From contig NZ_JBGKAD010000001.1 of the NCBI RefSeq assembly GCF_041361345.1, positions 434,001 through 498,000 on the forward strand: DNA of 64,000 bases. The letters are read 5' to 3'. The notes under the pieces were generated by a model. That model saw only the letters and a list, made by a program, of their open reading frames with translations, made no database searches and had not been told where the DNA came from. This document shows, one piece after another, positions 1-64,000 of the stretch. The position numbers and the translations under genes are program-made. The DNA comes from Halobaculum sp. MBLA0147. GTDB taxonomy: Archaea; Halobacteriota; Halobacteria; Halobacteriales; Haloferacaceae. The number at the start of each line of letters is the position of its first letter. Within the stretch, counting starts at the first letter, position 1.

Positions 1-1
1 C

Positions 2-526
2 TCCGAGGTGGCGACGTTCTCGGCCGGGTTCACCTACTTCTTCTTCATCCGGTCGAACCCCGGCGCGTGGCCACCTGGCGAGCTGCCGCCGCTGCTCTCC
101 TCGCTGGTGTTGATCAACACGGCGCTGCTGTTGGTCTCCTCGGGGACGCTCCACCTCGCGCACGGCGCGATCCGGAAGGGGAAGATGGGCCGGTTCAAGG
201 CCTGGCTCGCCGTCACGCTCCTGCTGGGCGTCGTCTTCATCGGCGGCCAGGTGTTGGAGTACTACGAGTTCATCGTCCACAAGGGATTCACCTTCACCGA
301 CGGCGTGTTCGCCTCGGCGTTCTACGGGCTGACGGGTCTGCACGGGCTCCACGTCTCGCTGGGTGCGGTCCTGATCGGGATCGTGTTCGTCCGTGCGCTG
401 CGGGGGCAGTACTCCGCGGACCGGCACGTCTCCGTCACCACCGCCTCGATGTACTGGCACTTCGTCGACGCCGTCTGGGTGCTGTTGGTCGTCGTCCTGT
501 ACGTCGGCAGCGTCGTCGGCGCCTGA
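2..526 (+). CDS. Cytochrome c oxidase (heme-copper oxidase) subunit III, 3' part
   Basis: This is the C-terminal part of a polytopic membrane protein. The reading frame is open to the left edge, so the gene begins outside the window and the GTG at 8 is probably internal. Subunit III hallmarks are visible: the helix carrying GLHGLHVSLGAVLIG and the last helix beginning YWHFVDAVWVLLVVVLY. About five membrane segments remain. Subunit III is part of the terminal oxidase complex in the cytoplasmic membrane and helps stabilise the catalytic subunit; it binds no redox metal. The other subunits would be expected just upstream of the window. The following gene runs on the opposite strand, so this is the end of its operon. 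Family assignment is firm; the exact oxidase type cannot be told. Confidence 0.85.
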   Translation, partial: SEVATFSAGFTYFFFIRSNPGAWPPGELPPLLSSLVLINTALLLVSSGTLHLAHGAIRKGKMGRFKAWLAVTLLLGVVFIGGQVLEYYEFIVHKGFTFTDGVFASAFYGLTGLHGLHVSLGAVLIGIVFVRALRGQYSADRHVSVTTASMYWHFVDAVWVLLVVVLYVGSVVGA

Positions 527-623
527 GGACACCCGACGACTCGCGCTTCGACCCGTCTTCCTGCGTTCGTTCGCCCCGAGTCACCAGTCCTCCAGCGAGT
601 GGTCGGTCCCTCGTCGGGACGGG

Positions 624-1112
624 TCACCCGTCCGCGAACCACGTCTCCGGCGACGGGAGGAGACCGCCGACGAACGCGGCGAGCAAGGCGACGTAGCCGA
701 GCAGGCCACCGGCGGCCGACGACAGCAGCCACGTCGCGAGGCGGGCGTCTTCTCCCGCCACCTCGACCGCGAGGGCGGGCACCCCGACGGCGACCGCGCC
801 GGTCCCGACGACTCGTACTCGCCGATCCGCCCACAGTCGTGTCGCGAGATCGGGGAAGCGAGCGAACCCGAGTTCCAGCAGGAGCGCACCACAGACGCCG
901 AGCACGACGGCCGGTGGGTACGAGACTGCGGCGAGCGCCCCCGTGAGTGACCCCCGGAGCCACCACGCCGTCCCGAGGAGACCGGTCGCGGCGACGGCCG
1001 CGAGTCCCGCGTCGCGCCGCCGAGAGAGGTCCGGCGTCGTCTCTCTCGACTCCGCGACCCCGGAAGACGCGGACTCGGACCCGGGATCGGGGCCGGACCC
1101 GGACCCACTCAC
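624..1112 (-). CDS. Small membrane protein of unknown function
   Basis: I do not recognise the family. The chosen GTG start lies in a GTGA overlap with the stop of the upstream DUF998-like gene, which makes the frame translationally coupled; the longer reading upstream is arginine-rich and not haloarchaeal in character. The 162-residue product has a hydrophilic Ser/Gly/Asp N-terminus of about 30 residues, then about four hydrophobic helices (for example LAAVAATGLLGTAWWLRG and LLSSAAGGLLGYVALLAAFV). It is the last gene of a reverse operon after hflX, the ferredoxin and the DUF998-like protein. Nothing in it suggests an enzyme active site. Confidence 0.6.
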   Translation of the reverse strand: MSGSGSGPDPGSESASSGVAESRETTPDLSRRRDAGLAAVAATGLLGTAWWLRGSLTGALAAVSYPPAVVLGVCGALLLELGFARFPDLATRLWADRRVRVVGTGAVAVGVPALAVEVAGEDARLATWLLSSAAGGLLGYVALLAAFVGGLLPSPETWFADG

Positions 1113-1732
1113 GACTCGACCGCGTCGGCGCGCGACCGGTCGGACCCACTCCGCAACGGTGTCACCGGCGACAGCGCCGTCACCCACGTCGCCAACACGA
1201 GTGCGCCGACGAACTCCGGCAGCGCCAGTCCCGGCGGGAAGAGAACCTCCTGCGCCCACGCGATCCACGCGACGGCGTGGCCGACGGCCGCGAGTCCGGC
1301 GAGTCGACCGGTCGTCCGGTCGCGCCGACAGATCCCGTCGACGGCGAGCGTGGCGGTCACACCGAGGAAGTGCGTCGCGGCGACCGGGAAGTGGAGCGGG
1401 TCACCCGAGGGGAACACACCCACCGCGCCGAGCGCGACGGCGGTGATCGCGAACAGTCCACCGCGGAGTCGCCCGCCGATCCCGTCACTCGTCGTCCAGA
1501 GCAGCCACGCGAAGGGAAGTGCCAGCAGCCCACCGGCGATCAGGGTCCCGTTGAACAGCAACTCCGTCGGCGGGGTGACACCCAGATCCGAGAAGGCGTT
1601 CGTCCGCCAGGAGAACCACGGCGCCACCAGCGTGGCGACGACGATCAGCGTCGGCGTCCCCACCGCCGAAGTGACCCCAGAGATCGCGGCGAGCCGACGC
1701 GGCGTCGCGCCGCGAGCGGTGTCACGCGACAT
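1109..1732 (-). CDS. DUF998-like membrane protein
   Basis: A 207-residue protein with about six hydrophobic helices. The pattern of an early SDLGV motif after the first helix, a GVFP turn and an HFLGV helix resembles the DUF998 family of membrane proteins, whose function is unknown. The ATG start at 1732 gives MSRDTARG and overlaps the end of the ferredoxin gene by 11 nt, and the stop overlaps the next start, so it is embedded in the hflX-ferredoxin operon. An earlier in-frame start would run through the arginine-rich shadow of the ferredoxin tail. The DUF998 match is by eye only. Confidence 0.6.
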   Translation of the reverse strand: MSRDTARGATPRRLAAISGVTSAVGTPTLIVVATLVAPWFSWRTNAFSDLGVTPPTELLFNGTLIAGGLLALPFAWLLWTTSDGIGGRLRGGLFAITAVALGAVGVFPSGDPLHFPVAATHFLGVTATLAVDGICRRDRTTGRLAGLAAVGHAVAWIAWAQEVLFPPGLALPEFVGALVLATWVTALSPVTPLRSGSDRSRADAVES

Positions 1733-2165
1733 CGTCGTCCGAAGCCGTCGTCTCGTCGTCTCCACCGACCGGTTCCGCGTCTCCCACACCCACCGAGTCT
1801 CGGTCGCTCGTCCCCACAGGCTCCCCGTCGCCCGCACCGACGGGGGCATCGTTGACGTGTTGGCCCCAGAACCCAGGGTACTTCGTCACCGCCACGTCCC
1901 CGAGCACTCGGGTCTGACACGCCAGTCGGAGCCCGTTCTCGGCGTCGTGAGGTGGCACCCGCAGTCGGAGGCGCTCCCGCCGCGACGGGTCCGAGACGGC
2001 TCCCGTCACGGCGACCGCACAGGTGCCACAGGAGCCGCGGCCGCGACAGTTCACCCCGTCCGCGGCCCCGTTGTGCGGTGACAGTCCGGCGGCGAGTAAC
2101 ACGTCGCGCAACACGTCACCGCGGTCGCAGGTGACCGACTCCCCACGGAACGTGACGGTCGGCAC
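1722..2165 (-). CDS. 2Fe-2S ferredoxin with acidic C-terminal tail
   Basis: Plant-type 2Fe-2S ferredoxin fold. The iron-sulfur ligands form the pattern C-x5-C-x2-C at residues 40, 46 and 49 (CRGRGSCGTC) plus C83 (LACQTRV). The domain fills residues 1-100 and is followed by about 45 residues of Gly/Asp/Val-rich acidic tail with repeating EPVG units. It would act as a soluble one-electron carrier. It begins the base after the hflX stop, so it is cotranscribed with hflX; the link is unusual because HflX is a ribosome-associated GTPase. The partner oxidoreductase is not in the window. Confidence 0.8.
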   Translation of the reverse strand: MPTVTFRGESVTCDRGDVLRDVLLAAGLSPHNGAADGVNCRGRGSCGTCAVAVTGAVSDPSRRERLRLRVPPHDAENGLRLACQTRVLGDVAVTKYPGFWGQHVNDAPVGAGDGEPVGTSDRDSVGVGDAEPVGGDDETTASDDDVA

Positions 2166-3458
2166 TCAGGCCACCTCCTGGCGGCGGAGCTTCTCGGCCC
2201 GCGAGCGCGCCTGTTCGACGATCGCCGGACGCGCCTCGAAGCCGACCTCGACGTGGTCGCCGTCGTACTCCTCGCGCGTGACGTGGCCGTTGTCGTGGAT
2301 CCACGACACCAGACTCATCGTCTCGTCGGCCAGCGGCAACAGCAGCCGCTCGCTCGTCCAGTCCGGGAGTTCGTCCTCGATCCGCGCGCGGAGTCGCCCG
2401 ACGTTGTCGCCCGCTAGCCCGGACACTGTGACGGGGTTCGGCGCCAACGAGGAGAGCGCGTCGCGCTTGCGTCGCAGCTCCTCGTCGTCGACGCGGTCGG
2501 TCTTGTTGAACACCGTGACGATGGGTGCCTCGTTGCGCTCGTACAGCGTGTCGTGGGAGGTGACGAGCTTCTCGCGCATCGCCTCCACGGACTCGGAGGC
2601 GTCGACGACCAACAACACCAGGTCCGCGTGGTAGACGGACGCCAACGTGGAGTGGAACGAGTCCACGAGCCAGTGTGGGAGATCCGAGATGAACCCGACG
2701 GTGTCCGTCAGGAGGATCTCGCGTTTCCCGGTGTCCGCCCGACGGGTCGTCGTGCCGAGCGTGGTGAACAGCCGGTCCTCCGACTCCGCGGTGTCGTCGA
2801 GATCCGGGTGCCGGTCGGCGTTCTCGTCGACGTCGAGGTCGGCCGCGAGCCGCCGCAGCAGGGTGGACTTCCCGGCGTTGGTGTAGCCGGCGAGCGCGAC
2901 CAGATCGAAGCCGGACTCGCGGCGCTGGTCGCGGCGCGTCTCCTCCTGCTCGGCGATCCGGTCGAGTTCGTCGCGGATTCGGGAGATCTGTGCCTTGATG
3001 TCCTCCTCGCGGGACTCGTCGTACTCCCCGAGCCCCATGAACCCGGGGCGTTCGTCGCGTTTCGCGAGGCTCGTCTTCGCCTCGGCCCGCGGGAGTTCGT
3101 ACCGCAGTTCCGCGAGTTCCACCTGGAGCTGTGCCTTCCGCGTCTGGGCGCGCTGGCCGAAGATCTCCAGAATGAGGGTGAACCGGTCGATCACCTCCAC
3201 ACCCTCGGGGAGCTTCTGGCCGACGTTGAACTTCTGGTAGGGGCCGATCTCGTTGTCGCAGATCAGGGCGTCGGCGTCTTCGCGACGGCAGAGCCGCGCG
3301 AGTTCCGCGACTTTCCCCTCGCCGAAGTGGAAGGCGGCGTCCTCGGTCCGCTTCTGGGTACGCGTGGCGGCCACGTCGTACCCCGCGGCGTCGGCGAGGC
3401 CGACGATCTCCGAGAGGTCCGCGTCGGAGTCGTACCGCTTGGCGACGACGGCCTTCAC
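2166..3458 (-). CDS. hflX: HflX-type GTPase
   Basis: A 430-residue HflX-family GTPase, which in bacteria binds the large ribosomal subunit and splits stalled ribosomes under stress. Domain order: an N-terminal HflX domain (about 1-155) with the family hallmark DNEIGPYQKFN, a helical linker with the GFMGLGEYDESREEDI stretch, then the G domain. G1 is GYTNAGKST (near residue 192), G3 is DTVGFISDLP followed by the HflX-typical FHSTL, and G4 is NKTD. The length is normal for the family. It is the first gene of a reverse operon with the ferredoxin and two membrane proteins. A TATA-like GTTATATCC at 3706-3714 suggests a leader of over 200 nt. Confidence 0.93.
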   Translation of the reverse strand: MKAVVAKRYDSDADLSEIVGLADAAGYDVAATRTQKRTEDAAFHFGEGKVAELARLCRREDADALICDNEIGPYQKFNVGQKLPEGVEVIDRFTLILEIFGQRAQTRKAQLQVELAELRYELPRAEAKTSLAKRDERPGFMGLGEYDESREEDIKAQISRIRDELDRIAEQEETRRDQRRESGFDLVALAGYTNAGKSTLLRRLAADLDVDENADRHPDLDDTAESEDRLFTTLGTTTRRADTGKREILLTDTVGFISDLPHWLVDSFHSTLASVYHADLVLLVVDASESVEAMREKLVTSHDTLYERNEAPIVTVFNKTDRVDDEELRRKRDALSSLAPNPVTVSGLAGDNVGRLRARIEDELPDWTSERLLLPLADETMSLVSWIHDNGHVTREEYDGDHVEVGFEARPAIVEQARSRAEKLRRQEVA

Positions 3459-4067
3459 CTCGACTCACCTCGGCGGTCCAGCGGGGCGATCCCGAGCGTC
3501 TCACCCCGACGATCGGCCGACTCCACGGGCGACTCCTCGGCGGACGAGCGCGGTCGCGGTCGTCTCTCCACGGGCGACTCCTCGGCGGACGAGCGCGGTC
3601 GCGGTCGTCCGGCCACGGTCGAGCCCCGAGCCGAGCGCGGTCCCGTCCGACCCGGGCACTGTCGGTTCTGTCCGGTCACTTGTCGGGAGAACGTAGCGGA
3701 CGGTCGGATATAACGGTGGTGCCGTCTCACACGGACCGGAGAGCGGGAGCGACGCCCCCGGTGCCGCGACACGGAGGCGAAGTCGAGTTGTCGTGCGTTT
3801 TCTTCGCACGTCTGGATAAAATAATCACTCCGGAGCCTCTCGACTCCGAACGTGCGACTTCCGGTGCCCAAGGTTCATAAGTCGTGGTCGAGAACTGCTG
3901 TCGAGAGGTACTTCGACGGACGTGCGACACTCACTCGACACTAGCGGAGCGACCCGGTCGCGGCGGGTCCACGACGACCGCGGCACGGAGTGGCGACCGA
4001 CGCTCACTGTGGACACGACCACGACCGGCGAGCGACCACCGACACGTTCTCCCGAGGGTGACCTGCC
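3459..4067. other. Divergent gene-free region between hflX and the histidine kinase gene
   Basis: About 600 bases with no convincing gene. It holds a 45-bp tandem repeat near hflX, TATA-like sites (GTTATATCC on the minus strand at 3706-3714, TTCATAAG near 3874 on the plus strand), an AT-rich patch near 3815-3828, and a small hairpin (CGTGCG at 3792-3797, T-rich 7-nt loop, CGCACG at 3805-3810). It most likely carries promoters for both flanking genes and untranslated leaders. Confidence 0.5.
3521..3609. repeat. 45-bp tandem repeat, two copies
   Basis: Two nearly identical copies at 3521-3564 and 3566-3609, period 45 bp, each beginning CTCCACGGGCGACTCCTCGG. The period is a multiple of three so frames stay open across it, but no flanking gene-like reading supports translation. 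It lies in the leader or promoter region of hflX. Confidence 0.9.
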
Positions 4068-6065
4068 GTGAGCGAGGAGTTCGAGACCGAGACAGACACA
4101 GAGACGGAGATCGGCGCGGAGGTAGAGACGGCCGTCGCAGCACGGGCCGCGGTCGAGCGGATGACGGACGGGTTCATCGCCGTCGACAGCGAGTGGCGGG
4201 TCACGTACGTCAACGACCGCGCGAGTCACTTCCTCGGTGCCGACAACACGCCCGGCGTCGGGGACGACTTCTGGGCGGCCTTCCCGGAACTGCGGAGTTC
4301 GGCGTTCGGTCGCGCCTACGTCGAGGCGATGGAGTCCGGCGATCCGGAGACCGCGGAGGCGTACTACGAGCCGTTGGACGGCTGGTTCGAGGCGCGAGCC
4401 TACCCCGACGAGGAGGGCCTGTCGATCTTCTTCCGAGACGTCAGCGACCGCCGGGAACTCGAAGAACGGCTGCGCCGGGAGAACGAACTCCGCGAGCGCG
4501 TGTTCGAGACCGCGCCGACCGGCATCCTCGTGATGGACGCCACGGGGACGTTCCAGCGGGGCAACGACCGCGCGCGCGACCTGCTGGGTGTGTGTGACGA
4601 GACGTTGACTGGGCTCACTTACGACGACCCCGGCTGGGAGACGTTCGGCGAGGACGGCGAGCCGGTCGAGCGGTACCCGGTCGACGAGGTGTTGGAGACG
4701 GACGAGGCGGTCCACCACGTCGAACACGGGCTGGAGCGCGAGGACGGCTCTCGCGTGTGGCTGTCCGTCAGCGTGGCGCCGCTCCACGACGCCGACGGGA
4801 ACGTGGAGCGACTCGTCGCCGTGATCGACGACCACACGGATCAACGGCGGCTCCAGTCGCGCCTCCGCGAGAGCCACGACTCGCTGCGCCGGCTCTACGA
4901 GGTGGCCGGCGACGCCGAGTTGGACTTCGAGGAGAAACTCCGGGAGATTCTCGCCGTCGGCCGCGAGCGGCTGGACTTGGAACTGGGCTTTCTCACGCAG
5001 ATCGGCGACGACACCCAGACGATCGTGGAGGCGGTCGGCGACCACCACGCGATTCGGTCGGGCAACTCCTGTCCGCTGTCGCAGGCGTACTGCAAGCGGA
5101 CGATCGACTCCGAGGGGCTGCTCGCGGTGTACGACGCCATCGAAGCCGGGTGGCCCGGGACGGAGCCGTACGAGGTGTTCGAGTTGGGCTCGTACGTCGG
5201 CGGGAAGGTCGTCGTCGACGGCGAGCTGTACGGCACGCTGTGTTTCGCCGACGGCGACCCGCGCGGGACGGCGTTCACCGACGCCGAGCAGACGTTCGTC
5301 GAGTTGTTGACCCAGTGGGTGAGTTTCGAGTTGGAGCGCCACGAGCGGATCGAGCGGATCGAACGGAAGAACGACCGGCTCGACGAGTTCGCCAGCGTGG
5401 TGAGCCACGACCTCCGGAACCCGTTGAACGTCGCCAGCGCCCGCGTCGACATGGCCGCCGACAGCGGTGACACGAGTCACCTGGGCGACGCGAGCGACGC
5501 ACTCGACCGGATGGCGGCCCTGATCGACGACATGCTGTCGTTGGCTCGCCACGGCGAGGAGGTCGTCGACGCCGAGCCGGTGGAGTTGGAAGACGCCGCG
5601 ACCGCGGCGTGGGGCGGGCTCGAACGCGCCAGTACCGGCGAGGCGACGCTGGAGGTGGCCGAGTCGGTGCCGACGGTGCGTGGCGACCGGGATCGCGTGA
5701 TCCAGTTGTTCGAGAAGCTGTTCGGCAACGCCGTCGACCACGGCGGTCCCGACGTGACCGTCACGGTCGGGCCGCTGGTCGACGAGAGCGCAGGCGACGG
5801 CGAGAGTAGCTCGGACGAGTCCGATCCCGACGCGTGGTGTGGGTTCTACGTCGCGGACGACGGCCCGGGCGTCCCAGCCGACCGGCGCGACGAGATCTTC
5901 GACCACGGCTTCTCGACGGAGGAGAGCGGCACCGGATTCGGCCTCGGGATCGTCGCGGAGATCGTCGAGGCACACGGGTGGGCGGTAGCGGTCACCGAGG
6001 GCCGCGACGGCGGTGCGCGCTTCGAAGTGGAGGCGCCGACGTTCACCGTCTTCGAGGACGCCTGA
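4068..6065 (+). CDS. PAS-PAS-GAF sensor histidine kinase
   Basis: A 665-residue kinase without membrane helices, so it senses a cytoplasmic signal. Domains: PAS at about 20-125, a second PAS at about 130-262, a GAF at about 275-440, a HisKA dimerisation helix with the phospho-accepting H447 in VVSHDLRNP, then the ATPase domain with N-box N554 (LFEKLFGNAVDHGG), G1 DDGPGVP and G2 GTGFGLGIV. It would autophosphorylate on His and pass the phosphate to a separate response regulator, none of which is adjacent. The GTG start is preceded by a Shine-Dalgarno-like GAGGGTGA, and upstream in-frame sequence is not acidic. The ATPase domain has a Ser/Asp-rich insertion before the G1 box. The ligand is unknown. 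Confidence 0.9.
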   Translation: MSEEFETETDTETEIGAEVETAVAARAAVERMTDGFIAVDSEWRVTYVNDRASHFLGADNTPGVGDDFWAAFPELRSSAFGRAYVEAMESGDPETAEAYYEPLDGWFEARAYPDEEGLSIFFRDVSDRRELEERLRRENELRERVFETAPTGILVMDATGTFQRGNDRARDLLGVCDETLTGLTYDDPGWETFGEDGEPVERYPVDEVLETDEAVHHVEHGLEREDGSRVWLSVSVAPLHDADGNVERLVAVIDDHTDQRRLQSRLRESHDSLRRLYEVAGDAELDFEEKLREILAVGRERLDLELGFLTQIGDDTQTIVEAVGDHHAIRSGNSCPLSQAYCKRTIDSEGLLAVYDAIEAGWPGTEPYEVFELGSYVGGKVVVDGELYGTLCFADGDPRGTAFTDAEQTFVELLTQWVSFELERHERIERIERKNDRLDEFASVVSHDLRNPLNVASARVDMAADSGDTSHLGDASDALDRMAALIDDMLSLARHGEEVVDAEPVELEDAATAAWGGLERASTGEATLEVAESVPTVRGDRDRVIQLFEKLFGNAVDHGGPDVTVTVGPLVDESAGDGESSSDESDPDAWCGFYVADDGPGVPADRRDEIFDHGFSTEESGTGFGLGIVAEIVEAHGWAVAVTEGRDGGARFEVEAPTFTVFEDA

Positions 6066-6117
6066 GACGGGGGTCGCTCGGGGGGCACCCGAGACACCGC
6101 GATTCTGGAGCGCCCGA

Positions 6118-6717
6118 CTACTCGGACAGCGTCGCGAAGACGAACTCCGTACTGCTGCCGAGCGGGTCCGTCGCGGTGGTGGTCTCGATCTCGTCGAACC
6201 CGGCCTCGCGCAGCAGTTCCAGCGTCCGCTCGCGCCCCGGCGTCGAGAAGAACATCCGTCCACCCATCCAGCCACGCCGGACGGTCTCGTAGCGACCGCC
6301 GGGCAACGTCGCCAGGAGGACACCGCCCGGCCGGAGCACGCGGGCGAACTCCGCGTACACCGTCGCGTGGTCCTCGCGCGCGACGTGGAAGACGGAGTGG
6401 TACGCCGTCACCGCGTCGACCGTGTCCGCACGCAGTGGGAGTGCGAGCATGTCACCCTGGACGAGTCGCGCCGCTGGGACGGTCTCCGCGGCGAGGTCCA
6501 GTCCCGCTCGCGAGAAGTCGAGCCCGACGCTCCCGGGCGGGAGGTTCGCGAGCGTCCGCGCGCCGTCCCCACAGCCGGCGTCCAACACGACCGGGTCGGC
6601 GGGGAGTCGCGCAAGTAAGTCGTCGATCAGTGCGGCGTCGGAGCCGTCCGGGTCCCGAGCACGTGCGTACTCGGCGGACACCTCGTCCCACGCCGCGCGT
6701 ACGTCCGAGTGGTCCAC
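6118..6717 (-). CDS. Class I SAM-dependent methyltransferase
   Basis: A 199-residue protein with a Rossmann-type methyltransferase fold of the methyltransferase-11 group. Motif I is VLDAGCGDGARTL, the acidic end of the second strand is GLDFSRAGLDLA, and VQGDMLALPLRADTVDAV corresponds to motifs II/III; a later FARVLRPGGVLLATLPGG is typical of the family. The GTG start at 6717 (VDHSDVRAAWDEVS) gives the usual N-terminus; the longer frame runs into the 37-bp tandem repeat upstream. The substrate cannot be inferred. It converges with the histidine kinase gene. Confidence 0.8.
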   Translation of the reverse strand: MDHSDVRAAWDEVSAEYARARDPDGSDAALIDDLLARLPADPVVLDAGCGDGARTLANLPPGSVGLDFSRAGLDLAAETVPAARLVQGDMLALPLRADTVDAVTAYHSVFHVAREDHATVYAEFARVLRPGGVLLATLPGGRYETVRRGWMGGRMFFSTPGRERTLELLREAGFDEIETTTATDPLGSSTEFVFATLSE

Positions 6718-6783
6718 ACACGGAGGAGGGAGCCGAGCAGATTGAGTCTTGCTCTCGATCCACACGGTCACACGCGGTGTCTC

Positions 6784-6875
6784 GATCCCGACGCGGTGTC
6801 CCGACTTCCACGCTGTGCCCGATCCCAACGCGGTGTCCCGACTTCCACGCTGTGCCCGATCCCAACGCGGTGTCT
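6784..6875. repeat. 37-bp tandem repeat, two copies and a partial third
   Basis: Units start at 6784, 6821 and 6858 (GATCCCRACGCGGTGTC..., R = G or A), period 37 bp, the third cut after about 18 bp. An 11-base direct repeat CACGGTCACAC sits on both sides (near 6764 and 6881). The array occupies the divergent promoter space between the methyltransferase gene and the gene at 6950. The period is not a multiple of three, which argues against coding. Confidence 0.9.
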
Positions 6876-6949
6876 CGGTTCACGGTCACACACAGCGACG
6901 CCCGCCGCGGTCGGTGGGCTCTTGCCGCTCAGTCGCCAACGGCCGGCCG

Positions 6950-7618
6950 ATGGGGAAAGTCAGCGTCGGACTCAACGGCTGGCGGTTCGACGAGGAGGAG
7001 ATCTTCACCGAGGACGGGGAGTGGCGCGACGTGACTGCGATGCCCGAAGACACCCGGACGCGGCTGGTGCGCCTCCAGACCGTCATCGGGAAGCCGTGTG
7101 ACGCCTGTTACCTGATCCACGGCGAGGCGGAGAAGTCGTCGTGTAACGTCGCCGAGGTCGTCTACGGCGAGCCGATGGACGAGTTGGTGCTGTGTGGCGA
7201 CCACGAGGCGGACTTCCTGTTCTGGTTCCGCGAGCGCGGCGGGGAGTCGCTCGCGGGCGAGGAGACGTTCCGCGACGCCTTCCACGAGTGGTTCGACGAC
7301 GGCGGCCGCGCGCCCGAGGGGTACGGCGGCATCGAACACGTCGAGTCGAACCCCGACGACCTGCCGGACCTGCCGGACCCTCAGGAGGTGTACGACCGCG
7401 AGGCGGAACTGCTCGCGGACGAACGCCCCGACTTCGAGCAGGAGGGTGTCAGAGTGATCGAGGACGACGAGGCGGACGGAGAGGAGGCGGCTGCGAGTGG
7501 CGCAGCGAGTGTGGAGTCCGACGCCGCCGGTGACGGCGGGTCCGACGAGACCGGAGACGACGACGGTCTCTCGACGGACGACCTCGACCTGAACCGGGAG
7601 TACCCCGGCTCGAACTGA
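6950..7618 (+). CDS. Conserved-looking acidic protein of unknown function with paired cysteines
   Basis: I do not recognise the family. The ATG at 6950 gives a 222-residue protein starting MGKVSVGLNGWRF; the frame upstream runs through the tandem repeat and is not coding. Residues 1-130 look globular and contain cysteines arranged like a structural metal site (CDAC, SSC, LCGDH). Residues 130-222 are a very acidic, Ala/Ser/Gly-rich, probably disordered tail ending EYPGSN. There are no membrane helices. The dph2 gene converges on it. A zinc-binding cytoplasmic protein is the most that can be inferred. Confidence 0.7.
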   Translation: MGKVSVGLNGWRFDEEEIFTEDGEWRDVTAMPEDTRTRLVRLQTVIGKPCDACYLIHGEAEKSSCNVAEVVYGEPMDELVLCGDHEADFLFWFRERGGESLAGEETFRDAFHEWFDDGGRAPEGYGGIEHVESNPDDLPDLPDPQEVYDREAELLADERPDFEQEGVRVIEDDEADGEEAAASGAASVESDAAGDGGSDETGDDDGLSTDDLDLNREYPGSN

Positions 7619-7657
7619 GGGAGCGTCGACCCACCCGGTGTGGACGAACGCCGCCGC

Positions 7658-8713
7658 TCACCAGGTGCCGTGGAAGGTGTCGAACTCGAGATTCTCCAGC
7701 GGCTCGTTGCCGACGGCGATCTCGTACTCGCCGGGCGTGAGCATCGGCTTGTGGAACTGCGGGCCGTCGTCGGTGGTGATCCGCGGACAGCCGGTGTTGA
7801 CGAACGCGTCCATGTCGAAGTTCCGCAGGCGGTCCGGCGTCACCTCGTCCATCGTGATCAGGTAGGCGTCGTCGTTGGCCTCGACGATCTCCTGGGCCTG
7901 CTCCCACCGGCCCTGGCCGATCTTGGTACAGAAGATGACCCCCCACTTCTGGGCGTCCATCGCCTTGTGGACGGCGGCGTAGCGCTGTTTCATGAACTGT
8001 TCCGTGTCCGCCACCTCGACGACGTTGTTGACCGGGTCCGCGATGACGACCGTCTTCTCGGGGTGTTCCATCGCCAGCCCGAGCGGGTGGAACTTCCCCC
8101 CGCCGACGTAGAGGATCTGGTCGGCGTCGACCTCCGCGGAGGCGTAGTTACACCCCAACACCTGCCCCTCGTGGGTGAGTCGTTCGTCGCCACGCCGGGT
8201 GTGGACCTCGTATCCACGCTCGGCGAGCCAGTCGTACATGTCGTCGAAGAGGTTCATGTGCTGGGCCGTCGTCACCAGCCCCACGTCCGGGTCGTCGTCG
8301 GGGTCTTCGAGCTCCGCCAGCGACTCCTCCATGATGCCGAACGGGTCGACGTTCGAGAACAGCGGGACGTAGAGAATCTTGTCCGACTCCTTCATCGGGG
8401 AGTGGCCGAAGTGGACGAACAGGTCCGTCCGCCGCATGAGGTACGTGTCGAGGTCACAGGCGCCGTAACAGGGCTGGCCCGACAGCAGGAACGTCACGTC
8501 GTCGGTCAACTCTCGCAGGTCGTCTGCGACCGCCGGCCCGCGTCGCTTCAGTCCCTCGGGGAACTGGAGCCCGACGGTGTCCGCGTCGCGCTCTTCGAGT
8601 TCCTCGACGATCCGTTCGAGTTCGTAGTCCCACTCCCGATCGTGTTTCAGCGACAGCCCCGTGTTCCGCAGGTCGCCGTCCGTCCGTCCCTCCGCAGCGG
8701 TCCGTTCGCTCAT
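7658..8713 (-). CDS. dph2: Diphthamide biosynthesis enzyme Dph2
   Basis: Archaeal Dph2 starts diphthamide synthesis on translation elongation factor 2: a 4Fe-4S cluster cleaves S-adenosylmethionine to a 3-amino-3-carboxypropyl radical that modifies a histidine of the factor. The 351-residue length and the sequence fit: GLQFPEGLKRRG near the start, and three spaced cysteine sites, C82 (with C86, GQPCYGACD), C188 (LGCNYAS) and C309 (NTGCPRI), which belong to the three-cysteine cluster set of the family. YVGGGKFHPLGLA is also typical. The start is supported by a TATA-like GCTTAAC 28 nt upstream, which implies a leaderless mRNA. Confidence 0.95.
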   Translation of the reverse strand: MSERTAAEGRTDGDLRNTGLSLKHDREWDYELERIVEELEERDADTVGLQFPEGLKRRGPAVADDLRELTDDVTFLLSGQPCYGACDLDTYLMRRTDLFVHFGHSPMKESDKILYVPLFSNVDPFGIMEESLAELEDPDDDPDVGLVTTAQHMNLFDDMYDWLAERGYEVHTRRGDERLTHEGQVLGCNYASAEVDADQILYVGGGKFHPLGLAMEHPEKTVVIADPVNNVVEVADTEQFMKQRYAAVHKAMDAQKWGVIFCTKIGQGRWEQAQEIVEANDDAYLITMDEVTPDRLRNFDMDAFVNTGCPRITTDDGPQFHKPMLTPGEYEIAVGNEPLENLEFDTFHGTW

Positions 8714-8737
8714 TGCGCGTCGTTGCTACCGCAGCCG

Positions 8738-8744
8738 GTTAAGC
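8738..8744 (-). promoter_or_regulatory. TATA-like element of dph2
   Basis: GCTTAAC on the minus strand, centred 28 nt upstream of the dph2 ATG, which is the usual spacing for leaderless haloarchaeal transcripts. Confidence 0.55.
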
Positions 8745-8844
8745 GACCCGTTCCACGGAACCGTTCGGGGGTTCGCGACCCCGACGACGATCCGGGTCGG
8801 TGGACATCGCACCGCCTCGCGTCGTCGTCGCACGCCTACCGAGC

Positions 8845-8852
8845 GCTTATGC
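8845..8852 (+). promoter_or_regulatory. TATA-like element of the PhzF-like gene
   Basis: GCTTATGC centred about 27 nt upstream of the GTG at 8875. It supports that start and a leaderless transcript, and it is divergent from the dph2 promoter about 100 bp away. Confidence 0.55.
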
Positions 8853-8874
8853 GACTGCCGGGAGAGACGCGACC

Positions 8875-9867
8875 GTGCCCGACAACGCCTTCCACGTGGT
8901 GGACGTGTTCGCTCGCGAGCGGTACGCCGGCAACCAGTTGGCCGTCGTCCACGACGCCGCGGCTCTCGACACCGAACAGATGCAGGCGATCACCAGGGAG
9001 ACGAACTTCTCGGAGTGTACCTTCGTCGTCGGCGAGACGGGGACAGAGACAGAGACGGGGTACGAAGTCCGCATCTTCGACCCCGCGGAGGAGCTCCCGT
9101 TCGCCGGCCACCCGACACTGGGGACCGCGGCGGTCCTCCGCGAGCTCGTGGGCGAGGAGACGCCGGACGAGGTCACCCTCCACCTCGGCGTCGGTGACGT
9201 GCCGGTCCACGTCGAGTCGACCGCCGACGGCGGCGAGCGGTACTGGATGCGACAGGTGCCGCCGACGTTCCTCGGGACGGTTCCGGACGCGACCGCGGCC
9301 GACCTGTTGGGTCTCGACACCGCGGCGCTCCACGACGACCTCCCGGTCGAGCGCGTGACGACCGGGCTGCCGACGCTCGTCGTCCCGCTGGCCTCCGTCG
9401 ACGCCGTCCGGCGGGCCGAGACGACGGAACCGGCGTACGGGTCGTTCGTCGACGAGTACGGCGGCCACAACGTGCTCTGTGTCGCCGCGGGTGGCGTCGA
9501 CGGTGGTGACCTCCACGCTCGCGTGTTCGCCGACTGGGCCGGCGTGCCCGAAGACCCAGCCACCGGCTCCTCGAACGGCTGTCTGGCGGCGTACCTCGCG
9601 GTCCACGAGGTGTTGGGCGACGAGTGCCCGCGAGCCGTCGTCGAGCAGGGGTACGAACTCGATCGCCCGTCGCGGCTCCACCTGCGTGTCGACGCGAGCG
9701 GAGAGACGATCGTGGACCCCGATCCGTCGAGCGACACCGGCTACTACGAGGCGCACGGCACGCCCGGTGACGAGCGGCGCGGCACGGACGCGGGCGTCGA
9801 GGCGGCGAACGTCACCGTCGAGGTCGGTGGCCGTGTGGTGCCCGTCGCCGCGGGGCGACTGCTGTGA
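8875..9867 (+). CDS. PhzF-family isomerase-like protein
   Basis: PhzF-family proteins have a two-domain diaminopimelate-epimerase-like fold and typically isomerise unsaturated acids; most members have no known substrate. Family signatures are present: FHVVDVFARERYAGNQLAVV at the N-terminus, the catalytic glutamate in TNFSECTFV, the PFAGHPTLGTA loop, and DPATGSSNGCLAAYL in the second half. At 330 residues it is slightly longer than usual because of an extended C-terminal acidic stretch. The GTG start fits both the family N-terminus and the upstream TATA-like box. It is monocistronic, divergent from dph2. There is no phenazine pathway around it, so phenazine synthesis is not implied. Confidence 0.88.
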   Translation: MPDNAFHVVDVFARERYAGNQLAVVHDAAALDTEQMQAITRETNFSECTFVVGETGTETETGYEVRIFDPAEELPFAGHPTLGTAAVLRELVGEETPDEVTLHLGVGDVPVHVESTADGGERYWMRQVPPTFLGTVPDATAADLLGLDTAALHDDLPVERVTTGLPTLVVPLASVDAVRRAETTEPAYGSFVDEYGGHNVLCVAAGGVDGGDLHARVFADWAGVPEDPATGSSNGCLAAYLAVHEVLGDECPRAVVEQGYELDRPSRLHLRVDASGETIVDPDPSSDTGYYEAHGTPGDERRGTDAGVEAANVTVEVGGRVVPVAAGRLL

Positions 9868-9991
9868 GCGAACGTGTGTCTCGGAGAGTGAGCGAACGTG
9901 TGTCCGGACGCGAGGAGTGATCGGATCGTCGCCAGGGTCGACGCGACGTGCCGAGGGCGACGCGACGTGCCGAGGGCGACGCGACGAGGGG
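9864..9991. repeat. Two small tandem repeats between the PhzF-like gene and the transducer gene
   Basis: A 17-base unit GTGAGCGAACGTGTGTC occurs at 9864-9880 and 9888-9904; the first copy includes the stop codon of the PhzF-like gene. Just downstream a 19-bp unit CGACGCGACGTGCCGAGGG occurs at 9939-9957 and 9958-9976 with a partial third. They fill most of the gap between two convergent genes. Confidence 0.85.
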
Positions 9992-10014
9992 TGAGGCAGA
10001 CGGGCCGGCCGCGT

Positions 10015-11448
10015 TCAGTTCTGTGCCTCGCGGACGGTCTCCAGGGCGTCGTCGATCACCATCTCGAACATCTCGTTGGAGGCGCTGATCGTGTCCATCT
10101 CGTCGGAGATCTCCGCGATGTTGTCGGCAGACTCCGCGACCATCGAGGCGACCTCCTCGGCGGAGGCCGCCTGTTCGTCCGTGGCACGCGACACCTCCTC
10201 GACGCCGTCGGACGCCTCCTGTGTCGCCTCGGCGATCTCCTCTAAGGTCCCGATCATCTCGTCGACGCGGTCGGTCGCGTCACGGATCTCTTCGCTCGCC
10301 TGCCGGAGGTTCTCGACGGTGGTCTGGGTGTCGGACTTGATCGAGCCGACGGTCTCCTCGATGTCGTCCGTCTGTGCCTTCGTGCTCTCGGCCAACTCCT
10401 TGACCTCGTCGGCGACGACCGCGAACCCGTCGCCCGCCTCACCCGCACGGGCCGCCTCGATGGAGGCGTTCAGCGCGATGATGTTCGTCTGGTCCGCGAT
10501 GTCGTTGATCACGTCGACCACGTCGTCGATCTCGTCGACCTGCGCCTCGAGTTCGTCCACGTCGTCGACGACAGTCTCGTGTTTCGTCTCGACGGTCTCG
10601 ATCCGGTCGACCGTGTCCTCGGCCACCTCCACGCCCTCGACGGCGAGCCGTTCCGCGCGGTCGGCCTGCTCGTTGACACGACTCGTCGAGGAGGCGATCT
10701 CTTCGGTCGTCGCCGAGAGACTGTCGACCTCGTTGCGCACCGTCCCGACCGCGTCCGACTGGTCCGCGAGGATGTCGTTGACCGTCCCGATCCGGTCGGA
10801 CATGTCCGAAGCCGACAGTTGCAGGTCTTCGATGGAGTCACCCAACGCCTCGAAGTCGAACTGGTCTGTCGCGCCGGCCTCGTCGTCGGTCTCGGCGTCG
10901 GCCTCCGCGCCCTCCGCCTCGTCGTCTGCGGCCGTGTCACTCGGCTCGTCGCCGTCCGACTCTCGGACACCCGGCGCATCTTCCGCCGCCCCGTCCGTCC
11001 GCCCCTGTGCGACCACGGCGTGGTGGAGACTGTCGCGTGCCGTCCGGATTGCCGCTCGCACGTCGGCCTCGACTGCACTCGCGGTCTCCTCGTCGACGTC
11101 GGCCGCGGCCAGTGTCTCTGCGACGACCGCCTCGAGTGTCGCCGTCTGTAACGCGACGTAGTCGTCGATCCCGCCACCGGACGCGCGCACTCGCTCCCAC
11201 GCCGCGTCGTAGTCCGGCTCGGCCGTCGTGTACGGCGAGACGACGGCACTGGCGACCGCTCTGTCGTCGGTCTCCGGTCCCTCGGGTGCCCCCGACAACC
11301 GCGAGAGGACGGACTGGAGCCGTTCGGTTTCGGCTCGGTTCGCGGCGCGCTCGAGGCTCGACAACGACTCGGCGTAGGCTGCACGCGGGAACGACGACGT
11401 CACTGGACTCGCTCCTGTACCTGCTGGCGAACCCTCGCTGTCGGACAT
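10015..11448 (-). CDS. Soluble methyl-accepting chemotaxis transducer
   Basis: A 477-residue chemotaxis transducer with no membrane helices, so it senses something in the cytoplasm. Residues about 1-155 are a helical N-terminal region that I cannot assign; it could be a divergent globin-type sensor, but no clear heme histidine can be pointed to. Residues about 160-205 are an acidic low-complexity linker. The rest is the MCP signalling coiled coil, with the hairpin tip containing [19 protein letters not shown] and [18 protein letters not shown], which contacts CheA/CheW. The ATG at 11448 (MSDSEGSP) is preferred to the GTG four codons earlier because a TTTAGTA box lies 28 nt upstream of it. Confidence 0.9.
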
Positions 11449-11472
11449 ACGTGCTGTCACTCTCGGCTGTGG

Positions 11473-11479
11473 TACTAAA
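11473..11479 (-). promoter_or_regulatory. TATA-like element of the transducer gene
   Basis: TTTAGTA on the minus strand, centred 28 nt upstream of the ATG at 11448. It fits a leaderless mRNA and decides between two possible starts. Confidence 0.6.
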
Positions 11480-11690
11480 GATGGTTGATTAGATTCTCAC
11501 TTTCGATAGCTCTGTGGACGCGCGACTTGAATGACGAGTGCCACAGCCGCGACGAGCCTCACGTGGGTGTGGGGGTCCGTCGCCGTCTCGAACGCTCGTC
11601 GGTGGGCGCCCGAGCGTCCGTCCTGGCGACGACGAGTTCACGACCGGGCCCGCCCGAAGTCTGAACCGACCGGCGCGTGTGTGGGCAGGT

Positions 11691-12950
11691 GTGCACGGAG
11701 AGACGGCGGTCGCCGACGGCAGTGTGACACTCCCTCTCGGGAACGGAGAGATCGACGTGGCTCTGCCAGACTGTTCCGTCCGCGTCGCTCGCCCGTCCGG
11801 CGGCGAGGCGGTCGACCCGGCACGAGCGGCACGGCAGGCACTCGCGGAGCCACACGGGTCGAGGCTCGCGGAGGTGGTCGACCCCGACGACGAGGTGGCG
11901 GTGGTCGTCACCGACGTGACGCGGGCGACCCCGGACGACGTGTTGCTCGACGCGCTGCTCGACCGTATCCCGGTCGAGCGGGCGGCGGTGACGGTCGTCC
12001 TCGGACTCGGGTTACACCGTCCGATGACGGACGACGAGATCGCCTCGGGGCTCGGTGACGCCGCCGATCTGGCGATCAACCACGACCCCGAGGCGACGGT
12101 CGAGGTGGGCCGTGTCCACGACGTACCGGTGCGCGTCCACGAGGCGGTCGCCGAGGCGGACACCGTGTTGGCGACCGGGATGGTCGAGCCACACCAGTAC
12201 GCCGGCTTCTCCGGGGGTGCGAAGACGGTCGTGATCGGGGCGGGCGGGGAGCCACTGATCCGGTACACCCACGGGCCAGACCTGCTCGCCGAGCCGGGCG
12301 TCCGACTCGGTCGCGTCGCGGACAACCCCTTCCGAGAACTGCTCGACCGGGCGGGGGACCTCGCTGGACCCGACTTCGCACTCAACGTCACACACGGCCC
12401 GGCCGGGATCCTGGGTGCCGCCGCCGGAGAGCCGCGTGCAGTCGTCCGCGCACTCGCGGCGCGCGGTCGCGAGGCGCTGTCCGTCGCGGTGCCGGAGACG
12501 TACGACGCCGTCGTCGCGGGTGTCGGCGCGCCGAAAGACGCGACCCTCTACCAGGCGAGCCGCGCCGCGACGTACGTCCTGTTGGGTGCACGCAACCCGG
12601 TCCGGTCTGGCGGACGTGTCGTCGTCCCGGCACGACTCGACGAGGGTGCGGGCAGCGGGACCGGCGAGCGGCGGTTCTACGAGCGACTCTCGACTGCGGA
12701 CTCCGCGGCGGCGCTGTACGAGCGGATGCGAGAGGGGTACGAGCCGGGTGCGCAGCGTGCCTTCGTGTTGGCACGTGCACTCCGCGACCACGACGTGTGG
12801 ATCACGGACAGCGAGACACCGACGCTCGTCGAGGAGTGTCTGCTCCACGCCGCGGACGGAGTGGCCGACGCCGTCGACCCCGGGAGCGACGTGCTCGTCG
12901 TCCCAGACGCACTGAACACGCTCCTCGTCGAACCGGACGACGGCGGGTGA
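11691..12950 (+). CDS. LarA-family nickel-pincer racemase/epimerase
   Basis: LarA proteins racemise or epimerise 2-hydroxy acids with a nickel-pincer nucleotide cofactor. With the start used here (419 residues) the cofactor residues align with those known in Lactobacillus LarA: H109 in GLGLHRPM, H168 in EPHQYAGFSGGAK, K178 ten residues later (the covalent pincer attachment) and H194 (YTHGPD) sixteen residues after that, exactly the known spacings. Also typical are DVTRATPDDV and YQASRAA. The N-terminal LPLGNGEIDVALP matches the family start; GTG 11679 and GTG 11709 are alternative starts. LarB, LarC and LarE, which make the cofactor, are not in the window. The substrate is unknown. Confidence 0.85.
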   Translation: MHGETAVADGSVTLPLGNGEIDVALPDCSVRVARPSGGEAVDPARAARQALAEPHGSRLAEVVDPDDEVAVVVTDVTRATPDDVLLDALLDRIPVERAAVTVVLGLGLHRPMTDDEIASGLGDAADLAINHDPEATVEVGRVHDVPVRVHEAVAEADTVLATGMVEPHQYAGFSGGAKTVVIGAGGEPLIRYTHGPDLLAEPGVRLGRVADNPFRELLDRAGDLAGPDFALNVTHGPAGILGAAAGEPRAVVRALAARGREALSVAVPETYDAVVAGVGAPKDATLYQASRAATYVLLGARNPVRSGGRVVVPARLDEGAGSGTGERRFYERLSTADSAAALYERMREGYEPGAQRAFVLARALRDHDVWITDSETPTLVEECLLHAADGVADAVDPGSDVLVVPDALNTLLVEPDDGG

Positions 12951-13010
12951 TCGACTGGTCGAGGGCGGCGACCGTCCCCGTCCTCGGGCCGTCGTCGCCG
13001 AGTCGCCTGC

Positions 13011-13070
13011 GCCCAGTCGTCACTCTCCGTCCTCGCCCGCGCCCAGTCGTCACTCTCCGTCCTCGCCCGT
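13011..13070. repeat. 30-bp tandem repeat, two copies
   Basis: Two copies of a 30-bp unit beginning GCCCAGTCGTCACTCTCCGT start at 13011 and 13041. The second copy runs into the last codons of the PH-domain gene, so the stop codon region itself lies within the repeat. Confidence 0.85.
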
Positions 13071-15164
13071 CCCAGCCTCGTTCGACTCGTTCGCTCGCAC
13101 TCTCTCGACACCACTCGACCGACCGTCCTCCCCCGTCACCTCGGGGTCGGTCTCACTCGTCTCCCGCTCGGTCTCTTCGGGATCGGTCTCACTCGTCTCC
13201 CGCTCGGTCTCTTCGGGATCGGTCTCACTCGTCTCCCGCTCGGTCTCTTCGGGATCGGTCTCACTCGTCTCCCGCTCGGTCTCTTCGGGATCGGTCTCAC
13301 TCGTCTCGGCCGCCCTCGTCCGCTCGCCACGACGACCGCGACGACCGGCACGCCGACGCCGCTGTGCGAGTGAGTCGTCGAGTCTCTCCAACAGTGCGAC
13401 CCGTATCTCCTCGGCACGCTCCGGGGGTACGTCGTGGACGACGGCGTCGCCGCCGAGGACGCTCGCCGAACTCGCCGTGTCGGCGGTGACGCTCGCGAGG
13501 TCCCACCGGCGCTGGAACAGCGTCCGGGTGACGACCACCGTCTGGAGCCTGAACGACGGGACGATCCGCGTGTGTCGTCGCCAGTAGCCGTCCCGCGTCG
13601 TCAACGCCCACTCCGTCTCGTGGTAACCGCGATTGACCCACTTGCGACGCGCCGCCGCCGGCGCGAACAGTCCCAACGGGAGCGGTAGGAGTCCGACCCA
13701 CGTCGGGAGCGACGTAGTCGCTCCGACGCCACCGGCCACCGCCGCGAGGAGACCCACCGCGATCAGGTACCGGCGCGTGTACCGCGAGCGGGCACGTTCT
13801 GCCGGTCGCGTGAACGTCGGATCGACGACCGGTCCGGCGGACGTAGCCACCTCACTCGACACGTCTTCGTCGTCGACTCCGTCTCGCGGAGACTCGGACT
13901 CGGTGTCGACTCCGTCTCGCGAGAACGCGGCGTCGTCGAACCGACCGGTGTCGTCGCCGGCCGCCAACACTTCGCGGGCCAGCGAGAGGACCCTGTCGCG
14001 ACCGCCCAGCGGGACGGTCGTCTCCGACCCGCCCCCGTCACCGCCGGGTGCGTACCCCGCGGTCTCGACGGCGAGCGACGCGTACCCGAGCCGTCGCATC
14101 GCGACGTTCTCGCCCACCGTGACGGTCTGAACCTTCCCGAGTGGGATCGTCCCGGAGTAGCGCCCGAGTAGCCCCCGCTCGTACCGGAGTTCGTCGCCCG
14201 CCCGCTCCAGCCGGAACCCGTAGTACTGGAGGTACGTCAGTCCGGCACTCACCACCCACACCGCCAGCAGGTACGAGAGGACGGCACCCACGCCCCCGAG
14301 TGCGAGTGTCACCAGATCGGTCGCCGCGAGACTCTGGACACCCTCGCCGACGTCGATCCCGACCACGTCGAGGAACTCACTCGTCACGTCTGGGCCACCG
14401 AACGGGACACCCACGAACGGGATCGCGAACGCCCCCGGCCGGAACGACACCGCGCTCAACACCCAGAGTTCGCGATCCGAGATCTCGTACAACAACTCCC
14501 CGTCGTCGCCCGCGAACGCCGAGTCGGCCGCACCGACCACCCCGTCGACGCCGTCCGTCTCGGCGTCGGCCGTCCGAGCGCTATCCGGTCCCGATCCGGT
14601 CGCACTCGATCCGGATCCACCGGCACCGGCCGGACCGACTCCACCCGAGCCCGCAACCCTCCATTCGGCACTAGCCGCTCGCTCCCGCTCGCCGGCCGCC
14701 GTCCCCTTCGCCTCTCGGAGTCGGCGGGCGCGCGGACCGACCTCGCGCTGGAGCCGGTCCGCCTCCGCCGAGTCGACGGCGTCGAGTGTCGCCTCCGTCC
14801 CGGAGCCACCCGCGGTCTCGAAGGCGACGACCGCCAGCCCGAGTGCACGTTTCACCGCCGGCCGTCGCACGTCGACGTTCTGGATCCGTTCCAACGGGAT
14901 CTCGCGTTCCTGTCGCCCGACGACGCCGCTGGCGACGATCAACTCCTCCTCGGTCAACTCGTAGCTGAACCGGTAGTAGTAGGCGACCTGGTACGCGGCA
15001 CCGACGACGAACCCGGCGATTCCCAACAGCACGGCCGCCGTCGAACCGGGCAGCACGTCGGCTCGGTTCGCCAGGAAGAACCCGCCGAACAGCCCGGCCG
15101 AGCCGACCTGGACGCCACCCTGGAGCGCGTCGAGGACGGCGGAGTAGCGGTGGAGTCGTCGCAT
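13050..15164 (-). CDS. PH-domain (YdbT-like) membrane protein with C-terminal 12-residue repeats
   Basis: A 704-residue protein of the bacterial-PH-domain type (YdbT/bPH_2). It has an N-terminal pair of helices (LFGGFFL..., AAVLLGIAGFVVGAAYQVAYYY) followed by a PH-like segment (SGVVGRQEREIPLERIQNVDV), a second helix pair and PH segment (LLGRYSGTIPLGKVQTVTV), and a third set (RYLIAVGLLAAVAGGVGATT, then WRRHTRIVPSFRLQTVVV). Acidic low-complexity linkers separate them. The C-terminus carries about four copies of the unit ETSETDPEETER. The ATG at 15164 or the GTG at 15170, which overlaps the upstream stop as GTGA, could start translation. Function is unknown; the paired gene suggests a membrane complex. 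Confidence 0.8.
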   Translation of the reverse strand: MRRLHRYSAVLDALQGGVQVGSAGLFGGFFLANRADVLPGSTAAVLLGIAGFVVGAAYQVAYYYRFSYELTEEELIVASGVVGRQEREIPLERIQNVDVRRPAVKRALGLAVVAFETAGGSGTEATLDAVDSAEADRLQREVGPRARRLREAKGTAAGERERAASAEWRVAGSGGVGPAGAGGSGSSATGSGPDSARTADAETDGVDGVVGAADSAFAGDDGELLYEISDRELWVLSAVSFRPGAFAIPFVGVPFGGPDVTSEFLDVVGIDVGEGVQSLAATDLVTLALGGVGAVLSYLLAVWVVSAGLTYLQYYGFRLERAGDELRYERGLLGRYSGTIPLGKVQTVTVGENVAMRRLGYASLAVETAGYAPGGDGGGSETTVPLGGRDRVLSLAREVLAAGDDTGRFDDAAFSRDGVDTESESPRDGVDDEDVSSEVATSAGPVVDPTFTRPAERARSRYTRRYLIAVGLLAAVAGGVGATTSLPTWVGLLPLPLGLFAPAAARRKWVNRGYHETEWALTTRDGYWRRHTRIVPSFRLQTVVVTRTLFQRRWDLASVTADTASSASVLGGDAVVHDVPPERAEEIRVALLERLDDSLAQRRRRAGRRGRRGERTRAAETSETDPEETERETSETDPEETERETSETDPEETERETSETDPEETERETSETDPEVTGEDGRSSGVERVRANESNEAGTGEDGE
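13145..13308. repeat. 36-bp tandem repeat inside the PH-domain gene
   Basis: Units start at 13151, 13187, 13223 and 13259 with partial copies at either end; they are almost identical in DNA as well as protein. On the minus strand each encodes the 12-residue acidic unit ETSETDPEETER. The near-identity of copies indicates recent expansion. Confidence 0.95.
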
Positions 15165-15166
15165 CG

Positions 15167-15646
15167 TCACACCGCGTCGTACTCGCTCTCGGTTGCCAAC
15201 TCGCGGAGCCGTTCCCGCAGCTCCGTCGCTCGGTCTGGCGTCAACCCGGGGACTGTGATGTCCGCCCCACGAGACCCCGCGGTGTAGACGACGACGCTCG
15301 CGAGTCCGACGGCCCGTTCTAGCGGCCCGCGACGCGTGTCGACGTGCTGGACGCGAACGAACGGCACCGACGACACGCGACGTGTCAACACACCACGGAC
15401 GAGGTACAGCGAGTCCTCGCGCACCTCGTACCCCCACACTCGGTACCTGAACACCGCGAAGACGACGCCCAGAGCGGCGATCACTGCCGCGAGTGCGCCG
15501 AACAGTGTCGCCGGTTCGGGTCCGACCGGCAACACGACGCCGAGCCACGTCCCGAGGAGTCCGAACGCGGCGACGACACCCGCGGAGACCAACGTACTCG
15601 CCACCCACACGAGTCGCACGCGCGGGTGGAGTGTCTGTAACTGCAC
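15167..15646 (-). CDS. PH-domain (YdbS-like) membrane protein
   Basis: Partner of the downstream PH-domain gene, with which it overlaps. It has two hydrophobic helices (LVSAGVVAAFGLLGTWLGVVL and ATLFGALAAVIAALGVVFAVF) and one PH-like domain with the family core VRGVLTRRVSSVPFVRVQHVDT and ERAVGLASVVVYTAGS. The start is uncertain. No ATG is in frame nearby; the GTG at 15646 gives a 159-residue product starting VQLQTLHPRVRLVWV, which matches the LHPR-x-R start common in this family. Upstream frame sequence is arginine-rich and unlikely to be translated. A TATA-like ATATCC near 15798 would imply a long leader. Function is unknown. Confidence 0.72.
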   Translation of the reverse strand: MQLQTLHPRVRLVWVASTLVSAGVVAAFGLLGTWLGVVLPVGPEPATLFGALAAVIAALGVVFAVFRYRVWGYEVREDSLYLVRGVLTRRVSSVPFVRVQHVDTRRGPLERAVGLASVVVYTAGSRGADITVPGLTPDRATELRERLRELATESEYDAV

Positions 15647-15940
15647 GTACCACCGTTGTGCCGCCTCGCCATTAGGCGGTTCGATGGGTACGGCGGACGA
15701 CCGAGCCGCCTGGGTCGTCCTCTCACCGACGCGTACTGCTGGGGTGTCCCGTCGAGTGTGCCTCCCTCTCGTTCGGTGAGCGACACCCCGCCAGTTGGAT
15801 ATAGCGCTATAGGATTTACTAGCACGGAACGAGACACACTCCGGCCGGCCCGGCCGACTCACACCGAGGCCCCGTGCGAACCCTCGGTGGCACCGCGACC
15901 GCTCGGACGGGCGTTCGTCGAACCACGAGCCCCCGAGCCG

Positions 15941-16978
15941 TCACCACAACGAGTAGACGTGTTCCTCGTACGTCTCGCGGACCCCCTCACCCCAGTTGTG
16001 CGTGTAGGTGTCGATGATGTCGTCGGCCACGTCACCGCGGAGGTACTTCACGACGCCGCGGTCGCCGGTTCGCTCGCGGAGGTGGGTCGTGAAGAAGTGC
16101 CGGAAGTAGTGGGGCGTCACGTTCTCGGTGGCCCCGGCACCGTCGCGGTACCACCCCTCCCGGCGGGCGTGGTCGCGGACGATCCGCTGGACTTGTTCCG
16201 GCGTCAGTCGCTCACCCCAGCCCGACGCGGTGCCGACGAACAGCGGCTCCGCGGGGGAGGTGGTGTCCGGACGGATCGCGAGCCACCGGCGGAGCGTCGT
16301 CGCCAACTCGTCGTCGACCGGGATCACGGTGTCGCGTTTCCGCTTGTTCGAGGCCGTCCGCTCGGCGCCGTTGTACGACTCCCCGACGGCGGGCTCGCTG
16401 GCGACGAACAGCGAGTTCGGCCGGCCCTCCAACTGGACGCGCCCACCCAACTCGTACTCCCCCACGTCACCGTCCAGCGTGAGGTCCCGGAGATCGAGGT
16501 TACACAGCTCGCCGACACGCATCCCGGTCTTCAACAGGGTCACGATCAGGGCCCGCTCCAGCGGGTGACGGATCTGGCCGACGAACGACCGCATCTCGGG
16601 GACGGAGATCTCGCGGCGCGTCGGATCGGGGTCGATCCGCTCGTCCAACTCCTCGACGACGAGCGCCATCGGGTTGGCGTCGAACGCGCCGACCTGTGTC
16701 ATGTACGCGTAGAAGCGGTGGAGGTACGCCGCGTACGTGGCGACCGTCGAGTCGGCCAACTCCGGGTCCGTCCGGAGGTCGTGGACGAACGCGGTACAGT
16801 CCCGGTGGACCGCCTCCTCGGGAGCGAGACCGTCGCGTTCGGCGGCGAGGAACGCCCGGAACCGCGAGAGCACTCGCTCGTACTCCGTCCGCGTCCGCTC
16901 GCTCTTCCCGTGGAGCTCCATGTCCGTGAGGAAGAAGTCGACCGGGTCGTCGACCGCCTCCGTCCGCGCGCTACTCAT
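15941..16978 (-). CDS. Tyrosine recombinase/integrase (XerC/D-like)
   Basis: A 345-residue site-specific recombinase. The N-terminal SAM-like core-binding domain spans about 10-110, the catalytic domain about 120-345. Catalytic residues visible: R154 (TGMRVGELC), a lysine in the beta-hairpin KRKRDTVIPV, the H290-x-x-R293 pair (PHYFRHFF) and nucleophile Y325 (DTYTHNW). The usual second His of LGH is replaced (YLRGDVADD). It overlaps the DUF5805-like gene upstream by 8 bp, forming a two-gene operon. No tRNA or att repeat is recognisable beside it, so it may be a resident chromosomal recombinase rather than a fresh integrative element. Confidence 0.9.
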   Translation of the reverse strand: MSSARTEAVDDPVDFFLTDMELHGKSERTRTEYERVLSRFRAFLAAERDGLAPEEAVHRDCTAFVHDLRTDPELADSTVATYAAYLHRFYAYMTQVGAFDANPMALVVEELDERIDPDPTRREISVPEMRSFVGQIRHPLERALIVTLLKTGMRVGELCNLDLRDLTLDGDVGEYELGGRVQLEGRPNSLFVASEPAVGESYNGAERTASNKRKRDTVIPVDDELATTLRRWLAIRPDTTSPAEPLFVGTASGWGERLTPEQVQRIVRDHARREGWYRDGAGATENVTPHYFRHFFTTHLRERTGDRGVVKYLRGDVADDIIDTYTHNWGEGVRETYEEHVYSLW

Positions 16979-17528
16979 CGAGCACGTACCCCCCTTCGCG
17001 ACCGCTGTAGGTCACCGGACCGGACTCGATCAGCGAGGACATCGTCTCGTCGAGTCGCTCCTCGAAGTCACCCATCACCGCGTCGAGCAGGTCGTCCCAC
17101 GAACACACTCCCCGCTCCGAGAGCACGCCGAGAACCCGGTCTTCCAGGCCGCCAACCCCAGGGGTAGCGTCGCCAGTCCCGGGTTCGACGGCACTCACGT
17201 CGTCGACGGGTGCCGAACTGCCCGGATCGGTCGTCTCGGCGCCGCTGTCGACCGTGTGGGACTCCTCACCGCTCGTTCCGTCGGCCACAGCAGTGTCTCG
17301 CTCGTCGGTCTCGTTAAACTCGTCACCAGTGTCGGTATCGTCGCCGGTGTCGGGGTCGTCCGTGCCGTGCGAGTCGTCGGCGAGTCCGAGTTCCCGACGG
17401 CCCGCCTGGACCATCGTCCGGACGAACTCGCTCTGGCTCATCCCCAGTTCTTCGGCGTCTGCGCGCCACGCCTCCTTCTGGTAGGCCGGCACCCGCGTGG
17501 TGACGGGCGTCTGCTCGTCGGTGGACAC
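16971..17528 (-). CDS. DUF5805-like protein with ribbon-helix-helix N-terminus
   Basis: A 185-residue protein. Residues 8-45 (VTTRVPAYQKEAWRADAEEL, then MSQSEFVRTMVQAGRRELGL) look like a ribbon-helix-helix DNA-binding fold. Residues 50-125 are a long acidic Asp/Thr/Gly linker. Residues 130-185 form a small helical domain (LEDRVLGVLSERGVCSWDDLLDAVM) that resembles a winged helix. Proteins of this make-up in haloarchaea are, to my knowledge, annotated DUF5805 and often accompany an integrase, as here. A likely role is accessory or regulatory DNA binding for the recombinase. The start is a GTG. Confidence 0.75.
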   Translation of the reverse strand: MSTDEQTPVTTRVPAYQKEAWRADAEELGMSQSEFVRTMVQAGRRELGLADDSHGTDDPDTGDDTDTGDEFNETDERDTAVADGTSGEESHTVDSGAETTDPGSSAPVDDVSAVEPGTGDATPGVGGLEDRVLGVLSERGVCSWDDLLDAVMGDFEERLDETMSSLIESGPVTYSGREGGYVLDE

Positions 17529-18577
17529 GTCTCACCGCTGGGCCCCCACCCACAAGTGTCTGATGCACGTGCGTGCCCTAAAGCCCTAAGACAGGCCTTC
17601 GAATCACGGGTGCCACTCCAATCGGCCGTGTACGGCGGGTTCTGGGCGTCTCGACGGTCGAGTCCGGCGAGGACCGTGTACTCATTTCTCTGTCTTACTG
17701 CACGACCCCGGTCCCCCCGACCGAGTGGACGAACCGACCACTCCACGGTCCGGTTGCGGTCCGTGCCGACGGGAGTTGAGGTCCGACCAGACGACAGCCC
17801 ACCCGGTCGGTCCAGACCCGACGACGTTCGCGGGTCCGTCGAGTCGGAGCCGTTGCGCCCCCGGGACTACCTCGACACCACCCGCAGGCGACCACTACCA
17901 GTGCCGTGTTCCCGGTCGACGGAGAGCGGGAGGTGTCGCCGGGTCGTCCGGCACGCCGCCGGGTCCGAACGAGGATCGGCGACGGGAGTGACCCGGGCAG
18001 CGACGACCACCACGGACGGCGCGACCGGGCCCCAGTGGACGACGGCGCGAGTCGGAAAGCCGGAGCAGAGAGACCGCCGACACCCGAGGCGGGAGAGACG
18101 AGCGACGAGGGGTGTGGTCCGACAGGTCCGCGGGCCCCGCGGATGCCAGCCGCGAGGACCGGCGACTCCAGGTCCGTCGCCAGGGTACCCGAGTGGTGTT
18201 TCTCGATCGACTGTGGCCGGTCGGTCCACGTGGGAGATCGAGAACGTGGCCAGAACGGACTGCCTGTGGCGAGTCGACAGCGCGCGGCAGTGGTGCGACT
18301 CGGTCGTTTCGCCGCGTGGCGTTCGGTCCACGGTACACAAATTGTATGTCGCTATACAGACGGCTCGCCCGGGAGTGACCTCGCGAACTCGCCCCTCGGG
18401 GGGCGCGGCGTTCCTGCTCGACGAGGACCACACCGTCGGGTTCCGAGTTACCGGGAGCCGAGCCCGAAACACGGCGAGACGACCAGACGACGCTACCGCC
18501 CGTCGGTTTAGACTCGTCTAACGATCTAGTTAGACCGAAGCCATTACGTGTGTCAGTCGTCTTCACTCCGGACGAGT
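17529..18577. other. Gene-free region of about 1 kb between integrase operon and metal importer
   Basis: No reading frame here has haloarchaeal character: all are arginine/serine/proline-rich and none has a recognisable domain on either strand. Visible elements are a TTTAGG-type TATA site for the DUF5805-like gene (minus strand, near 17578-17584), an AT-rich patch around 18335-18357 (TACACAAATTGTATG and CTATACAG), and the operator candidate at 18508-18535. A sequence near 17599 resembles a tRNA T-loop but its flanks do not pair. It may be a decayed integrated element or hold an unrecognised RNA. Confidence 0.5.
18508..18535. promoter_or_regulatory. Palindromic operator candidate upstream of the Zn/Mn importer
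   Basis: A perfect inverted repeat TTAGAC-TC-GTCTAA occupies 18508-18521, and a third half-site TTAGAC follows at 18530-18535. The group ends 42 nt before the ATG of the substrate-binding protein gene. Position and symmetry fit a dimeric metalloregulator (DtxR/SirR or Fur type) controlling metal uptake; the regulator identity is inference. Confidence 0.65.
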
Positions 18578-19648
18578 ATGACCGAGCACACGTTCGAACC
18601 GCGACGCGTGAGTCGTCGCGAGGCACTGGCCGCCGGCGCAGGGGCGGCAGTCGCCGGGTTGAGTGGCTGTCTCTCGGGCGGTGGACAGACGAGTGGATCG
18701 ACGGGCGACTCGGCGGCGGACGACGGGCCGACGGTCGTGGCGTCCTTCTTCAGTTTCTACGACTTCGGCCGCGAGATCGCCCGCGACACGCCGATCACCG
18801 TCGAGAACCTCGTTCCGACGGGCCTGCACGGCCACGGGTGGGAACCCAACACGAGCGTCACCAAGCGGATCGTCGAGGCGGACGCGTTCCTCCACGTCGG
18901 CCCGGACTTCCAGCCGTGGGCCGACAGAGCGATCCGGACGATCGAAGACGACGGGGTCGACACGATGTTGATCGACGCCCGCGAGGGGATCGAGTTGGCG
19001 AGTCTCGCCGCCACGCTCGACAGCGACGAGGAGGGTGTCGGCGAGAACCGTGGGAAGGACCCGCACTTCTGGCTCGACCCGCAGCGCGCGAAGCAGAGTG
19101 TCGACAACATCACCGAGGGGTTCGTCGCGTTGGCCCCAGACGCCGAGGATCGGCTCCGAGAGAACGCGGAGCGGTACAAGACGGAGACGCTCGAGCAGAT
19201 CGACGCGGACTACCGGGCCATCTTCGACGCGGCCGAGCGCGACGTGGTGCAACTCGCCGCCCACAACGCCTTCCAGTACATCGGACTGCGGTACGGCGTC
19301 GAGATGCGGCCGCTCGTCGTCAACTTGGCCGCCAGCGGCGACGTGAAGCCCTCGGACATCGTCGACGCGAAGCGGGTGATCTCGGAGAACGACATCCGGT
19401 ACATCGCGAACGGCGTCTTCGAGTCCCGCCGCCCCGCGAAACAGCTCGTCGCGGAGACGGCGGTGGAGGCGTACTTCCCCGTCACGCCGTACGCCGGCGT
19501 CCGCGAGGAGTGGGTCGAGGAGAACTGGGGGTACGAAGAGATCGCGTACAACATCAACATGCCCACGTTCGAGATCGTCCTCGGTAACGTCGCCCCCGAG
19601 GAGATCGAGATCGACGGGTGGACCGACAAGTGGCGGAACTTCGAGTGA
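18578..19648 (+). CDS. Zn/Mn ABC transporter substrate-binding lipoprotein
   Basis: A cluster A-I (ZnuA/TroA-type) metal-binding protein of 356 residues. The N-terminus has a Tat motif (VSRREALAAGAGAAVAG) ending in a lipobox LSGC, so it is exported folded and lipid-anchored outside the membrane. Metal-site features are conserved: GLHGHGWEPNTS, KDPHFWLDPQ and AAHNAFQYIG supply histidines. The His-rich acidic loop of zinc-specific ZnuA is absent, which would also suit manganese. The ATG at 18578 starts the signal. It is followed after 6 nt by the ATPase gene and then the permease gene, making a complete importer operon behind the palindromic operator candidate. Confidence 0.92.
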   Translation: MTEHTFEPRRVSRREALAAGAGAAVAGLSGCLSGGGQTSGSTGDSAADDGPTVVASFFSFYDFGREIARDTPITVENLVPTGLHGHGWEPNTSVTKRIVEADAFLHVGPDFQPWADRAIRTIEDDGVDTMLIDAREGIELASLAATLDSDEEGVGENRGKDPHFWLDPQRAKQSVDNITEGFVALAPDAEDRLRENAERYKTETLEQIDADYRAIFDAAERDVVQLAAHNAFQYIGLRYGVEMRPLVVNLAASGDVKPSDIVDAKRVISENDIRYIANGVFESRRPAKQLVAETAVEAYFPVTPYAGVREEWVEENWGYEEIAYNINMPTFEIVLGNVAPEEIEIDGWTDKWRNFE

Positions 19649-19654
19649 TCTACA

Positions 19655-20587
19655 GTGCGTACTGATACCGACGGAACGGAGCGGGATGGGGACCGTGGGA
19701 GTCGGGCTGCTCGGGGAGACGCCGCCTACCTCGCGACGGACGGGACGAACCTCGCGACGGACGGCGGTACCCCCGTGACGGGCGGGACGAACCTCGCGGC
19801 GGACGGCGGTACCCCCGTGACGGACGGACCAGCCACGGAGGTGGACGCCGAGCGGGTGATCGAGTTGACGAACGTCACGTTCGGCTACACCGCGACACCA
19901 GTGATCGAGGACGTGACACTCGGGATCGAGCCCGGGGAGTTCGTCGCCGTCGTCGGCCCCAACGGCTCCGGGAAGTCCACGCTGATGGAGCTGATGGTCG
20001 GCCTCCGACGGCCCGACGAGGGACGCGCACGGCTGTTCGGCGAGCCGGCACACCGGTTCGACGACGGCGAACGGCTCGGCTACGTCGCCCAACACGCCAG
20101 CGCGTCCAAGGAGATGCCGATCACCGTCCGCGAGGTGGTCCGGATGGGCCGGTTCCCACACGTCGGGTTCGGCCGACTGGACGCCGACGACGAGGCGATC
20201 GTGGACGCCGCCATCGAGACGGTCGGGATGGACGCGTTCGCGAACCGGCGCGTCACGCAGTTGTCCGGGGGACAGCGCCAGCGAGCGTTCATCGCTCGTG
20301 CGCTCGCCAGCGAGGCGGACCTGCTCGTGTTGGACGAGCCGACGGTGGGCGTCGACGCCGAGTCCGTCGAGGCGTTCTACGATCTGCTGCAGACGCTCAA
20401 CGACCGCGGGATCACGGTGTTGTTGATCGAACACGACCTCGCGGCGGTCGTCGACCACGCCGACCGCGTCGTCTGTCTCAACCGTGCGGTGTACTTCGAC
20501 GGCCCGGCCGACGAGTTCGTCGACAGCGAGGCACTGGCGCGCGCCTTCGGCGGTGCGGCCGGGCTACTCGGAGGTGACGGGGCGTGA
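19655..20587 (+). CDS. Zn/Mn ABC transporter ATP-binding protein
   Basis: ATPase of the metal importer. Walker A is GPNGSGKSTL, the signature is LSGGQRQRAFIARAL, Walker B is LLVLDEP and the switch histidine is in LIEHDLAAVV. The ABC domain begins only around residue 66 (RVIELTNVTFGYT). The preceding 60 residues are an acidic extension containing a 14-residue repeat encoded by a 42-bp tandem DNA repeat. GTG codons at 19775 and 19817, one in each repeat copy, are equally possible starts, so the extension may be partly untranslated. The stop overlaps the permease start as GTGA. Confidence 0.92.
   Translation: MRTDTDGTERDGDRGSRAARGDAAYLATDGTNLATDGGTPVTGGTNLAADGGTPVTDGPATEVDAERVIELTNVTFGYTATPVIEDVTLGIEPGEFVAVVGPNGSGKSTLMELMVGLRRPDEGRARLFGEPAHRFDDGERLGYVAQHASASKEMPITVREVVRMGRFPHVGFGRLDADDEAIVDAAIETVGMDAFANRRVTQLSGGQRQRAFIARALASEADLLVLDEPTVGVDAESVEAFYDLLQTLNDRGITVLLIEHDLAAVVDHADRVVCLNRAVYFDGPADEFVDSEALARAFGGAAGLLGGDGA
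19741..19824. repeat. 42-bp tandem repeat at the start of the ABC ATPase gene
   Basis: Two copies at 19741-19782 and 19783-19824 of a unit beginning CGGGACGAACCTCGCG. Each contains an in-frame GTG that could serve as start codon. The period keeps frame (14 codons). Confidence 0.9.
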
Positions 20588-21660
20588 CGCCGCTCGTCGC
20601 CGGGGTGGTGGCGTGGCTCGGGTCGCTCGTCGCGCCGCCGCGAGGGGCGTCTCGTAGTGGGATCGGCCCGCTCCAGACGGAGCCCGACACGACCCTGTTC
20701 GAGCCGCTGTACGGACTGTTGGACCTGTGGTCGGCGCTGCTCTCGGAGGCCGCGAAGCTGACCGGGCTGGAGTTGATCCAGTACGGGTTCATGCACCGTG
20801 CGATCCTCGTCGGGCTGTGTATCGGGGTGATGGCCCCGCTGATCGGGACGTTCCTCGTCCACCGACAGCTCGCACTGATCGGGGACGCACTCGCACACAC
20901 CGGGTTCGCGGGCGTCGCCGTCGGGTTGTTCCTCAACGCGGTGATCGACCTCGGGGTGTCGCCGTACCTGACGGCGGTGATCGTCGCGATGATCGCCGCG
21001 CTGTGTATCGAGTTGATCTCGGAGGTGACGGACGCCTACAACGACGTGTCGATGGCGATCGTGCTCTCGACGGGGTTCGCCCTCGGGACGACACTGATCT
21101 CGCTGAACGCGGGTGGGTTGGCCGTCGGCGTCAACCAGTTCCTCTTCGGGAACCTCTCGACGGTGTCGAAGGAGAGCGCGGCGATCCTCCTCGTGTTGTT
21201 CGCGGTGATCGTCGGGACGGTCGGCCTGACTCGCAACCAGTTGCTGTACGTCACCTTCGACGAGCGCGCGGCGGCCGTCTCCGGCATCCCGGTGCGGTGG
21301 TACAACCGCGTCGTGGTGATGTTGACCGCGATGGTGGTCGTCGGCGCGATGCAGATCATGGGCGTGATCCTCGTCGCCGCGATGCTGGTGGTCCCGGTCG
21401 CGGGTGCGACACAGGTGTCCCGGAGCTTCGGCGAGTCGATCTTCGTCTCCATCGCACTCGCGGAGATCGCCGTCACGCTCGGGATCGCCGTCGCCTACTA
21501 CGGCGAGGCGACGGCGGGCGGCGTGATCGTCCTCGTCGCCGTCGGCGTGTACGTCCTCGCCGTGATCGCCGGGAAACTCCAGACGATGCTGTCCGACGAA
21601 CAGGCGGCAGAGACCGGTGGGATCGACGTCGACGCCGGACAGTCCGACCGCGCCGACTGA
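20584..21660 (+). CDS. Zn/Mn ABC transporter permease
   Basis: A 358-residue ABC-3-type (ZnuB/MntB) permease. After an N-terminal stretch of about 50 residues that includes one hydrophobic segment, it has about eight membrane helices. The family pattern VHRQLALIGDALAHTGFAGVAVG lies after the first conserved helix and is where the ATPase docks. MQIMGVILVAAMLVVPVAGA is the usual later helix. The C-terminus is short and acidic. It starts within the last codon of the ATPase gene (GTGA overlap), so the three importer genes are translationally linked. Substrate is zinc or manganese. Confidence 0.92.
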   Translation: MTPLVAGVVAWLGSLVAPPRGASRSGIGPLQTEPDTTLFEPLYGLLDLWSALLSEAAKLTGLELIQYGFMHRAILVGLCIGVMAPLIGTFLVHRQLALIGDALAHTGFAGVAVGLFLNAVIDLGVSPYLTAVIVAMIAALCIELISEVTDAYNDVSMAIVLSTGFALGTTLISLNAGGLAVGVNQFLFGNLSTVSKESAAILLVLFAVIVGTVGLTRNQLLYVTFDERAAAVSGIPVRWYNRVVVMLTAMVVVGAMQIMGVILVAAMLVVPVAGATQVSRSFGESIFVSIALAEIAVTLGIAVAYYGEATAGGVIVLVAVGVYVLAVIAGKLQTMLSDEQAAETGGIDVDAGQSDRAD

Positions 21661-21731
21661 GGGTTCGGTCGCCGCCGGTCGGTGCGTCCGCTCTCGGTCT
21701 CACCGGCTCCAGGTCGGTCCACTGCGCCGGC

Positions 21732-22133
21732 TCACGAGAGTCCGAGCGCCTCCCTCGCCACCCGTGAGTCGGTGCCGACGGACCGGGTCACCCCCTCCGC
21801 GTCTGGAGTCGGTGCCGCCCGCGCGACCCGTCTCGCGTCGCCGGGCTCCGGACAGACGACGGCGGCCGAACACGCCCTGTCGAACAGCTCCGTCAGCAGG
21901 TCCGCCCACACGTCAGCCACGCCCCGCTCCCAGACCCCACTCGCCGTGAGGTCGACCAGCACGCCACGCACGCCCGGCGCACGCGCCTCGTAAGCCACCG
22001 TGTTCGCCAACCGCTCGGCCGCTCGTACCGACCCGTCGAGCCGTCGGGGGCGGCACACGACGACTCCCTCTCTCCGGTCCACGTTCGGCTCCGTCTCGAG
22101 ACCGCTCCCCCCGGTCGAACCGTGCTTGGACAT
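21732..22133 (-). CDS. Small protein of unknown function
   Basis: I do not recognise the family. The ATG at 22133 gives a 133-residue protein starting MSKHGSTGGSG. The core has alternating strands and helices (EGVVVCRPRRLDG, then APGVRGVLVDLTASGVW, then ACSAAVVCPEPGDARRVARA), a pattern that could be a small Rossmann-like or STAS-like alpha/beta domain; this is only a shape argument. There is no signal or membrane helix. It is a single gene on the minus strand, convergent with the metal permease. Confidence 0.55.
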   Translation of the reverse strand: MSKHGSTGGSGLETEPNVDRREGVVVCRPRRLDGSVRAAERLANTVAYEARAPGVRGVLVDLTASGVWERGVADVWADLLTELFDRACSAAVVCPEPGDARRVARAAPTPDAEGVTRSVGTDSRVAREALGLS

Positions 22134-22259
22134 CGTTAACACGGTACGACCACCCCGACAAGAGAGTAACGGACGTGTCACCACGGAGTCGACAGTTTTC
22201 GACCGACTGAGATCTCGCGAGAAGTGAGTCGTCGCGGGGGACGGCAAGTGGTCGTCGAG

Positions 22260-23594
22260 TCAGCGACTCACGCGGCGTTCGATCACGGACTCGGGGTCCT
22301 CGTACCCCTCCTCGTGGCGGACGCACTTGCTGAAGCGGCCGTCCTCGTCGACGACGTGTGCCTCCGGGCGTTGCTCGTTACAGACGGAGCCGAACGCCTC
22401 GCGGATCACCGCGGTCGCCACCTCGTCGTCGCCACTGCGTGACGCCTCCAGCGCGCGGTCGATCTCCGACTGTGCCTGGTCCGGCAGCGCAACGTCGCCG
22501 AAGAGGTCCTCGTAGATCTCGTCGACGTCGTCGCGCGGTGACCGGCCGAGCAGCGTCTTCACACGCTCGATCAGTCCCTCGTCGGCCTGCGCCCGCGCCC
22601 GGAACACCGTCACTAACGACTCGATCCCGGCCCACGCCTCCTCCGAGAGGGTCTCGTACTCGTCGGGGCGGACCTTCGCCGGACAGCGCGTGACGAACCG
22701 ACACCCCTGTGGCGGGTCACGCGGCGACGGCGGTGTGCCGCGCAGGGTGACTCGCTGGCGGTCCGGCCCCGCACTCCCGGGGATCGCCGACAGCAACGAG
22801 ATCGTGTACGGGTGTGAGGGGTCCGTGTAGACGGACTCCGTCGGGCCGAGTTCCACCACGTTCCCGAGGTACATCACCGCCACGCGGTCGCAGATGTGCC
22901 GGACGACACTCAGGTCGTGGGCGATGAACAGGTACGTCAGGTCCAACTCGTCTTGGAGCCGGTCGAGCAGGTTGATGATCCGCGCCTGCACGGACACGTC
23001 CAGCGCCGACACCGGCTCGTCCAACACGATGAACTCCGGTTCCAGTGCCAACGCACGGGCGATCCCGATCCGCTGGCGCTGGCCGCCGGAGAACTGGTGG
23101 GGGTAGCGGTAGTAGTGTTCCTCGCGGAGCCCCACCTCGTCGATCAACTCGAAGACGCGGTCGCGTCGCTTCGCTGCCGTCTTCCAGTCGTGGGCGTCCA
23201 ACGGCTCCCGGATGATCTCGCCGACCGTCATCCGGTCGTTGAGACTGGAGTCGGGGTCCTGGAACACCATCTGCGCGTCCCGCTGCCACTCGCGCTGGTC
23301 GACTCCCGAGATGGTCGTCACGTCCGTCCCGTCCGAGAGCACCTGTCCGTCGGTCGCCTCCTCCAGGCCGAGGATCGTCCGGCCGAGCGTGGTCTTCCCA
23401 CACCCGGACTCGCCGACGACACCCAGCGTCTCCCCCTTGCGGAGGTCGAACGAGACGCCGTCGACCGCCTTCACGGGGTCCGAGACGAACGTGCCGTCGT
23501 CGTAGTACTTCTTCAGGTTCCGTACCTCCAGCAGCGTCTCGGCCGTCGTCTCCGGCCGGTCGCTCGTCGGGTCGGCGTGGGTTCCGGTACTCAC
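22260..23594 (-). CDS. Oligopeptide/dipeptide ABC transporter ATP-binding protein (DppF/OppF type)
   Basis: Second ATPase of the peptide importer, 444 residues. Walker A GESGCGKTTLGR, signature FSGGQRQRIGIARAL, Walker B FIVLDEPVSALDVS and switch LFIAHDLSVVRHI are all intact, followed by the oligopeptide-type C-terminal domain with a cysteine in PQGCRFVTRCPAK. Members with such cysteines may hold an iron-sulfur cluster; C-x-C-type ligands are only partly visible here. A further 110-residue acidic tail is longer than in bacterial OppF and includes VCNEQRPEAH. It overlaps the preceding dppD-type gene by 4 nt (ATGA) and is the last gene of the operon. Confidence 0.92.
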   Translation of the reverse strand: MSTGTHADPTSDRPETTAETLLEVRNLKKYYDDGTFVSDPVKAVDGVSFDLRKGETLGVVGESGCGKTTLGRTILGLEEATDGQVLSDGTDVTTISGVDQREWQRDAQMVFQDPDSSLNDRMTVGEIIREPLDAHDWKTAAKRRDRVFELIDEVGLREEHYYRYPHQFSGGQRQRIGIARALALEPEFIVLDEPVSALDVSVQARIINLLDRLQDELDLTYLFIAHDLSVVRHICDRVAVMYLGNVVELGPTESVYTDPSHPYTISLLSAIPGSAGPDRQRVTLRGTPPSPRDPPQGCRFVTRCPAKVRPDEYETLSEEAWAGIESLVTVFRARAQADEGLIERVKTLLGRSPRDDVDEIYEDLFGDVALPDQAQSEIDRALEASRSGDDEVATAVIREAFGSVCNEQRPEAHVVDEDGRFSKCVRHEEGYEDPESVIERRVSR

Positions 23595-24691
23595 TGTGGG
23601 TCACCTCCGTCGGTCGCGGCGCCCGCACCGCCGGTGTCGTACGTCGCCTCGTCGGGCGAGTGTGCGAACCGATCCTCGTGGAGGAGACACGCCGCGGTGT
23701 GGTCGCCGCCGTCACCGACGACGACGTGTTCTGGGTGGATCCGCTCGCACTCCTCGAACGCCGCGGGACACCGCGGCGCGAACCGACACTCGTCCGGCTC
23801 GCTCGTCGGCGTCGGCACCTCGCCGCCGATCGTCGGCAGTTCGTCCCCGTCGGCGGTCCGCCCCGGAATCGAGGCGAGCAGCCCCCGCGTGTAGGGGTGT
23901 TGTGGCGACTCGAACAGTCGCTCGACCGAGGCCGTCTCGACGACCTCCCCCGCGTACATCACGTTCACGCGGTCGGCGATCTCCTCGATCACACCCATGT
24001 CGTGGGTGATGAACAGGATACCGAGGTCCTGCTCGCGCTGGAGCTCGTCCAGCAACTCCAGGATCTGCGCCTGGATCGTCACGTCCAGCGCCGTCGTCGG
24101 CTCGTCACACACCAGCAGGTCCGGGTCACACGCCAGCGCGATGGCGATCACCGCGCGCTGTCGCATCCCGCCGGAGTACTGGTGTGGGTACTCCGAGAGG
24201 CGCCGCGGCGCGTCCGGGATCCCGACCGCCTCCAGCAGCCGGATGGCCTCCTCGCGCGCCTCCTGGCCGCGGAGGTCCTGGTGGATGCGCAGTGCCTCCC
24301 GGATCTGGTTGCCCACCGTGTACACCGGGTTCATCGAGTTGATCGGGTCCTGGAACACGATCGAGAGGTCCCCGCGGTGGGCGTCCCAGTTGTCGCCCGT
24401 CAACTCGTCTCCTTTGAACCGGATCGAGCCGCTCTCGACGCGGCCCGGTTCCTCGACGAGCCCCAGGATCGTCCGTGCCGTGACGGACTTCCCCGACCCC
24501 GACTCGCCGACCAGTCCGACCGTCTCGCCGGCGTCGATGTCGAGCGTCACCCCGTCGACGGCGCGGATCGTCTCCTTGTCCGTGTAGAACGTGGTGTGCA
24601 GGTCCTCGACGGCCAACAACGGCTCGTCGGCCGGCCAGTCGTCCGTCTCGCCGGCCGGCGTCTCCGTGGTCGCCGCGTCGTCGACGGCCAT
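23591..24691 (-). CDS. Oligopeptide/dipeptide ABC transporter ATP-binding protein (DppD/OppD type)
   Basis: First ATPase of the peptide importer, 366 residues. Walker A GESGSGKSVTARTILG, signature YSGGMRQRAVIAIALAC, Walker B LLVCDEPTTALDVT and switch LFITHDMGVIEEI are intact. The oligopeptide C-terminal motif with CRFAPRCPAAFEEC follows, as expected for OppD/DppD. The SVTARTI after Walker A, rather than TTLGR, marks it as the D-type partner of the downstream F-type ATPase. Its start shares one nucleotide with the stop of the permease gene. Confidence 0.93.
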   Translation of the reverse strand: MAVDDAATTETPAGETDDWPADEPLLAVEDLHTTFYTDKETIRAVDGVTLDIDAGETVGLVGESGSGKSVTARTILGLVEEPGRVESGSIRFKGDELTGDNWDAHRGDLSIVFQDPINSMNPVYTVGNQIREALRIHQDLRGQEAREEAIRLLEAVGIPDAPRRLSEYPHQYSGGMRQRAVIAIALACDPDLLVCDEPTTALDVTIQAQILELLDELQREQDLGILFITHDMGVIEEIADRVNVMYAGEVVETASVERLFESPQHPYTRGLLASIPGRTADGDELPTIGGEVPTPTSEPDECRFAPRCPAAFEECERIHPEHVVVGDGGDHTAACLLHEDRFAHSPDEATYDTGGAGAATDGGDPQ

Positions 24692-26148
24692 CAGGCACCA
24701 CCTCCACGGCCGCCGGCCTCACCCTCGCCGCCCGCCTGGTCGGACTCGGGGTCGATCGCGTCCCGGATGCCGTCACCGAGCGCGTTGAACCCGGTGACGA
24801 CGAGCGTGATCAAGATGCCCGGGATCAGCGAGATGTGCCAGGAGGCCGTCGTGACGTAGTCTTGGCCGGCGTTGACGGCGCGTCCCCACTCGGGCGTCGG
24901 CGGGTTGACGCCCAGCCCGAGGAACGACAGCCCCGCGATGGCGATGATCGCGCCGCCGAGCGTCATCGAGCCGTACACCAGGATGTACCCCGTGATGTAC
25001 GGGAGCATGTGTTTCCGCATGATCGCCGTCGGCGACTGGCCGAACGCCTTCGCGGCGTCGACCCACTCCTGTTCGGACACCTGCAACGCCGGCCCACGGA
25101 ACGACCGCCACATCGCCGGCCAGCCGGTCCCGGCGAAGATCAGCGCCAGTACGAACGCCCCGGAGTAGATCTTCCCGATCCACGTCCCCGAGAGGATCAC
25201 CGTCAGCATGATGAGCAACAACAACTGGGGCATCCCCATCACGGCGTCGGAGACCAACACGGTCGTCAGGTCCACCGCCCCCTTGTAGTAGGCGGTGACC
25301 AACGCCAGGATCACCGCGATCCCGGCCGACAGCGTCACCGAGAGCAACCCGATGATCAACGAGATCCGCGAGCCGTGTGCGATGAAGGTGAACAGGTCCT
25401 TGCCACTCGGGAGCGTCCCGAACGGGTGGAACCGCCCGAAGTCGTCGTACGCCCACACGCCGACGTTCTCCTGTGGCGTCCCCTGTGACTGCGATCCGAG
25501 GTTCGCCTGCCCGACGGTCGCCGTCTCCGTCCCGCCGCTGGTCCAGTAGGTCACCTCGTAGCTGTACGGGTTCGCCAGGTTCGCCTCGACCGTCGTCGGA
25601 CTCATCGAGGGGGCGAACACCACCATCACGAAGAACATGAACACGACCGTGAGCCCGAACAGCCCCCACGAGTGGTCGCGCATCCGGTCGATCACGTCGT
25701 CGCGGGGCGTCCAGTCGGCGACACGGTAGTGAGTCCGGTACCAGTCGTAGCCGACCCAGGTCCACGCCAACAGCCCGAACGCGTACGCGTAGATCAGCAC
25801 CGTCCGCACCAGCCACGCCATCGCCGGCGCCAACCCGAAGAAGGTGTTCCGGTACCCGGTGCCGTCGTAGTACCCCTGGTTCGGGATCGTCTCCCGCGAC
25901 AACAGTGTCGGCACCTCGCCGGCGGCCGTCTCCGCCGCCACGACCGCCTCGACGCGACTCACGACCGGGAGCGCGCCCAGGGCGTCACTCAGCAGTGTCA
26001 GGGCGAACTCCGCGAGCGCCCCCGCCTCCAACAACAACAGGACCCCGGCGACGCCGGTCCAGACGACCGCCGGCCGCGGGTTGTTTCGGAGTCGGTCTCC
26101 GAACGGTGCCGCCTCGCTGTCTCTGTAGGTGCGTGTCGGTGTCGCCAT
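24691..26148 (-). CDS. Oligopeptide/dipeptide ABC transporter permease (DppC type)
   Basis: Inner-membrane permease of 485 residues, much longer than the usual roughly 300. After one N-terminal helix (VVWTGVAGVLLLLEAGALAE) there is an insertion of about 150 residues with further helices and an extracellular segment, then the standard C-type core starting HPFGTLPSGKDLF. The ATPase-contact EAA-type loop is EQEWVDAAKAFGQSPTAIMRKH. The last helix is followed by an acidic Gly-rich tail. It pairs with the DppB-type protein encoded just upstream (1-nt gap). Confidence 0.92.
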   Translation of the reverse strand: MATPTRTYRDSEAAPFGDRLRNNPRPAVVWTGVAGVLLLLEAGALAEFALTLLSDALGALPVVSRVEAVVAAETAAGEVPTLLSRETIPNQGYYDGTGYRNTFFGLAPAMAWLVRTVLIYAYAFGLLAWTWVGYDWYRTHYRVADWTPRDDVIDRMRDHSWGLFGLTVVFMFFVMVVFAPSMSPTTVEANLANPYSYEVTYWTSGGTETATVGQANLGSQSQGTPQENVGVWAYDDFGRFHPFGTLPSGKDLFTFIAHGSRISLIIGLLSVTLSAGIAVILALVTAYYKGAVDLTTVLVSDAVMGMPQLLLLIMLTVILSGTWIGKIYSGAFVLALIFAGTGWPAMWRSFRGPALQVSEQEWVDAAKAFGQSPTAIMRKHMLPYITGYILVYGSMTLGGAIIAIAGLSFLGLGVNPPTPEWGRAVNAGQDYVTTASWHISLIPGILITLVVTGFNALGDGIRDAIDPESDQAGGEGEAGGRGGGA

Positions 26149-26149
26149 C

Positions 26150-27196
26150 TCAGTTCCCCTCGTACCCCACTCGCGGGTCGATCAGCGTGTACAGTACGTC
26201 CTGGACGATGTTGATCGACAACAGGAGGACGATGAAGACGAACATCAGTGATCCCACCAGCGGCAGGTCGCCCTGGATCGCCGCGTCGAAGAACAGCTTG
26301 CCCATCCCGTTGATCCCGAAGACGGACTCGACGAGGACACTCCCCCCGATCAACAGGAACGCCTCCGTCGTCACGATGGGCACCAGCGGGATCAGGGCGT
26401 TCCGGAGCACGTGCTTCCAGACGATGGCGCGCTCCGAGACCCCCTTCGCGCGGGCGAAGTCGACGTACTGCTCGTTCTTCGTCTCCAGGACAGCCGTCCG
26501 CCCGATCCGCATCTCGTTACCCATCGACGCCGACCCCAACACCAGCGCCGCCGGGAGGATCTTCTTGATCGCGGCCAACGTCTCCTTCGGCTGTGTGAAC
26601 AGCGCCAGCGGGTCACCGGCCATGTACGACAGCCCCGGGTTCCCGGTGACCCCCGACGGGAGGTCGATCAGGAACGTGTCCCAGTCGAACCCCAACAGCG
26701 TCTCGGAGCCGACGAGGACGGACAACAGGATCACCGCCAGCCAGAAGTTCGGCATCGCGCGCCACACGATCCCGGACACGGACGCGACGTAGTCCGCCAC
26801 CGTGTTCGACCGGACCCCCGCGTAGAACCCCAGCGGGATCCCGACGAAGATCGCGATGAGGACCGACCAGAACCCGAGCCACACGGTCCGTGGCAGGAAG
26901 TCGATCACCAGCGCCCCCACGTCGGAGCCGGCGTAGATCAGCCACGTCTGGCCCAGGTCGAGCGTGTACAGACTCGTCGACCAGTCGACGTAGTGTTCGA
27001 GCGGCGGTTGATCCAACCCGAGTGACTGGCGCGCGGCCTCGTACTTCTCCTCGGTCAGGCGCTCGTTACCACTCAGCAAGTTCGCCGCCGGATCGACCGG
27101 CCCCTGGTAGATGATGAACCAGGTCATGCTGGTCCCGAGCCACAACACCGGGAACGCCATGAGAATCCGCTTGGTGATGTACTTCAGTCGTTCCAT
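26150..27196 (-). CDS. Oligopeptide/dipeptide ABC transporter permease (DppB type)
   Basis: 348-residue permease. The N-terminus KYITKRILMAFPVLWLGTSMTWFI is the standard B-type first helix; the large first extracellular loop contains ERLTEEKYEAARQSLGLDQP, also typical. The ATPase-contact loop is KNEQYVDFARAKGVSERAIVWKHVLRNAL. About six membrane helices. It lies 198 nt downstream of the substrate-binding protein gene; a minus-strand GGATTTTTAGG (27233-27243) centred about 42 nt before the ATG may be an internal promoter or the result of processing. Confidence 0.93.
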   Translation of the reverse strand: MERLKYITKRILMAFPVLWLGTSMTWFIIYQGPVDPAANLLSGNERLTEEKYEAARQSLGLDQPPLEHYVDWSTSLYTLDLGQTWLIYAGSDVGALVIDFLPRTVWLGFWSVLIAIFVGIPLGFYAGVRSNTVADYVASVSGIVWRAMPNFWLAVILLSVLVGSETLLGFDWDTFLIDLPSGVTGNPGLSYMAGDPLALFTQPKETLAAIKKILPAALVLGSASMGNEMRIGRTAVLETKNEQYVDFARAKGVSERAIVWKHVLRNALIPLVPIVTTEAFLLIGGSVLVESVFGINGMGKLFFDAAIQGDLPLVGSLMFVFIVLLLSINIVQDVLYTLIDPRVGYEGN

Positions 27197-27232
27197 GATG
27201 CCTCTGTGTTCGTCTGGTGCCTGTGCTCGTAC

Positions 27233-27243
27233 CCTAAAAATCC
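27233..27243 (-). promoter_or_regulatory. Possible internal promoter ahead of the permease and ATPase genes
   Basis: GGATTTTTAGG on the minus strand, centred about 42 nt upstream of the DppB-type ATG, in the 198-nt gap after the binding-protein gene. It would allow separate control of the membrane/ATPase genes. Confidence 0.4.
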
Positions 27244-27394
27244 TGACGGAAGCGAGAGCCCGGCACCTCGAAATTTCCGTTTGAGAGTCGTCTACGCGTC
27301 GGTTCTCGTCGGCGGCTCGGCTGCCGGCGTGCGGGTGGCGACGGGACGGCAGCCGGTGTGCGAGCGGCGACGGGGGCGACCCCGTCGTGTCGCC

Positions 27395-29575
27395 TCAGTT
27401 GCCGTCGTCCAGCGTGAGCTGGTTGAACGTCTGGTCTTCCATCGTTCCGGACATCCGAACGTTCACGCGATCCTGCCAGATGCGCTGGCTGATCCCGTGG
27501 ACCAGCGGAAGCTCTTGGACGGCCTCCCAGTTCGTCTCCTCGACGAACCGGTACACCTCGCGGCGGGCGGCCCGCTCCTCCGCGGAGGGACCACGGTTCG
27601 CCTGGTACTTGTCCCACTGCCGGTCCGAACGCGGCATCAGCGGGTCGAACTCCGCCTGCGTCGACTCGACGGAGCCGTTCACCGTGTAGCCGGCCGACGA
27701 CAGCGCCGAAGAGAGTTCGTCCGGGGTGACGTTCTCGATGGCGACCCGCACCGCGGGCGGGTTCTCGGCGTCGTCCCCCGTGTTCTCGACCTTGATGTGG
27801 TCCTTCGGGAAGTCCGCGTCGAGCGCCCCGTACACGTCGTCGCGGATCTGCTCGACCCCGGCACCCGCCGTGTCCACGTCGCTGGCACGGACCTGGTAGG
27901 TCCACCGCGTGAACATCCCGCTCGGCTCGTCGTACGGCGGGATGAACCGCAGGAAGTTCGACGGATCCGCGTACTCCATCCCGTCACCCAGCGAGAACAT
28001 GTCCATCGCGCCGTCGAGTGCCTGGCCGATGATCGTCCCGAAGTCCGCCTTCACGATGTTGATGTCGATGAACGCGGCCGACGCCTTGTCCCGGAGGTTC
28101 TTCGAGATGGCGTCCCACCCGGTGCTCCCGGAGAAGACGGTGAACTCGACCTCGTAGCGGTTGTCCGGACCGTAGCCGGCGTCGCGCATCACCTGCTTCG
28201 CCTGGTCGATGCGGGCCTCGCCGATCCCGTACATGTAGCCGTCGGAGGCCACGTCGAGTTGGCTCCCCTCGCCGTCCTGGTAGTGTGCGTTGTAGTTGTC
28301 CGCCGGGTTCTCACCCTCCGCGGCCGGGAACGCGGCCGGCGGCGAGAGGTGGTACGCGGGCACGTTGAGGCCCTTGTACACGTCGTTGGCGATCCGCTCC
28401 TGGTTGATCAGGTACGCGATCGCCTGTCGGACGGGCTTGGGCGTCCGCGCGCAGTTGAATACGATGTAGTCCGTGTCCAGCGCCGGGGCCTCCCCGTAGT
28501 TCGTCGTCTCGCCGTTGTCCATCTCGTAGGTGCCGGTGCGGTAGGTGCCCCGGTCCGTGTCGATGGTGCGGCGACTCGGGTCGAACTGGGCCGTCGGGAT
28601 GGCCGTCGACGAGGAGACGCCCAGCATGTCGAGGTTGCCGTTCTTGTACCGGCTGTACCGGGTCGAGGAGTTGCCGATCACCGTGAAGACGATCTCGTCG
28701 ATCAGCGGCCCCTCGCCGTGGTAGTCGTCGAACGCCGACAGGACGATCTGGTCGCCCTTGCTCCAGGAGTCGACGGTGAACGGCCCCGCACCGGCGAAGA
28801 ACGGCCCGTCACCCTGCGTCGAGAAGTACTCGTTGTACTCGTACTCCCCCTCGTACATCAGGCCGTCCAGTCCGTGCTGTTCGTAGTCCTTCGGGTACGC
28901 GACCGCACCCGCCGGGATCGGCGCGAACGCGCCGCCCGCGACCTGCTGGAGCGTCCCCAGGAACGGGGTCTCCATCGTGAACTCCAGCGTGTACTCGTCG
29001 ACCGCCTCGACCGCCAGCGTTCCGGGTTTGAACGCGGCGACACCGTCCATCCCCTCCGTCGTCTCGTGTTGGATGGTCATCGTGTCGCCGATGATGTCGT
29101 CCGCGTTGCGGGTCTCCTCGGAGCCCGCGAGCCGCTCCCACGAGTAGACGAAGTCCTCCGCGGTCAGCTCCGTCCCGTCGTGGAACTGCACGCCCTGTTT
29201 CAGCGAGAACGTGTACGTCTTGCCGCCGTTCGACAGCTCGTAGTCCGTCGCCAGGTCGCCGACCGGGGGCAGGTCCCCGTTCGGGAAGTTCATCAGCGTC
29301 GCGTTGTACTGGTTGTACCCCGCACCGGACCCCTTCGCGTTCACCGGGTCCAGCGTCTGGACCGGACCGGGCGAGGCCAACTGGAGCGTCCCGCCCGTCT
29401 GCTCTTTGTCCGGCGTCGGCGTCGCCGTGTCCGTCGGCTCCGGCGTCCCGGTGTCGGTCTGTGCCTGCGTCTCCGTCGAGTCGGCAGGCTCGTTCCCGCT
29501 GCACCCCGCGAGCGCGGCCGCTGCGCCCGTACCAGCCGCCGCCAGGAACCCGCGTCGAGTTGTGTCCTCGGGCAT
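27395..29575 (-). CDS. Oligopeptide/dipeptide ABC transporter substrate-binding lipoprotein
   Basis: SBP family 5 extracellular binding protein, 726 residues. It begins MPEDTTRRGFLAAAGTGAAA with a Tat twin-arginine motif and a lipobox LAGC, then a Thr/Pro/Asp linker, then the binding domain (GGTLQLASPGPVQTLDPVNA; later YTFSLKQGVQFHDGTELTAEDF, the family signature). It delivers peptides or similar solutes to the permeases encoded downstream. The length exceeds bacterial DppA/OppA by about 180 residues, mostly in acidic insertions. The ATG at 29575 is supported by a CTATTTT box 29 nt upstream; an upstream GTG would precede the signal motif. Confidence 0.93.
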   Translation of the reverse strand: MPEDTTRRGFLAAAGTGAAAALAGCSGNEPADSTETQAQTDTGTPEPTDTATPTPDKEQTGGTLQLASPGPVQTLDPVNAKGSGAGYNQYNATLMNFPNGDLPPVGDLATDYELSNGGKTYTFSLKQGVQFHDGTELTAEDFVYSWERLAGSEETRNADDIIGDTMTIQHETTEGMDGVAAFKPGTLAVEAVDEYTLEFTMETPFLGTLQQVAGGAFAPIPAGAVAYPKDYEQHGLDGLMYEGEYEYNEYFSTQGDGPFFAGAGPFTVDSWSKGDQIVLSAFDDYHGEGPLIDEIVFTVIGNSSTRYSRYKNGNLDMLGVSSSTAIPTAQFDPSRRTIDTDRGTYRTGTYEMDNGETTNYGEAPALDTDYIVFNCARTPKPVRQAIAYLINQERIANDVYKGLNVPAYHLSPPAAFPAAEGENPADNYNAHYQDGEGSQLDVASDGYMYGIGEARIDQAKQVMRDAGYGPDNRYEVEFTVFSGSTGWDAISKNLRDKASAAFIDINIVKADFGTIIGQALDGAMDMFSLGDGMEYADPSNFLRFIPPYDEPSGMFTRWTYQVRASDVDTAGAGVEQIRDDVYGALDADFPKDHIKVENTGDDAENPPAVRVAIENVTPDELSSALSSAGYTVNGSVESTQAEFDPLMPRSDRQWDKYQANRGPSAEERAARREVYRFVEETNWEAVQELPLVHGISQRIWQDRVNVRMSGTMEDQTFNQLTLDDGN

Positions 29576-29600
29576 CACGTGGTAACCCGGAGAGCCCACC

Positions 29601-29607
29601 AAAATAG
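29601..29607 (-). promoter_or_regulatory. TATA-like element of the peptide importer operon
   Basis: CTATTTT on the minus strand, centred 29 nt upstream of the binding-protein ATG, consistent with a leaderless transcript. Confidence 0.6.
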
Positions 29608-29903
29608 CTTGCCATCCGCGTTTCCGTTCGATAACGTACCGCTATATATACTGCAGTCACTCGATTCTCTCAGGCACACGTCTTTCCGACCGAAACTCGT
29701 CGTAGATACCCCGTAATGTAGAGTGTTCACTGTGGGTACGGAGGCGACGAAATTCGCCCCCGGTCGGCCCGCCCGCTCCCCAGTCACGACCGTGACAGTC
29801 GTCCGGGTTGTCGGTGGGGTCGTCCGTGCGTCGGCGGCGTCGATCCGACCAGTCGGTCGTGGTGATCGTGGTGTCGCGACCGGACGGCGCCGGACACCGG
29901 CGA

Positions 29904-29910
29904 GGTTTAG
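29904..29910 (+). promoter_or_regulatory. TATA-like element of the phosphoesterase-kinase operon
   Basis: GGTTTAG centred 27 nt upstream of the GTG at 29934. It favours that start over the ATG at 29976. Confidence 0.5.
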
Positions 29911-29933
29911 TCCGTGGCTCCCGACCCCAGGGT

Positions 29934-30899
29934 GTGAACCCTGTCGACCGCGACGGACGCAGTTCGGGCGTCCGGATGGCGTCGTTGGACCGGCCACGAA
30001 CCGACGAGCGGACACGACTCGCCGTGATCGCGGACCCACACCTCTCGACGCGGGAGTCGGGTACCTCGAAGCTGTTCGAACACACCGAGGCCCACGTCGA
30101 GGCCGCACTGCAGGACGCGGCAGCACGCGACCCCGACGCCGTCGTGTGTGCCGGCGACATCACGAAGGACGGCGAGCCGTGGAACTTCGAGCGGTTCGAC
30201 GAGATCCTGGCCGACGCCGATCTCGACGCGCCGTTCTACAGCGTCCCCGGCAACCACGACGTGCCCAAGGAGGGGTACGACCACGACAACCTCCCGGTCG
30301 CGGAGTTCGCGGAGCGGTACGCCCCGGGCGAGGAGTTCCCGTTCCACGTCGAGGTCGGCGGCGTCGATCTGCTGGGGATCAACTCCTCGGGCGACGAGAC
30401 GTTCCTGACGGACACCCACGAGGGGTTGGTGCGCGAGGAGACCGTCGAGTGGCTCGCCGACACGCTGCCGGAGACCGACACGCCGGTCGTCGTCTCGCAC
30501 TTCAACCTCCCGGCGATGGCCGAGCAGGTCCACGAGCACCGGGACCTCGCGGAACCGGACATGTTCGTCCCGCCGGAGCTGCGCGACCCCGAGCCGTTCG
30601 TCGACGTGCTCGCGGAGAACGACGCGCCGCTGGTGTTGACCGGACACCTCCACATGCCCTCGACTGTCGACCAGCGTGGTGTTCGCGAGGTGATGGTGCC
30701 GACGACGTGTTCGTTCCCGCAGTCGTACCTCCTCGTCGACGTGGGACCGGAGGGGACCGAGATCAGGCTGGTCCCGTGTGCAGACTTCGAGGGGACCGTC
30801 CGGGGTCACCGCGAACGGGCCGGTGACTCCGTCACCGCCCGTGGGCTGACCGCGATGGCCGCGACGCGACTCGCCCAGTTCCCGCTCGTCGAGGAGTGA
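29934..30899 (+). CDS. Calcineurin-like metallophosphoesterase
   Basis: A cytoplasmic binuclear-metal phosphoesterase. The five-motif set is present: DPH (IADPHLST), GD-x (CAGDITKDG), GNHD (VPGNHDVPK), the single-His motif (VVVSHFNLP) and GHLH (LTGHLHMPS). This resembles the cyclic-nucleotide phosphodiesterase/CpdA group, but the substrate cannot be read from sequence. GTG 29934 is preferred because of the GGTTTAG box 27 nt upstream; ATG 29976 would give a product 14 residues shorter with all motifs intact. The PfkB-type kinase gene begins one base after its stop, so the two are cotranscribed. Confidence 0.87.
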   Translation: MNPVDRDGRSSGVRMASLDRPRTDERTRLAVIADPHLSTRESGTSKLFEHTEAHVEAALQDAAARDPDAVVCAGDITKDGEPWNFERFDEILADADLDAPFYSVPGNHDVPKEGYDHDNLPVAEFAERYAPGEEFPFHVEVGGVDLLGINSSGDETFLTDTHEGLVREETVEWLADTLPETDTPVVVSHFNLPAMAEQVHEHRDLAEPDMFVPPELRDPEPFVDVLAENDAPLVLTGHLHMPSTVDQRGVREVMVPTTCSFPQSYLLVDVGPEGTEIRLVPCADFEGTVRGHRERAGDSVTARGLTAMAATRLAQFPLVEE

Positions 30900-30900
30900 G

Positions 30901-31935
30901 ATGTCCGACGCGGACGGGAGCCCAGCAGACGGGGTGGACGAGTCGCCGGTGATCGACGCGGACGAGTCGCCGGTCGTCGCGACGGTGGGCGCGGCCACGG
31001 TCGACCGGCACTACGCGGTGTCGAACCTCCCGGCACCGGACGGCGGTGCGTTCGCCGAGACCGTCACGGAACGGTTCGGTGGCGTCGCCGCCAACGTCGC
31101 CTGCGCCGTCTCGGCACTGGGCCACGAGGCGGGTGTCGTCACGCGGCTCGGGACGGACGAGTTGGGTGACGCCGTCGCGACCGACCTCCGCGAGGGACCG
31201 CTCGACACGACTCGCGTCCGGCGCGGGGAGGCAGACGAGGTGTCGACACACTGCGTGATCCTGGTCGACGACGACGGCACGCGGAGCATCGTCACGGCCG
31301 GCGAGAGTGTCCGGCGACTCCGTCTGGACGAGTCGGACCGCGCGTACCTCGCTGCGAGCGAGGTCGTGTTCGTCACCGCGTACGCGCCGGACACAGTCCA
31401 GCAGTCGCTCGCCGCGTGGAGCGAGTCGTCGTCGTTCCCGCCGGTGGTGTTCGACCTCTCCGGGCCGCTGTCGGAGTTGGAGGGGCGTGGCGCGACACCG
31501 GCGTCGATCGACCGGTGGGTGGACCGCGCGGCGCTGTTCGTCGTCGGGGACGTGGCCGCCGACTCCTACCTCGACGCGACGGGCCGAGACGCCGCCGACC
31601 GACTCGCAGACCGTGGGGTGACCCGCGCGGCGGTCACGAGTGGTCCGGACGGCGCGACGTTGGTGACCCGCGACGACGAGGTGGTCGGCGTGCCCGCTCG
31701 AGACGTGGAGGTCGTCGACGAGACGGGTGCGGGTGACGCGTACGTCGGCGGGTTGATTCACGCGTGGCTGTTGGCCGGCCGCTCGCCGGCAGTCGCAGGC
31801 CGAGTCGCAGCCTGCGTGGCCGCCGAAAACTGTACTGCGGCGGGCGCTCGTGGCGCTCACCCGAGTCGCGACCGCGCGGCGGCGTTACTCGACGGGTGGG
31901 ATGCCACCGACGGTCGGGACCCTGCCGACAGGTGA
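30901..31935 (+). CDS. PfkB-family sugar/nucleoside kinase
   Basis: Ribokinase-like kinase of 344 residues. The N-terminal PfkB motif region is ERFGGVAANVACAVSALGHEAGVVTRLG, and the C-terminal signature DETGAGDAYVGGLIHAWL includes the GAGD anion hole and catalytic aspartate. The first 25 residues are an acidic extension before VVATVGAATVDRHY. It phosphorylates a hydroxyl of a sugar or nucleoside using ATP; the exact substrate is unknown. It lies in an operon after the phosphoesterase and converges with a BtpA-family gene. Confidence 0.87.
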   Translation: MSDADGSPADGVDESPVIDADESPVVATVGAATVDRHYAVSNLPAPDGGAFAETVTERFGGVAANVACAVSALGHEAGVVTRLGTDELGDAVATDLREGPLDTTRVRRGEADEVSTHCVILVDDDGTRSIVTAGESVRRLRLDESDRAYLAASEVVFVTAYAPDTVQQSLAAWSESSSFPPVVFDLSGPLSELEGRGATPASIDRWVDRAALFVVGDVAADSYLDATGRDAADRLADRGVTRAAVTSGPDGATLVTRDDEVVGVPARDVEVVDETGAGDAYVGGLIHAWLLAGRSPAVAGRVAACVAAENCTAAGARGAHPSRDRAAALLDGWDATDGRDPADR

Positions 31936-31974
31936 GTCCGTGCCGCGGGACGCGAGTCGACAGACCGCTCCTCC

Positions 31975-32787
31975 TCACTCGGCGTCGCGTGCGGCGGCGA
32001 CGAGCTCCGAGACTCGCTCTTCCGACACCGGTCGGCCCACGTCGCCGTCCTCCTTGAGCGAGGTGCCGACGATCACGCCGTCGGCCAGCGAGAGGATCTC
32101 GCCGACGGTGTCCGCGCGGACGCCGCTCCCGACGAAGATCGGCACGTCGAGGTCGTACGCGTCGCGCCGCTCGACGGCGGCCTCCAGATCGTCCAGATCG
32201 ACACCGTGTCCCGTCCCGATCCCGGTGACGACCGTCGCGTCCGCGAGGCCGCGCTCGACGCCGTCTGCCATGCTCTCGGCGTTGTACTCACGGGTCCCCA
32301 ACGGTGCGGAGTGTTTCACGTCGTGGTCCGCGAACAGCGCCACGTCGGCGTCGAGGCGCTCGCGTTCTCGCATCACCTCGTGGGCACGTCCCTCGACGAT
32401 CCCCTGGTCGGTCACTCGTGCACCCGTGTGGACGTTCGCCCGCACGAAGTCGGCGTCGACCGCCTGCGCGACCGCGAGGTCCGCCAGCGAGTCGTTGCGG
32501 AGCACGTTGATCCCCAGCGGGACGGAGATCTCCTCGTTCACGGCGTTCGCGGCGCGCGTCATCGACGCGACGACGTGCTTCGGGACGTCGTCGGGGTAGA
32601 AGGGGGCGTCGCCGAAGTTCTCGACCATCACACCGTCGACGCCGCCGGCGTCGAGTCGCCGTGCGTCGCGGCGCGCGTCGGCGAGGATCGCCTCGCGGTC
32701 GCCGTCGAAGTTCGGTGCCCCCGGCAGCGGCGGCAGGTGTACCATCCCGATCACCGGCTTCGCCGCGTCGAACCGTTCCAGTGTCAC
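31975..32787 (-). CDS. BtpA/SgcQ-family TIM-barrel protein
   Basis: BtpA-family proteins are predicted TIM barrels; the cyanobacterial founder affects photosystem I assembly, while other members are associated with sugar or nucleoside metabolism. Visible family segments: KPVIGMVHLPPLPGAP at the start, GGVDGVMVENFGDAPFY, VPLGINVLRNDSLADLAVA, the DHDVKHSAPLG loop, and a C-terminal phosphate-site-like GSGVRADTVGEILSLADGVIVGT. The GTG at 32787 gives a 270-residue protein with the canonical start. A GTG at 32937 would add 50 arginine-rich residues; it has a possible promoter (AAAGTAGTTTAC, minus strand near 33020-33033), so the start is unsettled. Confidence 0.82.
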   Translation of the reverse strand: MTLERFDAAKPVIGMVHLPPLPGAPNFDGDREAILADARRDARRLDAGGVDGVMVENFGDAPFYPDDVPKHVVASMTRAANAVNEEISVPLGINVLRNDSLADLAVAQAVDADFVRANVHTGARVTDQGIVEGRAHEVMRERERLDADVALFADHDVKHSAPLGTREYNAESMADGVERGLADATVVTGIGTGHGVDLDDLEAAVERRDAYDLDVPIFVGSGVRADTVGEILSLADGVIVGTSLKEDGDVGRPVSEERVSELVAAARDAE

Positions 32788-33049
32788 ACTCGCCGGTTCG
32801 CGGAGCGGGCGGGTCACTCTGACGGTCTCCACGTCCGGGTGCCGGCGCTCGCCCGAATCGCGTCCGGGATCGGAACGGGACACGGTCCGTCCCTCGGTCG
32901 CCGCTCGACCAGCGTCGCCCTCGGCAGCGATCGACACGTCCCCCTCGAACGCCCTGCTGCTCGTCTCGCGACTCCGTTCGTGTTTCCTCTCGACGGTCGT
33001 ATTTCGCCAGTAGCCGAACTCGTAAACTACTTTTCGCTATACCGAATCG

Positions 33050-34405
33050 CTACTCCCGACTACCGTCTCGGTCGACGCGACGGACCGGTGTTCGGTCGTA
33101 CGGACCGTCGTCGGTCTCCGTGGTGGTCTCGTTGCCGCCGCCGAGGAGTCCACCACCGTCGGTCGGTGTGTCGGTACCGTCACCACCGCCGAGCAGTCCG
33201 TCGCCGTCCGTCGGCGTGTCGGTCGGCGTCGGTGTCGCGTCGGTCGGCGTCGGTGTCTCCGCTCCGGTCGGGGTCTCCGACACTTCGTCACTCGGCGCGT
33301 CGGTCGGTGTCGCTCCGCCGAGCAGTCCGTCGTCGGTCTCCGGTCCCTCGCTGGCCGATGTCGGACTGGTGGTCGTCCGCGACGAACTCGCTGTCGTCGC
33401 CGTGGACTCCGATCCGGACGACTGGGTGTCTCCGTTCGACCCGGCGTCGCTCCCGTCGGTGCCGAAGATGTCCGTCTCGATCGTCTCGCGGTACGTCAGT
33501 TCGTCGAGCGGCACCCGGACAGTCTGCCCGCCACCCAGATCCAGTCGGGCGTAGAAGTCGATCCGCAACGCCGTTCGTTGGTCGTTCTGGAGGTGTGACA
33601 CCCACCACTCGTCGAGCGCCGCGTTGCGGATCACCGCCCCGACACCCACGTCGGTCTCCGTCTTCGGCGGGAGCGCGTACGGCTCTTCGGTCGTCCCCGC
33701 ACCGACCCGGACGTCGTTCATGTAGACCTCGTAACCGATCTCCGAGATCGCGTACGGGATCGGCTTCGGGTTGTAGACGGTGAACGTCGCGTCCAGTGGC
33801 GTCTCCTCGGTCGTCGGTGTCCCCCAGCGGGCGTCCGTCTCGTTGACGTACAACACCGGATCGGAGACGAGTGGCACGTCGGCGTTCACTGGGCGTGTCT
33901 CCGTCGAGGCGAACGCACCGAGTAGGTCCGTCTCGATCGACCGCGTCACGGAGAACTCCCGTGTCACCCCGAGCGTCGGAGACGTGACCGTCGCGTTCAC
34001 TACGAGTCGTGTCTGTTCCTCGTCGCGGACGTGGGTCACCCACCACGCCGGAATCCGCTCGTTGTCCAGTCTGGTCGTGAGGGTCAGCGTCGAGTTGCCG
34101 GCCGGGACCGCGACGCCGCGTCGACTCCCCTCGGCCATCCGGACCCCGTTCATCGAGACGGTGTAATTCACGGAGACACCACCCAACTGGACGCCGACCG
34201 GATTGGGATTCGACAACTCGAGATCGGTCTCGATCACGGTGGTCTCGTTCGTCACGGTCCCGAACCGGTTCTCGACGCCGTCGACGGACGGGACCCCGAA
34301 CACCCCGACGGCGAACCCACCACCGATCACGAGCGCGACGGACAGCAGTCCGACGACGACGATCCGGAGCGGCGACCCGAACAGCGTCTCTCCGAGGCGT
34401 GGCAT
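33050..34405 (-). CDS. LEA14-like (WHy-domain) membrane-anchored protein
   Basis: A 451-residue protein with one N-terminal transmembrane helix (LRIVVVGLLSVALVIGGGFAV) and two LEA14/WHy domains in tandem. The first has ETDLELSNPNPVGVQLGGVSVNY, the second DATFTVYNPKPIPYAISEIGY, each with the hallmark NP-x-P strand. They would face the outside. The last 140 residues are low-complexity Ser/Thr/Pro/Asp with recurring DGLLGG and PTPTD units, probably a disordered, possibly glycosylated stalk. WHy proteins are linked to desiccation and stress tolerance. The ATG at 34405 lies 28 nt from a GTCTAAA TATA box; upstream frame is not haloarchaeal in character. Confidence 0.85.
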   Translation of the reverse strand: MPRLGETLFGSPLRIVVVGLLSVALVIGGGFAVGVFGVPSVDGVENRFGTVTNETTVIETDLELSNPNPVGVQLGGVSVNYTVSMNGVRMAEGSRRGVAVPAGNSTLTLTTRLDNERIPAWWVTHVRDEEQTRLVVNATVTSPTLGVTREFSVTRSIETDLLGAFASTETRPVNADVPLVSDPVLYVNETDARWGTPTTEETPLDATFTVYNPKPIPYAISEIGYEVYMNDVRVGAGTTEEPYALPPKTETDVGVGAVIRNAALDEWWVSHLQNDQRTALRIDFYARLDLGGGQTVRVPLDELTYRETIETDIFGTDGSDAGSNGDTQSSGSESTATTASSSRTTTSPTSASEGPETDDGLLGGATPTDAPSDEVSETPTGAETPTPTDATPTPTDTPTDGDGLLGGGDGTDTPTDGGGLLGGGNETTTETDDGPYDRTPVRRVDRDGSRE

Positions 34406-34429
34406 ACTCGCCGCGTGGCGACTGCGGGG

Positions 34430-34436
34430 TTTAGAC
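34430..34436 (-). promoter_or_regulatory. TATA-like element of the LEA14-like gene
   Basis: GTCTAAA on the minus strand, centred 28 nt upstream of the ATG at 34405, as for leaderless haloarchaeal genes. Confidence 0.6.
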
Positions 34437-34565
34437 GTTCGGCCGACACGGCCCTGGATCGGCGTCTGGACCCGACGAGTCGGGTTCGCGTCGAGGGTCG
34501 AGACGGCAGGGCCGTCCGCTGGGGAACGACCGGACCGCCCGCTGGGGAACGACCGCACGGTTCCG

Positions 34566-35669
34566 TCAGCGCCGGGGTGTCGTCGAGTTCGACCCAGCAG
34601 GACCGCTAGCACCCGGCCCGTCGGCGTGCTCCACGCCGAACGCGGCGGCGTAGTCGACTGCGTACGCACGCAAGTCGCGCGGCTCTCGTCCGAGTACCTC
34701 GTGTGCGTCGTCACTCACTCGTGAGGCGAGCCCGAGTCGTGCGGTGGTGTAGATACCGATCATCAGGAGCGCGAACCCCAGTCCGTGCTCGGTGCGCGCT
34801 CGCCAGAGGAAGGCCGGGGCCGAAGGGTCGGTGTAGGTGACGGGTCGCCGGAGGACCGAAGAGAGCGTCCGTGCGACAGTGTGGTAGTCCACTGCCGTCG
34901 GTCCCGTCACGTCGAGTGCTCGATCCCGGTGTGATCCCTCGGAGAGCACCCGCGCCGCGACGGCCGCGACGTCGCGTGCGTCGACGAAGCTCGTCTCTCC
35001 GTCGCCGGCCGGCACGGGAATCTCGCCGTCGTCTCGGATCGCACGCCCGTGGACCTCGTGGAGATTCTGACAGAAGAACGACGCACGGAGGACCGTGTGT
35101 GGGACCGGCGTGTCGCGGAGGTGCCGCTCGTTCCAGAAGTGCGGGATCAGCGGGTTCCGGTCCGCACCGAGCGTCGAGAGGTACGCGACGTGGTCGACAC
35201 CCACCCGAGACGCCGCGTCGACGAACGAGCGGAGCCTGTCTGCGCCCACACTCGGGACGAACACGAGGAACAGTCGGTCGACGTCCGCGAGCGCCGGTCC
35301 CCACGTCTCCGGCCGCTCGTAGTCGAACGCGGCGAAATCGACGCTCGCGTCCGTCGGGAGTGGCGGAAAGTCGTCGAACGCCGCCGGGGCTTCCGGGACG
35401 TCCGTGCTCGTCCCCGTCCGATCGGACTCCGTCGACGCGGTGTCGTCGCACTCGTCACTGGCTCGCTCCCCGTCACCTCGCTCGGCTTCGCTCTCGTCGT
35501 CACGCTGGTCGTCGCGCCAGTCGTCGTCCGCGAACCGCTCGCGTGCTCGCTCGGGGTCGCGGCTCCCGACACGGACGGTCACGTCGGCGCGTGCCAACTC
35601 GCCGACGACGTGGCGACCGACCGTCCCGGTCCCCGCCGTGACGAGAACGGTCGGGCGAGCGTCGGTCAC
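34566..35669 (-). CDS. NmrA-like NAD(P)-binding protein with acidic insertion
   Basis: An atypical short-chain dehydrogenase of the NmrA/HSCARG kind. The dinucleotide motif is VTAGTGTVGRHVVGEL, followed by the second strand VTVRVGSRDPERARERF. Immediately after this, where the family has a short loop, lies an acidic Asp/Glu/Arg/Ser-rich insertion of about 55 residues, after which the fold resumes at FDYERPETWGPALADVDRLFLV. The later VDHVAYLSTLGAD and TVLRASFFCQNL are typical NmrA segments. No SDR catalytic Tyr-x3-Lys is seen, so it may be a redox sensor rather than an enzyme. It overlaps the upstream NAD(P)-binding gene by 4 nt. Confidence 0.85.
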   Translation of the reverse strand: MTDARPTVLVTAGTGTVGRHVVGELARADVTVRVGSRDPERARERFADDDWRDDQRDDESEAERGDGERASDECDDTASTESDRTGTSTDVPEAPAAFDDFPPLPTDASVDFAAFDYERPETWGPALADVDRLFLVFVPSVGADRLRSFVDAASRVGVDHVAYLSTLGADRNPLIPHFWNERHLRDTPVPHTVLRASFFCQNLHEVHGRAIRDDGEIPVPAGDGETSFVDARDVAAVAARVLSEGSHRDRALDVTGPTAVDYHTVARTLSSVLRRPVTYTDPSAPAFLWRARTEHGLGFALLMIGIYTTARLGLASRVSDDAHEVLGREPRDLRAYAVDYAAAFGVEHADGPGASGPAGSNSTTPRR

Positions 35670-36328
35670 GCCGGACCCACCTTCGGGAGCTCGCGGACGT
35701 ACGCCTCGTCCACGACTGTGTCCAACAGCATCTGCGCCACGTCGGCTCGCGAGACGGCCTCGAAGCCCAACGTCACGTCGCCGGCTCGGTACTCGCCCGT
35801 GCCGGGGTCGTCCGTCAGGCGCGGGACGCGGGCCACGGTCCAGTCGAGGTTCGTCTCCTCGACCCGCTGGACGTGTGTCTCGGCGTCGGCCAACACCGAG
35901 CCGGCGGCGAGTCGCAACAGGACCCCCATCGCCCGCCCGGGGAGCGAGACGGACTCCCCCGGTTCGCGGACGCCCGCGCCGACGAGCCCGACGAACCGGC
36001 GGACGCCGGTCTCTCGCATCGCGTCGAGGACGTGGTCGCCCGCGACCGTGAGGAGGTCGTCTGGACTCCCGCTCGTCTGACCGAGCACGGAGACGACGGC
36101 GTCCGCTCCACGGACCGCCTCCACGACCCCCTCGCCGGTGTAGGCGTCACCCTCGACGATCTCGAGGTTCGGGTCGTCGGCGTCGATCCGTGCTCCACCG
36201 TCCGGTGGTGTCCGTGTCAACTTCTCCGCCGTCCGGACGAAGGCGACGACCTCGTGGCCGTCCGCCACCGCCGCCCGCACCAGCGGGATTCCAGTCCGTC
36301 CCGACGCACCGAACACTGTGATTCTCAC
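35666..36328 (-). CDS. NAD(P)-binding Rossmann protein (SDR a5-like)
   Basis: A 220-residue atypical SDR resembling NAD(P)H-binding proteins related to flavin reductase. Cofactor motif VFGASGRTGIPLVRAAV; the usual ADAVVSVLGQTSG and GVRRFVGLVGAGV strands follow, then VARVPRLTDDPGTGEYRAG. The GTG at 36328 (VRITVFGASG) is chosen over the GTG at 36337 because a TATTTAGC box lies about 26 nt upstream of it. It is the first gene of an operon with the NmrA-like gene, overlapping it by ATGA. Substrate unknown. Confidence 0.85.
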   Translation of the reverse strand: MRITVFGASGRTGIPLVRAAVADGHEVVAFVRTAEKLTRTPPDGGARIDADDPNLEIVEGDAYTGEGVVEAVRGADAVVSVLGQTSGSPDDLLTVAGDHVLDAMRETGVRRFVGLVGAGVREPGESVSLPGRAMGVLLRLAAGSVLADAETHVQRVEETNLDWTVARVPRLTDDPGTGEYRAGDVTLGFEAVSRADVAQMLLDTVVDEAYVRELPKVGPA

Positions 36329-36350
36329 GGGACTCACTACGCTGGCCGAA

Positions 36351-36358
36351 GCTAAATA
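36351..36358 (-). promoter_or_regulatory. TATA-like element of the NAD(P)-binding protein operon
   Basis: TATTTAGC on the minus strand, centred about 26 nt upstream of GTG 36328. It decides between two nearby GTG starts. Confidence 0.6.
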
Positions 36359-36457
36359 CTTGCAACTTCGTATTGGGTGAGTGATGGAGGGTCGGAGTCG
36401 TTCGGGACGTGGAGACGGGTTTTCGGTGACGCTCTCTCGATCGTCGTCTCGGATGTC

Positions 36458-36967
36458 CTACGCGTCGCCCTCGTCGGCGTAGGATTCGAGCAGGTCGACG
36501 TACTTCTGTGGCCACCCTTCGCGTGCGAGGCTCAGTGGGCTGATTCCGACTTCGTTCTCGTGAGTCGGGTCGCCGCCTCGTTCGAGAATGCGCTCGGTCA
36601 GGTCGTAGTACGACTCGCCCACTGCGTGGAGGAGAGGTTCTACCTCGTACGCGTCTTTGATATCGACTCGTGCGCCGTTGTCGAGGAGTGTCTGCGCGAT
36701 CTCCGGATATCCCTCCTGAATTGCACAGTGGAGTGCCGTTTTCCCACCGTCGTCTACCGCGTCGATGTCGATTCCACGCTCCAAGAGATCCGCGACGATC
36801 TCTGTCCGACCCATAATCGTCGCTTCGTGTAGCAGTGTGTTGTTGTTCCCGCCTCTGTGGTCGAGGTCGGCGTCGTCGATCAGTTCGTCGTATTTCGACT
36901 TGTCGCCCTGTACGATAGCCGATTCGATGTCGGTACGACGGTACAGATCGTCTCCGTCGTCAGTCAT
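36458..36967 (-). CDS. Ankyrin-repeat protein, probable immunity partner of the upstream toxin
   Basis: A 169-residue cytoplasmic protein made of about four ankyrin repeats at roughly 42-72, 75-105, 108-138 and 141-165 (NTLLHEATIMGRTEIVADLL; KTALHCAIQEGYPEIAQTLL; EPLLHAVGESYYDLTERIL; SPLSLAREGW). The ATG at 36967 overlaps the end of the DUF4157/GH-E nuclease gene by 8 bp, so the two are translationally coupled. In polymorphic toxin systems the gene directly after the toxin usually encodes immunity, and ankyrin-repeat proteins are one of the known immunity classes; that role is inferred here. Base composition is less GC-rich than in the neighbours, as in the toxin gene. Confidence 0.88.
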   Translation of the reverse strand: MTDDGDDLYRRTDIESAIVQGDKSKYDELIDDADLDHRGGNNNTLLHEATIMGRTEIVADLLERGIDIDAVDDGGKTALHCAIQEGYPEIAQTLLDNGARVDIKDAYEVEPLLHAVGESYYDLTERILERGGDPTHENEVGISPLSLAREGWPQKYVDLLESYADEGDA

Positions 36968-38252
36968 CTCTGTGTTCCTCCAGGTCGCCCCACTTGTCTG
37001 CCCAATACTGTCCGTCTCGTTCATACTCGTGGCTCCTGTTCGCGCTTGGATCTTCGGGATGATAGTGCTCCGGGTCCTGATACTCCGACACGAATTCCTC
37101 CTCAGATATTACGCCGAGAAGATAGTACCTGACTAAGTACTGGTATTCGCGCCCCGGTTTGTGTCCCATCTCCCACGAGTCACCGTAATCCTCGAACGTG
37201 CCCAGTGGTTGACGTGTGTTCGGGTCCACGACAACGCCGTTGTCTGCCTTCCGCTTGGCACGTTCCCAGACTTCACGTCTCTGTCCCGGTTCGTCGTACT
37301 CCGGCCGTCGCTGTCGACCGAACCGCTTCTCCTCGTACTCCCCCCAGTCGATCTCGCCGAATTCGCCGTTGTCGCGCCGTGGCTGTCGTTCGGACCGCTG
37401 GAGGTACACGGGCGTGGCACCCAGCGCGTCGACACCGAGTGCGCTCCCGGCGAGGAGACGCTGGACCGTCGCACCACCCTCTCGTGAGCCGTCCCCGACG
37501 ACTCCCGCCACCGCCGGATCGAGTTTGGCGTCACGAGGGAGCATCGACACCGCCCCGGCCGTCTGCTGGCGAACGTGCGCCAACTCGTGGACCAAGACGT
37601 GTTGCCCCTCGGTCGATTCGGGATCGTACTCGCCGGCACCGAACGCGACGTGGTTACCGACGGTGAACGCTCGCGCATCGATCTCGTCGGCCGCTTCGGC
37701 TGCCTTCGGGCCAGTGTGAATCCGTACGTCGCCGAACGACTCGCCCATCCGCTCTTCGACGGCGCGCTGGACTGCCGGATCGAGCGACCGGCCAGGCGAC
37801 GAGAGTACTTCACGGACTGAGTCGGGAACGTCCGTCTCACCGGCCGGCCCCTCTCGCACTCGTCGGGCGACACGACCTGTGTTCTCGTCGAGAGAGTCCT
37901 GGTTGAACTCCTCGATGTCGTAGGGAATCTCGGAGTCGCGGCGCTCTCTGAAGCGTTGGATCTTCGACTGGTCACCCATCGCGTCAAGCGGAATCCCCTC
38001 GTCGATCCACCGGTGGACCTGTCCACCGTACGCCTTCTCCAACCGCTGCAACTCTCTGTACTCCTTCGCACTGTCTATCTCTCGACCGTAGTACGCCTCT
38101 GCTTCCTCCTTCGTAGTTGGCCCGGCGGTGTTGGGACCGACCGCAGCGTCCGACGGCCACCGCTGGCTCTCCTCACCACTCTCCGTGCGACTCGCCTCTG
38201 CGTCGTTCGTCTCTGCGCTCCTGTTTCGGGACCGCCGCGACCGTCGACTCAT
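36960..38252 (-). CDS. DUF4157 (eCIS core) protein with C-terminal GH-E nuclease toxin domain
   Basis: A 430-residue modular protein. Residues 1-50 are basic then acidic and disordered. Residues about 149-232 form a DUF4157 domain: SSPGRSLDPAVQRAVEERMG, ESFGDVRIHTGPKAAEAADE, then the zinc-protease motif HELAH (222-226). Residues about 325-412 match the HNH/endonuclease VII-type GH-E toxin domain: WEMGHKPGREY with G363/H364, followed by YYLLGVISEEEF, E400 and the N-x-SH segment ANRSHEYE with H408. DUF4157 is the core domain of cargo linked to extracellular contractile injection systems; GH-E is a nuclease toxin fold. The ATG at 38252 has an AT-rich TATA region (38271-38287) upstream. Lower GC than its neighbours suggests transfer. 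Confidence 0.87.
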   Translation of the reverse strand: MSRRSRRSRNRSAETNDAEASRTESGEESQRWPSDAAVGPNTAGPTTKEEAEAYYGREIDSAKEYRELQRLEKAYGGQVHRWIDEGIPLDAMGDQSKIQRFRERRDSEIPYDIEEFNQDSLDENTGRVARRVREGPAGETDVPDSVREVLSSPGRSLDPAVQRAVEERMGESFGDVRIHTGPKAAEAADEIDARAFTVGNHVAFGAGEYDPESTEGQHVLVHELAHVRQQTAGAVSMLPRDAKLDPAVAGVVGDGSREGGATVQRLLAGSALGVDALGATPVYLQRSERQPRRDNGEFGEIDWGEYEEKRFGRQRRPEYDEPGQRREVWERAKRKADNGVVVDPNTRQPLGTFEDYGDSWEMGHKPGREYQYLVRYYLLGVISEEEFVSEYQDPEHYHPEDPSANRSHEYERDGQYWADKWGDLEEHRDD

Positions 38253-38401
38253 CTCTCGACTACCAATTCCTATTTGATATCGCTTAATCCTTCTCCCTAC
38301 TAGCGAACGCTGTCGACTAGTGACGGCCGGCACAGAGACGACTGACACCGAGCCTCACGCGAGTCACCGCACACGCACGGCTAATCCCAACACGACCGTA
38401 G

Positions 38402-38409
38402 CTATTAAC
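38402..38409 (+). promoter_or_regulatory. TATA-like element of the leadered gene at 38518
   Basis: CTATTAAC on the plus strand. With the usual spacing of about 26-28 nt, transcription would begin near 38430-38433, exactly where the structured leader begins. Confidence 0.55.
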
Positions 38410-38432
38410 AACCAGCGAGCACAACGCCGAGA

Positions 38433-38517
38433 CACGACACTGCGGGGTCGTCACTGCAGCAAAGTGGCAGGGTGCTGGTGACACCCTACCTCCGCAGTGT
38501 CGTGGAAGGCCACGACA
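38433..38517 (+). promoter_or_regulatory. Structured 85-nt leader with two mutually exclusive folds
   Basis: Fold A: P1 pairs CACGACACTGCGG (38433-38445) with CCGCAGTGTCGTG (38492-38504), 13 perfect pairs, enclosing hairpins P2 (38450-38455 with 38463-38468, 7-nt loop) and P3 AGGGTG/CACCCT (38469-38474 with 38482-38487, 7-nt loop), a three-way junction. Fold B: TGTCGTGG (38498-38505), AAGG loop, CCACGACA (38510-38517), ending at the base before the ATG. The two folds compete for TGTCGTG. This looks like a translational switch; ligand or protein unknown. Confidence 0.65.
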
Positions 38518-39051
38518 ATGTGTTCGAACGATTCTCCGTCTGAAAAGGATGACGGGACGACCGAGGTACAGCCACTGCTCGACAGCTACGACACCCACCT
38601 GGAGACGCTCCGACTGCTCCCACTGCCGGAGTACCGCACGAGGGAGCTCCACACCGCGACAGAAGCGGTCCGCGACAGACTCACAGCGAGCGGGTTCGTC
38701 CCGCCGACACAACTCCAGCACGTCCTCTGCGTCGTCGCCGAGGCGATCGGCGACGTGCAAGCAGCCGCGATGGGTGAGCCCGACCGCCTCCCCGAGGCAC
38801 CACGCCACCCGGTCGGCACACCCCGTGACGAGTACGCGATGACACCCGCCGAACGCGAGACGGTACTCGACGGGCTCACGAGTCTCCAGTTCACGCTCGT
38901 CGAGACACCAACGCTTCCCGACGGCTGGCGCCAGCGACTCGCCGATCACGACGCCGATTTCGACACGCGGTCAGACACCGTCACGAGCGACGACACCGGA
39001 GTCGACGACGCCACCGGAGCCGTCGACGCCGCCGACCCCACGTCGCCGTAG
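38518..39051 (+). CDS. Protein of unknown function behind a structured leader
   Basis: I do not recognise the family. The ATG at 38518 gives a 177-residue protein starting MCSNDSPSEKDD; GTG 38497 in the same frame lies inside the leader structure. Residues 20-85 are helical (LLDSYDTHLETLRLLPLPEY, then ELHTATEAVRDRL, then QLQHVLCVVAEAIGDVQAAA), residues 108-150 again helical (TPAERETVLDGLTSLQFTLVE), and the tail is an acidic Asp/Thr/Val stretch. No signal peptide, membrane helix or catalytic motif is apparent. It is divergent from the toxin-immunity operon, with only about 265 bp between the two starts, so it could be part of that accessory island. Confidence 0.7.
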   Translation: MCSNDSPSEKDDGTTEVQPLLDSYDTHLETLRLLPLPEYRTRELHTATEAVRDRLTASGFVPPTQLQHVLCVVAEAIGDVQAAAMGEPDRLPEAPRHPVGTPRDEYAMTPAERETVLDGLTSLQFTLVETPTLPDGWRQRLADHDADFDTRSDTVTSDDTGVDDATGAVDAADPTSP

Positions 39052-39172
39052 TCGAACGGCGACCCGACTCAGCGGCACCACTCGACACCGTGCCGGTGGA
39101 CTCGCACCCACAGTACGGAGTCCCGTGCGGTGAGACGCGAAGGGACAAGTGGCTCCGGAGCCGAGTCGGCGC

Positions 39173-39571
39173 ATGGCCGAACCGCCGGAGGTGCCGGAAC
39201 TGGACGCCGGGCTGTCCCGAGAGGAGGCGCGGGCGCTGAAGGAGTCGTTCGACGAGGCGGAACGCGAGCGGATCCAGACGACGGTCGCGGATCTGCTCGA
39301 CCTCCTCGGCCGGGCGCACGCGATGGCCGTGTTGTCGACGTTCGCCTTCTCCGAGGAACCGCTCCGCTTCTCCGATCTGGAAGACGAACTGGAGATCGCA
39401 CCCAACACCCTCTCGACGCGTCTCTCGGAACTCACCGAGGCGGGGCTGCTCGACCGGACCGCCTACGACGAGATCCCGCCGCGGGTGGAGTACACACCCA
39501 CCGAGCGCGCCGAGGCACTGTTCCCCGTGTTCGCGCACCTCCACCACTGGGCGATCGAACACGATCTGTGA
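39173..39571 (+). CDS. HxlR-like winged-helix transcriptional regulator
   Basis: A 132-residue DNA-binding protein. After an acidic start comes a winged helix-turn-helix of the HxlR kind: IQTTVADLLDLLGRAHAMAVL, then LRFSDLEDELEIAPNTLSTR (recognition helix region) and LSELTEAGLLDRTAYDEIPPRVEYTPTER (wing). The C-terminal helix FPVFAHLHHWAIEHDL likely dimerises. HxlR regulators usually control oxidative or xenobiotic responses near their own gene. The convergent neighbour is a vanadium haloperoxidase. ATG 39173 is preferred to an upstream start because it begins just before the acidic N-terminus. Confidence 0.87.
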   Translation: MAEPPEVPELDAGLSREEARALKESFDEAERERIQTTVADLLDLLGRAHAMAVLSTFAFSEEPLRFSDLEDELEIAPNTLSTRLSELTEAGLLDRTAYDEIPPRVEYTPTERAEALFPVFAHLHHWAIEHDL

Positions 39572-39635
39572 GCGTGTGTTCGGGTCTCCACAGCCGCAGT
39601 GAGTCGGGAGTCGGACCCGGTCGTCGTCTGTCGTT

Positions 39636-41576
39636 TCAGACAGTCGGTCGGATCGTCACGGACTCACCGTCGAACGTCTCCAGCGACAACTGCAGATCGT
39701 CGTATCCCGGCACCCGACGTGGGAGACTCAGTTGGTCTTCGAGGTACCGGATCGCGGCCGTCTCGCCGAGTCGGAGGCCGCCGATCCCGTCGCTCCGGTA
39801 GTGGATTCCAGCGCGGTTCCGGCCGAGTGCCATGTTGGAGGCGAGTTTGTTCAACTCGCCACGTACGGTCAGCGACTCGCGGACTCCCATCGCGTCTGTC
39901 TCGGTGGCCGTCTGGAGCGATTGCCCGTCCCGCGTCGGAACGACCTTTTCCGACGAGGGGAACTCGTAGTCTCCGTCGAACAGCGCCTTCAGGACCGTCA
40001 CACCGGCACCTGCAACCACCGAGTGACCAGCCGGGTACGAGGGGTGTGTTGGCGAACCCTCCGCGTACGCCTGCGGGAGCAGGTAACTCCCGAACTGCTC
40101 ACGTGTCTCTGCCAGCGCCTGTGAATCGAGGAGGTTCTGCGGGAGAAGCCTCTCCAAGTCCACCTCATCCGGTGTAGACAGCTCGGAACCGAGAACTGCC
40201 TCGACACGACCACCGTACTCTTCGGGACGGAGTCTGCGGTGGACGTTCCACTTCTTGTGCCAAGCCATCTTCTGGCCGACTTCCGTCGCACCGAGTATAC
40301 GCTTCTCGACGTACAACGGCCCGAAGTCATTGAACGGCAGCGTCGTCTGCTCGGTGAACGTCGCCACGTTCCGTCGACTGGCGCTCGGCTTCTCAAACGG
40401 TTTGAGGGTGTAGGGGATGCCGTCGTCCAGCGGCGCATTCATGCCGAAAATGAGGACCTGTGCGGCCTTCTGTACTTGCCGGAAAGGCGGATCGTCGTGA
40501 ACCCGTTCACACATGTCCCGACCGGTAATGAGGTAGCGTTCCGATCCAAGTTCGTTCCCGGGCAACGACGCGTCGAGTGGTGGGACGATCCCCTGTTGCA
40601 CTTTCAGCCAATCTTCGACGGTCGTCATGTAGTCACTCCCCGGCGCCTGGACGCGAATTTGCTGGTTCTCGACACCGCCGCCGAGTGGACGGTCCTTCCA
40701 GAGGAACTGCGAGACGTACGGGCCGGTAGTCGCGCCGGGGGTGACCCCACGGAAGATGTTCTGTGGTGTCACCGTCCCGTCGGCACCAGGACCACGGTAC
40801 CCGTCCAGTGTGTCGAGTTCCGCCGCCGCTGCTTGGACCAAGTCGTCGTCCGGGTAGTCGTGGAATGGAACGTCGCGAGTCAGTGCCCGCCAGTAGAGTT
40901 CCACCATCTCGGCGCCAGTCTCGGCGCTGTCGAAAGCCGGTGGGCCCGCGATCCGGAGCGTCGCGGTGGACCCTCCCGTCGGCAGATACGTCCACGCCGT
41001 CTCCGGCTGGACCAGCGGCTTCGAGTCGAAGCCGTCACCGACGAGCTCCGTCGGGTCGACGGTCACCGCGTCACCCGCCGCCTCGGTCGGCGGCTCGGCG
41101 TCCTCGTACGCCTGTGTAATCTCGGTAAAGTCGGTCGCCGTCCCACCGGACTCCGTCGCCGAGACGAGTTCTTCGTACGCCGTCGTCGTCGGGAGACCCG
41201 TCGCTGCGTCGTGTGCCAGCGACTTCCCGAACTTGGCCACGACCGCGTCTGTCGCGACCCGGTCGTTCGACGTGTGTGCGCTCGTGTCGGCGTCGACTAC
41301 CAGTTGCTGGCGTGCGGTGTCCCGTCTAGTTTGGAACTCGTTGGTGGCACGCTTCTTGATCGTCGGGTCGGTGCCACCACTATCGTCGCGGCCGTCGCCG
41401 CTCCCGCCGTTACCATTCCCGTTTCCGTTTCCGTTTCCGTTTCCACCGCCGGGTGGATTGCCACTCGCCACGCCGGCCAAACCGGCTGTGGCGAGCCCCC
41501 GAAGCACCCACCGGCGAACGATTCCCCTGTGCTCGGCTGACGGCCCCGAACCGTCTGCTGGGATTCTGTCGGACAT
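39636..41576 (-). CDS. Vanadium-dependent haloperoxidase, Tat-exported
   Basis: A 646-residue PAP2-superfamily enzyme of the vanadium haloperoxidase group, which uses vanadate and H2O2 to oxidise halides. The vanadate pocket is visible: KKWNVHRRLRPEEY (Lys and Arg, near residue 442), SYPAGHSVVAGAG (near 513, acid-base His) and GRNRAGIHYRSD (near 588, Arg and the vanadium-ligating His). The N-terminus RRWVLRGLATAGLAGVAS looks like a Tat signal, followed by a (Gly-Asn)n linker encoded by a hexanucleotide repeat near 41410-41450. Bromide or chloride is plausible in brine, but a phosphatase activity of the same fold cannot be excluded. The ATG at 41576 is preferred to an upstream start. Confidence 0.87.
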   Translation of the reverse strand: MSDRIPADGSGPSAEHRGIVRRWVLRGLATAGLAGVASGNPPGGGNGNGNGNGNGNGGSGDGRDDSGGTDPTIKKRATNEFQTRRDTARQQLVVDADTSAHTSNDRVATDAVVAKFGKSLAHDAATGLPTTTAYEELVSATESGGTATDFTEITQAYEDAEPPTEAAGDAVTVDPTELVGDGFDSKPLVQPETAWTYLPTGGSTATLRIAGPPAFDSAETGAEMVELYWRALTRDVPFHDYPDDDLVQAAAAELDTLDGYRGPGADGTVTPQNIFRGVTPGATTGPYVSQFLWKDRPLGGGVENQQIRVQAPGSDYMTTVEDWLKVQQGIVPPLDASLPGNELGSERYLITGRDMCERVHDDPPFRQVQKAAQVLIFGMNAPLDDGIPYTLKPFEKPSASRRNVATFTEQTTLPFNDFGPLYVEKRILGATEVGQKMAWHKKWNVHRRLRPEEYGGRVEAVLGSELSTPDEVDLERLLPQNLLDSQALAETREQFGSYLLPQAYAEGSPTHPSYPAGHSVVAGAGVTVLKALFDGDYEFPSSEKVVPTRDGQSLQTATETDAMGVRESLTVRGELNKLASNMALGRNRAGIHYRSDGIGGLRLGETAAIRYLEDQLSLPRRVPGYDDLQLSLETFDGESVTIRPTV

Positions 41577-41991
41577 TGTTGTCGTTCGTTTCAGGCCCGA
41601 CATCTACATCAACTAGCGACAGCAGATCTATCGCAGGGATATATATTATATTTGCTGAACACGATCACGGACACTGTGTGTAATGATGTGATACTCGGTA
41701 ACGAATAATACAGCGATGTGTGTTTCCCGGACTTACGGCTGAGCGAACTGTACAGAACGTGGTGCTCGGCGAAACAGCCGACACACTCCGTCACCTGTAA
41801 CGTTCGATACAAAACGTCGGTGTAGCGAACGGTTACACTGCAGGGAGACACGTACCGAGACGTGAACTCGTCCGATCGAACCGCGGCGAGACGCACTGCT
41901 CGTACACTGGAGACGGACGGCGCTCGAAGGCCGGTACGCGCAGACGGCACGATCCACGACCGATCCGAGCACGCTCTCGGAGGTGAGTGCC
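41577..41991. other. Divergent regulatory region between haloperoxidase and threonine-synthase-like genes
   Basis: No gene seen. An AT-rich run GATATATATTATATTTGC (41639-41656) probably holds the haloperoxidase promoter (minus strand). On the other side an inverted repeat TGTAACGTTCG (41796-41806) / CGAACGGTTACA (41826-41837, one bulged base) flanks a TATA-like GATACAAAAC (41806-41815), so a regulator bound there could block transcription of the downstream gene. A leader of about 150 nt would result. Confidence 0.5.
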
Positions 41992-43248
41992 GTGTCTGAG
42001 GAGTCCGTGGCGACTCACCAACACCCGGTCGGGGAGCCGGAGACGACGTTCCCGTTGGAGCCGCCACTGACGGCCGGCGACCCGCGCGCGGAGGGCGAGT
42101 CCGACCAGCGTGCGCTGAGTGTGGGGTACGACTACGACGCCGTCGACCCGGCGCTGTTCGACCGACCGATCGGTACGGGAATCGACCGGTGGGCACCACT
42201 GCTCCCGCCACTCGCGGGGCCGGGACTCGACGCCGGTGGGACACCACTCGTGGAGGTCCCCGAGGTGGGATCCTGGGCGGGCCTCGACGGCACACTCTAC
42301 GTGAAAGACGAGAGCCGCAATCCGACGTGGAGCCACAAGGATCGCCTGAACCGCGTCGTCACGAGCGCCGCGGTGCGTGCCGACGCCGACGGGATCGTCG
42401 TCGCGTCGACGGGCAACCACGGCGCCTCCGCGGCCGCCCACGCCGCACGGGCGGGACTCGACCGTGTGGTCTTCACGGTTCCGGGGACGCCGCCCGCGAT
42501 GGAGGCGTTCGTGCGGTCGTACGACGCGGCGGTGTTCCAGGTCGGCGAGCACGACCAACTGGTCCGGTTCGTCGACGCGCTCGCGGAGCGTGGCTTCCAC
42601 CCGGCCACCAGTCGGACGCGTGTCCACACCGGGCACCCGTACGGCCCGGAGGGGTACAAGACGATCGCCTACGAGACGGTGGGCCAGTTGGGCGGGGTGC
42701 CGGCGGCCGTCGCCGCGCCGACCGCCTTCGCCGAACTGCTGTACGGCGTCTGGAAGGGATTCCGGGAGCTGGCGGCGCTCGGCGTCGTCGAGACCACACC
42801 GCAGATGATCGCCTGCGAGCCGGCGACGCAAGCCGCGCTCTCCGCTGCCCGCGAGCGCGAGCAGCCACTCGTCGAGATCGACGCCGGCCCGTCCGAGGCA
42901 CACTCGATCGGCGGCTCGCGGAGCACCCACCGCGGATACTTGACACTCGAAGAGAGCGACGGACTCGCCGTCCCGGTGCCGGAGGCGACGACCACGGAGG
43001 CACAGGAGCGCCTCGGCGAGAGCGGGTTCTGGCAGGAGTTCTCGGCTGCGGCGGGCGTCGCTGGACTCCGCGAACTCGGCGCCACGTTCGACGGCCCCGT
43101 CGTCGCCCTCGCCTGTTCGAGTGGGTACAAGGACGGCGTCGACTGGAGTGCACCCACGCTCGCGCCGGACGCCGTCGTCGCCGACGTGGTGGACAGAGCC
43201 GAGGCGGAGTACGGGGTCTCGATCGGCTCCTCGTCGGCGGACCGGTGA
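41992..43248 (+). CDS. PLP-dependent threonine-synthase-like enzyme
   Basis: A fold-type II PLP enzyme of 418 residues. The PLP lysine is in PTWSHKDRLNR, the phosphate-contact loop is STGNHGASAAAHAARAG, and a C-terminal SSGYKDG provides the pyridine-side residue. It resembles threonine synthase in the GGTPLVEVP entry strand and KDESRNPTWSHKDR. The N-terminal 60 residues lack the usual threonine-synthase zinc-like motif. It may be a paralogue with another substrate, such as diaminopropionate or other amino acids. GTG 41992 is chosen because a strong GGAGGTGA Shine-Dalgarno sits 7 nt upstream; GTG 41983 lies inside that site. Confidence 0.85.
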   Translation: MSEESVATHQHPVGEPETTFPLEPPLTAGDPRAEGESDQRALSVGYDYDAVDPALFDRPIGTGIDRWAPLLPPLAGPGLDAGGTPLVEVPEVGSWAGLDGTLYVKDESRNPTWSHKDRLNRVVTSAAVRADADGIVVASTGNHGASAAAHAARAGLDRVVFTVPGTPPAMEAFVRSYDAAVFQVGEHDQLVRFVDALAERGFHPATSRTRVHTGHPYGPEGYKTIAYETVGQLGGVPAAVAAPTAFAELLYGVWKGFRELAALGVVETTPQMIACEPATQAALSAAREREQPLVEIDAGPSEAHSIGGSRSTHRGYLTLEESDGLAVPVPEATTTEAQERLGESGFWQEFSAAAGVAGLRELGATFDGPVVALACSSGYKDGVDWSAPTLAPDAVVADVVDRAEAEYGVSIGSSSADR

Positions 43249-43298
43249 TCGGCCCCTCGTCGGCGAGCGAGTGATCAGCTCCTCGTCGGCGGGCGAGT
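43221..43298. repeat. 26-bp tandem repeat across the stop codon of the PLP enzyme gene
   Basis: Three copies at 43221-43246, 43247-43272 and 43273-43298, unit GATCGGCTCCTCGTCGGCGG plus six bases. The first copy encodes the enzyme's last residues (IGSSSADR) and the stop codon spans the first/second junction. Period 26 is not a multiple of three. Confidence 0.9.
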
Positions 43299-43359
43299 GA
43301 TCGACGGCGACGGTGAGCGACCCCTGTGTAGTCGACCGGTGTGTCGGAGCCCGGTCTGG

Positions 43360-44307
43360 TCACTCCCGAGTTCGGAGGTAGAAGAAGACGTACGTCTGTG
43401 CGTACCCCGCGTACTCGCCGCCGAACTGTTCGCGGATCGCCCGCGAGGTGTCCGTGTAGGTCCCCCTGTCACACTCGGGGAAGTAGTCCCCGATCGCGGT
43501 CCTGATCCAAGTGTCCAACGGGACAGCCTCCAGGAAACCCAGCGAGAACAGCAACACGCAGTCGCTCACCTTCTCGCCGACGCCGACGAACTGGGTGAGG
43601 TACTCGCGGGCGTCCTCGTAGGCCATCGTCGCCGCCGTCGCCGGGTGTGCCTCTCCGTCGGCGACCAACTCCGCCGTCCGCTGGACGTACGGCGCGCGGT
43701 AGCCCAGAGAGAGGTCACGGAGTTCGTCCTCTGTGCGGGCGGCCAACTGCTCGGGGGTCGGGAAGGCGTGGTACGTCTCCCCGTCGAAAGTGATCGGGTC
43801 GCCGAACGACTCCGCGAGGCGCATCTGCATCCCGTGGATGCGCGAGACGCGCATCTGTGCCGAGCAGATGAACGAGATCAGACACGGGAACGGCGGGTCG
43901 CGGACGAGTCGCATCCCGTGGAAGGCGTCGTACGCGTCCGCCAACAGCGGCAGGTCGGGCGTCGCGTCGAGGATCGCGTCCAGGTCGTCGTCGAGTCGGA
44001 GCAGGTGCGTCAACAGCCGCTCCGCGTCGCAGTTCGACTCCCACTCCAGTCGCGCGTCCGGGTCGTCCGCGTCGCCCACCTGACGGACACGGACGACCGC
44101 CGGCTCTGGGACGAGCGGCTCGTCGTCGCCGGGCGGCGCGAACGGGCGGACGACGGTCTCGTACCAGTGGTCGCCACCCCGTGCCGCCGGCTCCTCGTAC
44201 ATGTTCCCGTCCGCGCGGTCCCACAGGTACGTCTGGCCGCTCTCGACGGTCGCCTGGAGGTCGAACGGTCCGTCGATCTCCGCGAGCGGGACGACTCCGG
44301 TCTCCAT
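43360..44307 (-). CDS. 8-oxoguanine DNA glycosylase/AP lyase (OGG1-like)
   Basis: A 315-residue base-excision repair enzyme with the OGG1 N-terminal domain (FDLQATVESGQTYLWDR) followed by the helix-hairpin-helix glycosylase fold. The HhH motif is YLTQFVGVGEKVSDCVLLFS with the Schiff-base lysine K246 corresponding to human K249, and the catalytic aspartate is D265 in AVPLDTWI, corresponding to D268. FICSAQMRVSRIHGM matches the helix that follows the first domain. It removes oxidised guanine and nicks the strand. The ATG at 44307 begins METGVVPL; upstream frame runs into the 27-bp repeat. It is a single-gene unit, divergent from the aldo/keto reductase gene. Confidence 0.9.
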   Translation of the reverse strand: METGVVPLAEIDGPFDLQATVESGQTYLWDRADGNMYEEPAARGGDHWYETVVRPFAPPGDDEPLVPEPAVVRVRQVGDADDPDARLEWESNCDAERLLTHLLRLDDDLDAILDATPDLPLLADAYDAFHGMRLVRDPPFPCLISFICSAQMRVSRIHGMQMRLAESFGDPITFDGETYHAFPTPEQLAARTEDELRDLSLGYRAPYVQRTAELVADGEAHPATAATMAYEDAREYLTQFVGVGEKVSDCVLLFSLGFLEAVPLDTWIRTAIGDYFPECDRGTYTDTSRAIREQFGGEYAGYAQTYVFFYLRTRE

Positions 44308-44371
44308 CGTCCGTCCCAAGAGTGCGGCTCGGTTGTCGGTTTCGATCCCGCTCTCGTCGGTGTCGGCACCT

Positions 44372-44452
44372 GCCGGTGTCCGCCGAGTGTGACGCCCCGC
44401 CGGTACCCGCCGAGTGTGACGCCCCGCCGGTACCCGCCGAGTGTGACGCCAG
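44372..44452. repeat. 27-bp tandem repeat, three copies
   Basis: Copies at 44372-44398, 44399-44425 and 44426-44452, each containing CGCCGAGTGTGACGCC. A looser fourth sharing GAGTGTGACGC follows near 44468. It occupies the divergent promoter space between the glycosylase and aldo/keto reductase genes. Confidence 0.9.
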
Positions 44453-44568
44453 CCACTCGTGAGGCGTCGAGTGTGACGCGGGACACCCGTGGTGTGGTGA
44501 CACACCGGACGCGGAACGTGGGGTCGGGAACTCAACGCTTTTCGGGGTTCTCGCGGTAGGCACGGACG

Positions 44569-45579
44569 ATGACGGACCTCGACGAGATCGACCTCGAGTT
44601 CACGCAGTTGGGCGAGACCGGCCTCCAGACGAGCGAACTCCAGTTCGGCACCTGGCGGTTCGGCCGCGAGACGGCGGAGGGGAACCTGGAGATCGGCGAG
44701 AGCCGCGCCCACGACCTGTTGGACGCCTACGAAGCGGCCGGTGGGCGGTACATCGACACCGCCGACATCTACGGCGGCGGCGACAGCGAGCGGTGGATCG
44801 GCGACTGGCTGTCCAGTCGCGACCGCGAGCGGTACACGATCGCCTCGAAGATCTTCTGGCAGATCCGCGACGGCGACCCGAACAGCCGTGGGACGAACCG
44901 GAAGACGGTCCGGAACCGGATCGACGCCCTGCTCGAACGACTCGGCACGGACTACGTCGACGTGTTGTACATCCACCGCTGGGACGACCAGACGCCGACC
45001 TACGAGCTGATGAAGACGCTGAACGGGCTCGTCGAGGACGGGAAGGTCCACTATCTGGGCACCTCGACGCTGCGCCCGAACGCCTGGAAGGTGGCCCGCG
45101 CCAACGAGATCGCCCGCGAGCAGGGGTGGGAACCGTTCACCGTCGCCCAACCGCGGTACAACCTCGTCGACCGCGAGATCGAGGGAGACTACCTAGAGAT
45201 GACTCGCGAGTACGGCATCGGCGTCTGTCCGTGGAGTCCGCTCGGACAGGGGTTCCTCACCGGCAAGTACGACCGCGAGGACGGGCTGACGGGCGAGTCG
45301 CTGGCCGCCGAGTCGCCCCACTTCGCGGACAACTACCTCACGGAGGCGGCCTTCGACACCCACGACGTGCTCGACGCCGTTGCCGACGAGGTGGACGCGA
45401 CACCGGCACAGGTGGCGCTCGCGTGGCAGATCCACCACGAGGACGTCGCCGCACCCATCGTCGGCGCGCGGACGGTCGAACAGTTGGAGGAGAACCTCGC
45501 CGCCGCGACGGTCGACCTCTCGGACGAGCAGGTCGAGCGACTCTCCGAGGCGCACGACGGGCCGTACGCGAACCTCTGA
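44569..45579 (+). CDS. Aldo/keto reductase
   Basis: A 336-residue NADP-dependent TIM-barrel oxidoreductase. The catalytic tetrad is visible: Asp and Tyr in YIDTADIYGGGDSE, Lys in YTIASKIFW and His in VLYIHRWDD. The cofactor-binding C-terminal part includes SPLGQGFLTGKYDRE and PIVGARTVEQLEENL. It resembles the voltage-gated-potassium-channel-beta/YajO-type group. It would reduce an aldehyde or ketone; the substrate is unknown. A CGCTTTT element about 28 nt before the ATG supports a leaderless mRNA. It is followed by a rhomboid protease gene in the same direction. Confidence 0.92.
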   Translation: MTDLDEIDLEFTQLGETGLQTSELQFGTWRFGRETAEGNLEIGESRAHDLLDAYEAAGGRYIDTADIYGGGDSERWIGDWLSSRDRERYTIASKIFWQIRDGDPNSRGTNRKTVRNRIDALLERLGTDYVDVLYIHRWDDQTPTYELMKTLNGLVEDGKVHYLGTSTLRPNAWKVARANEIAREQGWEPFTVAQPRYNLVDREIEGDYLEMTREYGIGVCPWSPLGQGFLTGKYDREDGLTGESLAAESPHFADNYLTEAAFDTHDVLDAVADEVDATPAQVALAWQIHHEDVAAPIVGARTVEQLEENLAAATVDLSDEQVERLSEAHDGPYANL

Positions 45580-45682
45580 GACGCCAGGTCGACGCGGATC
45601 TGGTCGTCACCCCCATCGCTTGCCGTCACGGGCGCCGAACACCGCCGCTGGGTTGAAGACGCCGCGATTCCTCCGGTCGAGT

Positions 45683-46312
45683 ATGGCAGCCGCCGACGAT
45701 CTGGTCCCCCGGACGACCGCCCGTGGCGGGCGGAGTCCGACCGTCGAGACGGTCGCGGTCGTGGTCGCGGTCTTCCTCCTGCAGGTGCCGTTGACCGCCC
45801 TCGGACTACTCGGACTGTTCGTGCTCGATCCCGCGTTCGTCGTCAAGCCGTGGACGTTGCTGACGGCGACGTACGCCCACGCCGGGCCGGGGCACCTGGT
45901 CGGGAACCTGGTCCCGCTGTTGTTGTTCGGCTTCGCCGTCGAACGGGTGACCACGCGGTGGCGCTACCACGCGTTCTTCGTCGTCACGGGCGCACTCGCC
46001 GGGCTCGCGGAGGTCGTCCTCGGCGGGCTGGTGTCGTTGTCCGCGACTGGTGTGTTGGGTGCCTCGGGCGCCGTCTTCGCGTTGATGGGGTACGCCGTCA
46101 CCGGCAACGACGCCGCCGGGTGGGCATTGGAGGCGCTCGACTCCGTCACGGACTCGGAGTGGGCGGTGACGACGGTGCTCGTCGCGCTCGCGGTCGTCGT
46201 CGCCGTGGCACTGTCCGGCCCCGGCTCCGCGCTGATCGCGCACCTCGTCGGGTTCCTCCTCGGGCTCGGCGCGGGGCGTCTCCGGCTGTTGCACGTCGAC
46301 CGCCGCGAGTGA
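45683..46312 (+). CDS. Rhomboid-family intramembrane serine protease
   Basis: A 209-residue polytopic protein with about six helices. Active-site features of rhomboids are in place: H71 and N75 in GHLVGNLVPLLLFG, the nucleophile S128 in GASGAVFALMGY, and the base H187 in ALIAHLVGFLLGLGAGRL. It cleaves membrane-anchored substrates within the bilayer. The first 20 residues are cytoplasmic and hydrophilic. The ATG at 45683 is the first sensible start; the longer frame upstream overlaps the aldo/keto reductase gene in another frame. Substrates are unknown. Confidence 0.9.
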   Translation: MAAADDLVPRTTARGGRSPTVETVAVVVAVFLLQVPLTALGLLGLFVLDPAFVVKPWTLLTATYAHAGPGHLVGNLVPLLLFGFAVERVTTRWRYHAFFVVTGALAGLAEVVLGGLVSLSATGVLGASGAVFALMGYAVTGNDAAGWALEALDSVTDSEWAVTTVLVALAVVVAVALSGPGSALIAHLVGFLLGLGAGRLRLLHVDRRE

Positions 46313-46461
46313 TCTGTGATCCAACGAACGACGAGTGGCACCGCAGTTCGCGTCCCGTGGGTGTCCGAGCCTCCCGGGAGTGACCTCTCGGAGTCGCGAC
46401 ACCTCGCGAATCTATCACGATAAACCGTTATGTGTGTGGCTCTCTCACGTGGTACCGTACC

Positions 46462-46620
46462 ATGTGTCACCACCGAGACTTCAGCGCGGAGTGGACCCGT
46501 GCAGACGACGAGGAGGAGTCGGAGGCTGAGCCGGAGCCGACCGCCGACGTGGACTTCGAGGAAGCCGAGGACGTGGAGATCCTCACCGACGGCGGCGACG
46601 AGGACGAGTCCGCCGAGTGA
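46462..46620 (+). CDS. Small acidic protein of unknown function
   Basis: A 52-residue protein starting MCHHRDFSAEWTRADDEEE, then almost entirely acidic. The start has Cys, two His and no partner motif, so a metal site is not certain. The ATG at 46462 is preferred to the GTG at 46432 because an AT-rich patch (CGATAAACCGTTATG, 46419-46433) lies about 30 nt upstream as promoter. Haloarchaeal genomes hold many such short acidic proteins. No operon partner; the cobalamin adenosyltransferase gene follows after 126 bp. Confidence 0.6.
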   Translation: MCHHRDFSAEWTRADDEEESEAEPEPTADVDFEEAEDVEILTDGGDEDESAE

Positions 46621-46746
46621 CGGCTCGCGGCGCGCCGCCGGTGCTGCGGCGACGAGACGACCCGGTCGTTCGCGTTCTCCGTTCTTCGACCACCCAGTGA
46701 CCACGCTACCACCAGAGCGAAGTGTGTCCCAGACCTGCCGCGAGAC

Positions 46747-47406
46747 GTGACCAACGACACCGGAGACGAGGCGACGGACCGCGTCGTCGCCCGCGAGATC
46801 ACGCCGGGCGAGCCGCCCGAGTTCGGACTCGTCCAGGCCTGGTGGGGCGACGGGAAGGGGAAGACGACAGCCGCGCTCGGGATGGGCGTGCGCGCGGCAG
46901 GCCACGGCTACCGCGTCCACCTGCTCCAGTTCATGAAGGGTGGCACCGGGACCGTCGAGGACGTGCGCGGGGAGTACAACGCCATCGCCGCGCTGCCGGG
47001 GATCAGCTACGAGAACAGCGGTCACTACGGCTGGCACGGCTTCCTCGACGGGTCGGACGACGACGAACACGAGGCTCGCGCGGCGGGTGCACTCGCACGA
47101 GCGGAGGAACTGCTGGCGGCCAGCGAGGCCGTCGACGGGAGCCTCCCGCTGGACGCCCCCGCCGAGGACGGGCTCCACATGTTGATCCTCGACGAGATCC
47201 TCTACGCCGCCAACCGCGGGCTGGTCGAGCCGGCGGACGTGATCGAGCTGATCGAGTCGAAACCCGACGGTCTCGAACTCGTCCTCACCGGCGGCCACGA
47301 GGAGCCGACGTACCTCGCGGACCACGCCGACCTCGTGAGCGAAGTCCGGAAACACGACCACCCGATCGACGCCGGGCAGGGCGCACGCAAGGGGACGGAG
47401 TTCTGA
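46747..47406 (+). CDS. cobA: Cob(I)yrinic acid a,c-diamide adenosyltransferase (CobA/CobO type)
   Basis: ATP:corrinoid adenosyltransferase that attaches the adenosyl group to cobalt in cobalamin synthesis and salvage. The P-loop is [15 protein letters not shown], followed by [12 protein letters not shown], and the later [14 protein letters not shown] and [20 protein letters not shown] are typical of the CobO/BtuR family. The 219-residue length is normal for the family plus an acidic N-terminal extension. The start is a GTG. The CobT-type gene follows 94 bp downstream in the same direction, matching a shared cobamide pathway. Confidence 0.93.
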
Positions 47407-47500
47407 GGCGTCGAGTCCCGTCGAGCGACCGTCGCGGTTCAAGGAGGCGATCCACACCGCGACCGAAGCGATCAATCCTCGCGCCCTCCGACCGAGAGCC

Positions 47501-48562
47501 GTGACACGGACCGCCGTCCTGTTGGCCGCCGGGAGCACGCGCGTCGCCGAGATCGAGGGGATCACCGCCGCGGGCGCAGACCCGAGTGTCCGCGCCCACA
47601 CACCCGCGGCCGACGCCGAGATCCTGACGTACGGCGGCGTCGCCGGCGCGCCGGTCGTCCCCGTGAGTCCGTCGGGGACGCCGACGCCCGCCGTCCTCTC
47701 GCGTGGCGCACTGGAGGCGCTGTGGGCGAGTCGAGGCGCCGAGAACGGTGAGTCGAGCGACGGCGGAGAACGGGCTGGCACGTACGTCGCGACGCCGACG
47801 GTCCTCGACGCAGGACTGCCCGAACCCACCACCGCGCCGACGGTGTCGCTCGACGCCGCTCCCGGTGACGACCCGCGGGACGACCTGGCGGTGCCCGACG
47901 CAGCCGCGATCCGGGACCGTGCGACGACGCTCGCCGAGTCGCTGCCGGTCGACCGACTCGTGATCGGCGAGACGATCCCGGGTGGGACGACGACGGCGAA
48001 GGCGGTGCTCGCGGCGCTGGGCGAGCGCGCGGCGGTCTCCTCGTCGCTCCCGGAGAACCCGACGGGACTGAAACGGCGAGTGGTCGCCGACGCGCTCGAC
48101 GTGCGCGGGCTCTCGCGAGGGGCCGCGGCCGACGACCCCGAGCGTGCTGTCGCGGCCGTCGGCGACCCCGTACTGGCCGCCGTCTGGGGGCTCGTCCGCG
48201 GTGCCGTCGCGGGCGACACGCGGGTGGTGCTCGGCGGCGGGACGCAACTGGCGGCCGCCGCCGCACTCGCCCGCCACGACGGGATCACCGCGGACCTGGA
48301 GCTGGCGACCACGTCGTTCATCGCAGCCGACGACTCCGCCGCGATCCGGGAGTTGGCCGCGGACCTGGATCTGGCCCTCCGCGTGACCGACCCCGGGTTC
48401 GACGCGCGGCCGGACCACCCGGCGACGAGCGGCTACCTCGCTGGGGAGGCGAAGGAGGGGGTCTGTGCCGGTGGCACGCTCGCACTCGCGAGCGAGGCGG
48501 GCGTCGGCACCGACCGGCTCCGGCAGTCGATCCTCGGCGTGTACGACCGCGTCGTCGAGTGA
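47501..48562 (+). CDS. cobT: CobT-like nicotinate-nucleotide:dimethylbenzimidazole phosphoribosyltransferase family protein
   Basis: A 353-residue member of the CobT family, which activates the lower-ligand base of cobalamin by transferring phosphoribosyl from nicotinate mononucleotide. Family segments: [38 protein letters not shown] and the C-terminal [17 protein letters not shown]. The N-terminal part is the divergent archaeal form. The start is a GTG with a TATA-like ATCAATC about 27 nt upstream. Its position just after the adenosyltransferase gene supports a cobalamin role. Substrate base specificity cannot be told. Confidence 0.9.
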
Positions 48563-48667
48563 TCCCGGCGCGAGGGTTCGGTGTCGCGAGTCGCTCGCCG
48601 TCGAGTCACGTCCGGCTCGGCGTCCACGAGCCGGCAACACTTTCAGGGTGCCGGCGAGACCGTACGT

Positions 48668-49288
48668 GTGGATTCTGACGAGGTCCGGCGCGAGTGGGCG
48701 GACCGATCCGGAGCGTACTCTCCGGACTTCTACGCCTACCGTGGGCCGGACGCGACGAGCGAGTGGGTGCGCGAGCGACTGCTCGAGCACGTGGACCGCG
48801 ACGCACGAGTGTTGGAACTGGGGTGTAGCGCCGGACGGCACCTCGCACACCTCCACGCGGACGGGTTCGAGTCACTGTCCGGGGTCGAAGTGAACCCGGA
48901 CGCCGTGGACGTGATGGCCGAGGAGTACCCGGAGACCGCCGACGCGGCGACGATCCACGTCGACGCCGTCGAGGACGTGATCGAGTCCGTCCCGGACGAC
49001 GCCTTCGACGCCGTCTACTCCGTCGAGGCGCTCCAGCACGTCCACCCGGACGCGGCGTGGGTGTTCGACGAGATCGTCCGCGTCACCGAGACGGTTCTGT
49101 GTACGGTCGAGAACGAGGGGCAGGCGGACTACTCCGAGGGTGCTCCCGGAGAGGTCACGCGCGTCGACGGCGAGATCCCGCTGTTCTTCCGCGACTGGGG
49201 TGCGGTGTTCCGCGAGCGTGGCTGCACCGAACTCCGCGAGCCCGAGACGGTGAACGATCGCGACACGGCGCGCGTGTTCGGGGTCTGA
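48668..49288 (+). CDS. Class I SAM-dependent methyltransferase
   Basis: A 206-residue methyltransferase. Motif I is VLELGCSAGRHLAHL, the acidic strand end is GVEVNPDAVDVM, and DAFDAVYSVEALQHVHPDAAW is the usual motif II region, followed by VLCTVENEG. The GTG at 48668 (VDSDEVRREWADRSGAYS) is chosen because a CACTTTC element is centred 27 nt upstream and because upstream residues are arginine-rich. The substrate is unknown. It follows the cobT gene in the same direction but probably has its own promoter. Confidence 0.82.
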   Translation: MDSDEVRREWADRSGAYSPDFYAYRGPDATSEWVRERLLEHVDRDARVLELGCSAGRHLAHLHADGFESLSGVEVNPDAVDVMAEEYPETADAATIHVDAVEDVIESVPDDAFDAVYSVEALQHVHPDAAWVFDEIVRVTETVLCTVENEGQADYSEGAPGEVTRVDGEIPLFFRDWGAVFRERGCTELREPETVNDRDTARVFGV

Positions 49289-49367
49289 CCGGCCGGTCGA
49301 GTGGGTGGCGGCGGACGAGCGACCCTCGAGTCGTCGTACTCGACGAGTGAATCCCAGTCGTGGTGTC

Positions 49368-50081
49368 TCACTCGTCGAGCGAGAACGGCTGCCAGCCGTT
49401 CGGCTGGTTCGGGAGTCCGCGGACGCGAACCTCGCCGTCGGCGTCCGCCGGCACGTCGGCGTCGGGCTCCCGGACCTCGATCCGGCCGTCCGCGACCTGG
49501 CTGAACGTGTTCACCGTCTTCTGTTCGTGTGTCGTCGGGTCGATGGCGAAGATCCCCAGTCCACCGGCGCTGTCGATCCGCCCGGAGAGCGTCTGAGCGA
49601 ACCGGAACAGCGACCGCATGTCGACGTACATCGACAGCGAGGAGAGGCTGATCAACCCCGTCCGGACGCGGCCACCCTCCATCGCGCCGTAGAGTGACTC
49701 GTACAACGCCGAGAACTTCATCCCGATCCCGGTGAGGTCGCTCTGCGTGGAGACCGCCTTCACCTGCGGGTCCGAGCGGTACTCGTCCAAGTCCTGGCCG
49801 GAACAGTCGATCACGCCGGTGCGGTCCGCCGCGAACCCGGGTTCCAGCCGCTCGCAGGCGGTCAGGAGCTTCTCGCAGGTCATGTTCGTCGAGACGAACA
49901 GCATCCCTTCTCGGGGGTCCGTGTCGCTCCCGGCGGTCACCAGCGACGTCGCCAGGTCCTCGGAGCGACTCAACGCCGGCCCGGCGACCAGCACCGTCGA
50001 CCCCGGCGCGATCGGCTCGATCGGGAGGTGGTCGGGGAACACGTACCCCGCCGGCTCCCCGCTCGCGTCGTCGGCGCTCAC
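49368..50081 (-). CDS. RecA/KaiC-like fold protein (DUF7504-like), signalling partner
   Basis: A 237-residue protein whose layout (IAPGSTVLVAGPALSRSEDLA near a P-loop position, then GMLFVSTNMTCEKLL, TGVIDCSG and RTGLISLSSLSMYVDMRSLFRFAQTL) resembles the haloarchaeal RecA/KaiC-like family annotated DUF7504; the P-loop itself lacks the GKT/S, so ATP binding is doubtful. The GTG start lies in a GTGA overlap with the stop of the receiver-GAF gene, so it is cotranslated with it and probably shares its pathway. The family is associated with signal transduction in haloarchaea, but its biochemical role is not known to me. Confidence 0.65.
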   Translation of the reverse strand: MSADDASGEPAGYVFPDHLPIEPIAPGSTVLVAGPALSRSEDLATSLVTAGSDTDPREGMLFVSTNMTCEKLLTACERLEPGFAADRTGVIDCSGQDLDEYRSDPQVKAVSTQSDLTGIGMKFSALYESLYGAMEGGRVRTGLISLSSLSMYVDMRSLFRFAQTLSGRIDSAGGLGIFAIDPTTHEQKTVNTFSQVADGRIEVREPDADVPADADGEVRVRGLPNQPNGWQPFSLDE

Positions 50082-50998
50082 GGCACACCTCCGTCCGTCG
50101 CGGCCGGCGCGTCCACCCGCGAGTGGAGTTCGAGGAGGTCGACCGCCACCGCCGCCAGATCCGCGAGGTACGCCTCGTCGTCGGCGTCGAACTCGCGTGG
50201 CACCTCGTCGTACACGCACAGCGGGCCGATGCGGAGCCCGGCGCTCGTCACGAGGTTGGCACCCATGTACGAGCGGATCCCCATGTCGATCAGCGTCTCC
50301 GAGCGCGTCTCGAAGCGCGGGTCGTCGGTCACGTCGGGGACGGTCATCACGTCGTCGTCTTCGAGGATGGTGAACGTACAGATGGAGTCTTCGCGGTCCA
50401 TACTCTCCCACTCGGTGGCCCCGCCGTGACAGGCGAGGAAGTCCTGGCTGTGTTCGTTGATGATGTTGATCGACGCGCGCGACACGTCGAAGTGCGTGGC
50501 CGCGAGGTCCGTGATCCGGTCCAGCGAGTCGATCAGCGCCTCGTCCGCGAGGTCGTACGACCGCAGCGCCGCGAGGCGTTCGTCCTCGTTCTGGGGGAGC
50601 GGGTACGACGCCTGCACGCGTGTCTCGACGGTCGTCCGGATCAGCCGCGCCAGCCGGTCGGCGCCGAACAGGGAGTCTTTCCCGACGTACTCCGTGATCG
50701 TCCCCCGGATCGCCGTGGTGTCGATGGTGTCCGGGTCCGTGTCGGTGTAGAGGACACAGCCCGCGTCCGGACTGGCGTCTTTCGCGGCGTCGATCACGTC
50801 GAAGCCGGAGCCGTCCGGGAGGTCGTACTCCGTGACGACGGCCGCGACGGGCTCGTCGAGTGCGGCCTCCGCCTCGGCGACCCCGTCGGCCGTCTCGACC
50901 GTCGGGTCGAGGTCCGACAGCTCCGTGCGGAGTTCCGCCGCGGTGTCCGCGCGTGCCTCCGTGTCTGGGTCGACACAGAGGATTCGGTGTGTCAGCAT
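50078..50998 (-). CDS. Pseudo-receiver plus GAF domain signalling protein
   Basis: 306 residues: a response-regulator receiver fold at about 5-120 (HRILCVDPDTEA; AAVVTEYDLPDGSGFDVI; YVGKDSLFGADRLARLI) and a GAF domain at about 145-295 (LAATHFDVSRASINIINEHS; SICTFTILEDDDVMTVPDV; MGANLVTSAGLRIGPLCVYD). The position of the phosphorylated aspartate is occupied by Glu57 (VVTEYDLP), a known phosphomimic substitution, so it is probably not a normal phosphoacceptor. The conserved lysine is present. The ATG at 50998 starts MLTHRILCVD; the frame extends far upstream only because of GC-rich shadow coding. It overlaps the DUF7504-like gene (GTGA). Confidence 0.85.
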   Translation of the reverse strand: MLTHRILCVDPDTEARADTAAELRTELSDLDPTVETADGVAEAEAALDEPVAAVVTEYDLPDGSGFDVIDAAKDASPDAGCVLYTDTDPDTIDTTAIRGTITEYVGKDSLFGADRLARLIRTTVETRVQASYPLPQNEDERLAALRSYDLADEALIDSLDRITDLAATHFDVSRASINIINEHSQDFLACHGGATEWESMDREDSICTFTILEDDDVMTVPDVTDDPRFETRSETLIDMGIRSYMGANLVTSAGLRIGPLCVYDEVPREFDADDEAYLADLAAVAVDLLELHSRVDAPAATDGGVP

Positions 50999-51259
50999 TC
51001 GTCTCGGTTCCCCCTTCGGGCCCGGTGGTTTGTACGTGCCGCCCGCGCTATCAGCGACGAGAACGCCTCGCCGCGACGGGCGGTCGACGGCGGACGGCCG
51101 ACGCCGGGTGGGTCGTGGCACCCACCGCTCACCCGGCGAGGCTTCCGACTCGTACCGACTGGATTCCACCCGACACCTCTCGGGTTTCTCCCGAGTGGTA
51201 CATAGTCGATCCGAGTCGACATGGTCAGATTGAGGTGAGGGCCTCCCGAGGCGACACCC

Positions 51260-53536
51260 GTGCGACGGAGACACCTCTTGGCGGCACTCGGAGCGGGGAG
51301 TACTGCGGCGGTCGGTCGCGCGGCGGCGGCCGACGACGGAGAGCCAACCGAGCGGGCGGTCACACGGGAGTCGCGTGCGACGGTCGACACGGCGACCGGC
51401 CGGATCGACCCGTTGGCGTTCGACTCGACGTGTAGTCTCTTGGACGCCGACGAGGAGCCGGTCACCGGCGATCCAGAGTACGTCGTCGCGACGGCCGAGT
51501 CGACGGCGTTCAACGAGGACGCGAACGGTGACGACTCCGACCTGTTCACGCCGTACCCGGACGACACGGATATTCCGTTGGTCGCGGCGGCGGACGGGGT
51601 CGTCGCGGTCGGTGCGGTGTTCCTGCAGGACGGGACCGGCTTCCGAGACGCGGGCAACGAGGAGTTCGTCGCGAACGTCCTCGACGAGGAGGCCGGCACC
51701 GGCACCGTGTTGTGGGACGAGGGCCACGGCCAGTTCTTCGACACGTCGAAACACCTCGCGTTCACCGGGTACGTCGAGAACGAGGGGTACGACGTGGTCG
51801 GGACGGAGTCGCTGGCGGCGGATCTCGACGGCGACGACGTGACCGCGGCGGTCGTCACCACGCCGGCGGAGTCGTTCACGGACGCGGAGTTGGACGCGGT
51901 GGCGTCGTTCGTCGCCGACGGCGGGACGCTGTTGTTGTTCGGCCAGTCCGACTTCGGCGGGTTCAACCAGCCGGCGAACCTCAACGAGGTCTGTGTGGCC
52001 GTCGACGCGCCGTTCCGGTTCAACGACGACCAGGTGCTCGACTTCGCGAACAACGCGGGCATCTTCTTCGTCCCGAGCACGGACGCGTTCGACACTTCGT
52101 TCCCGTACTTCGCGGATCGGCCGGGGATCGCCCCGCCGGAGTTGGAGCGCGGCCGGCGGTACACGGTGGACGTGCTCGACGTGGCCGACGGTGACACCGT
52201 CGACGTGCAGTTCCAGAACGGCTACGTCGACGAGGTGCGCCTGCTCGGGATCGACACCCCCGAGACGTTCCTGCCCGCGGAGTTGCGCGCCGAGTGGGAG
52301 GGGATCGACGACGACGACTACCTCGCGGAGCGCGGCGAGGCCGCCTCGACGTTCGCCCGCGAGCAGTTGGCCGGCGAGACGGTCGAGTTGGCGTTCGACG
52401 CCGAGGCGGACCTCCGCGGTGGGTTCGGGCGCCTGCTCTCGTACCTCTACTACGACGCGGACGGCGACGGCAGCCGCGACACGAGCTACAACCGCCGCAT
52501 CGTCCGCGAGGGGTACGGCCGCGTGTACGACTCCGGGTTCTCCCGTCACGACGCTTTCCTCGCACTGGAGCAGCGGGCTCGACGCGAGGGCCGAGGCGTC
52601 TGGGCGGAGAGCGACGTAGACGCCGCACCGGCGCTCGCGGACCGCCCGGCGCGTGTCGACCAGATCTTCGTCCCCCGTGCGGCGCCCGTGACGACTGCCG
52701 ACGGCGCCAGTGACAGTGGTGGTTCCGGGAGCGGCCGCGGTCCGGCCGAGGACGTGTCGGTGGTCGCACGCGCGAGCGAGTCGGCGAGTCGCGGCGGGGC
52801 ACCGCTGGCGGCCGTCGACGACCGCGCGAGCGTCGCGCTCGTCGGCGGGCAGCTGTTGGACGAGGACTACGGCGAGGACGACACGCCCGTCGACGACCCG
52901 ACGGCGTACGACGGCTACCAGTTCGCGGCCGGGCTCGCCGAGCGGCTCACCACCCGTGCGGGCGGGTACCTGATCGACGGCGGTCACGGCCAGTTCGGCG
53001 CGGACCGCTCGGTGAGTGCCGAGGACGCCGCCTTCTTCGGGCGCTACCTGGAGGGACTCGACGAGACGCTGACCCAGTACAACGACCTCGCGACGAGCAA
53101 GCTCTCTTCCGGGCGAGTCCTGTTCGTCTCCGCGCCGACGACGGGGTTCTCCGACGCGGAGTTGGACGCGGTGAACCGCTTCCGCCGCGGTGGCGGCTGC
53201 GTGGTCGTCTTCGCCGGCCGCGACGCGGACCGCGCGGTGACCAACGAGTTGCTCGCGGAGCTGGACACGACGCTCCGCCTCGGCGAGGGTGTCGTCGACG
53301 ACCCCGAGACGAACGCCGGCGAGGCGACGCTCCCGGTCGCGACGGACGTGCCCGTCGCGGCGCCAGCCTACGACGAGAACGAGGGTGAGGGCGGCACCGT
53401 CGACCGCGGGCGCGGGTCCGGTCGCGGTCGCGGGCGAGGTCGTGGCGACGACCGCGAGACGGCACCCGGTCGGAGTGCGATTCGGCACGGCCGCGCGCCG
53501 CTGCCCGCTGCCGTGCGTGGGCGCGGCTCTGAGTGA
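51260..53536 (+). CDS. Secreted thermonuclease inserted between duplicated GATase/DUF4350-like domains
   Basis: 758 residues with a Tat-like start (MRRRHLLAALGAGSTAAVGR). Domain A at about 60-290 has GTVLWDEGHGQF and SFTDAELDAVASFVADGGTL; domain B at about 500-690 repeats the pattern with GGYLIDGGHGQF and GFSDAELDAVNRFRRGGG, so the two are duplicates of a glutamine-amidotransferase-like/DUF4350 fold. Between them, about 300-455, lies a staphylococcal nuclease domain with catalytic R327 and E335 (VRLLGIDTPETF) and R391 (GGFGRLLSYLYY). The C-terminus is a Gly/Arg-rich RGRG repeat, unusual in an acidic proteome and possibly nucleic-acid binding. It would degrade external nucleic acid. GTG start. 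Confidence 0.82.
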   Translation: MRRRHLLAALGAGSTAAVGRAAAADDGEPTERAVTRESRATVDTATGRIDPLAFDSTCSLLDADEEPVTGDPEYVVATAESTAFNEDANGDDSDLFTPYPDDTDIPLVAAADGVVAVGAVFLQDGTGFRDAGNEEFVANVLDEEAGTGTVLWDEGHGQFFDTSKHLAFTGYVENEGYDVVGTESLAADLDGDDVTAAVVTTPAESFTDAELDAVASFVADGGTLLLFGQSDFGGFNQPANLNEVCVAVDAPFRFNDDQVLDFANNAGIFFVPSTDAFDTSFPYFADRPGIAPPELERGRRYTVDVLDVADGDTVDVQFQNGYVDEVRLLGIDTPETFLPAELRAEWEGIDDDDYLAERGEAASTFAREQLAGETVELAFDAEADLRGGFGRLLSYLYYDADGDGSRDTSYNRRIVREGYGRVYDSGFSRHDAFLALEQRARREGRGVWAESDVDAAPALADRPARVDQIFVPRAAPVTTADGASDSGGSGSGRGPAEDVSVVARASESASRGGAPLAAVDDRASVALVGGQLLDEDYGEDDTPVDDPTAYDGYQFAAGLAERLTTRAGGYLIDGGHGQFGADRSVSAEDAAFFGRYLEGLDETLTQYNDLATSKLSSGRVLFVSAPTTGFSDAELDAVNRFRRGGGCVVVFAGRDADRAVTNELLAELDTTLRLGEGVVDDPETNAGEATLPVATDVPVAAPAYDENEGEGGTVDRGRGSGRGRGRGRGDDRETAPGRSAIRHGRAPLPAAVRGRGSE

Positions 53537-53735
53537 GGGAAGCCGTCTGGGGTCTCCGCTCGGCACGGCTTCGCCCGTGATCTCCTCGGAGGCGCCGTCG
53601 GCGCTCGTGGGAGAGATGCGTCCCGGTCGATAAATTTATGATATTTCTCGGGTTACGACCACGACAGAGTCCGGACGGTAGACTCTCGAACCGCCCGACG
53701 GCGCTACTCGGAGTGAGCTCGGTGATCCCGTACGT

Positions 53736-54956
53736 ATGATCGAATATCGTCGTAGAGTGGCTCTCGCCGCCCGGATGGGTGTCGCGATGATCGTGTTAGT
53801 TCCGGTCGTGGTACTTCTGTGGGCGTTCTTCACCGTAGTGTTCGGTATGTTCCTGTTCGCCGTACTCGATCGGTTCGGCGTGGTCGAACTCCTCCTCACG
53901 ATCGGAGAGAGCGGCGTCTCGATCACGCCACCACCGATCTCGAAGTTGGTCGGGGTGTCACCCACGAGTGGGTTGGTGGGTGGGGTCGTCGTGCTGATCG
54001 GGACCGCCGTGACGGTCAACGCCGAGGCGCTCCCGGTCGGTGACGTTCTGGAGGACGTGCCGACTCTGCTGACGGTCGCTACGGGTGTGGCTGGACTGTA
54101 CGTCTGGGGGACCGAGGTTGCAGCGCTGGTACCCACGTCGAACCCAGCGGTCCTCCTCGTGATCGTCGTCGTGCTCCCGTTCGGTGCGTACCTCACGCTC
54201 TGGTCGTGGCGCGACCGGACGCGCAAGACCGTCGAACGGATCGTGGAGACGATTACGGAGGCAGGTACCCCGGCGACGGAGTCGGCTCCCGAGGTCGCCG
54301 CGACGGCGGCCCGACTCGCTCAGCAGGTCGACATCGAGCGGCCGACGGTGTACGTCACCGATACCGACCGGCCGGAGTCGTTCACACTCGGGAGTGGTGG
54401 TGACGCGATCGTCGTCGTCTCGACGGGGCTCCTCGAACGACTCGACGAGAACGAACAGGCTGCAGTGCTGGCACACGAGATCAGTCATCTCGCGAACAAC
54501 GACATCCGCCTGTCGATGGCGGCGTTCACACCGTTGTACGTCCTCGACCGCGAGATGACCAGGCTGGAAGAACGGCCGGTGACCCGGTTGCCGGTGCTCC
54601 GGCAACTCAGCCGACTGATACGGATACTGCTGAAGCACCTGTTCTTCCGTCCGCTCCGTCTGTGTGCGCGGGTAGGGGTGAGAGTCCTCTCGGTCGGCCG
54701 GGAGTACGCGGCAGACCGCGGGAGCGTGGCACTGACCGGCCACCCGTCTGCACTGGCGACTGCACTCACGAAACTCGACACCGATCGTTCGAAGCCGGAG
54801 ATGGACCGCCGCGAGTGGGAGGAGACACTCGCCGTGCTCGACATCCTGCCACCCGAGACCGTCGGCGAGTCGACTGGGTCGCTCGAGACTCACCCACCGA
54901 CGAGCGAGCGTGTGGATCGACTGAAGCGACTAGCTGCGCGACAAGAGCGGGAGTGA
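53736..54956 (+). CDS. M48 (HtpX-like) membrane metalloprotease
   Basis: A 406-residue zinc protease. The first 150 residues carry about four membrane helices (IVLVPVVVLLWAFFTVVFGM among them). The active site is H247-E-I-S-H251 in VLAHEISHLANND; the third zinc ligand is the Glu of GREYAADRGSVAL. YVTDTDRPESFTLGSG matches the loop before the site in HtpX-type proteases. It would degrade misfolded membrane proteins from the cytoplasmic side. The start is the ATG at 53736. Codon use is somewhat less GC-extreme than in adjacent genes. Confidence 0.9.
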   Translation: MIEYRRRVALAARMGVAMIVLVPVVVLLWAFFTVVFGMFLFAVLDRFGVVELLLTIGESGVSITPPPISKLVGVSPTSGLVGGVVVLIGTAVTVNAEALPVGDVLEDVPTLLTVATGVAGLYVWGTEVAALVPTSNPAVLLVIVVVLPFGAYLTLWSWRDRTRKTVERIVETITEAGTPATESAPEVAATAARLAQQVDIERPTVYVTDTDRPESFTLGSGGDAIVVVSTGLLERLDENEQAAVLAHEISHLANNDIRLSMAAFTPLYVLDREMTRLEERPVTRLPVLRQLSRLIRILLKHLFFRPLRLCARVGVRVLSVGREYAADRGSVALTGHPSALATALTKLDTDRSKPEMDRREWEETLAVLDILPPETVGESTGSLETHPPTSERVDRLKRLAARQERE

Positions 54957-55261
54957 CTCCACACCGAACACCGACTGGTCTGCCCTCCGGTTCGGGTCTC
55001 TAGGTGCTCGGACACACGATACGTCGGTGGCCTCGGCACTCATAGGGCTCGTCGTCGCCGGGTGCCAGCCGGCTCGGCCCGGCGCCTCGTCATCGGCCAC
55101 CGCCAACTCTGCCGGCCGCAGGCAAGTGCGTTCCCCTCCGATGCGACCACGGGACGCGACGCCCGATCCACCACCACCACACGAGTCACTACACATCCGC
55201 CGTGCGCGAGCGACGCACCTGGCCGGTACACTGATACTTGCCGTGCGAGTACGTGACACGC
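54957..55261. other. Gene-free region after the M48 protease gene
   Basis: About 300 bases with no supported gene on either strand; all open frames are arginine/cysteine/proline-rich shadows. It ends with the probable TATA-like CTGATACTT (near 55230-55238) of the small zinc-finger gene. Confidence 0.5.
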
Positions 55262-55393
55262 GTGAACGCAGAGAACCACACGGACACGCGGGGCGCCGAC
55301 GAGAGCCGGTACCAGTGTGCCGTCTGCGGGGAGTGGTTCGACGACGAGGCGGCACTGGAGGCGCACGTCCGCGACGTGGGTCAGACCTGGTGA
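55262..55393 (+). CDS. 43-residue zinc-finger protein
   Basis: A short gene read directly from the sequence. The GTG at 55262 gives a 43-residue product: an acidic start (VNAENHTDTRGADESR), then YQCAVCGEWFDDEAALEAH, then VRDVGQTW and a TGA stop. The C-x2-C plus a single downstream His fits a C2H2-like zinc finger in which one ligand is missing or supplied otherwise. A TATA-like CTGATACTT lies about 28 nt upstream. Haloarchaea encode many such small zinc-finger proteins, several implicated in regulation; the role here is unknown. Confidence 0.72.
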   Translation: MNAENHTDTRGADESRYQCAVCGEWFDDEAALEAHVRDVGQTW

Positions 55394-55394
55394 G

Positions 55395-55535
55395 ACCGCG
55401 CCCGCGAGAGCACACGCGGACCCACACACGGCCACCCGCCCACACCTGCACACAGGCACCCACACCCGAACACGGTCACCCACCAACACCCGGCCCCCGA
55501 CACCGGCCACCCCGAACCCGCCGAGAACCGTGCGC
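55395..55535. other. Strand-asymmetric C/A-rich tract
   Basis: On the plus strand this stretch is dominated by C and A (runs such as CACCCACACCCGAACACGG, with many CAC units) and has few T. It separates the zinc-finger gene from the next promoter. It could form R-loops or act as a terminator region, but nothing proves that. Confidence 0.4.
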
Positions 55536-55551
55536 ACACGGCTCACTACTG

Positions 55552-55558
55552 CTTTATC
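55552..55558 (+). promoter_or_regulatory. TATA-like element of the NmrA-family gene
   Basis: CTTTATC centred 28 nt upstream of the ATG at 55583, fitting a leaderless transcript. Confidence 0.6.
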
Positions 55559-55582
55559 ACCTCTCCGAGCGTCTACTGTAGT

Positions 55583-56467
55583 ATGGCAACGAACATTCTC
55601 GTGACCGGTGCGACGGGCACCCAGGGCGGCGCAGTGATCGACAGTCTTCTCGGCGGCGAGTACGGCGAGTTCGAGGTCTTCGGCCTGACACGCGACGCGA
55701 GCAGCGACGCCGCGACGGCACTGGACGCCCGCGGTGTGACCCTCGTCGAGGGCGACATGACCGACGCCGACGCGATGCGGACGGCCGTCGACGGGATGGA
55801 CGCCGTCTTCGCCGTGACGACGTTCTTCGAGGCCGGCCCCGAGGCGGAACGTGAGCAGGGGATCACCCTGGCCGACGCCGCCCTGGAGGCGGGCGTCGAG
55901 CACTTCGTCCTCAGCTCCGTCGGGAGCGCGGACGCCGACACGGGGCTGGCACACTTCGAGTCGAAGGCCGACGTGGAGGCGTACGTCGCCGAGTTGGGCC
56001 TCCCGGCGACCGTGCTGCGCCCGGTGTTCTTCCTGCAGAACTTCGAGGCGATGCTCCGCTCGGAGATCGAGGACGGACGGCTCCCGCTGGCGCTGTCCCC
56101 CGAGACGGAACTCGCGGTCGTGGACGCCCGCGACATCGGCCGGGCCGCCGCCGCGGCGCTGGCCGACCCCGAGCGGTTCCTCGGCGAGACGATCACCCTC
56201 GCCGGCGACTCGCTGACGACCGCCGAGATGGCGGCGGCGTTCGCCGACGCGCTCGGGCGCGAGGTGGAGCCGATCGCACTCGACGTCGACGACTACCGCG
56301 CCGCCGCGGGCGACGAGATGGCCGACATGTTCGTCTGGTTCGACGAGGTCGGCTACGACGTGGACCCGGACGCACTCCGCGCGGAGTACGGCATCGAGAC
56401 GACCGACCTGGAGACGTACCTCGCCGAGAGCGAGGTCTGGAAGCCGGTCGGCACCGCGGTGAACTGA
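55583..56467 (+). CDS. NmrA-family NAD(P)-binding protein
   Basis: A 294-residue atypical SDR of the NmrA/HSCARG family. Cofactor motif VTGATGTQGGAVIDSLL; the later GVTLVEGDMTDADAMRTAV, GVEHFVLSSVGSAD, ESKADVEAYVAELGLPATVL and RPVFFLQNFEAM are standard for NmrA-like redox-sensor proteins. Unlike the NmrA-like protein encoded at 34566-35669, it has no large acidic insertion after the second strand. The ATG is 28 nt from a TATA-like CTTTATC. Some family members are NADPH sensors, others reductases; no catalytic Tyr-x3-Lys is evident. The PiT transporter gene follows. Confidence 0.9.
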   Translation: MATNILVTGATGTQGGAVIDSLLGGEYGEFEVFGLTRDASSDAATALDARGVTLVEGDMTDADAMRTAVDGMDAVFAVTTFFEAGPEAEREQGITLADAALEAGVEHFVLSSVGSADADTGLAHFESKADVEAYVAELGLPATVLRPVFFLQNFEAMLRSEIEDGRLPLALSPETELAVVDARDIGRAAAAALADPERFLGETITLAGDSLTTAEMAAAFADALGREVEPIALDVDDYRAAAGDEMADMFVWFDEVGYDVDPDALRAEYGIETTDLETYLAESEVWKPVGTAVN

Positions 56468-56567
56468 GAGCGAACCACTCTACACTGGCCGAGGAGACGA
56501 CTGTGGGCGGACGTGCTCGCCCGACGAACAGACTTTTGTGCCCGACGTGACCCCACCCGACCAGCAC

Positions 56568-57815
56568 ATGCTGACGCTACTCGGGGCGGTCGGGATCGCG
56601 GTCGCGGTGTTCGTCGGATTCAACATCGGTGGCTCCTCCACTGGCGTCGCCTTCGGCCCGGCGGTGGGTGGACGACTGGTGCGGAAAGTGACCGCCGCGG
56701 CGCTGTTCACGCTGTTCGCACTCGTCGGGGCGTGGACGGTCGGCAGGAACGTGATCGACACGATGAGCAGCAGTATCGTCCCGGCGGCGCAGTTCTCGCC
56801 GCTCGCGAGCGTCGGCGTCCTGTTCTTCACCGGGCTCTCCTTGCTGATCTCGAACCTCTACGGCGTCCCCGCCTCTACGTCGATGACGGCCGTCGGCGCC
56901 ATCGTCGGCCTCGGGCTCGCCACGGGGTCGTTGAACGAGGCACTGATGTTCACCATCCTCTCGGCGTGGATCGTCGCCCCGCTGGTCGGGTTCGCCACCG
57001 GCGCCGTGATCGGGCGCTACCTCTACCCGCACCTCGACCGGCGCGTGGCGTTCACGCGGCTCGACGACCACCTCGTCCAACTCGACCGCACGGGGACGGT
57101 TCCCAGACCCAGTCTCAACCGGAACGCCTCGCCGCGGGACCTCGTGGGCTCGCTCGCGGTCGTCGCCATCGCCTGTTACATGGGTTTCTCCGCGGGCGCC
57201 TCGAACGCCGCGAACGCCGTGGCGCCGCTCGTGGGATCGCAGGGGCCGCTGAGCGTCGACGTGGGTGTCCTCTTAGCCGTCGGCGCGTTCGGTCTCGGCG
57301 GGTTCACTATCGCGCGCCGGACGCTCGACACGGTCGGTGACGACATCACCGAACTGCCGATCCTCGCCGCCCTGATCGTCTCCGTCGTCGGCGGGACGAT
57401 CATCACGGTGCTCTCGGCGCTGGGCATCCCCGCCAGTCTCGCCGTCTCGACGACGTGTTGTATCATCGGTCTCGGGTGGGGTCGAGCGAGTCGGGCCGCG
57501 ACGCTGACGGACCTGGCGACACCCTCGCCCGAGCCGACGCCGGAGGTTGCGGGGTCGACGGGATCACTGAAGGCCGCCGAACCGGACGCCGCGCCGACGA
57601 GTCCGACCGTCGGGGAGTTGGCCGAGGGTGAGACGCCGACGGCACCCGACGGTGGATCGCCGAGTGTCCCCGAGATCGGGGAGCCGGACGACGACACGCT
57701 GGCCGCAGAGAGTCTGTTCGACCCCGCCGCCGCGAAGCGGATCGTCCTGCTGTGGGTCGCGACACCCACCCTCGCCGTCGTCGGGTCGTACCCGCTGTTC
57801 CTGCTGGTGGTGTGA
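56568..57815 (+). CDS. PiT-family inorganic phosphate transporter
   Basis: A 415-residue membrane carrier. The two inverted signature repeats of the PiT family are clear: FVGFNIGGSSTGVAFGPAVG near the N-terminus and MGFSAGASNAANAVAPLVG in the second half. About ten helices, with an acidic low-complexity cytoplasmic loop (TPEVAGSTGSLKAAEPDAAP onward) before the last helix. It imports phosphate with cation co-transport. ATG 56568 is used because a TATA-like ACTTTTG lies at about 56532-56538; an upstream GTG at 56538 would overlap that box. Confidence 0.9.
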   Translation: MLTLLGAVGIAVAVFVGFNIGGSSTGVAFGPAVGGRLVRKVTAAALFTLFALVGAWTVGRNVIDTMSSSIVPAAQFSPLASVGVLFFTGLSLLISNLYGVPASTSMTAVGAIVGLGLATGSLNEALMFTILSAWIVAPLVGFATGAVIGRYLYPHLDRRVAFTRLDDHLVQLDRTGTVPRPSLNRNASPRDLVGSLAVVAIACYMGFSAGASNAANAVAPLVGSQGPLSVDVGVLLAVGAFGLGGFTIARRTLDTVGDDITELPILAALIVSVVGGTIITVLSALGIPASLAVSTTCCIIGLGWGRASRAATLTDLATPSPEPTPEVAGSTGSLKAAEPDAAPTSPTVGELAEGETPTAPDGGSPSVPEIGEPDDDTLAAESLFDPAAAKRIVLLWVATPTLAVVGSYPLFLLVV

Positions 57816-57823
57816 GTGGGGTC

Positions 57824-58216
57824 TCAGTACGACTCGACCGACACGTCGAGTCGCTCGAAGTCGGTGACGTTGTCGGTCAACACTGGTTCTCCGTGTAGAT
57901 CGGCGACTGCAGCCACCATCGAGTCGACAGTGTCGACACCACTCTCGCCGCCGGCCCGCTCGTCGGCCGCCGCGAGCAGTTCCCCGGCACGACGGGCGAC
58001 TCCCTCGTCTTGTTCGACGACGGGGTACATCTGGAGTGCGTTGTGGACACGTCGCACCTCCCCCTCGTCGCCGAACGCGGCGCCGTACGAGAGCTCTGTG
58101 ACGACTGGGGCGGGGACACGTTGCACTCGGTCCGACGCAGAGAGTTCGGTCCCCTTCTCGAAGGCTGCATCTCGCCCGTCGAACAGGTCGATCAGGAACG
58201 ACGTGTCGAGGATCAC
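57824..58216 (-). CDS. vapC: VapC-family PIN-domain toxin
   Basis: A 130-residue PIN-domain ribonuclease. Acidic metal-binding residues: D4 (MILDTSFLIDLF), E41 (PVVTELSYG), D95/D98 (GVDTVDSMVAAVA) and D115/D119 (LTDNVTDFERL). In toxin-antitoxin pairs it cleaves RNA, often tRNA or rRNA, when released. It overlaps the antitoxin gene upstream by ATGA. The stop lies 9 nt after the convergent PiT gene's stop. Family assignment is firm; RNA target unknown. Confidence 0.9.
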   Translation of the reverse strand: MILDTSFLIDLFDGRDAAFEKGTELSASDRVQRVPAPVVTELSYGAAFGDEGEVRRVHNALQMYPVVEQDEGVARRAGELLAAADERAGGESGVDTVDSMVAAVADLHGEPVLTDNVTDFERLDVSVESY

Positions 58217-58443
58217 TCGAACCGCTCCCGCAGGTCGCGCTTCGACTCGACGCCAGTCGCCGTCTTCTCGTCGATCCGGTCACGCATCGCCGCCGCAGTG
58301 TCGTCGGACAGGATTCCAGCGACCTGCGACGGGTCTGGCCCACCGACGAGTCGCCGGAGTGTCTCTTCCATCGTCTCGTCGTCTCTATTGTGGGCGGCGA
58401 CGAAGGCGTGGAACTCCTCCGAGATCCGAACTGATTTGCTCAC
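58213..58443 (-). CDS. vapB: VapB-family antitoxin
   Basis: A 76-residue antitoxin. The N-terminal half (SKSVRISEEFHAFVAAHNRD, then ETMEETLRRLVGG) fits a small ribbon-helix-helix DNA-binding domain; the C-terminal half (ILSDDTAAAMRDRIDEKTA and RDLRERFE) would wrap the toxin. The GTG at 58443 starts it; the longer frame upstream has no support. The stop overlaps the toxin start. A GTATAC-N4-GTATAC palindrome lies 4 nt upstream of the start and suggests autoregulation by the pair. A TATA-like TCAAATG is centred 26 nt upstream. Confidence 0.85.
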   Translation of the reverse strand: MSKSVRISEEFHAFVAAHNRDDETMEETLRRLVGGPDPSQVAGILSDDTAAAMRDRIDEKTATGVESKRDLRERFE

Positions 58444-58446
58444 GTC

Positions 58447-58462
58447 GTATACTCTTGTATAC
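58447..58462. promoter_or_regulatory. Operator candidate of vapBC
   Basis: GTATAC-TCTT-GTATAC, two copies of a self-complementary hexamer, between the TATA-like element (58466-58472) and the vapB start at 58443. A VapB dimer bound here would cover the transcription start. Confidence 0.65.
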
Positions 58463-58561
58463 ACGCATTTGAATCGGTCGGTGGTCGGATAGGGTATCAC
58501 ACGGGGTCCGACGGCTCTGGAAGCCGACGAACGGACACTCACACACCCGCCCTCGACGCCC

Positions 58562-59815
58562 TCACCCTTCGATGCGTTCGCGCGCCGCCGCGACGAGTAG
58601 CGGGAGGAACACCGTCGCGTCCCCGTACACCGAGGCGTTGCGGGCGTCGGTCTCCAGTTTCCCCCACGAGCGGGCCTCCTCCAGCGTCGCGCCGGAGAGC
58701 CCACCGGTCGCCTCGGGGTCCATCGTGATCTGGACGGCGTAGTCGTACGCCCGGGGCGTGACGAGCATCGTCTGGAGGGTGAAGTTCTTCGGGACGCCGC
58801 CGCCGACGAGGAGACAGCCGGCGTCGTCGGCGTCGAACGCCTGGTCCGTCAGCGGCGTCATGTCGGCCGTCGCGTCCAAGCGCATGTCGCTCGTCTGGGT
58901 GTACATCCACGCCTGGAGTCCGAGCACGGAGTCTTGCACCGCGGGACAGTAGATCGGCACGTCGTGTTCGTAGGCCGCCGCGGCGACGCCCGGCCCCTCG
59001 TCGATCTCCTCACGTTCGTTCACCGCGGCGTTCGCGCGACCCAGTTGTTCACACAGGCGAGCGATCGAGACCGTCCCCTCCTCGGCCAGCGGCGGGAACA
59101 CCTCCTCGCGGAGGTGCGACTCGAACAGCGCGAAGTGTTCTTGCGGGAGGTAGACGTCGTAGATCCGGTCGACCTCCTCTGCACGGAGCCGTTCGTCGTG
59201 GTCACGCAACGTCGCCGGCTCGTCGTCCGTGTCCCGGTCGGTCTCCGCGCCCGGATCGTCGTCCGCGTCGTCACCGTCTGCGTGTTCGCCGTAGCCTCCG
59301 CGTCCGTCGTGACCGTGTCCACCGTGATCGTGTTCACCGTGGTCGTGACCGTGTCCGCCGTGGTCGTACTGTGCAGCGTGACCCGGTCCCTCGTCGCCGT
59401 GGTGGTGTTTCCCGCCGATGGCCTCGATGGCGTCGTGAGTGAGGTTCGCGCCCGTGGTGATCAGGGCGTCGACGTAGCCGTCGCGGATCAGGTCAGCGAC
59501 GATCCGCCGCATCCCGGTCGGCACCATCGCACCCGCCAGCGAGAGGAAGACGGTACAGTCGTCGTTCCCAAGCATCTCGGCGGTCACGTCGGCCGCCTCG
59601 TTGACCGCCGCGGCGCCGATCCCGGCGTCCCCGTACTGCTCGACGAGTTCGGCGACCGTCATCCCCCCGGCGACGGTCGCGTGGCCGACCGGATCGTCCT
59701 CGAACAACTCCCGCTCGGGCGGCTCGTACGTCTCCTCGTCGCCGGTACTCTCCTCGTCGCCGGTCGTCTCCTCGTCGCCGGTACTCTCCTCGGACGCACC
59801 CGTGTCCTCTGTCAC
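58562..59815 (-). CDS. Deoxyhypusine synthase with histidine-rich insertion
   Basis: Makes deoxyhypusine on translation factor aIF5A using spermidine and NAD. 417 residues. Core segments are conserved: ADVTAEMLGNDDCTVFLSL, TGANLTHDAIEAIGGKHHHG, INR-equivalent EEVDRIYDVYLP, VPIYCPAVQDSVLGLQ, and the catalytic lysine K343 in VGGGVPKNFTLQT. Between GG-KHHH (136) and ATLRDHDE (200) lies a 60-residue insertion rich in His and Asp (GHGHDHGEHDHGGHGHD within it), absent from the usual family. The N-terminal 35 residues are a Glu/Thr-rich extension with STGDEET-type repeats. GTG start. Essential; no alternative copy in the window. Confidence 0.92.
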   Translation of the reverse strand: MTEDTGASEESTGDEETTGDEESTGDEETYEPPERELFEDDPVGHATVAGGMTVAELVEQYGDAGIGAAAVNEAADVTAEMLGNDDCTVFLSLAGAMVPTGMRRIVADLIRDGYVDALITTGANLTHDAIEAIGGKHHHGDEGPGHAAQYDHGGHGHDHGEHDHGGHGHDGRGGYGEHADGDDADDDPGAETDRDTDDEPATLRDHDERLRAEEVDRIYDVYLPQEHFALFESHLREEVFPPLAEEGTVSIARLCEQLGRANAAVNEREEIDEGPGVAAAAYEHDVPIYCPAVQDSVLGLQAWMYTQTSDMRLDATADMTPLTDQAFDADDAGCLLVGGGVPKNFTLQTMLVTPRAYDYAVQITMDPEATGGLSGATLEEARSWGKLETDARNASVYGDATVFLPLLVAAARERIEG

Positions 59816-59874
59816 ACACGCACGTCGACTGGTACGGGTTTCAACGGTGCGGTCCGGAGCTGTGTGCCGTCGCC

Positions 59875-60561
59875 TCAGTCGCCGAAGATGGCTTCGGCGG
59901 TGGCGGCCTCGGCGTCGATGGCGTCGCTGCCGTTGACCGCGACAACGACGAAGGCGGCTTTCGTCAACACGTCGAGGTAGACGATCACGACCGTCTCCGT
60001 GCCGGGGAGCAAGAGGCCGAGTCCCTTCGTCGACAGCAGCCATACGACCGGGTAGATCCCCCACAACACGATCGTGACGTTCCGGAGCTTCTCGAACAAC
60101 GCCCGACGCCCCTGCGACTCGACGCTCGACTCGACACCGAGCCGCAGCCACAACACGTACACGAGGTACGCGAACGCCACCGCTCCCACGCCGAAGGCGA
60201 GGAAGTGGAACGGCGCCGGCAGGACGTTCGCACTCGCGCCAGCCAGGATCATCACCACGTCCGCGGCGACCAACCGGAGGTACGTCGCCCGCGTCGGCTG
60301 GCTCAACATCGCGAGGTACAACACGATCAGCGGGGTCGTCACCAGCCAGTCCGCGTACCGGACGACGTTCCACGTCCGGCCGGCGGTCGTCACGTCGCCG
60401 ATCCCGAGTCCCATCGCGAGGTACGCGACGGCAGCGATGCCCGTCACGCCCGCCAGTACCGCGTAGAAGTCCCGCCGATCCTCGTCGACGGCACCCTGGA
60501 ACAGCGGCGGGATCGTCCCCACGGCGAGGACGACCGCCCCGACGAGTCGCCACGGGATCAC
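59875..60561 (-). CDS. Sensory rhodopsin II-like photoreceptor
   Basis: A 228-residue seven-helix retinal protein. The retinal lysine is K201 in VYLDVLTKAAF, with counterion residues D71 (RYADWLVTTP) and D197. The proton-donor position of bacteriorhodopsin (D96) is Y82 (TTPLIVLYLAML), so it is not a pump. T200 directly before the lysine and Y170 in LWGIYPVVWLL match the signalling residues T204 and Y174 of sensory rhodopsin II, whereas sensory rhodopsin I has Ala there. It transmits blue-green light avoidance to the cognate transducer, whose gene directly precedes it with ATGA overlap. Confidence 0.9.
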   Translation of the reverse strand: MIPWRLVGAVVLAVGTIPPLFQGAVDEDRRDFYAVLAGVTGIAAVAYLAMGLGIGDVTTAGRTWNVVRYADWLVTTPLIVLYLAMLSQPTRATYLRLVAADVVMILAGASANVLPAPFHFLAFGVGAVAFAYLVYVLWLRLGVESSVESQGRRALFEKLRNVTIVLWGIYPVVWLLSTKGLGLLLPGTETVVIVYLDVLTKAAFVVVAVNGSDAIDAEAATAEAIFGD

Positions 60562-62933
60562 CGGCGATCACCCCCGTCGGAGACGGCCGTGTCGTCCGCC
60601 GCCCGCGACTCGCGGACACCACTCGTGTCCGCTGGTTCCGTCGCACCCTCCGAGGCACCGTCGGCGTCGATCTCGAAGTTGGCCAGCAGCGACTGGAGGC
60701 GCTCGGCGCGGTCGGCCAACCCGTCGGCGTCGTCCGCGACACGCGAGAGCGTCTCCGTCTGGCGACTCGTCGCCTCGTCGACCGTCGCCGCCTCGGCGCT
60801 CGTCTCCTCGCTGATCGACGCGACCTCTTCGACGGTGTCGACGACCGCCTCCGAGGATCGCGCCTGCTGTTCCGTCGCGGAGGCGATCTCCTGGATGTCG
60901 TCGTCGACGCCCTCGACGTGTTCGACGATCTCTTCGAGCGACTCGATCGCCGCCTCGACGGTCTCCGTCCCGTCGCGAACCCGGTCGCCCGTCTCGTGCA
61001 TCCCCGCGACCGTGTCTTCGGTGTGTGACCGGATCGCCGCGATCCGCGACTCCACCTCCTCGGCAGACTCCTTCGTCTCCTCCGCGAGACTCTTCACCTC
61101 GTCGGCGACGACCGCGAAGCCGTCACCCGCGTCTCCGGCCTCGCCGCCCGCCCGCGCCGCCTCGATGGAGGCGTTCAACGCGAGGAGGTTCGTCTGGTCG
61201 GCGATGTCGCCGATCAACTCTGCGATCTCCGCGATCTCGGCCACCTCCGACTCCAGCGTCTCGATGGCCTCCGTCGACGCCTCCGTCTGCTCGCGGATCG
61301 CCTCCATCTCCGCGAGTGCCTCCTCGGCACGCTCGCGGCCGGTGTCGCCCGCGTCGGCCGCGCGACGGGAGGTCGCCGCCACCGTCTCGACCGTCGACGC
61401 CACCTCCTCGGCGCTGGCCGACAACTGCCCCATCTCGGACTCGACCGTGGCGAGATCCTCGGCCTGCTGGGTCGCCCCGTCGGCGATCTCCGACACCGAC
61501 GCGCGGACGTCCTCGTTGGCCTCCGTGACGGCCGCGACGCTGTCGGCGGTCGACGCGACTGCCTCCGCGACCGTCGCCGAGAAGGCCGTCACGTCCGCCA
61601 GCGTCCGCTCGATGTCGGCGACCATCTCGTTGAACGCCTCGCCGATCGCGCGCATCGCCTCGTCGTCCGCGTCCGCGTCGACGCGCCGCGTCAGGTCCCC
61701 GTCGGCGACGGCACGCATCACCGTCTCGTACTCCTCGGCGGTCCGAGCCAGCCGGTCGGCCTGCGCCTCCGCCTCCGAGCGCGCCCGCTCGGCCTCTTCG
61801 CGAGCCGTCTCCGCCTCCGAGAGCGACTCGCGCAGCGAGTCACGCATCTCCGTGAACGTCTCCGCGAGGTCCGCGAACTCGTCCTCGCGGCGTGTCTCGA
61901 GTGTCACGTCCAGGTCGCCCTCCGCCATCCGGTTCGCGCGGACGGCGATCTGCCGCAGCGACGACACCGTGTCGGAGCCGACGACGGCGCCGACGAGCCC
62001 CAGCGTCGCCATCGTCAGCAGTATCAGTCCGAGGATACCGGACGTGACGTTCTCACCGAGTGCGTACGCGACCTCGCGTGGTGTCCTGACGACGACCGTC
62101 CAGTCGGCGGCCTCGATCGTCGTCGCCGCGGTGAGTGTGTCGCCGCGCTCGACGAACGTCGCCCCCGCCGTGTCGGTGCCGGCGGTCACGTCGCTCCCCG
62201 AACTGCCCCCGGCGGCACGCATCGCGTCCATCCCCGTCCACCGGTCGCCGATCCGGCTCGTGTCCGGGTGCGAGACGAACTCGCCGTCGTCGTTCACCAC
62301 GACGATCGACCCCTGGCGGACCGTCGCTAGACTCTCGACGCGTTGTCGGAGGTCGATCATGTAGATCACCGCGCGATCCTCGACCCCGGGAACCGGCGAG
62401 ATCACCGTCAAGACCGGGTGGTCGACCACAGGTACCGAGAACGGGTCGCTGACGTAGGTGTCACTCGGCCCCTCGAACGTCGGCGGGTTCCGTGCGAACG
62501 GCGCTCCCTTCTCGGCGGGGCTGATCCCCTCCAGTCGACTCGCGGAACTGACGCGGATCACCTTCGCGTCCGTGTCGTAGTAGTGGACCGCGATCACCGC
62601 CTCCGGGACGGTGTCCGTGCCCACGAGCGAGCGGAAGTGCTCACGGACGCGATCCGCCTCCCCGGAGGTCACCGCCGGGTGTCGCGAGGTGAGTCGGGTC
62701 TGTTTTTCCACACCCGAGAGCCAAGTGTCGAGCGTCTCCCCGCGGATCTCGGCGGTCGTCGTCAGCTCCGCGTCGGCGTCGGCTCGCAGGTCTGCGGCCG
62801 TCTGTGTCTGGACGAACGCCCCGAACCCGACCGTGAGACCGATCACAGCCAGCAACGCCAAGAGGAGTTTGGCCGCGAACCGCCGCCGGATCGTCTCCGG
62901 AACGACGGTCCGCCACACGTCGGTGAAACTCAT
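60558..62933 (-). CDS. HtrII-type transducer with large extracellular sensor domain
   Basis: 791 residues. TM1 at about 21-41, an extracellular region at about 45-290 that looks like a dCache sensor (YYDTDAKVIRVSSASRLEG; ISPVPGVEDRAVIYMIDLRQ), TM2 at 296-319, two HAMP regions (AVRANRMAEGDLDVTLETRR; MRAVADGDLTRRVDAD), and the signalling coiled coil with tip [19 protein letters not shown] and [18 protein letters not shown]. Halobacterium HtrII also has an external serine-binding domain, so this one may likewise combine light and chemical sensing. The downstream rhodopsin gene overlaps its stop. The ATG at 62933 follows a CTATAGT box by 26 nt. Confidence 0.92.
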   Translation of the reverse strand: MSFTDVWRTVVPETIRRRFAAKLLLALLAVIGLTVGFGAFVQTQTAADLRADADAELTTTAEIRGETLDTWLSGVEKQTRLTSRHPAVTSGEADRVREHFRSLVGTDTVPEAVIAVHYYDTDAKVIRVSSASRLEGISPAEKGAPFARNPPTFEGPSDTYVSDPFSVPVVDHPVLTVISPVPGVEDRAVIYMIDLRQRVESLATVRQGSIVVVNDDGEFVSHPDTSRIGDRWTGMDAMRAAGGSSGSDVTAGTDTAGATFVERGDTLTAATTIEAADWTVVVRTPREVAYALGENVTSGILGLILLTMATLGLVGAVVGSDTVSSLRQIAVRANRMAEGDLDVTLETRREDEFADLAETFTEMRDSLRESLSEAETAREEAERARSEAEAQADRLARTAEEYETVMRAVADGDLTRRVDADADDEAMRAIGEAFNEMVADIERTLADVTAFSATVAEAVASTADSVAAVTEANEDVRASVSEIADGATQQAEDLATVESEMGQLSASAEEVASTVETVAATSRRAADAGDTGRERAEEALAEMEAIREQTEASTEAIETLESEVAEIAEIAELIGDIADQTNLLALNASIEAARAGGEAGDAGDGFAVVADEVKSLAEETKESAEEVESRIAAIRSHTEDTVAGMHETGDRVRDGTETVEAAIESLEEIVEHVEGVDDDIQEIASATEQQARSSEAVVDTVEEVASISEETSAEAATVDEATSRQTETLSRVADDADGLADRAERLQSLLANFEIDADGASEGATEPADTSGVRESRAADDTAVSDGGDRR

Positions 62934-62955
62934 TTTGGTGGGCTACTGTGCTTCC

Positions 62956-62962
62956 ACTATAG
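62956..62962 (-). promoter_or_regulatory. TATA-like element of the transducer-rhodopsin operon
   Basis: CTATAGT on the minus strand, centred 26 nt upstream of the transducer ATG; indicates a leaderless operon transcript. Confidence 0.65.
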
Positions 62963-63048
62963 AAGTTTTGTCGTCTAGTATCGCGAGTGATTCTCGTCGA
63001 CGACCTTCTGGAGCCCAGCGGGGACTCGTCGCCTCCGGTCGCGCCGCG

Positions 63049-63828
63049 TCAGAGTCCCGTCGGGTGCTCGAGGAACGTGGTGTCCAGTCCCCAGGCTTCG
63101 AGTCGCTCCGCGACGGCGCGGACGCCGCCCGTCTCCGTCGCGTAGTGGCCCGCGAGGAAGACGGAGAGCCCGGCCTCGCGCGCCTCGTGGTACGCCTTCC
63201 CCTTCCCCTCGCCGGTGACGAGCGCGTCACAGCCGGCCTCGACTGCCTCCCCGAGCCAGTCCGTGCCGCTCCCGGTGAGGATCGCCACGTCCTCGATCTC
63301 GTCGGGCCCGAACGGGAGCACTCGGACCGGCTGGTCGCCGGTGTCGAGTGCGTCCGCGAGCGTCTCCCGCAACTCGTCGTGGGTGTACGGCTCCGCAGCG
63401 ACGCCGCGTCGTCCCACGTGTTCCGGGCCGAGCGACCCGAACGGTTCCGTCTCCCGGACGTCGAGTGTGTCTGCGAGTCTCGCCGCGTTCCCCAGCTCCG
63501 GGTGGCCGTCCAGCGGGAGGTGCGAGACGTACAGCGGGAGGTCGCGGTCGGTGAACGCGGTCACGCGGTCGTACGCTTGCCCGGTCACGCGGCCGAGTCC
63601 ACCCCAGACGATCCCGTGGTGCGTGACGAGCAGGTCCGCGCCGGCCTCGGCGGCCGCCTCTGCGGTCGCCTCGCAGGCGTCGACCGCGACCGCGACGTGC
63701 TCGACCTCGTGTGTCGTCCGCGTCGGACCCACTTGGAGCCCGTTCGCGCTGGCGTCGAGATCCGCGTACGCACTCGTGTCCAGTTCGTCGTCGAGTCGCT
63801 CCGCGAGTGTCTGGAGTTCCACACCCAC
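63049..63828 (-). CDS. NIF3-family dinuclear metal-centre protein
   Basis: A 259-residue NIF3 (YbgI-like) protein. Conserved metal-site residues are in LLVTHHGIVWGGL and, near the end, VFLAGHYATETGGVRAVAE; VDACEATAEAAAEAGADLL precedes the first site and DALVTGEGKGKAYHEAREAG the last. These proteins bind two metal ions and form toroidal hexamers; enzymatic activity is not settled for most. The start is a GTG; GTG 63822 two codons later is equally possible. It follows the transducer gene upstream on the same strand but is 115 nt away, with its own likely promoter. Confidence 0.9.
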   Translation of the reverse strand: MGVELQTLAERLDDELDTSAYADLDASANGLQVGPTRTTHEVEHVAVAVDACEATAEAAAEAGADLLVTHHGIVWGGLGRVTGQAYDRVTAFTDRDLPLYVSHLPLDGHPELGNAARLADTLDVRETEPFGSLGPEHVGRRGVAAEPYTHDELRETLADALDTGDQPVRVLPFGPDEIEDVAILTGSGTDWLGEAVEAGCDALVTGEGKGKAYHEAREAGLSVFLAGHYATETGGVRAVAERLEAWGLDTTFLEHPTGL

Positions 63829-64000
63829 GGGTCCGAGTGCGTCCCGTTCGTAGCTTGCGGTCCGCCGTCGAACTCACGTCGGTGGGCCGATCCAACCCAG
63901 TGGCTCGAATCCGCCTCGGTGGCCCGACCCGACCCGGTACCCCGATTCCAGCCCTACGCCACCAGTCGCCCGTGTTCCACCTTCAGACACCGATCCTGTG

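Follow-up and report, generated by a model that had tools for sequence, protein, structure and literature searches.

Genes and sequence elements at the locus

The window, a 64,000-nucleotide (64 kb) stretch of the Halobaculum sp. MBLA0147 genome, contains three consecutive forward-strand genes that encode a metal ABC importer. The first (18578..19648, ATG start) specifies the substrate-binding lipoprotein (Pfam ZnuA, PF01297, 153 bits) and is followed by the ATP-binding subunit (19655..20587; ABC_tran), whose start codon is uncertain and whose best NCBIfam match, AztA, falls below its cut-off, and by the permease subunit (20584..21660; ABC-3, PF00950, 194 bits). This order of binding-protein lipoprotein, ATPase and permease is that of the ZnuA/ABC-3 class. 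A longer open reading frame from 18548 for the binding protein is not needed, and the starts of its relatives match 18578. Just upstream of the importer region, on the reverse strand, a XerC/D-like integrase overlaps a DUF5805 protein (15941-17528), hinting at a mobile neighbourhood.

The intergenic region ahead of the binding-protein gene reads TTAGACTCGTCTAA at 18508-18521, a perfect palindrome (TTAGAC-TC-GTCTAA, assigned to neither strand), followed by CGATCTAG and then by a third, forward-oriented TTAGAC half-site at 18530-18535. This extra half-site begins 22 bp past the start of the palindrome, and the ATG at 18578 lies 42 nt beyond it. The arrangement had been pointed out in the original prediction, and it is readily seen in the sequence. 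Downstream of it, ATTACG (18543..18548, forward strand) is a weak, putative TATA-like element, assigned by alignment of position only: related promoters have a conserved TATA box at the corresponding location, +37 to +40 from the palindrome start. The exact palindrome has one match in the whole window, as does a composite of the palindrome core and TT-G at the third position. At up to two mismatches there are two matches against 0.51 expected, a number reached by 8 of 100 shuffles, so that the window alone is weak evidence for the palindrome.

Occurrence in the Halobaculum genome

Across the 4.29 Mb genome there are two exact copies of the palindrome and no one-mismatch copies, compared with one site at up to one mismatch for a reversed-palindrome control; at up to two mismatches, the 27 sites are background relative to the 23 of the control. 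Both exact sites stand directly before divalent-metal transport genes, and the random genomic placement that would have told against the original prediction was not observed. The second copy (G000:C1:2361861-2361874, or L002:1501-1514) precedes a GDT1/UPF0016 gene whose first usable start is 44 nt away (L002:1559-2272; PF01169, 81 bits); in its product, EFGDKT fits the E-x-G-D-K/R-S/T motif of the family. Every studied GDT1/UPF0016 member carries manganese according to the account in PMC7380456, which describes MneA and SynPAM71 as manganese exporters. The palindrome is found in the promoter of a predicted manganese or iron transport gene.

The motif had been held to differ from haloarchaeal DtxR-type sites, a view that calls for correction. 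TTAGGC-N2-GCCTAA, an iron-type palindrome of identical plan that differs by one base in each half, occurs at 16 sites when one mismatch is allowed, with none for its reversed control, against two for the TTAGAC palindrome. These sister sites, among them C1:2362805 (L010) and C1:674344 (L022), precede FecCD, a DtxR-type gene and proteins resembling iron-binding lipoproteins. The closeness of the half-sites and their presence side by side, in a genome that encodes further DtxR-type proteins, would suit a reading in which the iron-type regulators bind the TTAGAC palindrome as a mere variant of the iron box. We regard this as unlikely: the genome contains no intermediate one-mismatch TTAGAC sites, the two sets of sites precede different genes, and in 19 loci of the family the TTAGAC palindrome stands before the gene for an orthologue of one particular DtxR-family regulator, L016.

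Conservation among haloarchaeal relatives

In 99 genomes of the same family the exact palindrome occurs 53 times (reversed control, 4), with 43 of the genomes containing at least one copy. All 53 sites were classified by phmmer against Halobaculum proteins and by reading, and 47 belong to the importer type described here, a DtxR-family regulator, GDT1 or an ArsP_2 transporter. Twelve precede the binding protein of the same importer type, one (L066) precedes a degenerate start of that gene, and for another (L047/L269) the gene lies 1,680 nt on, behind an apparent inserted element. Nineteen stand before the L016 orthologue followed by GDT1, five before GDT1 alone, two before regulator paralogues (one at a distance of 228 nt) and seven before ArsP_2 transporters. 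Of the other six, one lies 129 nt upstream of an MgtE transporter with CBS domains (L052) and two, from two genera, occur in promoters of multicopper oxidases (L059, L069); for the remaining three family sites (L041, L044, L055) no plausible target was found. Further sites exist outside the family, where the 30 loci that were classified divide into 11 importer, 7 regulator-GDT1, 5 GDT1, 1 ArsP_2 and 6 other loci.

Importers of the same type keep the site at up to two mismatches in 50 of 52 cases, in a set composed of the 12 exact-site loci and 40 rows picked by eye on profile coverage, which left out some similar rows (for example in G059, G057, G015 and G070). Among the 40 promoters without an exact site, 27 have one mismatch, 11 two, one three (L185) and one six (L184); for each of the 38 good sites, 0 to 4% of the shuffled versions of its sequence gave an equally good match. 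No site at up to two mismatches precedes the 30 best-scoring other ZnuA-type importers of the same genomes, in a comparison that covered 390 nt per control locus and about 720 nt for the tested importers. Orthologous promoters therefore retain the site more often than chance would allow, related promoters with another function lack it, and of two importer types annotated alike only one has it.

These comparisons bear on whether the importer takes up zinc and has a promoter recognised by a zinc-responsive regulator. By sequence, the nearest matches of the binding protein are the YcdH and AdcA chains, which bind zinc, and three of its ligand positions still have histidine; the ATPase and permease resemble Azt zinc transporters with scores below the cut-offs. 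Nevertheless, a zinc regulon would be expected to share its operator with other ZnuA-type importers, and none of the 30 has it; moreover, the site accompanies GDT1, a family in which the members that have been studied transport manganese (PMC7380456), and also a DtxR protein that has carboxylate ligands. Zinc control accordingly appears quite improbable.

Two further observations concern individual loci. The transporter behind L276 looks ZIP-like by eye, and Pfam gave no match for it. In genus g34 of another family, L278, L280, L281, L282 and L284 have, from position 1501 on, an importer-type operator with third half-site and TATA, behind which lies a conserved stretch of about 300 nt with a strong hairpin at its start and no intact shared open reading frame. 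Conceivably, this stretch is a manganese-controlled small RNA; an Rfam search of L280-L282 gave no match to it, and no covariation was seen in four sequences.

A conserved third half-site

When the 50 importer promoters are aligned on the palindrome, the third half-site stands out as strongly conserved (T22 0.97, T23 0.95, G25 0.93), with TTNG(A) kept in relatives. TT[AC]GA occurs at +22 in 26 of the 50 and in at most 2 of the 50 at every other offset from 14 to 31, and by eye it stays at +22 in importers with the TATA element elsewhere. This conservation identifies the extra half-site as a conserved part of the operator at a fixed 22-bp offset, and the cross-genome comparison likewise supports the earlier suggestion of a metal-sensing repressor site that includes it. 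At roughly 10.5 to 11 bp per turn, the first and third half-sites would share one face of the helix.

A general promoter element was also considered for the third half-site and rejected, there being no peak of TT[AC]GA 9 nt before [CT]TATA: in 386 kb of other sequence, the combination occurs 0 times at that spacing and 5 times at 12 nt. Its constancy at +22 in importers with a differently placed TATA element also told against a general element. The same count weighs against the broader notion that the palindrome is a product of chance or of structure, such as a promoter motif or hairpin, with no dedicated regulator. Half-site-like TTNGA near the TATA box of regulator promoters would fit that notion, which is nonetheless very improbable given the excess of 53 sites over 4 and their concentration, across many genera, before a few gene families.

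Position of the operator relative to TATA

Similar comparisons can be made for the placement of the operator. It lies upstream of TATA in 40 of the 50 importer promoters, with an AT-rich peak 32 to 40 nt past the operator start, and downstream of a TATA-like element, as judged by eye, in the other 10. In the 19 regulator promoters it lies just downstream of TATA (AT-rich peak at -10 to -4), and in regulator-GDT1, GDT1-only and most ArsP_2 promoters it follows the TATA element and precedes the start codon. For other archaeal regulators, the accounts in PMC9426492 and PMC4158304 associate upstream sites with activation and downstream sites with repression. A clean rule by which an operator upstream of TATA would signify import and one downstream export is weakened by exceptions, namely the 10 importers, L291 and L299 outside the family, and three of eight ArsP_2 promoters examined (L075, L268, L288). 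Among the ArsP_2 (PF11449) loci, the operator follows the TATA-like element in L046, L050, L051, L053 and L067 and precedes it in L075, L268 and L288; the proteins look like two subtypes.

Taken at face value, a bound regulator should block the GDT1 and ArsP_2 genes. If binding requires manganese, GDT1, a supposed exporter, would then be shut at high manganese, which is odd for an exporter. Two tentative ways out, on which we would place less than even odds, are that GDT1 is indeed shut by manganese together with the importer, and so is no simple manganese-overload exporter, or that the DtxR protein binds in its manganese-free form as an activator of uptake and a repressor of export. The latter, if true, would be the reverse of the behaviour of its family.

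The candidate regulator and its operon

The regulator, left open in the original prediction, is very probably a DtxR-family protein of the MntR/SirR type, L016 (G000:C1:2747671-2748375). Three domains score above their cut-offs, for DNA binding (PF01325), for metal binding and dimerisation (PF02742) and for FeoA (PF04023), which places L016 in the DtxR family. Among solved structures it is closest to 5zr4 and 8pvt, which we take to be the MntR proteins of Mycobacterium and Deinococcus. Asp8 and Asp101, at the positions of IdeR Met10 and Cys102, are invariant in 18 of 18 regulators, and all 18 have Lys at the position of Bacillus MntR Glu11. L016 is consequently distinct from the Bacillus type of MntR, which has two domains and Glu11. 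The regulator occurs in all 99 family genomes, and its co-occurrence with the site is for that reason uninformative.

In the 19 family loci with a regulator-GDT1 operon, the palindrome precedes the ATG of the L016 orthologue with 7-14 nt between its end and that codon, an arrangement suggestive of autoregulation in relatives. Halobaculum itself has no such site before its regulator gene: the best match in the 3.2 kb locus has 4 mismatches, and autoregulation of L016 was dropped on that account. Among the 30 best-scoring GDT1 loci, the regulator gene is just upstream in 27, and in 21 of these the site, with two mismatches allowed, stands at its start. The other six all come from genus g3, in which 6 of 7 regulator sites have drifted to 3-4 mismatches and the importer sites persist. 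The g3 loci are L080, L082, L083, L084, L087, L088 and L091, with TTTGACGCGTCGAA as an example of a drifted regulator site, and the importers of this genus keep TTAGA..TCTAA.

In Halobaculum the regulator gene (C1:2747671) lies outside the operon, which is kept in three sampled congeners. Its GDT1 gene has no preceding regulator gene, and the GDT1 leader looks, by eye, like the two ends of that gene; it is possibly a deletion scar. Since GDT1 has kept the palindrome without the regulator gene, the site serves GDT1 as well and goes beyond autoregulation alone. In five genomes (G083, G044, G025, G013, G018), the strand that carries the binding-protein gene also carries, 2-4 kb further downstream, a regulator paralogue.

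Proposed mechanism and its metal

We infer that the element is the operator of L016, which with its metal would repress the importer as part of a manganese regulon, and we assign this reading a probability of about 0.82. A dimer of the regulator would bind the palindrome at 18508-18521. Another dimer, binding cooperatively, most likely occupies the third half-site at a distance of two helical turns from the first half-site, and would reach the BRE/TATA region. With Mn(II), and perhaps also Fe(II), the regulator would repress the znuA-type ABC importer under conditions of ample metal. Through this operator it would also control GDT1 and, in relatives, its own gene, ArsP_2 transporters and others. 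An operator common to importer, GDT1, regulator and ArsP_2 genes would mark a manganese regulon.

As to the metal, the likeness of the binding protein to YcdH and AdcA means that it could be zinc. The aspartate ligands, the relationship to 5zr4 and 8pvt and the lysine, as in DR2539, make manganese, possibly with iron, likelier than zinc. As to the sense of regulation, deletion of sirR in Halobacterium raises zurA, zurM and ycdH mRNA in the presence of manganese, and sirR mRNA otherwise rises and falls with importer mRNA, as described in PMC1779511; the review in PMC3600143 also concludes that SirR represses the importer with manganese. An operator downstream of a TATA-like element is in a place fit only for repression, and the 10 of 50 importer promoters with this arrangement, along with the Halobacterium data, favour repression by the metal-bound regulator. 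Counting against the proposal are the upstream operator of the other 40, a position linked elsewhere in archaea to activation, the missing site at the Halobaculum regulator gene and the drifted regulator sites of genus g3.

The proposed assignment gives a name to the operator, and very probably to the regulator, of manganese homeostasis across haloarchaea; it separates a manganese-linked importer from other ZnuA-type importers with the same annotation and accounts for the extra half-site as a phased part of the operator. It also poses a directly testable question, in that the site also occurs, placed so as to block, in front of a manganese-exporter family. Protection against oxidation and radiation by manganese is a known trait of haloarchaea, which makes such a switch of practical interest.

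Comparison with known systems

The TTAGAC palindrome was not found in searches of the printed literature, which do not prove its absence there. A comparison of archaeal DtxR and MntR proteins by Leyn and Rodionov in 2015 reportedly predicts palindromic DtxR-family motifs and MntR regulons and may include this one.

Individual features are shared with two bacterial regulators. DR2539 of Deinococcus radiodurans shares with L016 a Lys in the position of MntR Glu11 and an SH3/FeoA-like domain, and it represses a manganese importer in response to Mn(II) and Fe(II); its target, as given in PMC3327659, is a bacterial NRAMP importer rather than the ABC importer found here, and the account used here mentions no palindrome. 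SloR of Streptococcus mutans provides a parallel for neighbouring sites, with DtxR-family dimers binding cooperatively to several adjacent elements and repressing manganese importers. Unlike the importer operator described here, the SloR elements are presented in PMC12096823 as 6-6-6 elements in a bacterial promoter, with no lone phased half-site.

There is also an archaeal counterpart. In Halobacterium, SirR and zurM-zurA-ycdH likewise combine a DtxR-family protein, repression with manganese and an importer of the same kind (PMC1779511, PMC3600143); the accounts used here give no operator sequence. The three-domain architecture with FeoA, like that of L016, is named SirR in Haloferax mediterranei (PMC11218638), and its domain make-up makes L016 a putative SirR orthologue. 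The TTAGAC palindrome is a well-conserved and largely expected kind of control element, belonging to a kind of system that is already known.

What the first reader, a model, noticed from the sequence alone, without database searches (positions are those of the whole stretch)
38433..38517. Switch-like 85-nt leader directly before the ATG at 38518
The leader can fold as a three-way junction closed by 13 perfect base pairs (38433-38445 with 38492-38504), or the same 3' strand can instead pair with CCACGACA (38510-38517) in a hairpin that ends at the start codon. CACGACA occurs twice and competes for one TGTCGTG. A TATA-like CTATTAAC at 38402-38409 would place the transcript start at the first paired base. 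Most genes here are leaderless, so a structured leader is exceptional. It neighbours the toxin-immunity operon.
Basis: partly seen in the sequence, partly recalled or inferred. Interest (0 to 1): 0.75.

Follow-up and report, generated by a model that had tools for sequence, protein, structure and literature searches.

The report
Haloarchaeal start-codon switch leader RNA
The 85 bases before this gene are one copy of a previously uncatalogued RNA structure, found ahead of short genes in a large share of salt-loving archaea, their plasmids and viruses, whose conserved alternative pairings look built to cover or uncover the start codon, in organisms thought to make little use of structured mRNA leaders.

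Summary
38433-38504 folds as a three-way junction closed by 13 perfect pairs (-45.7 kcal/mol, z -4.2), and CCACGACA (38510-38517) can instead capture the same 3' arm in a hairpin ending at the ATG. Alone this could be chance, but conservation excludes that. The window's genome holds about 10-13 copies and three sister species about 10-25 each. A covariance model finds the leader in 165 of 392 Halobacteriales genomes (61 of 95 genera), in none of the sampled genomes outside that order, and in no Rfam family. Weaker positional matches lie in haloviruses BJ1 and Humcor1. Both the junction stem and the start-codon hairpin covary with their own partners (0 of 20,000 permutations each), and 78% of the hairpin's arm bases are also junction-paired: the folds are mutually exclusive and both kept by selection. 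Promoter spacing fits a transcript starting at the first stem base. Outside this genus the leader often follows a divergent small repressor-like gene, like a provirus early region; here it sits beside injection-system toxin genes. Best reading: a new cis-acting translational switch family, default open, masking the AUG when the 5' arm is displaced. The trigger is unknown and switching is inferred.

The parts
38402..38409 (+). TATA-like box CTATTAAC, about 27 nt upstream of the first paired base
   Evidence: Sequence; A/T peak at -33..-25 from the stem in 35 cluster representatives
38433..38445 (+). P1 5' arm; predicted 5' end of the transcript
   Evidence: Fold; covariation; own-partner permutation test z -10.9
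38450..38468 (+). P2 hairpin (38450-38455 with 38463-38468)
   Evidence: covariation; GNRA-like loops in many homologues
38469..38487 (+). P3 hairpin AGGGTG/CACCCT (38469-38474 with 38482-38487), most conserved core
   Evidence: 96.6% of cells paired, 4 of 6 pairs with both-side changes
38492..38504 (+). P1 3' arm, shared by P1 and P4
   Evidence: 78% of P4 arm bases are also P1-paired, at least 4 shared in 30 of 35 representatives
38498..38517 (+). P4 alternative hairpin TGTCGTGG-AAGG-CCACGACA ending at the start codon
   Evidence: Own-partner permutation test z -9.9, 0 of 20,000; 84 of 87 leaders
38536..38555 (+). P5 hairpin inside the coding region (CCGTC...GACGG, A-rich loop)
   Evidence: Both-side changes within the genus; 13 of 35 representatives z < -1.5, not universal
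38518..39051 (+). Downstream gene (177 aa, MCSNDSPSEKDDG...), genus-restricted family without Pfam match
36960..38252 (-). Divergent neighbour: eCIS_core (DUF4157) + GH-E nuclease toxin gene
   Evidence: Pfam E 2.5e-29 and 1e-25
36458..37024 (-). Ankyrin-repeat protein, likely immunity
   Evidence: Pfam

Best explanation
The leader is a member of a haloarchaeal family of cis-acting mRNA leaders that control translation of the following gene. Transcription starts at or next to the first base of P1. The nascent RNA folds into the three-way junction (P1 enclosing P2 and P3), which holds the shared 3' arm and leaves the sequence around the AUG comparatively free: the default, translation-permissive state. 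When the 5' arm is engaged by a factor, trimmed or missing, the freed 3' arm pairs with the strand just before the AUG (P4). This builds a hairpin against, and in the window's genus partly over, the start codon and lowers initiation. Shown here by sequence: both folds, their mutual exclusivity, their conservation with compensatory change, the position and the promoter spacing. Calculated: relative stabilities and AUG opening costs. Inferred: that it acts on translation, the direction of the effect, and the existence of a trigger. The family seems tied to early operons of viruses, proviruses and plasmids; in the window's genus it has multiplied in host chromosomes beside injection-system toxins, CRISPR-Cas and restriction genes.
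For: Fold and z-score. 30 genus copies all fold as the junction, with covariation. On a sequence-only alignment of 29 diverse leaders 86.9% of cells pair, against 29-48% when slid, and the covariation score is 0.243 against 0.123 shuffled, 0 of 500. Own-partner tests for P1 (z -10.9) and P4 (z -9.9) with 78% shared arm bases. Pre-AUG strand replaced by ACACCC pairing with GGGTGT of the same arm in L043 and L046. P1 form favoured by 8.8 kcal/mol on average; opening -4..+8 around the AUG costs 4.3 kcal/mol in the full ensemble and 6.8 with the 5' arm blocked, more than 1 kcal/mol higher in 25 of 35. TATA spacing. 165/392 genomes, none outside the order. BJ1 and Humcor1. Synthetic leaders that hide the AUG do control translation in Haloferax volcanii (PMC8241225).
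Against: P1 is so stable in most copies that no ligand is needed to form it, and nothing identified here would open it. Energies are for 1 M NaCl at 37 C, not molar KCl. No transcript start, probing or expression data were available. Downstream genes are unrelated between lineages, so a shared signal is not obvious. The P5 hairpin is not universal. Cluster representatives are still related, so the permutation values overstate independence.
Confidence: 0.55

Rival explanations
1. A structured leader without switching: the junction protects the 5' end or recruits ribosomes, and P4 forms only in decay or processing intermediates that have lost the 5' arm.
For: P1 is the minimum-free-energy state in all 30 genus copies and is favoured by 8.8 kcal/mol on average; the transcript start is predicted to lie at the stem.
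Against: P4 is conserved with compensatory changes across very different sequences and is anchored 0-2 nt from the start codon. A by-product would not need that.
Confidence: 0.22
2. A protein-responsive or ligand-responsive leader of classical riboswitch type: the conserved P2/P3 core binds a small molecule or a host or viral protein that stabilises or opens P1.
For: The P3 core is the most conserved part; unrelated downstream genes share it, as expected for one common signal; a small divergent regulator often lies upstream.
Against: No Rfam match even at permissive thresholds; no metabolic theme among the downstream genes; the most conserved core pairs could be purely structural.
Confidence: 0.15
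3. A DNA-level element such as an operator palindrome, recombination site or miniature transposon, with the RNA fold incidental.
For: Multicopy, near-identical copies with terminal inverted repeats and some flank conservation.
Against: 95 of 974 P1 pairs are G-U, which a DNA cruciform would not keep; GNRA-like loops; fixed distance to the TATA box; the end fixed at the start codon; always sense to the following gene.
Confidence: 0.04
4. The leader is released as a trans-acting small RNA that pairs with other copies.
For: Nearly all genus copies share GTCGTG/CACGAC, so copies could cross-pair.
Against: Distant lineages with one or two copies keep the same cis complementarity with private sequences.
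Confidence: 0.04

Closest known systems
Bacterial translational riboswitches and mutually exclusive attenuation leaders
   Same: Junction aptamer-like domain closed by P1, whose 3' arm is shared with an alternative helix next to the initiation site.
   Different: No ligand known; no Shine-Dalgarno is masked, the helix abuts the AUG itself; P1 is very stable without a ligand; found only in Halobacteriales.
Fluoride riboswitch of Thermococcus kodakarensis (stated in PMC8241225 to be the only experimentally determined natural archaeal riboswitch)
   Same: Natural archaeal leader RNA thought to control translation.
   Different: Different fold and organisms; the present leader matches no Rfam model.
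Synthetic theophylline riboswitches in Haloferax volcanii (PMC8241225)
   Same: Secondary structure that hides the AUG controls translation in a haloarchaeon.
   Different: Synthetic, SD-containing, opened by a ligand; here the masking form is the less stable one.
phiH1/phiCh1 repressor and early-transcript region
   Same: Divergent small repressor and early operon with a leadered first transcript.
   Different: No convincing model match in phiH1 or phiCh1; phiH has an antisense RNA over that leader according to its record.
eCIS_core (DUF4157) toxin-immunity loci of haloarchaeal contractile injection systems (PMC11566945)
   Same: The window's divergent neighbour has this toxin plus immunity-like layout.
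   Different: The leader and its downstream gene are separate from that system in most other genomes.

Membership tests
Any Rfam 15 family | Covariance model score above the curated threshold | tested here: not met
   No match at gathering threshold in the leader; best permissive hits E 8-10
Cis-regulatory structured mRNA leader | Conserved base pairing with compensatory change at a fixed position before a start codon | tested here: met
Cis-regulatory structured mRNA leader | Two mutually exclusive conserved conformations | tested here: met
   78% of P4 arm bases also in P1; both helices covary
Cis-regulatory structured mRNA leader | Element is transcribed as the 5' end of the mRNA | tested here: inconclusive
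   Conserved TATA-like box 25-33 nt upstream; no transcript data
Cis-regulatory structured mRNA leader | Conformation changes expression | not testable with these tools
   Only calculated opening costs
Riboswitch | Direct binding of a small ligand | not testable with these tools
   -
RNA thermometer or salt sensor | Structure changes with temperature or ionic strength in the cell | not testable with these tools
   -
Provirus early-operon leader with divergent repressor | Small divergent regulator directly upstream | tested here: met
   For most leaders outside the window's genus: about 32 of about 43 by inspection; 20 sampled regulators match HTH Pfam models and virus PHROGs 38164, 2440, 26393
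Provirus early-operon leader with divergent repressor (window copy) | Small divergent regulator directly upstream | tested here: not met
   In the window the divergent gene is an eCIS_core toxin
MITE or insertion element | Mobile unit bounded by terminal inverted repeats and target duplications | tested here: inconclusive
   Copies differ inside and keep sense orientation to the downstream gene; target duplications were not examined

The most novel reading that the evidence does not exclude
A new, order-wide class of natural archaeal RNA switch that controls translation by hiding or exposing the AUG itself, spread by haloarchaeal viruses and plasmids as part of their early control region and multiplied by one genus into a chromosomal regulon of injection-toxin and defence loci.
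Probability: 0.4. Interest if true: 0.9.

Novelty: new variant of a known kind. Interest (0 to 1): 0.8.

Why it matters
Haloarchaeal mRNAs are mostly leaderless (72% in Haloferax volcanii), and structured-leader control has been called not typical for them (PMC4983044). A conserved two-state leader in at least 61 genera would contradict that picture. It gives a test case for how archaea regulate initiation without a Shine-Dalgarno sequence, and points to a shared control layer in haloarchaeal viruses, plasmids and toxin or defence loci. It also helps to annotate start codons: in BJ1 ORF7 it suggests an ATG 51 nt downstream of the annotated valine start.

Tried and rejected
Rfam search, strict and permissive: nothing. 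Known phage records by DNA and by SWIM protein of a relative: none. phiH1/phiCh1 as members: best hits 18 bits outside the leader and 11.9 bits at the T1 leader, rejected. Some model R1 hits (L107, L110, L111, L113, L119) rejected by eye for lacking the junction or the AUG-adjacent hairpin; viral-contig pattern hits L147 and L155 and the Thermoplasmata hit L182 rejected likewise. DNA-element reading rejected on G-U pairs, loops and promoter spacing. Coding leader: an in-frame GTG at 38497 exists, but length differences between copies (84-87 nt in the own genome's close copies) break that frame. P0001 function: no Pfam or PDB relative, two isolated weak PADLOC hits only; the single-sequence structure was poor (pLDDT 52) and not used. 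The 13-bp repeat alone is not significant.

Full report
OBSERVATION. Every coordinate in the finding checks out. 38430-38520 folds at -45.7 kcal/mol, z -4.19 against dinucleotide shuffles, as a junction of P1 (38433-38445 with 38492-38504, extended by 38446-38448 with 38488-38490), P2 and P3. Shuffled windows contain about 0.8 perfect 13-bp inverted repeats each, so the repeat alone proves nothing. The case rests on homologues.

COPIES IN THE GENOME AND GENUS. BLAST of 38390-38530 against the window's own genome gives seven near-full copies (89-100% identity) and three weaker ones. With a covariance model, up to 13 places in the own genome score E <= 0.1, and two sister genomes give 11 and 28 and a third 24, the weakest of each list being doubtful. 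In the own genome most copies lie beside genes with an eCIS_core domain (16 such genes; contexts). In the sister genomes copies lie next to Cas4-Cas1-Cas2, type IIG restriction enzymes, DUF1156/DUF499 methylase systems and PIN toxins. The downstream protein (P0001) is a genus-restricted family without a known domain.

BOTH FOLDS ARE CONSERVED. All 30 genus leaders fold individually as the junction, and when the P1 5' arm is removed the predicted fold in most of them becomes the start-codon hairpin P4, which often extends across the AUG. RNAalifold finds covariation in P1, P2, P3 and in a hairpin P5 inside the coding region. In two copies (L043, L046) the pre-AUG strand is AACACCC instead of CACGACA and pairs with GGGTGT of the same 3' arm.

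AN ORDER-WIDE FAMILY. Model R1 from the genus reached other haloarchaeal families. Their pre-AUG strands differ completely (GAAGC, AGAACC, CCGACA, CCAAGC) yet still complement their own P1 3' arm. A second model, R2, built from 29 diverse leaders finds matches at E <= 0.01 in 165 of 392 Halobacteriales genomes, 61 of 95 genera. In 247 genomes sampled from the whole phylum all 13 positive genomes are in the order, so false positives are few. These are lower bounds, because few candidates per genome were scored. Named carriers include Natrinema, Natronococcus, Natribaculum, Halarchaeum, Haloarcula amylovorans and Haladaptatus. Some uncultivated viral contigs also carry it.

STATISTICS. On the sequence-only alignment A5, 86.9% of cells pair, 15 of 24 pairs have both-side changes, and the covariation score is 0.243; 0 of 500 shuffles reach it, and slid structures pair 29-48%. 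For 35 representatives of 80% identity clusters, own-partner pairing energies beat 20,000 permutations for P1 (z -10.9) and for P4 (z -9.9); 78% of the P4 arm bases are also P1-paired, so the folds exclude each other. 84 of 87 leaders have P4 ending 0-2 nt before the start codon. 95 of 974 P1 pairs are G-U, and many P2 loops are GNRA-like, which argues for RNA and not DNA. Cluster representatives are related, so these figures are not strict probabilities.

PROMOTER. The best TTTAWA-like hexamer starts mostly 24-33 nt before the first P1 base, and A/T content peaks at -33 to -25. The transcript therefore probably begins at the stem. This is not measured.

ENERGETICS. The full ensemble is favoured over the 5'-arm-blocked ensemble by 8.8 kcal/mol on average. 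Opening -4 to +8 around the AUG costs 4.3 kcal/mol in the full ensemble and 6.8 when the 5' arm is blocked, higher by more than 1 kcal/mol in 25 of 35. So the junction looks permissive and P4 repressive. What would displace the 5' arm is unknown. In haloarchaea a structure hiding the AUG does control translation when engineered (PMC8241225).

CONTEXT. Outside the window's genus most leaders (about 32 of 43 by inspection) follow a divergently transcribed ORF of about 70-140 aa. One type is a winged helix matching PHROG 38164 and a viral transcriptional regulator family; the other matches PHROG 26393. Downstream lie short proteins, some SWIM zinc fingers and one integrase, and on annotated plasmids a run of hypothetical genes with recombinases, transposases or HNH/DUF262 genes nearby. 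The same gap in the active provirus Humcor1 and in halovirus BJ1 contains a leader-like sequence with a perfect P4 (GCTGTC-CACTAAC-GACAGC-ATG). Model scores there are weak (16.4 and 14.7 bits, local E about 0.001), so these two rest on position and anatomy as much as on score. Humcor1 is an induced provirus of Halorubrum coriense related to BJ1 (PMC7911831). phiH1 and phiCh1 are not members by this test.

CONCLUSION. The leader is a real, conserved, two-state RNA element. Best explanation: a cis-acting translational switch that leaves the AUG open by default and masks it through P4 when the 5' arm is displaced (0.55). The structure family itself is close to certain. The mechanism direction, the trigger and the role of P0001 are inferred or unknown. 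Structured-leader control was considered not typical for haloarchaea (PMC4983044), and the fluoride riboswitch was named in 2021 as the only experimentally determined natural archaeal riboswitch (PMC8241225), so the find is surprising. It is filed as a new variant of the known kind 'mutually exclusive regulatory leader', not as a riboswitch, because ligand binding could not be tested.

Noticed in passing
38536-38555 and the coding starts of homologues: Nucleotide-level constraint continues into the coding region: a hairpin with an A-rich loop in the window's genus, and a GAAAARCGTACCG-like motif about 27-39 nt after the start in many other lineages.
   Followed up: partly
L187, L196, L199, L201, L167 upstream of the leader: Between TATA box and P1 a conserved GTGGCCGATAGACTACTGAG-like stretch in several lineages, possibly an operator or initiator.
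   Followed up: no
G000 genome, 16 places: Sixteen eCIS_core (DUF4157) toxin-like genes scattered over the window's genome, about half with a leader copy alongside.
   Followed up: partly
L017 and L071: Leader plus downstream gene directly beside Cas4-Cas1-Cas2 in two species; L166 shows another leader next to apparent Cas6/Cas8/Cas7/Cas5 genes (read by eye) in Natrinema hispanicum.
   Followed up: partly
55029-55098 (-): Box C/D RNA sR-tMet (RF02163, 75.9 bits) in the window.
   Followed up: no
L229:3547-3598 (BJ1 ORF7): The annotated valine start lies inside the leader; the in-frame ATG at 3598, directly after P4, is the likelier start.
   Followed up: partly
39173-39571 (+): HxlR-like winged-helix regulator directly downstream of the leader gene in the window; not seen at the other copies examined.
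   Followed up: no
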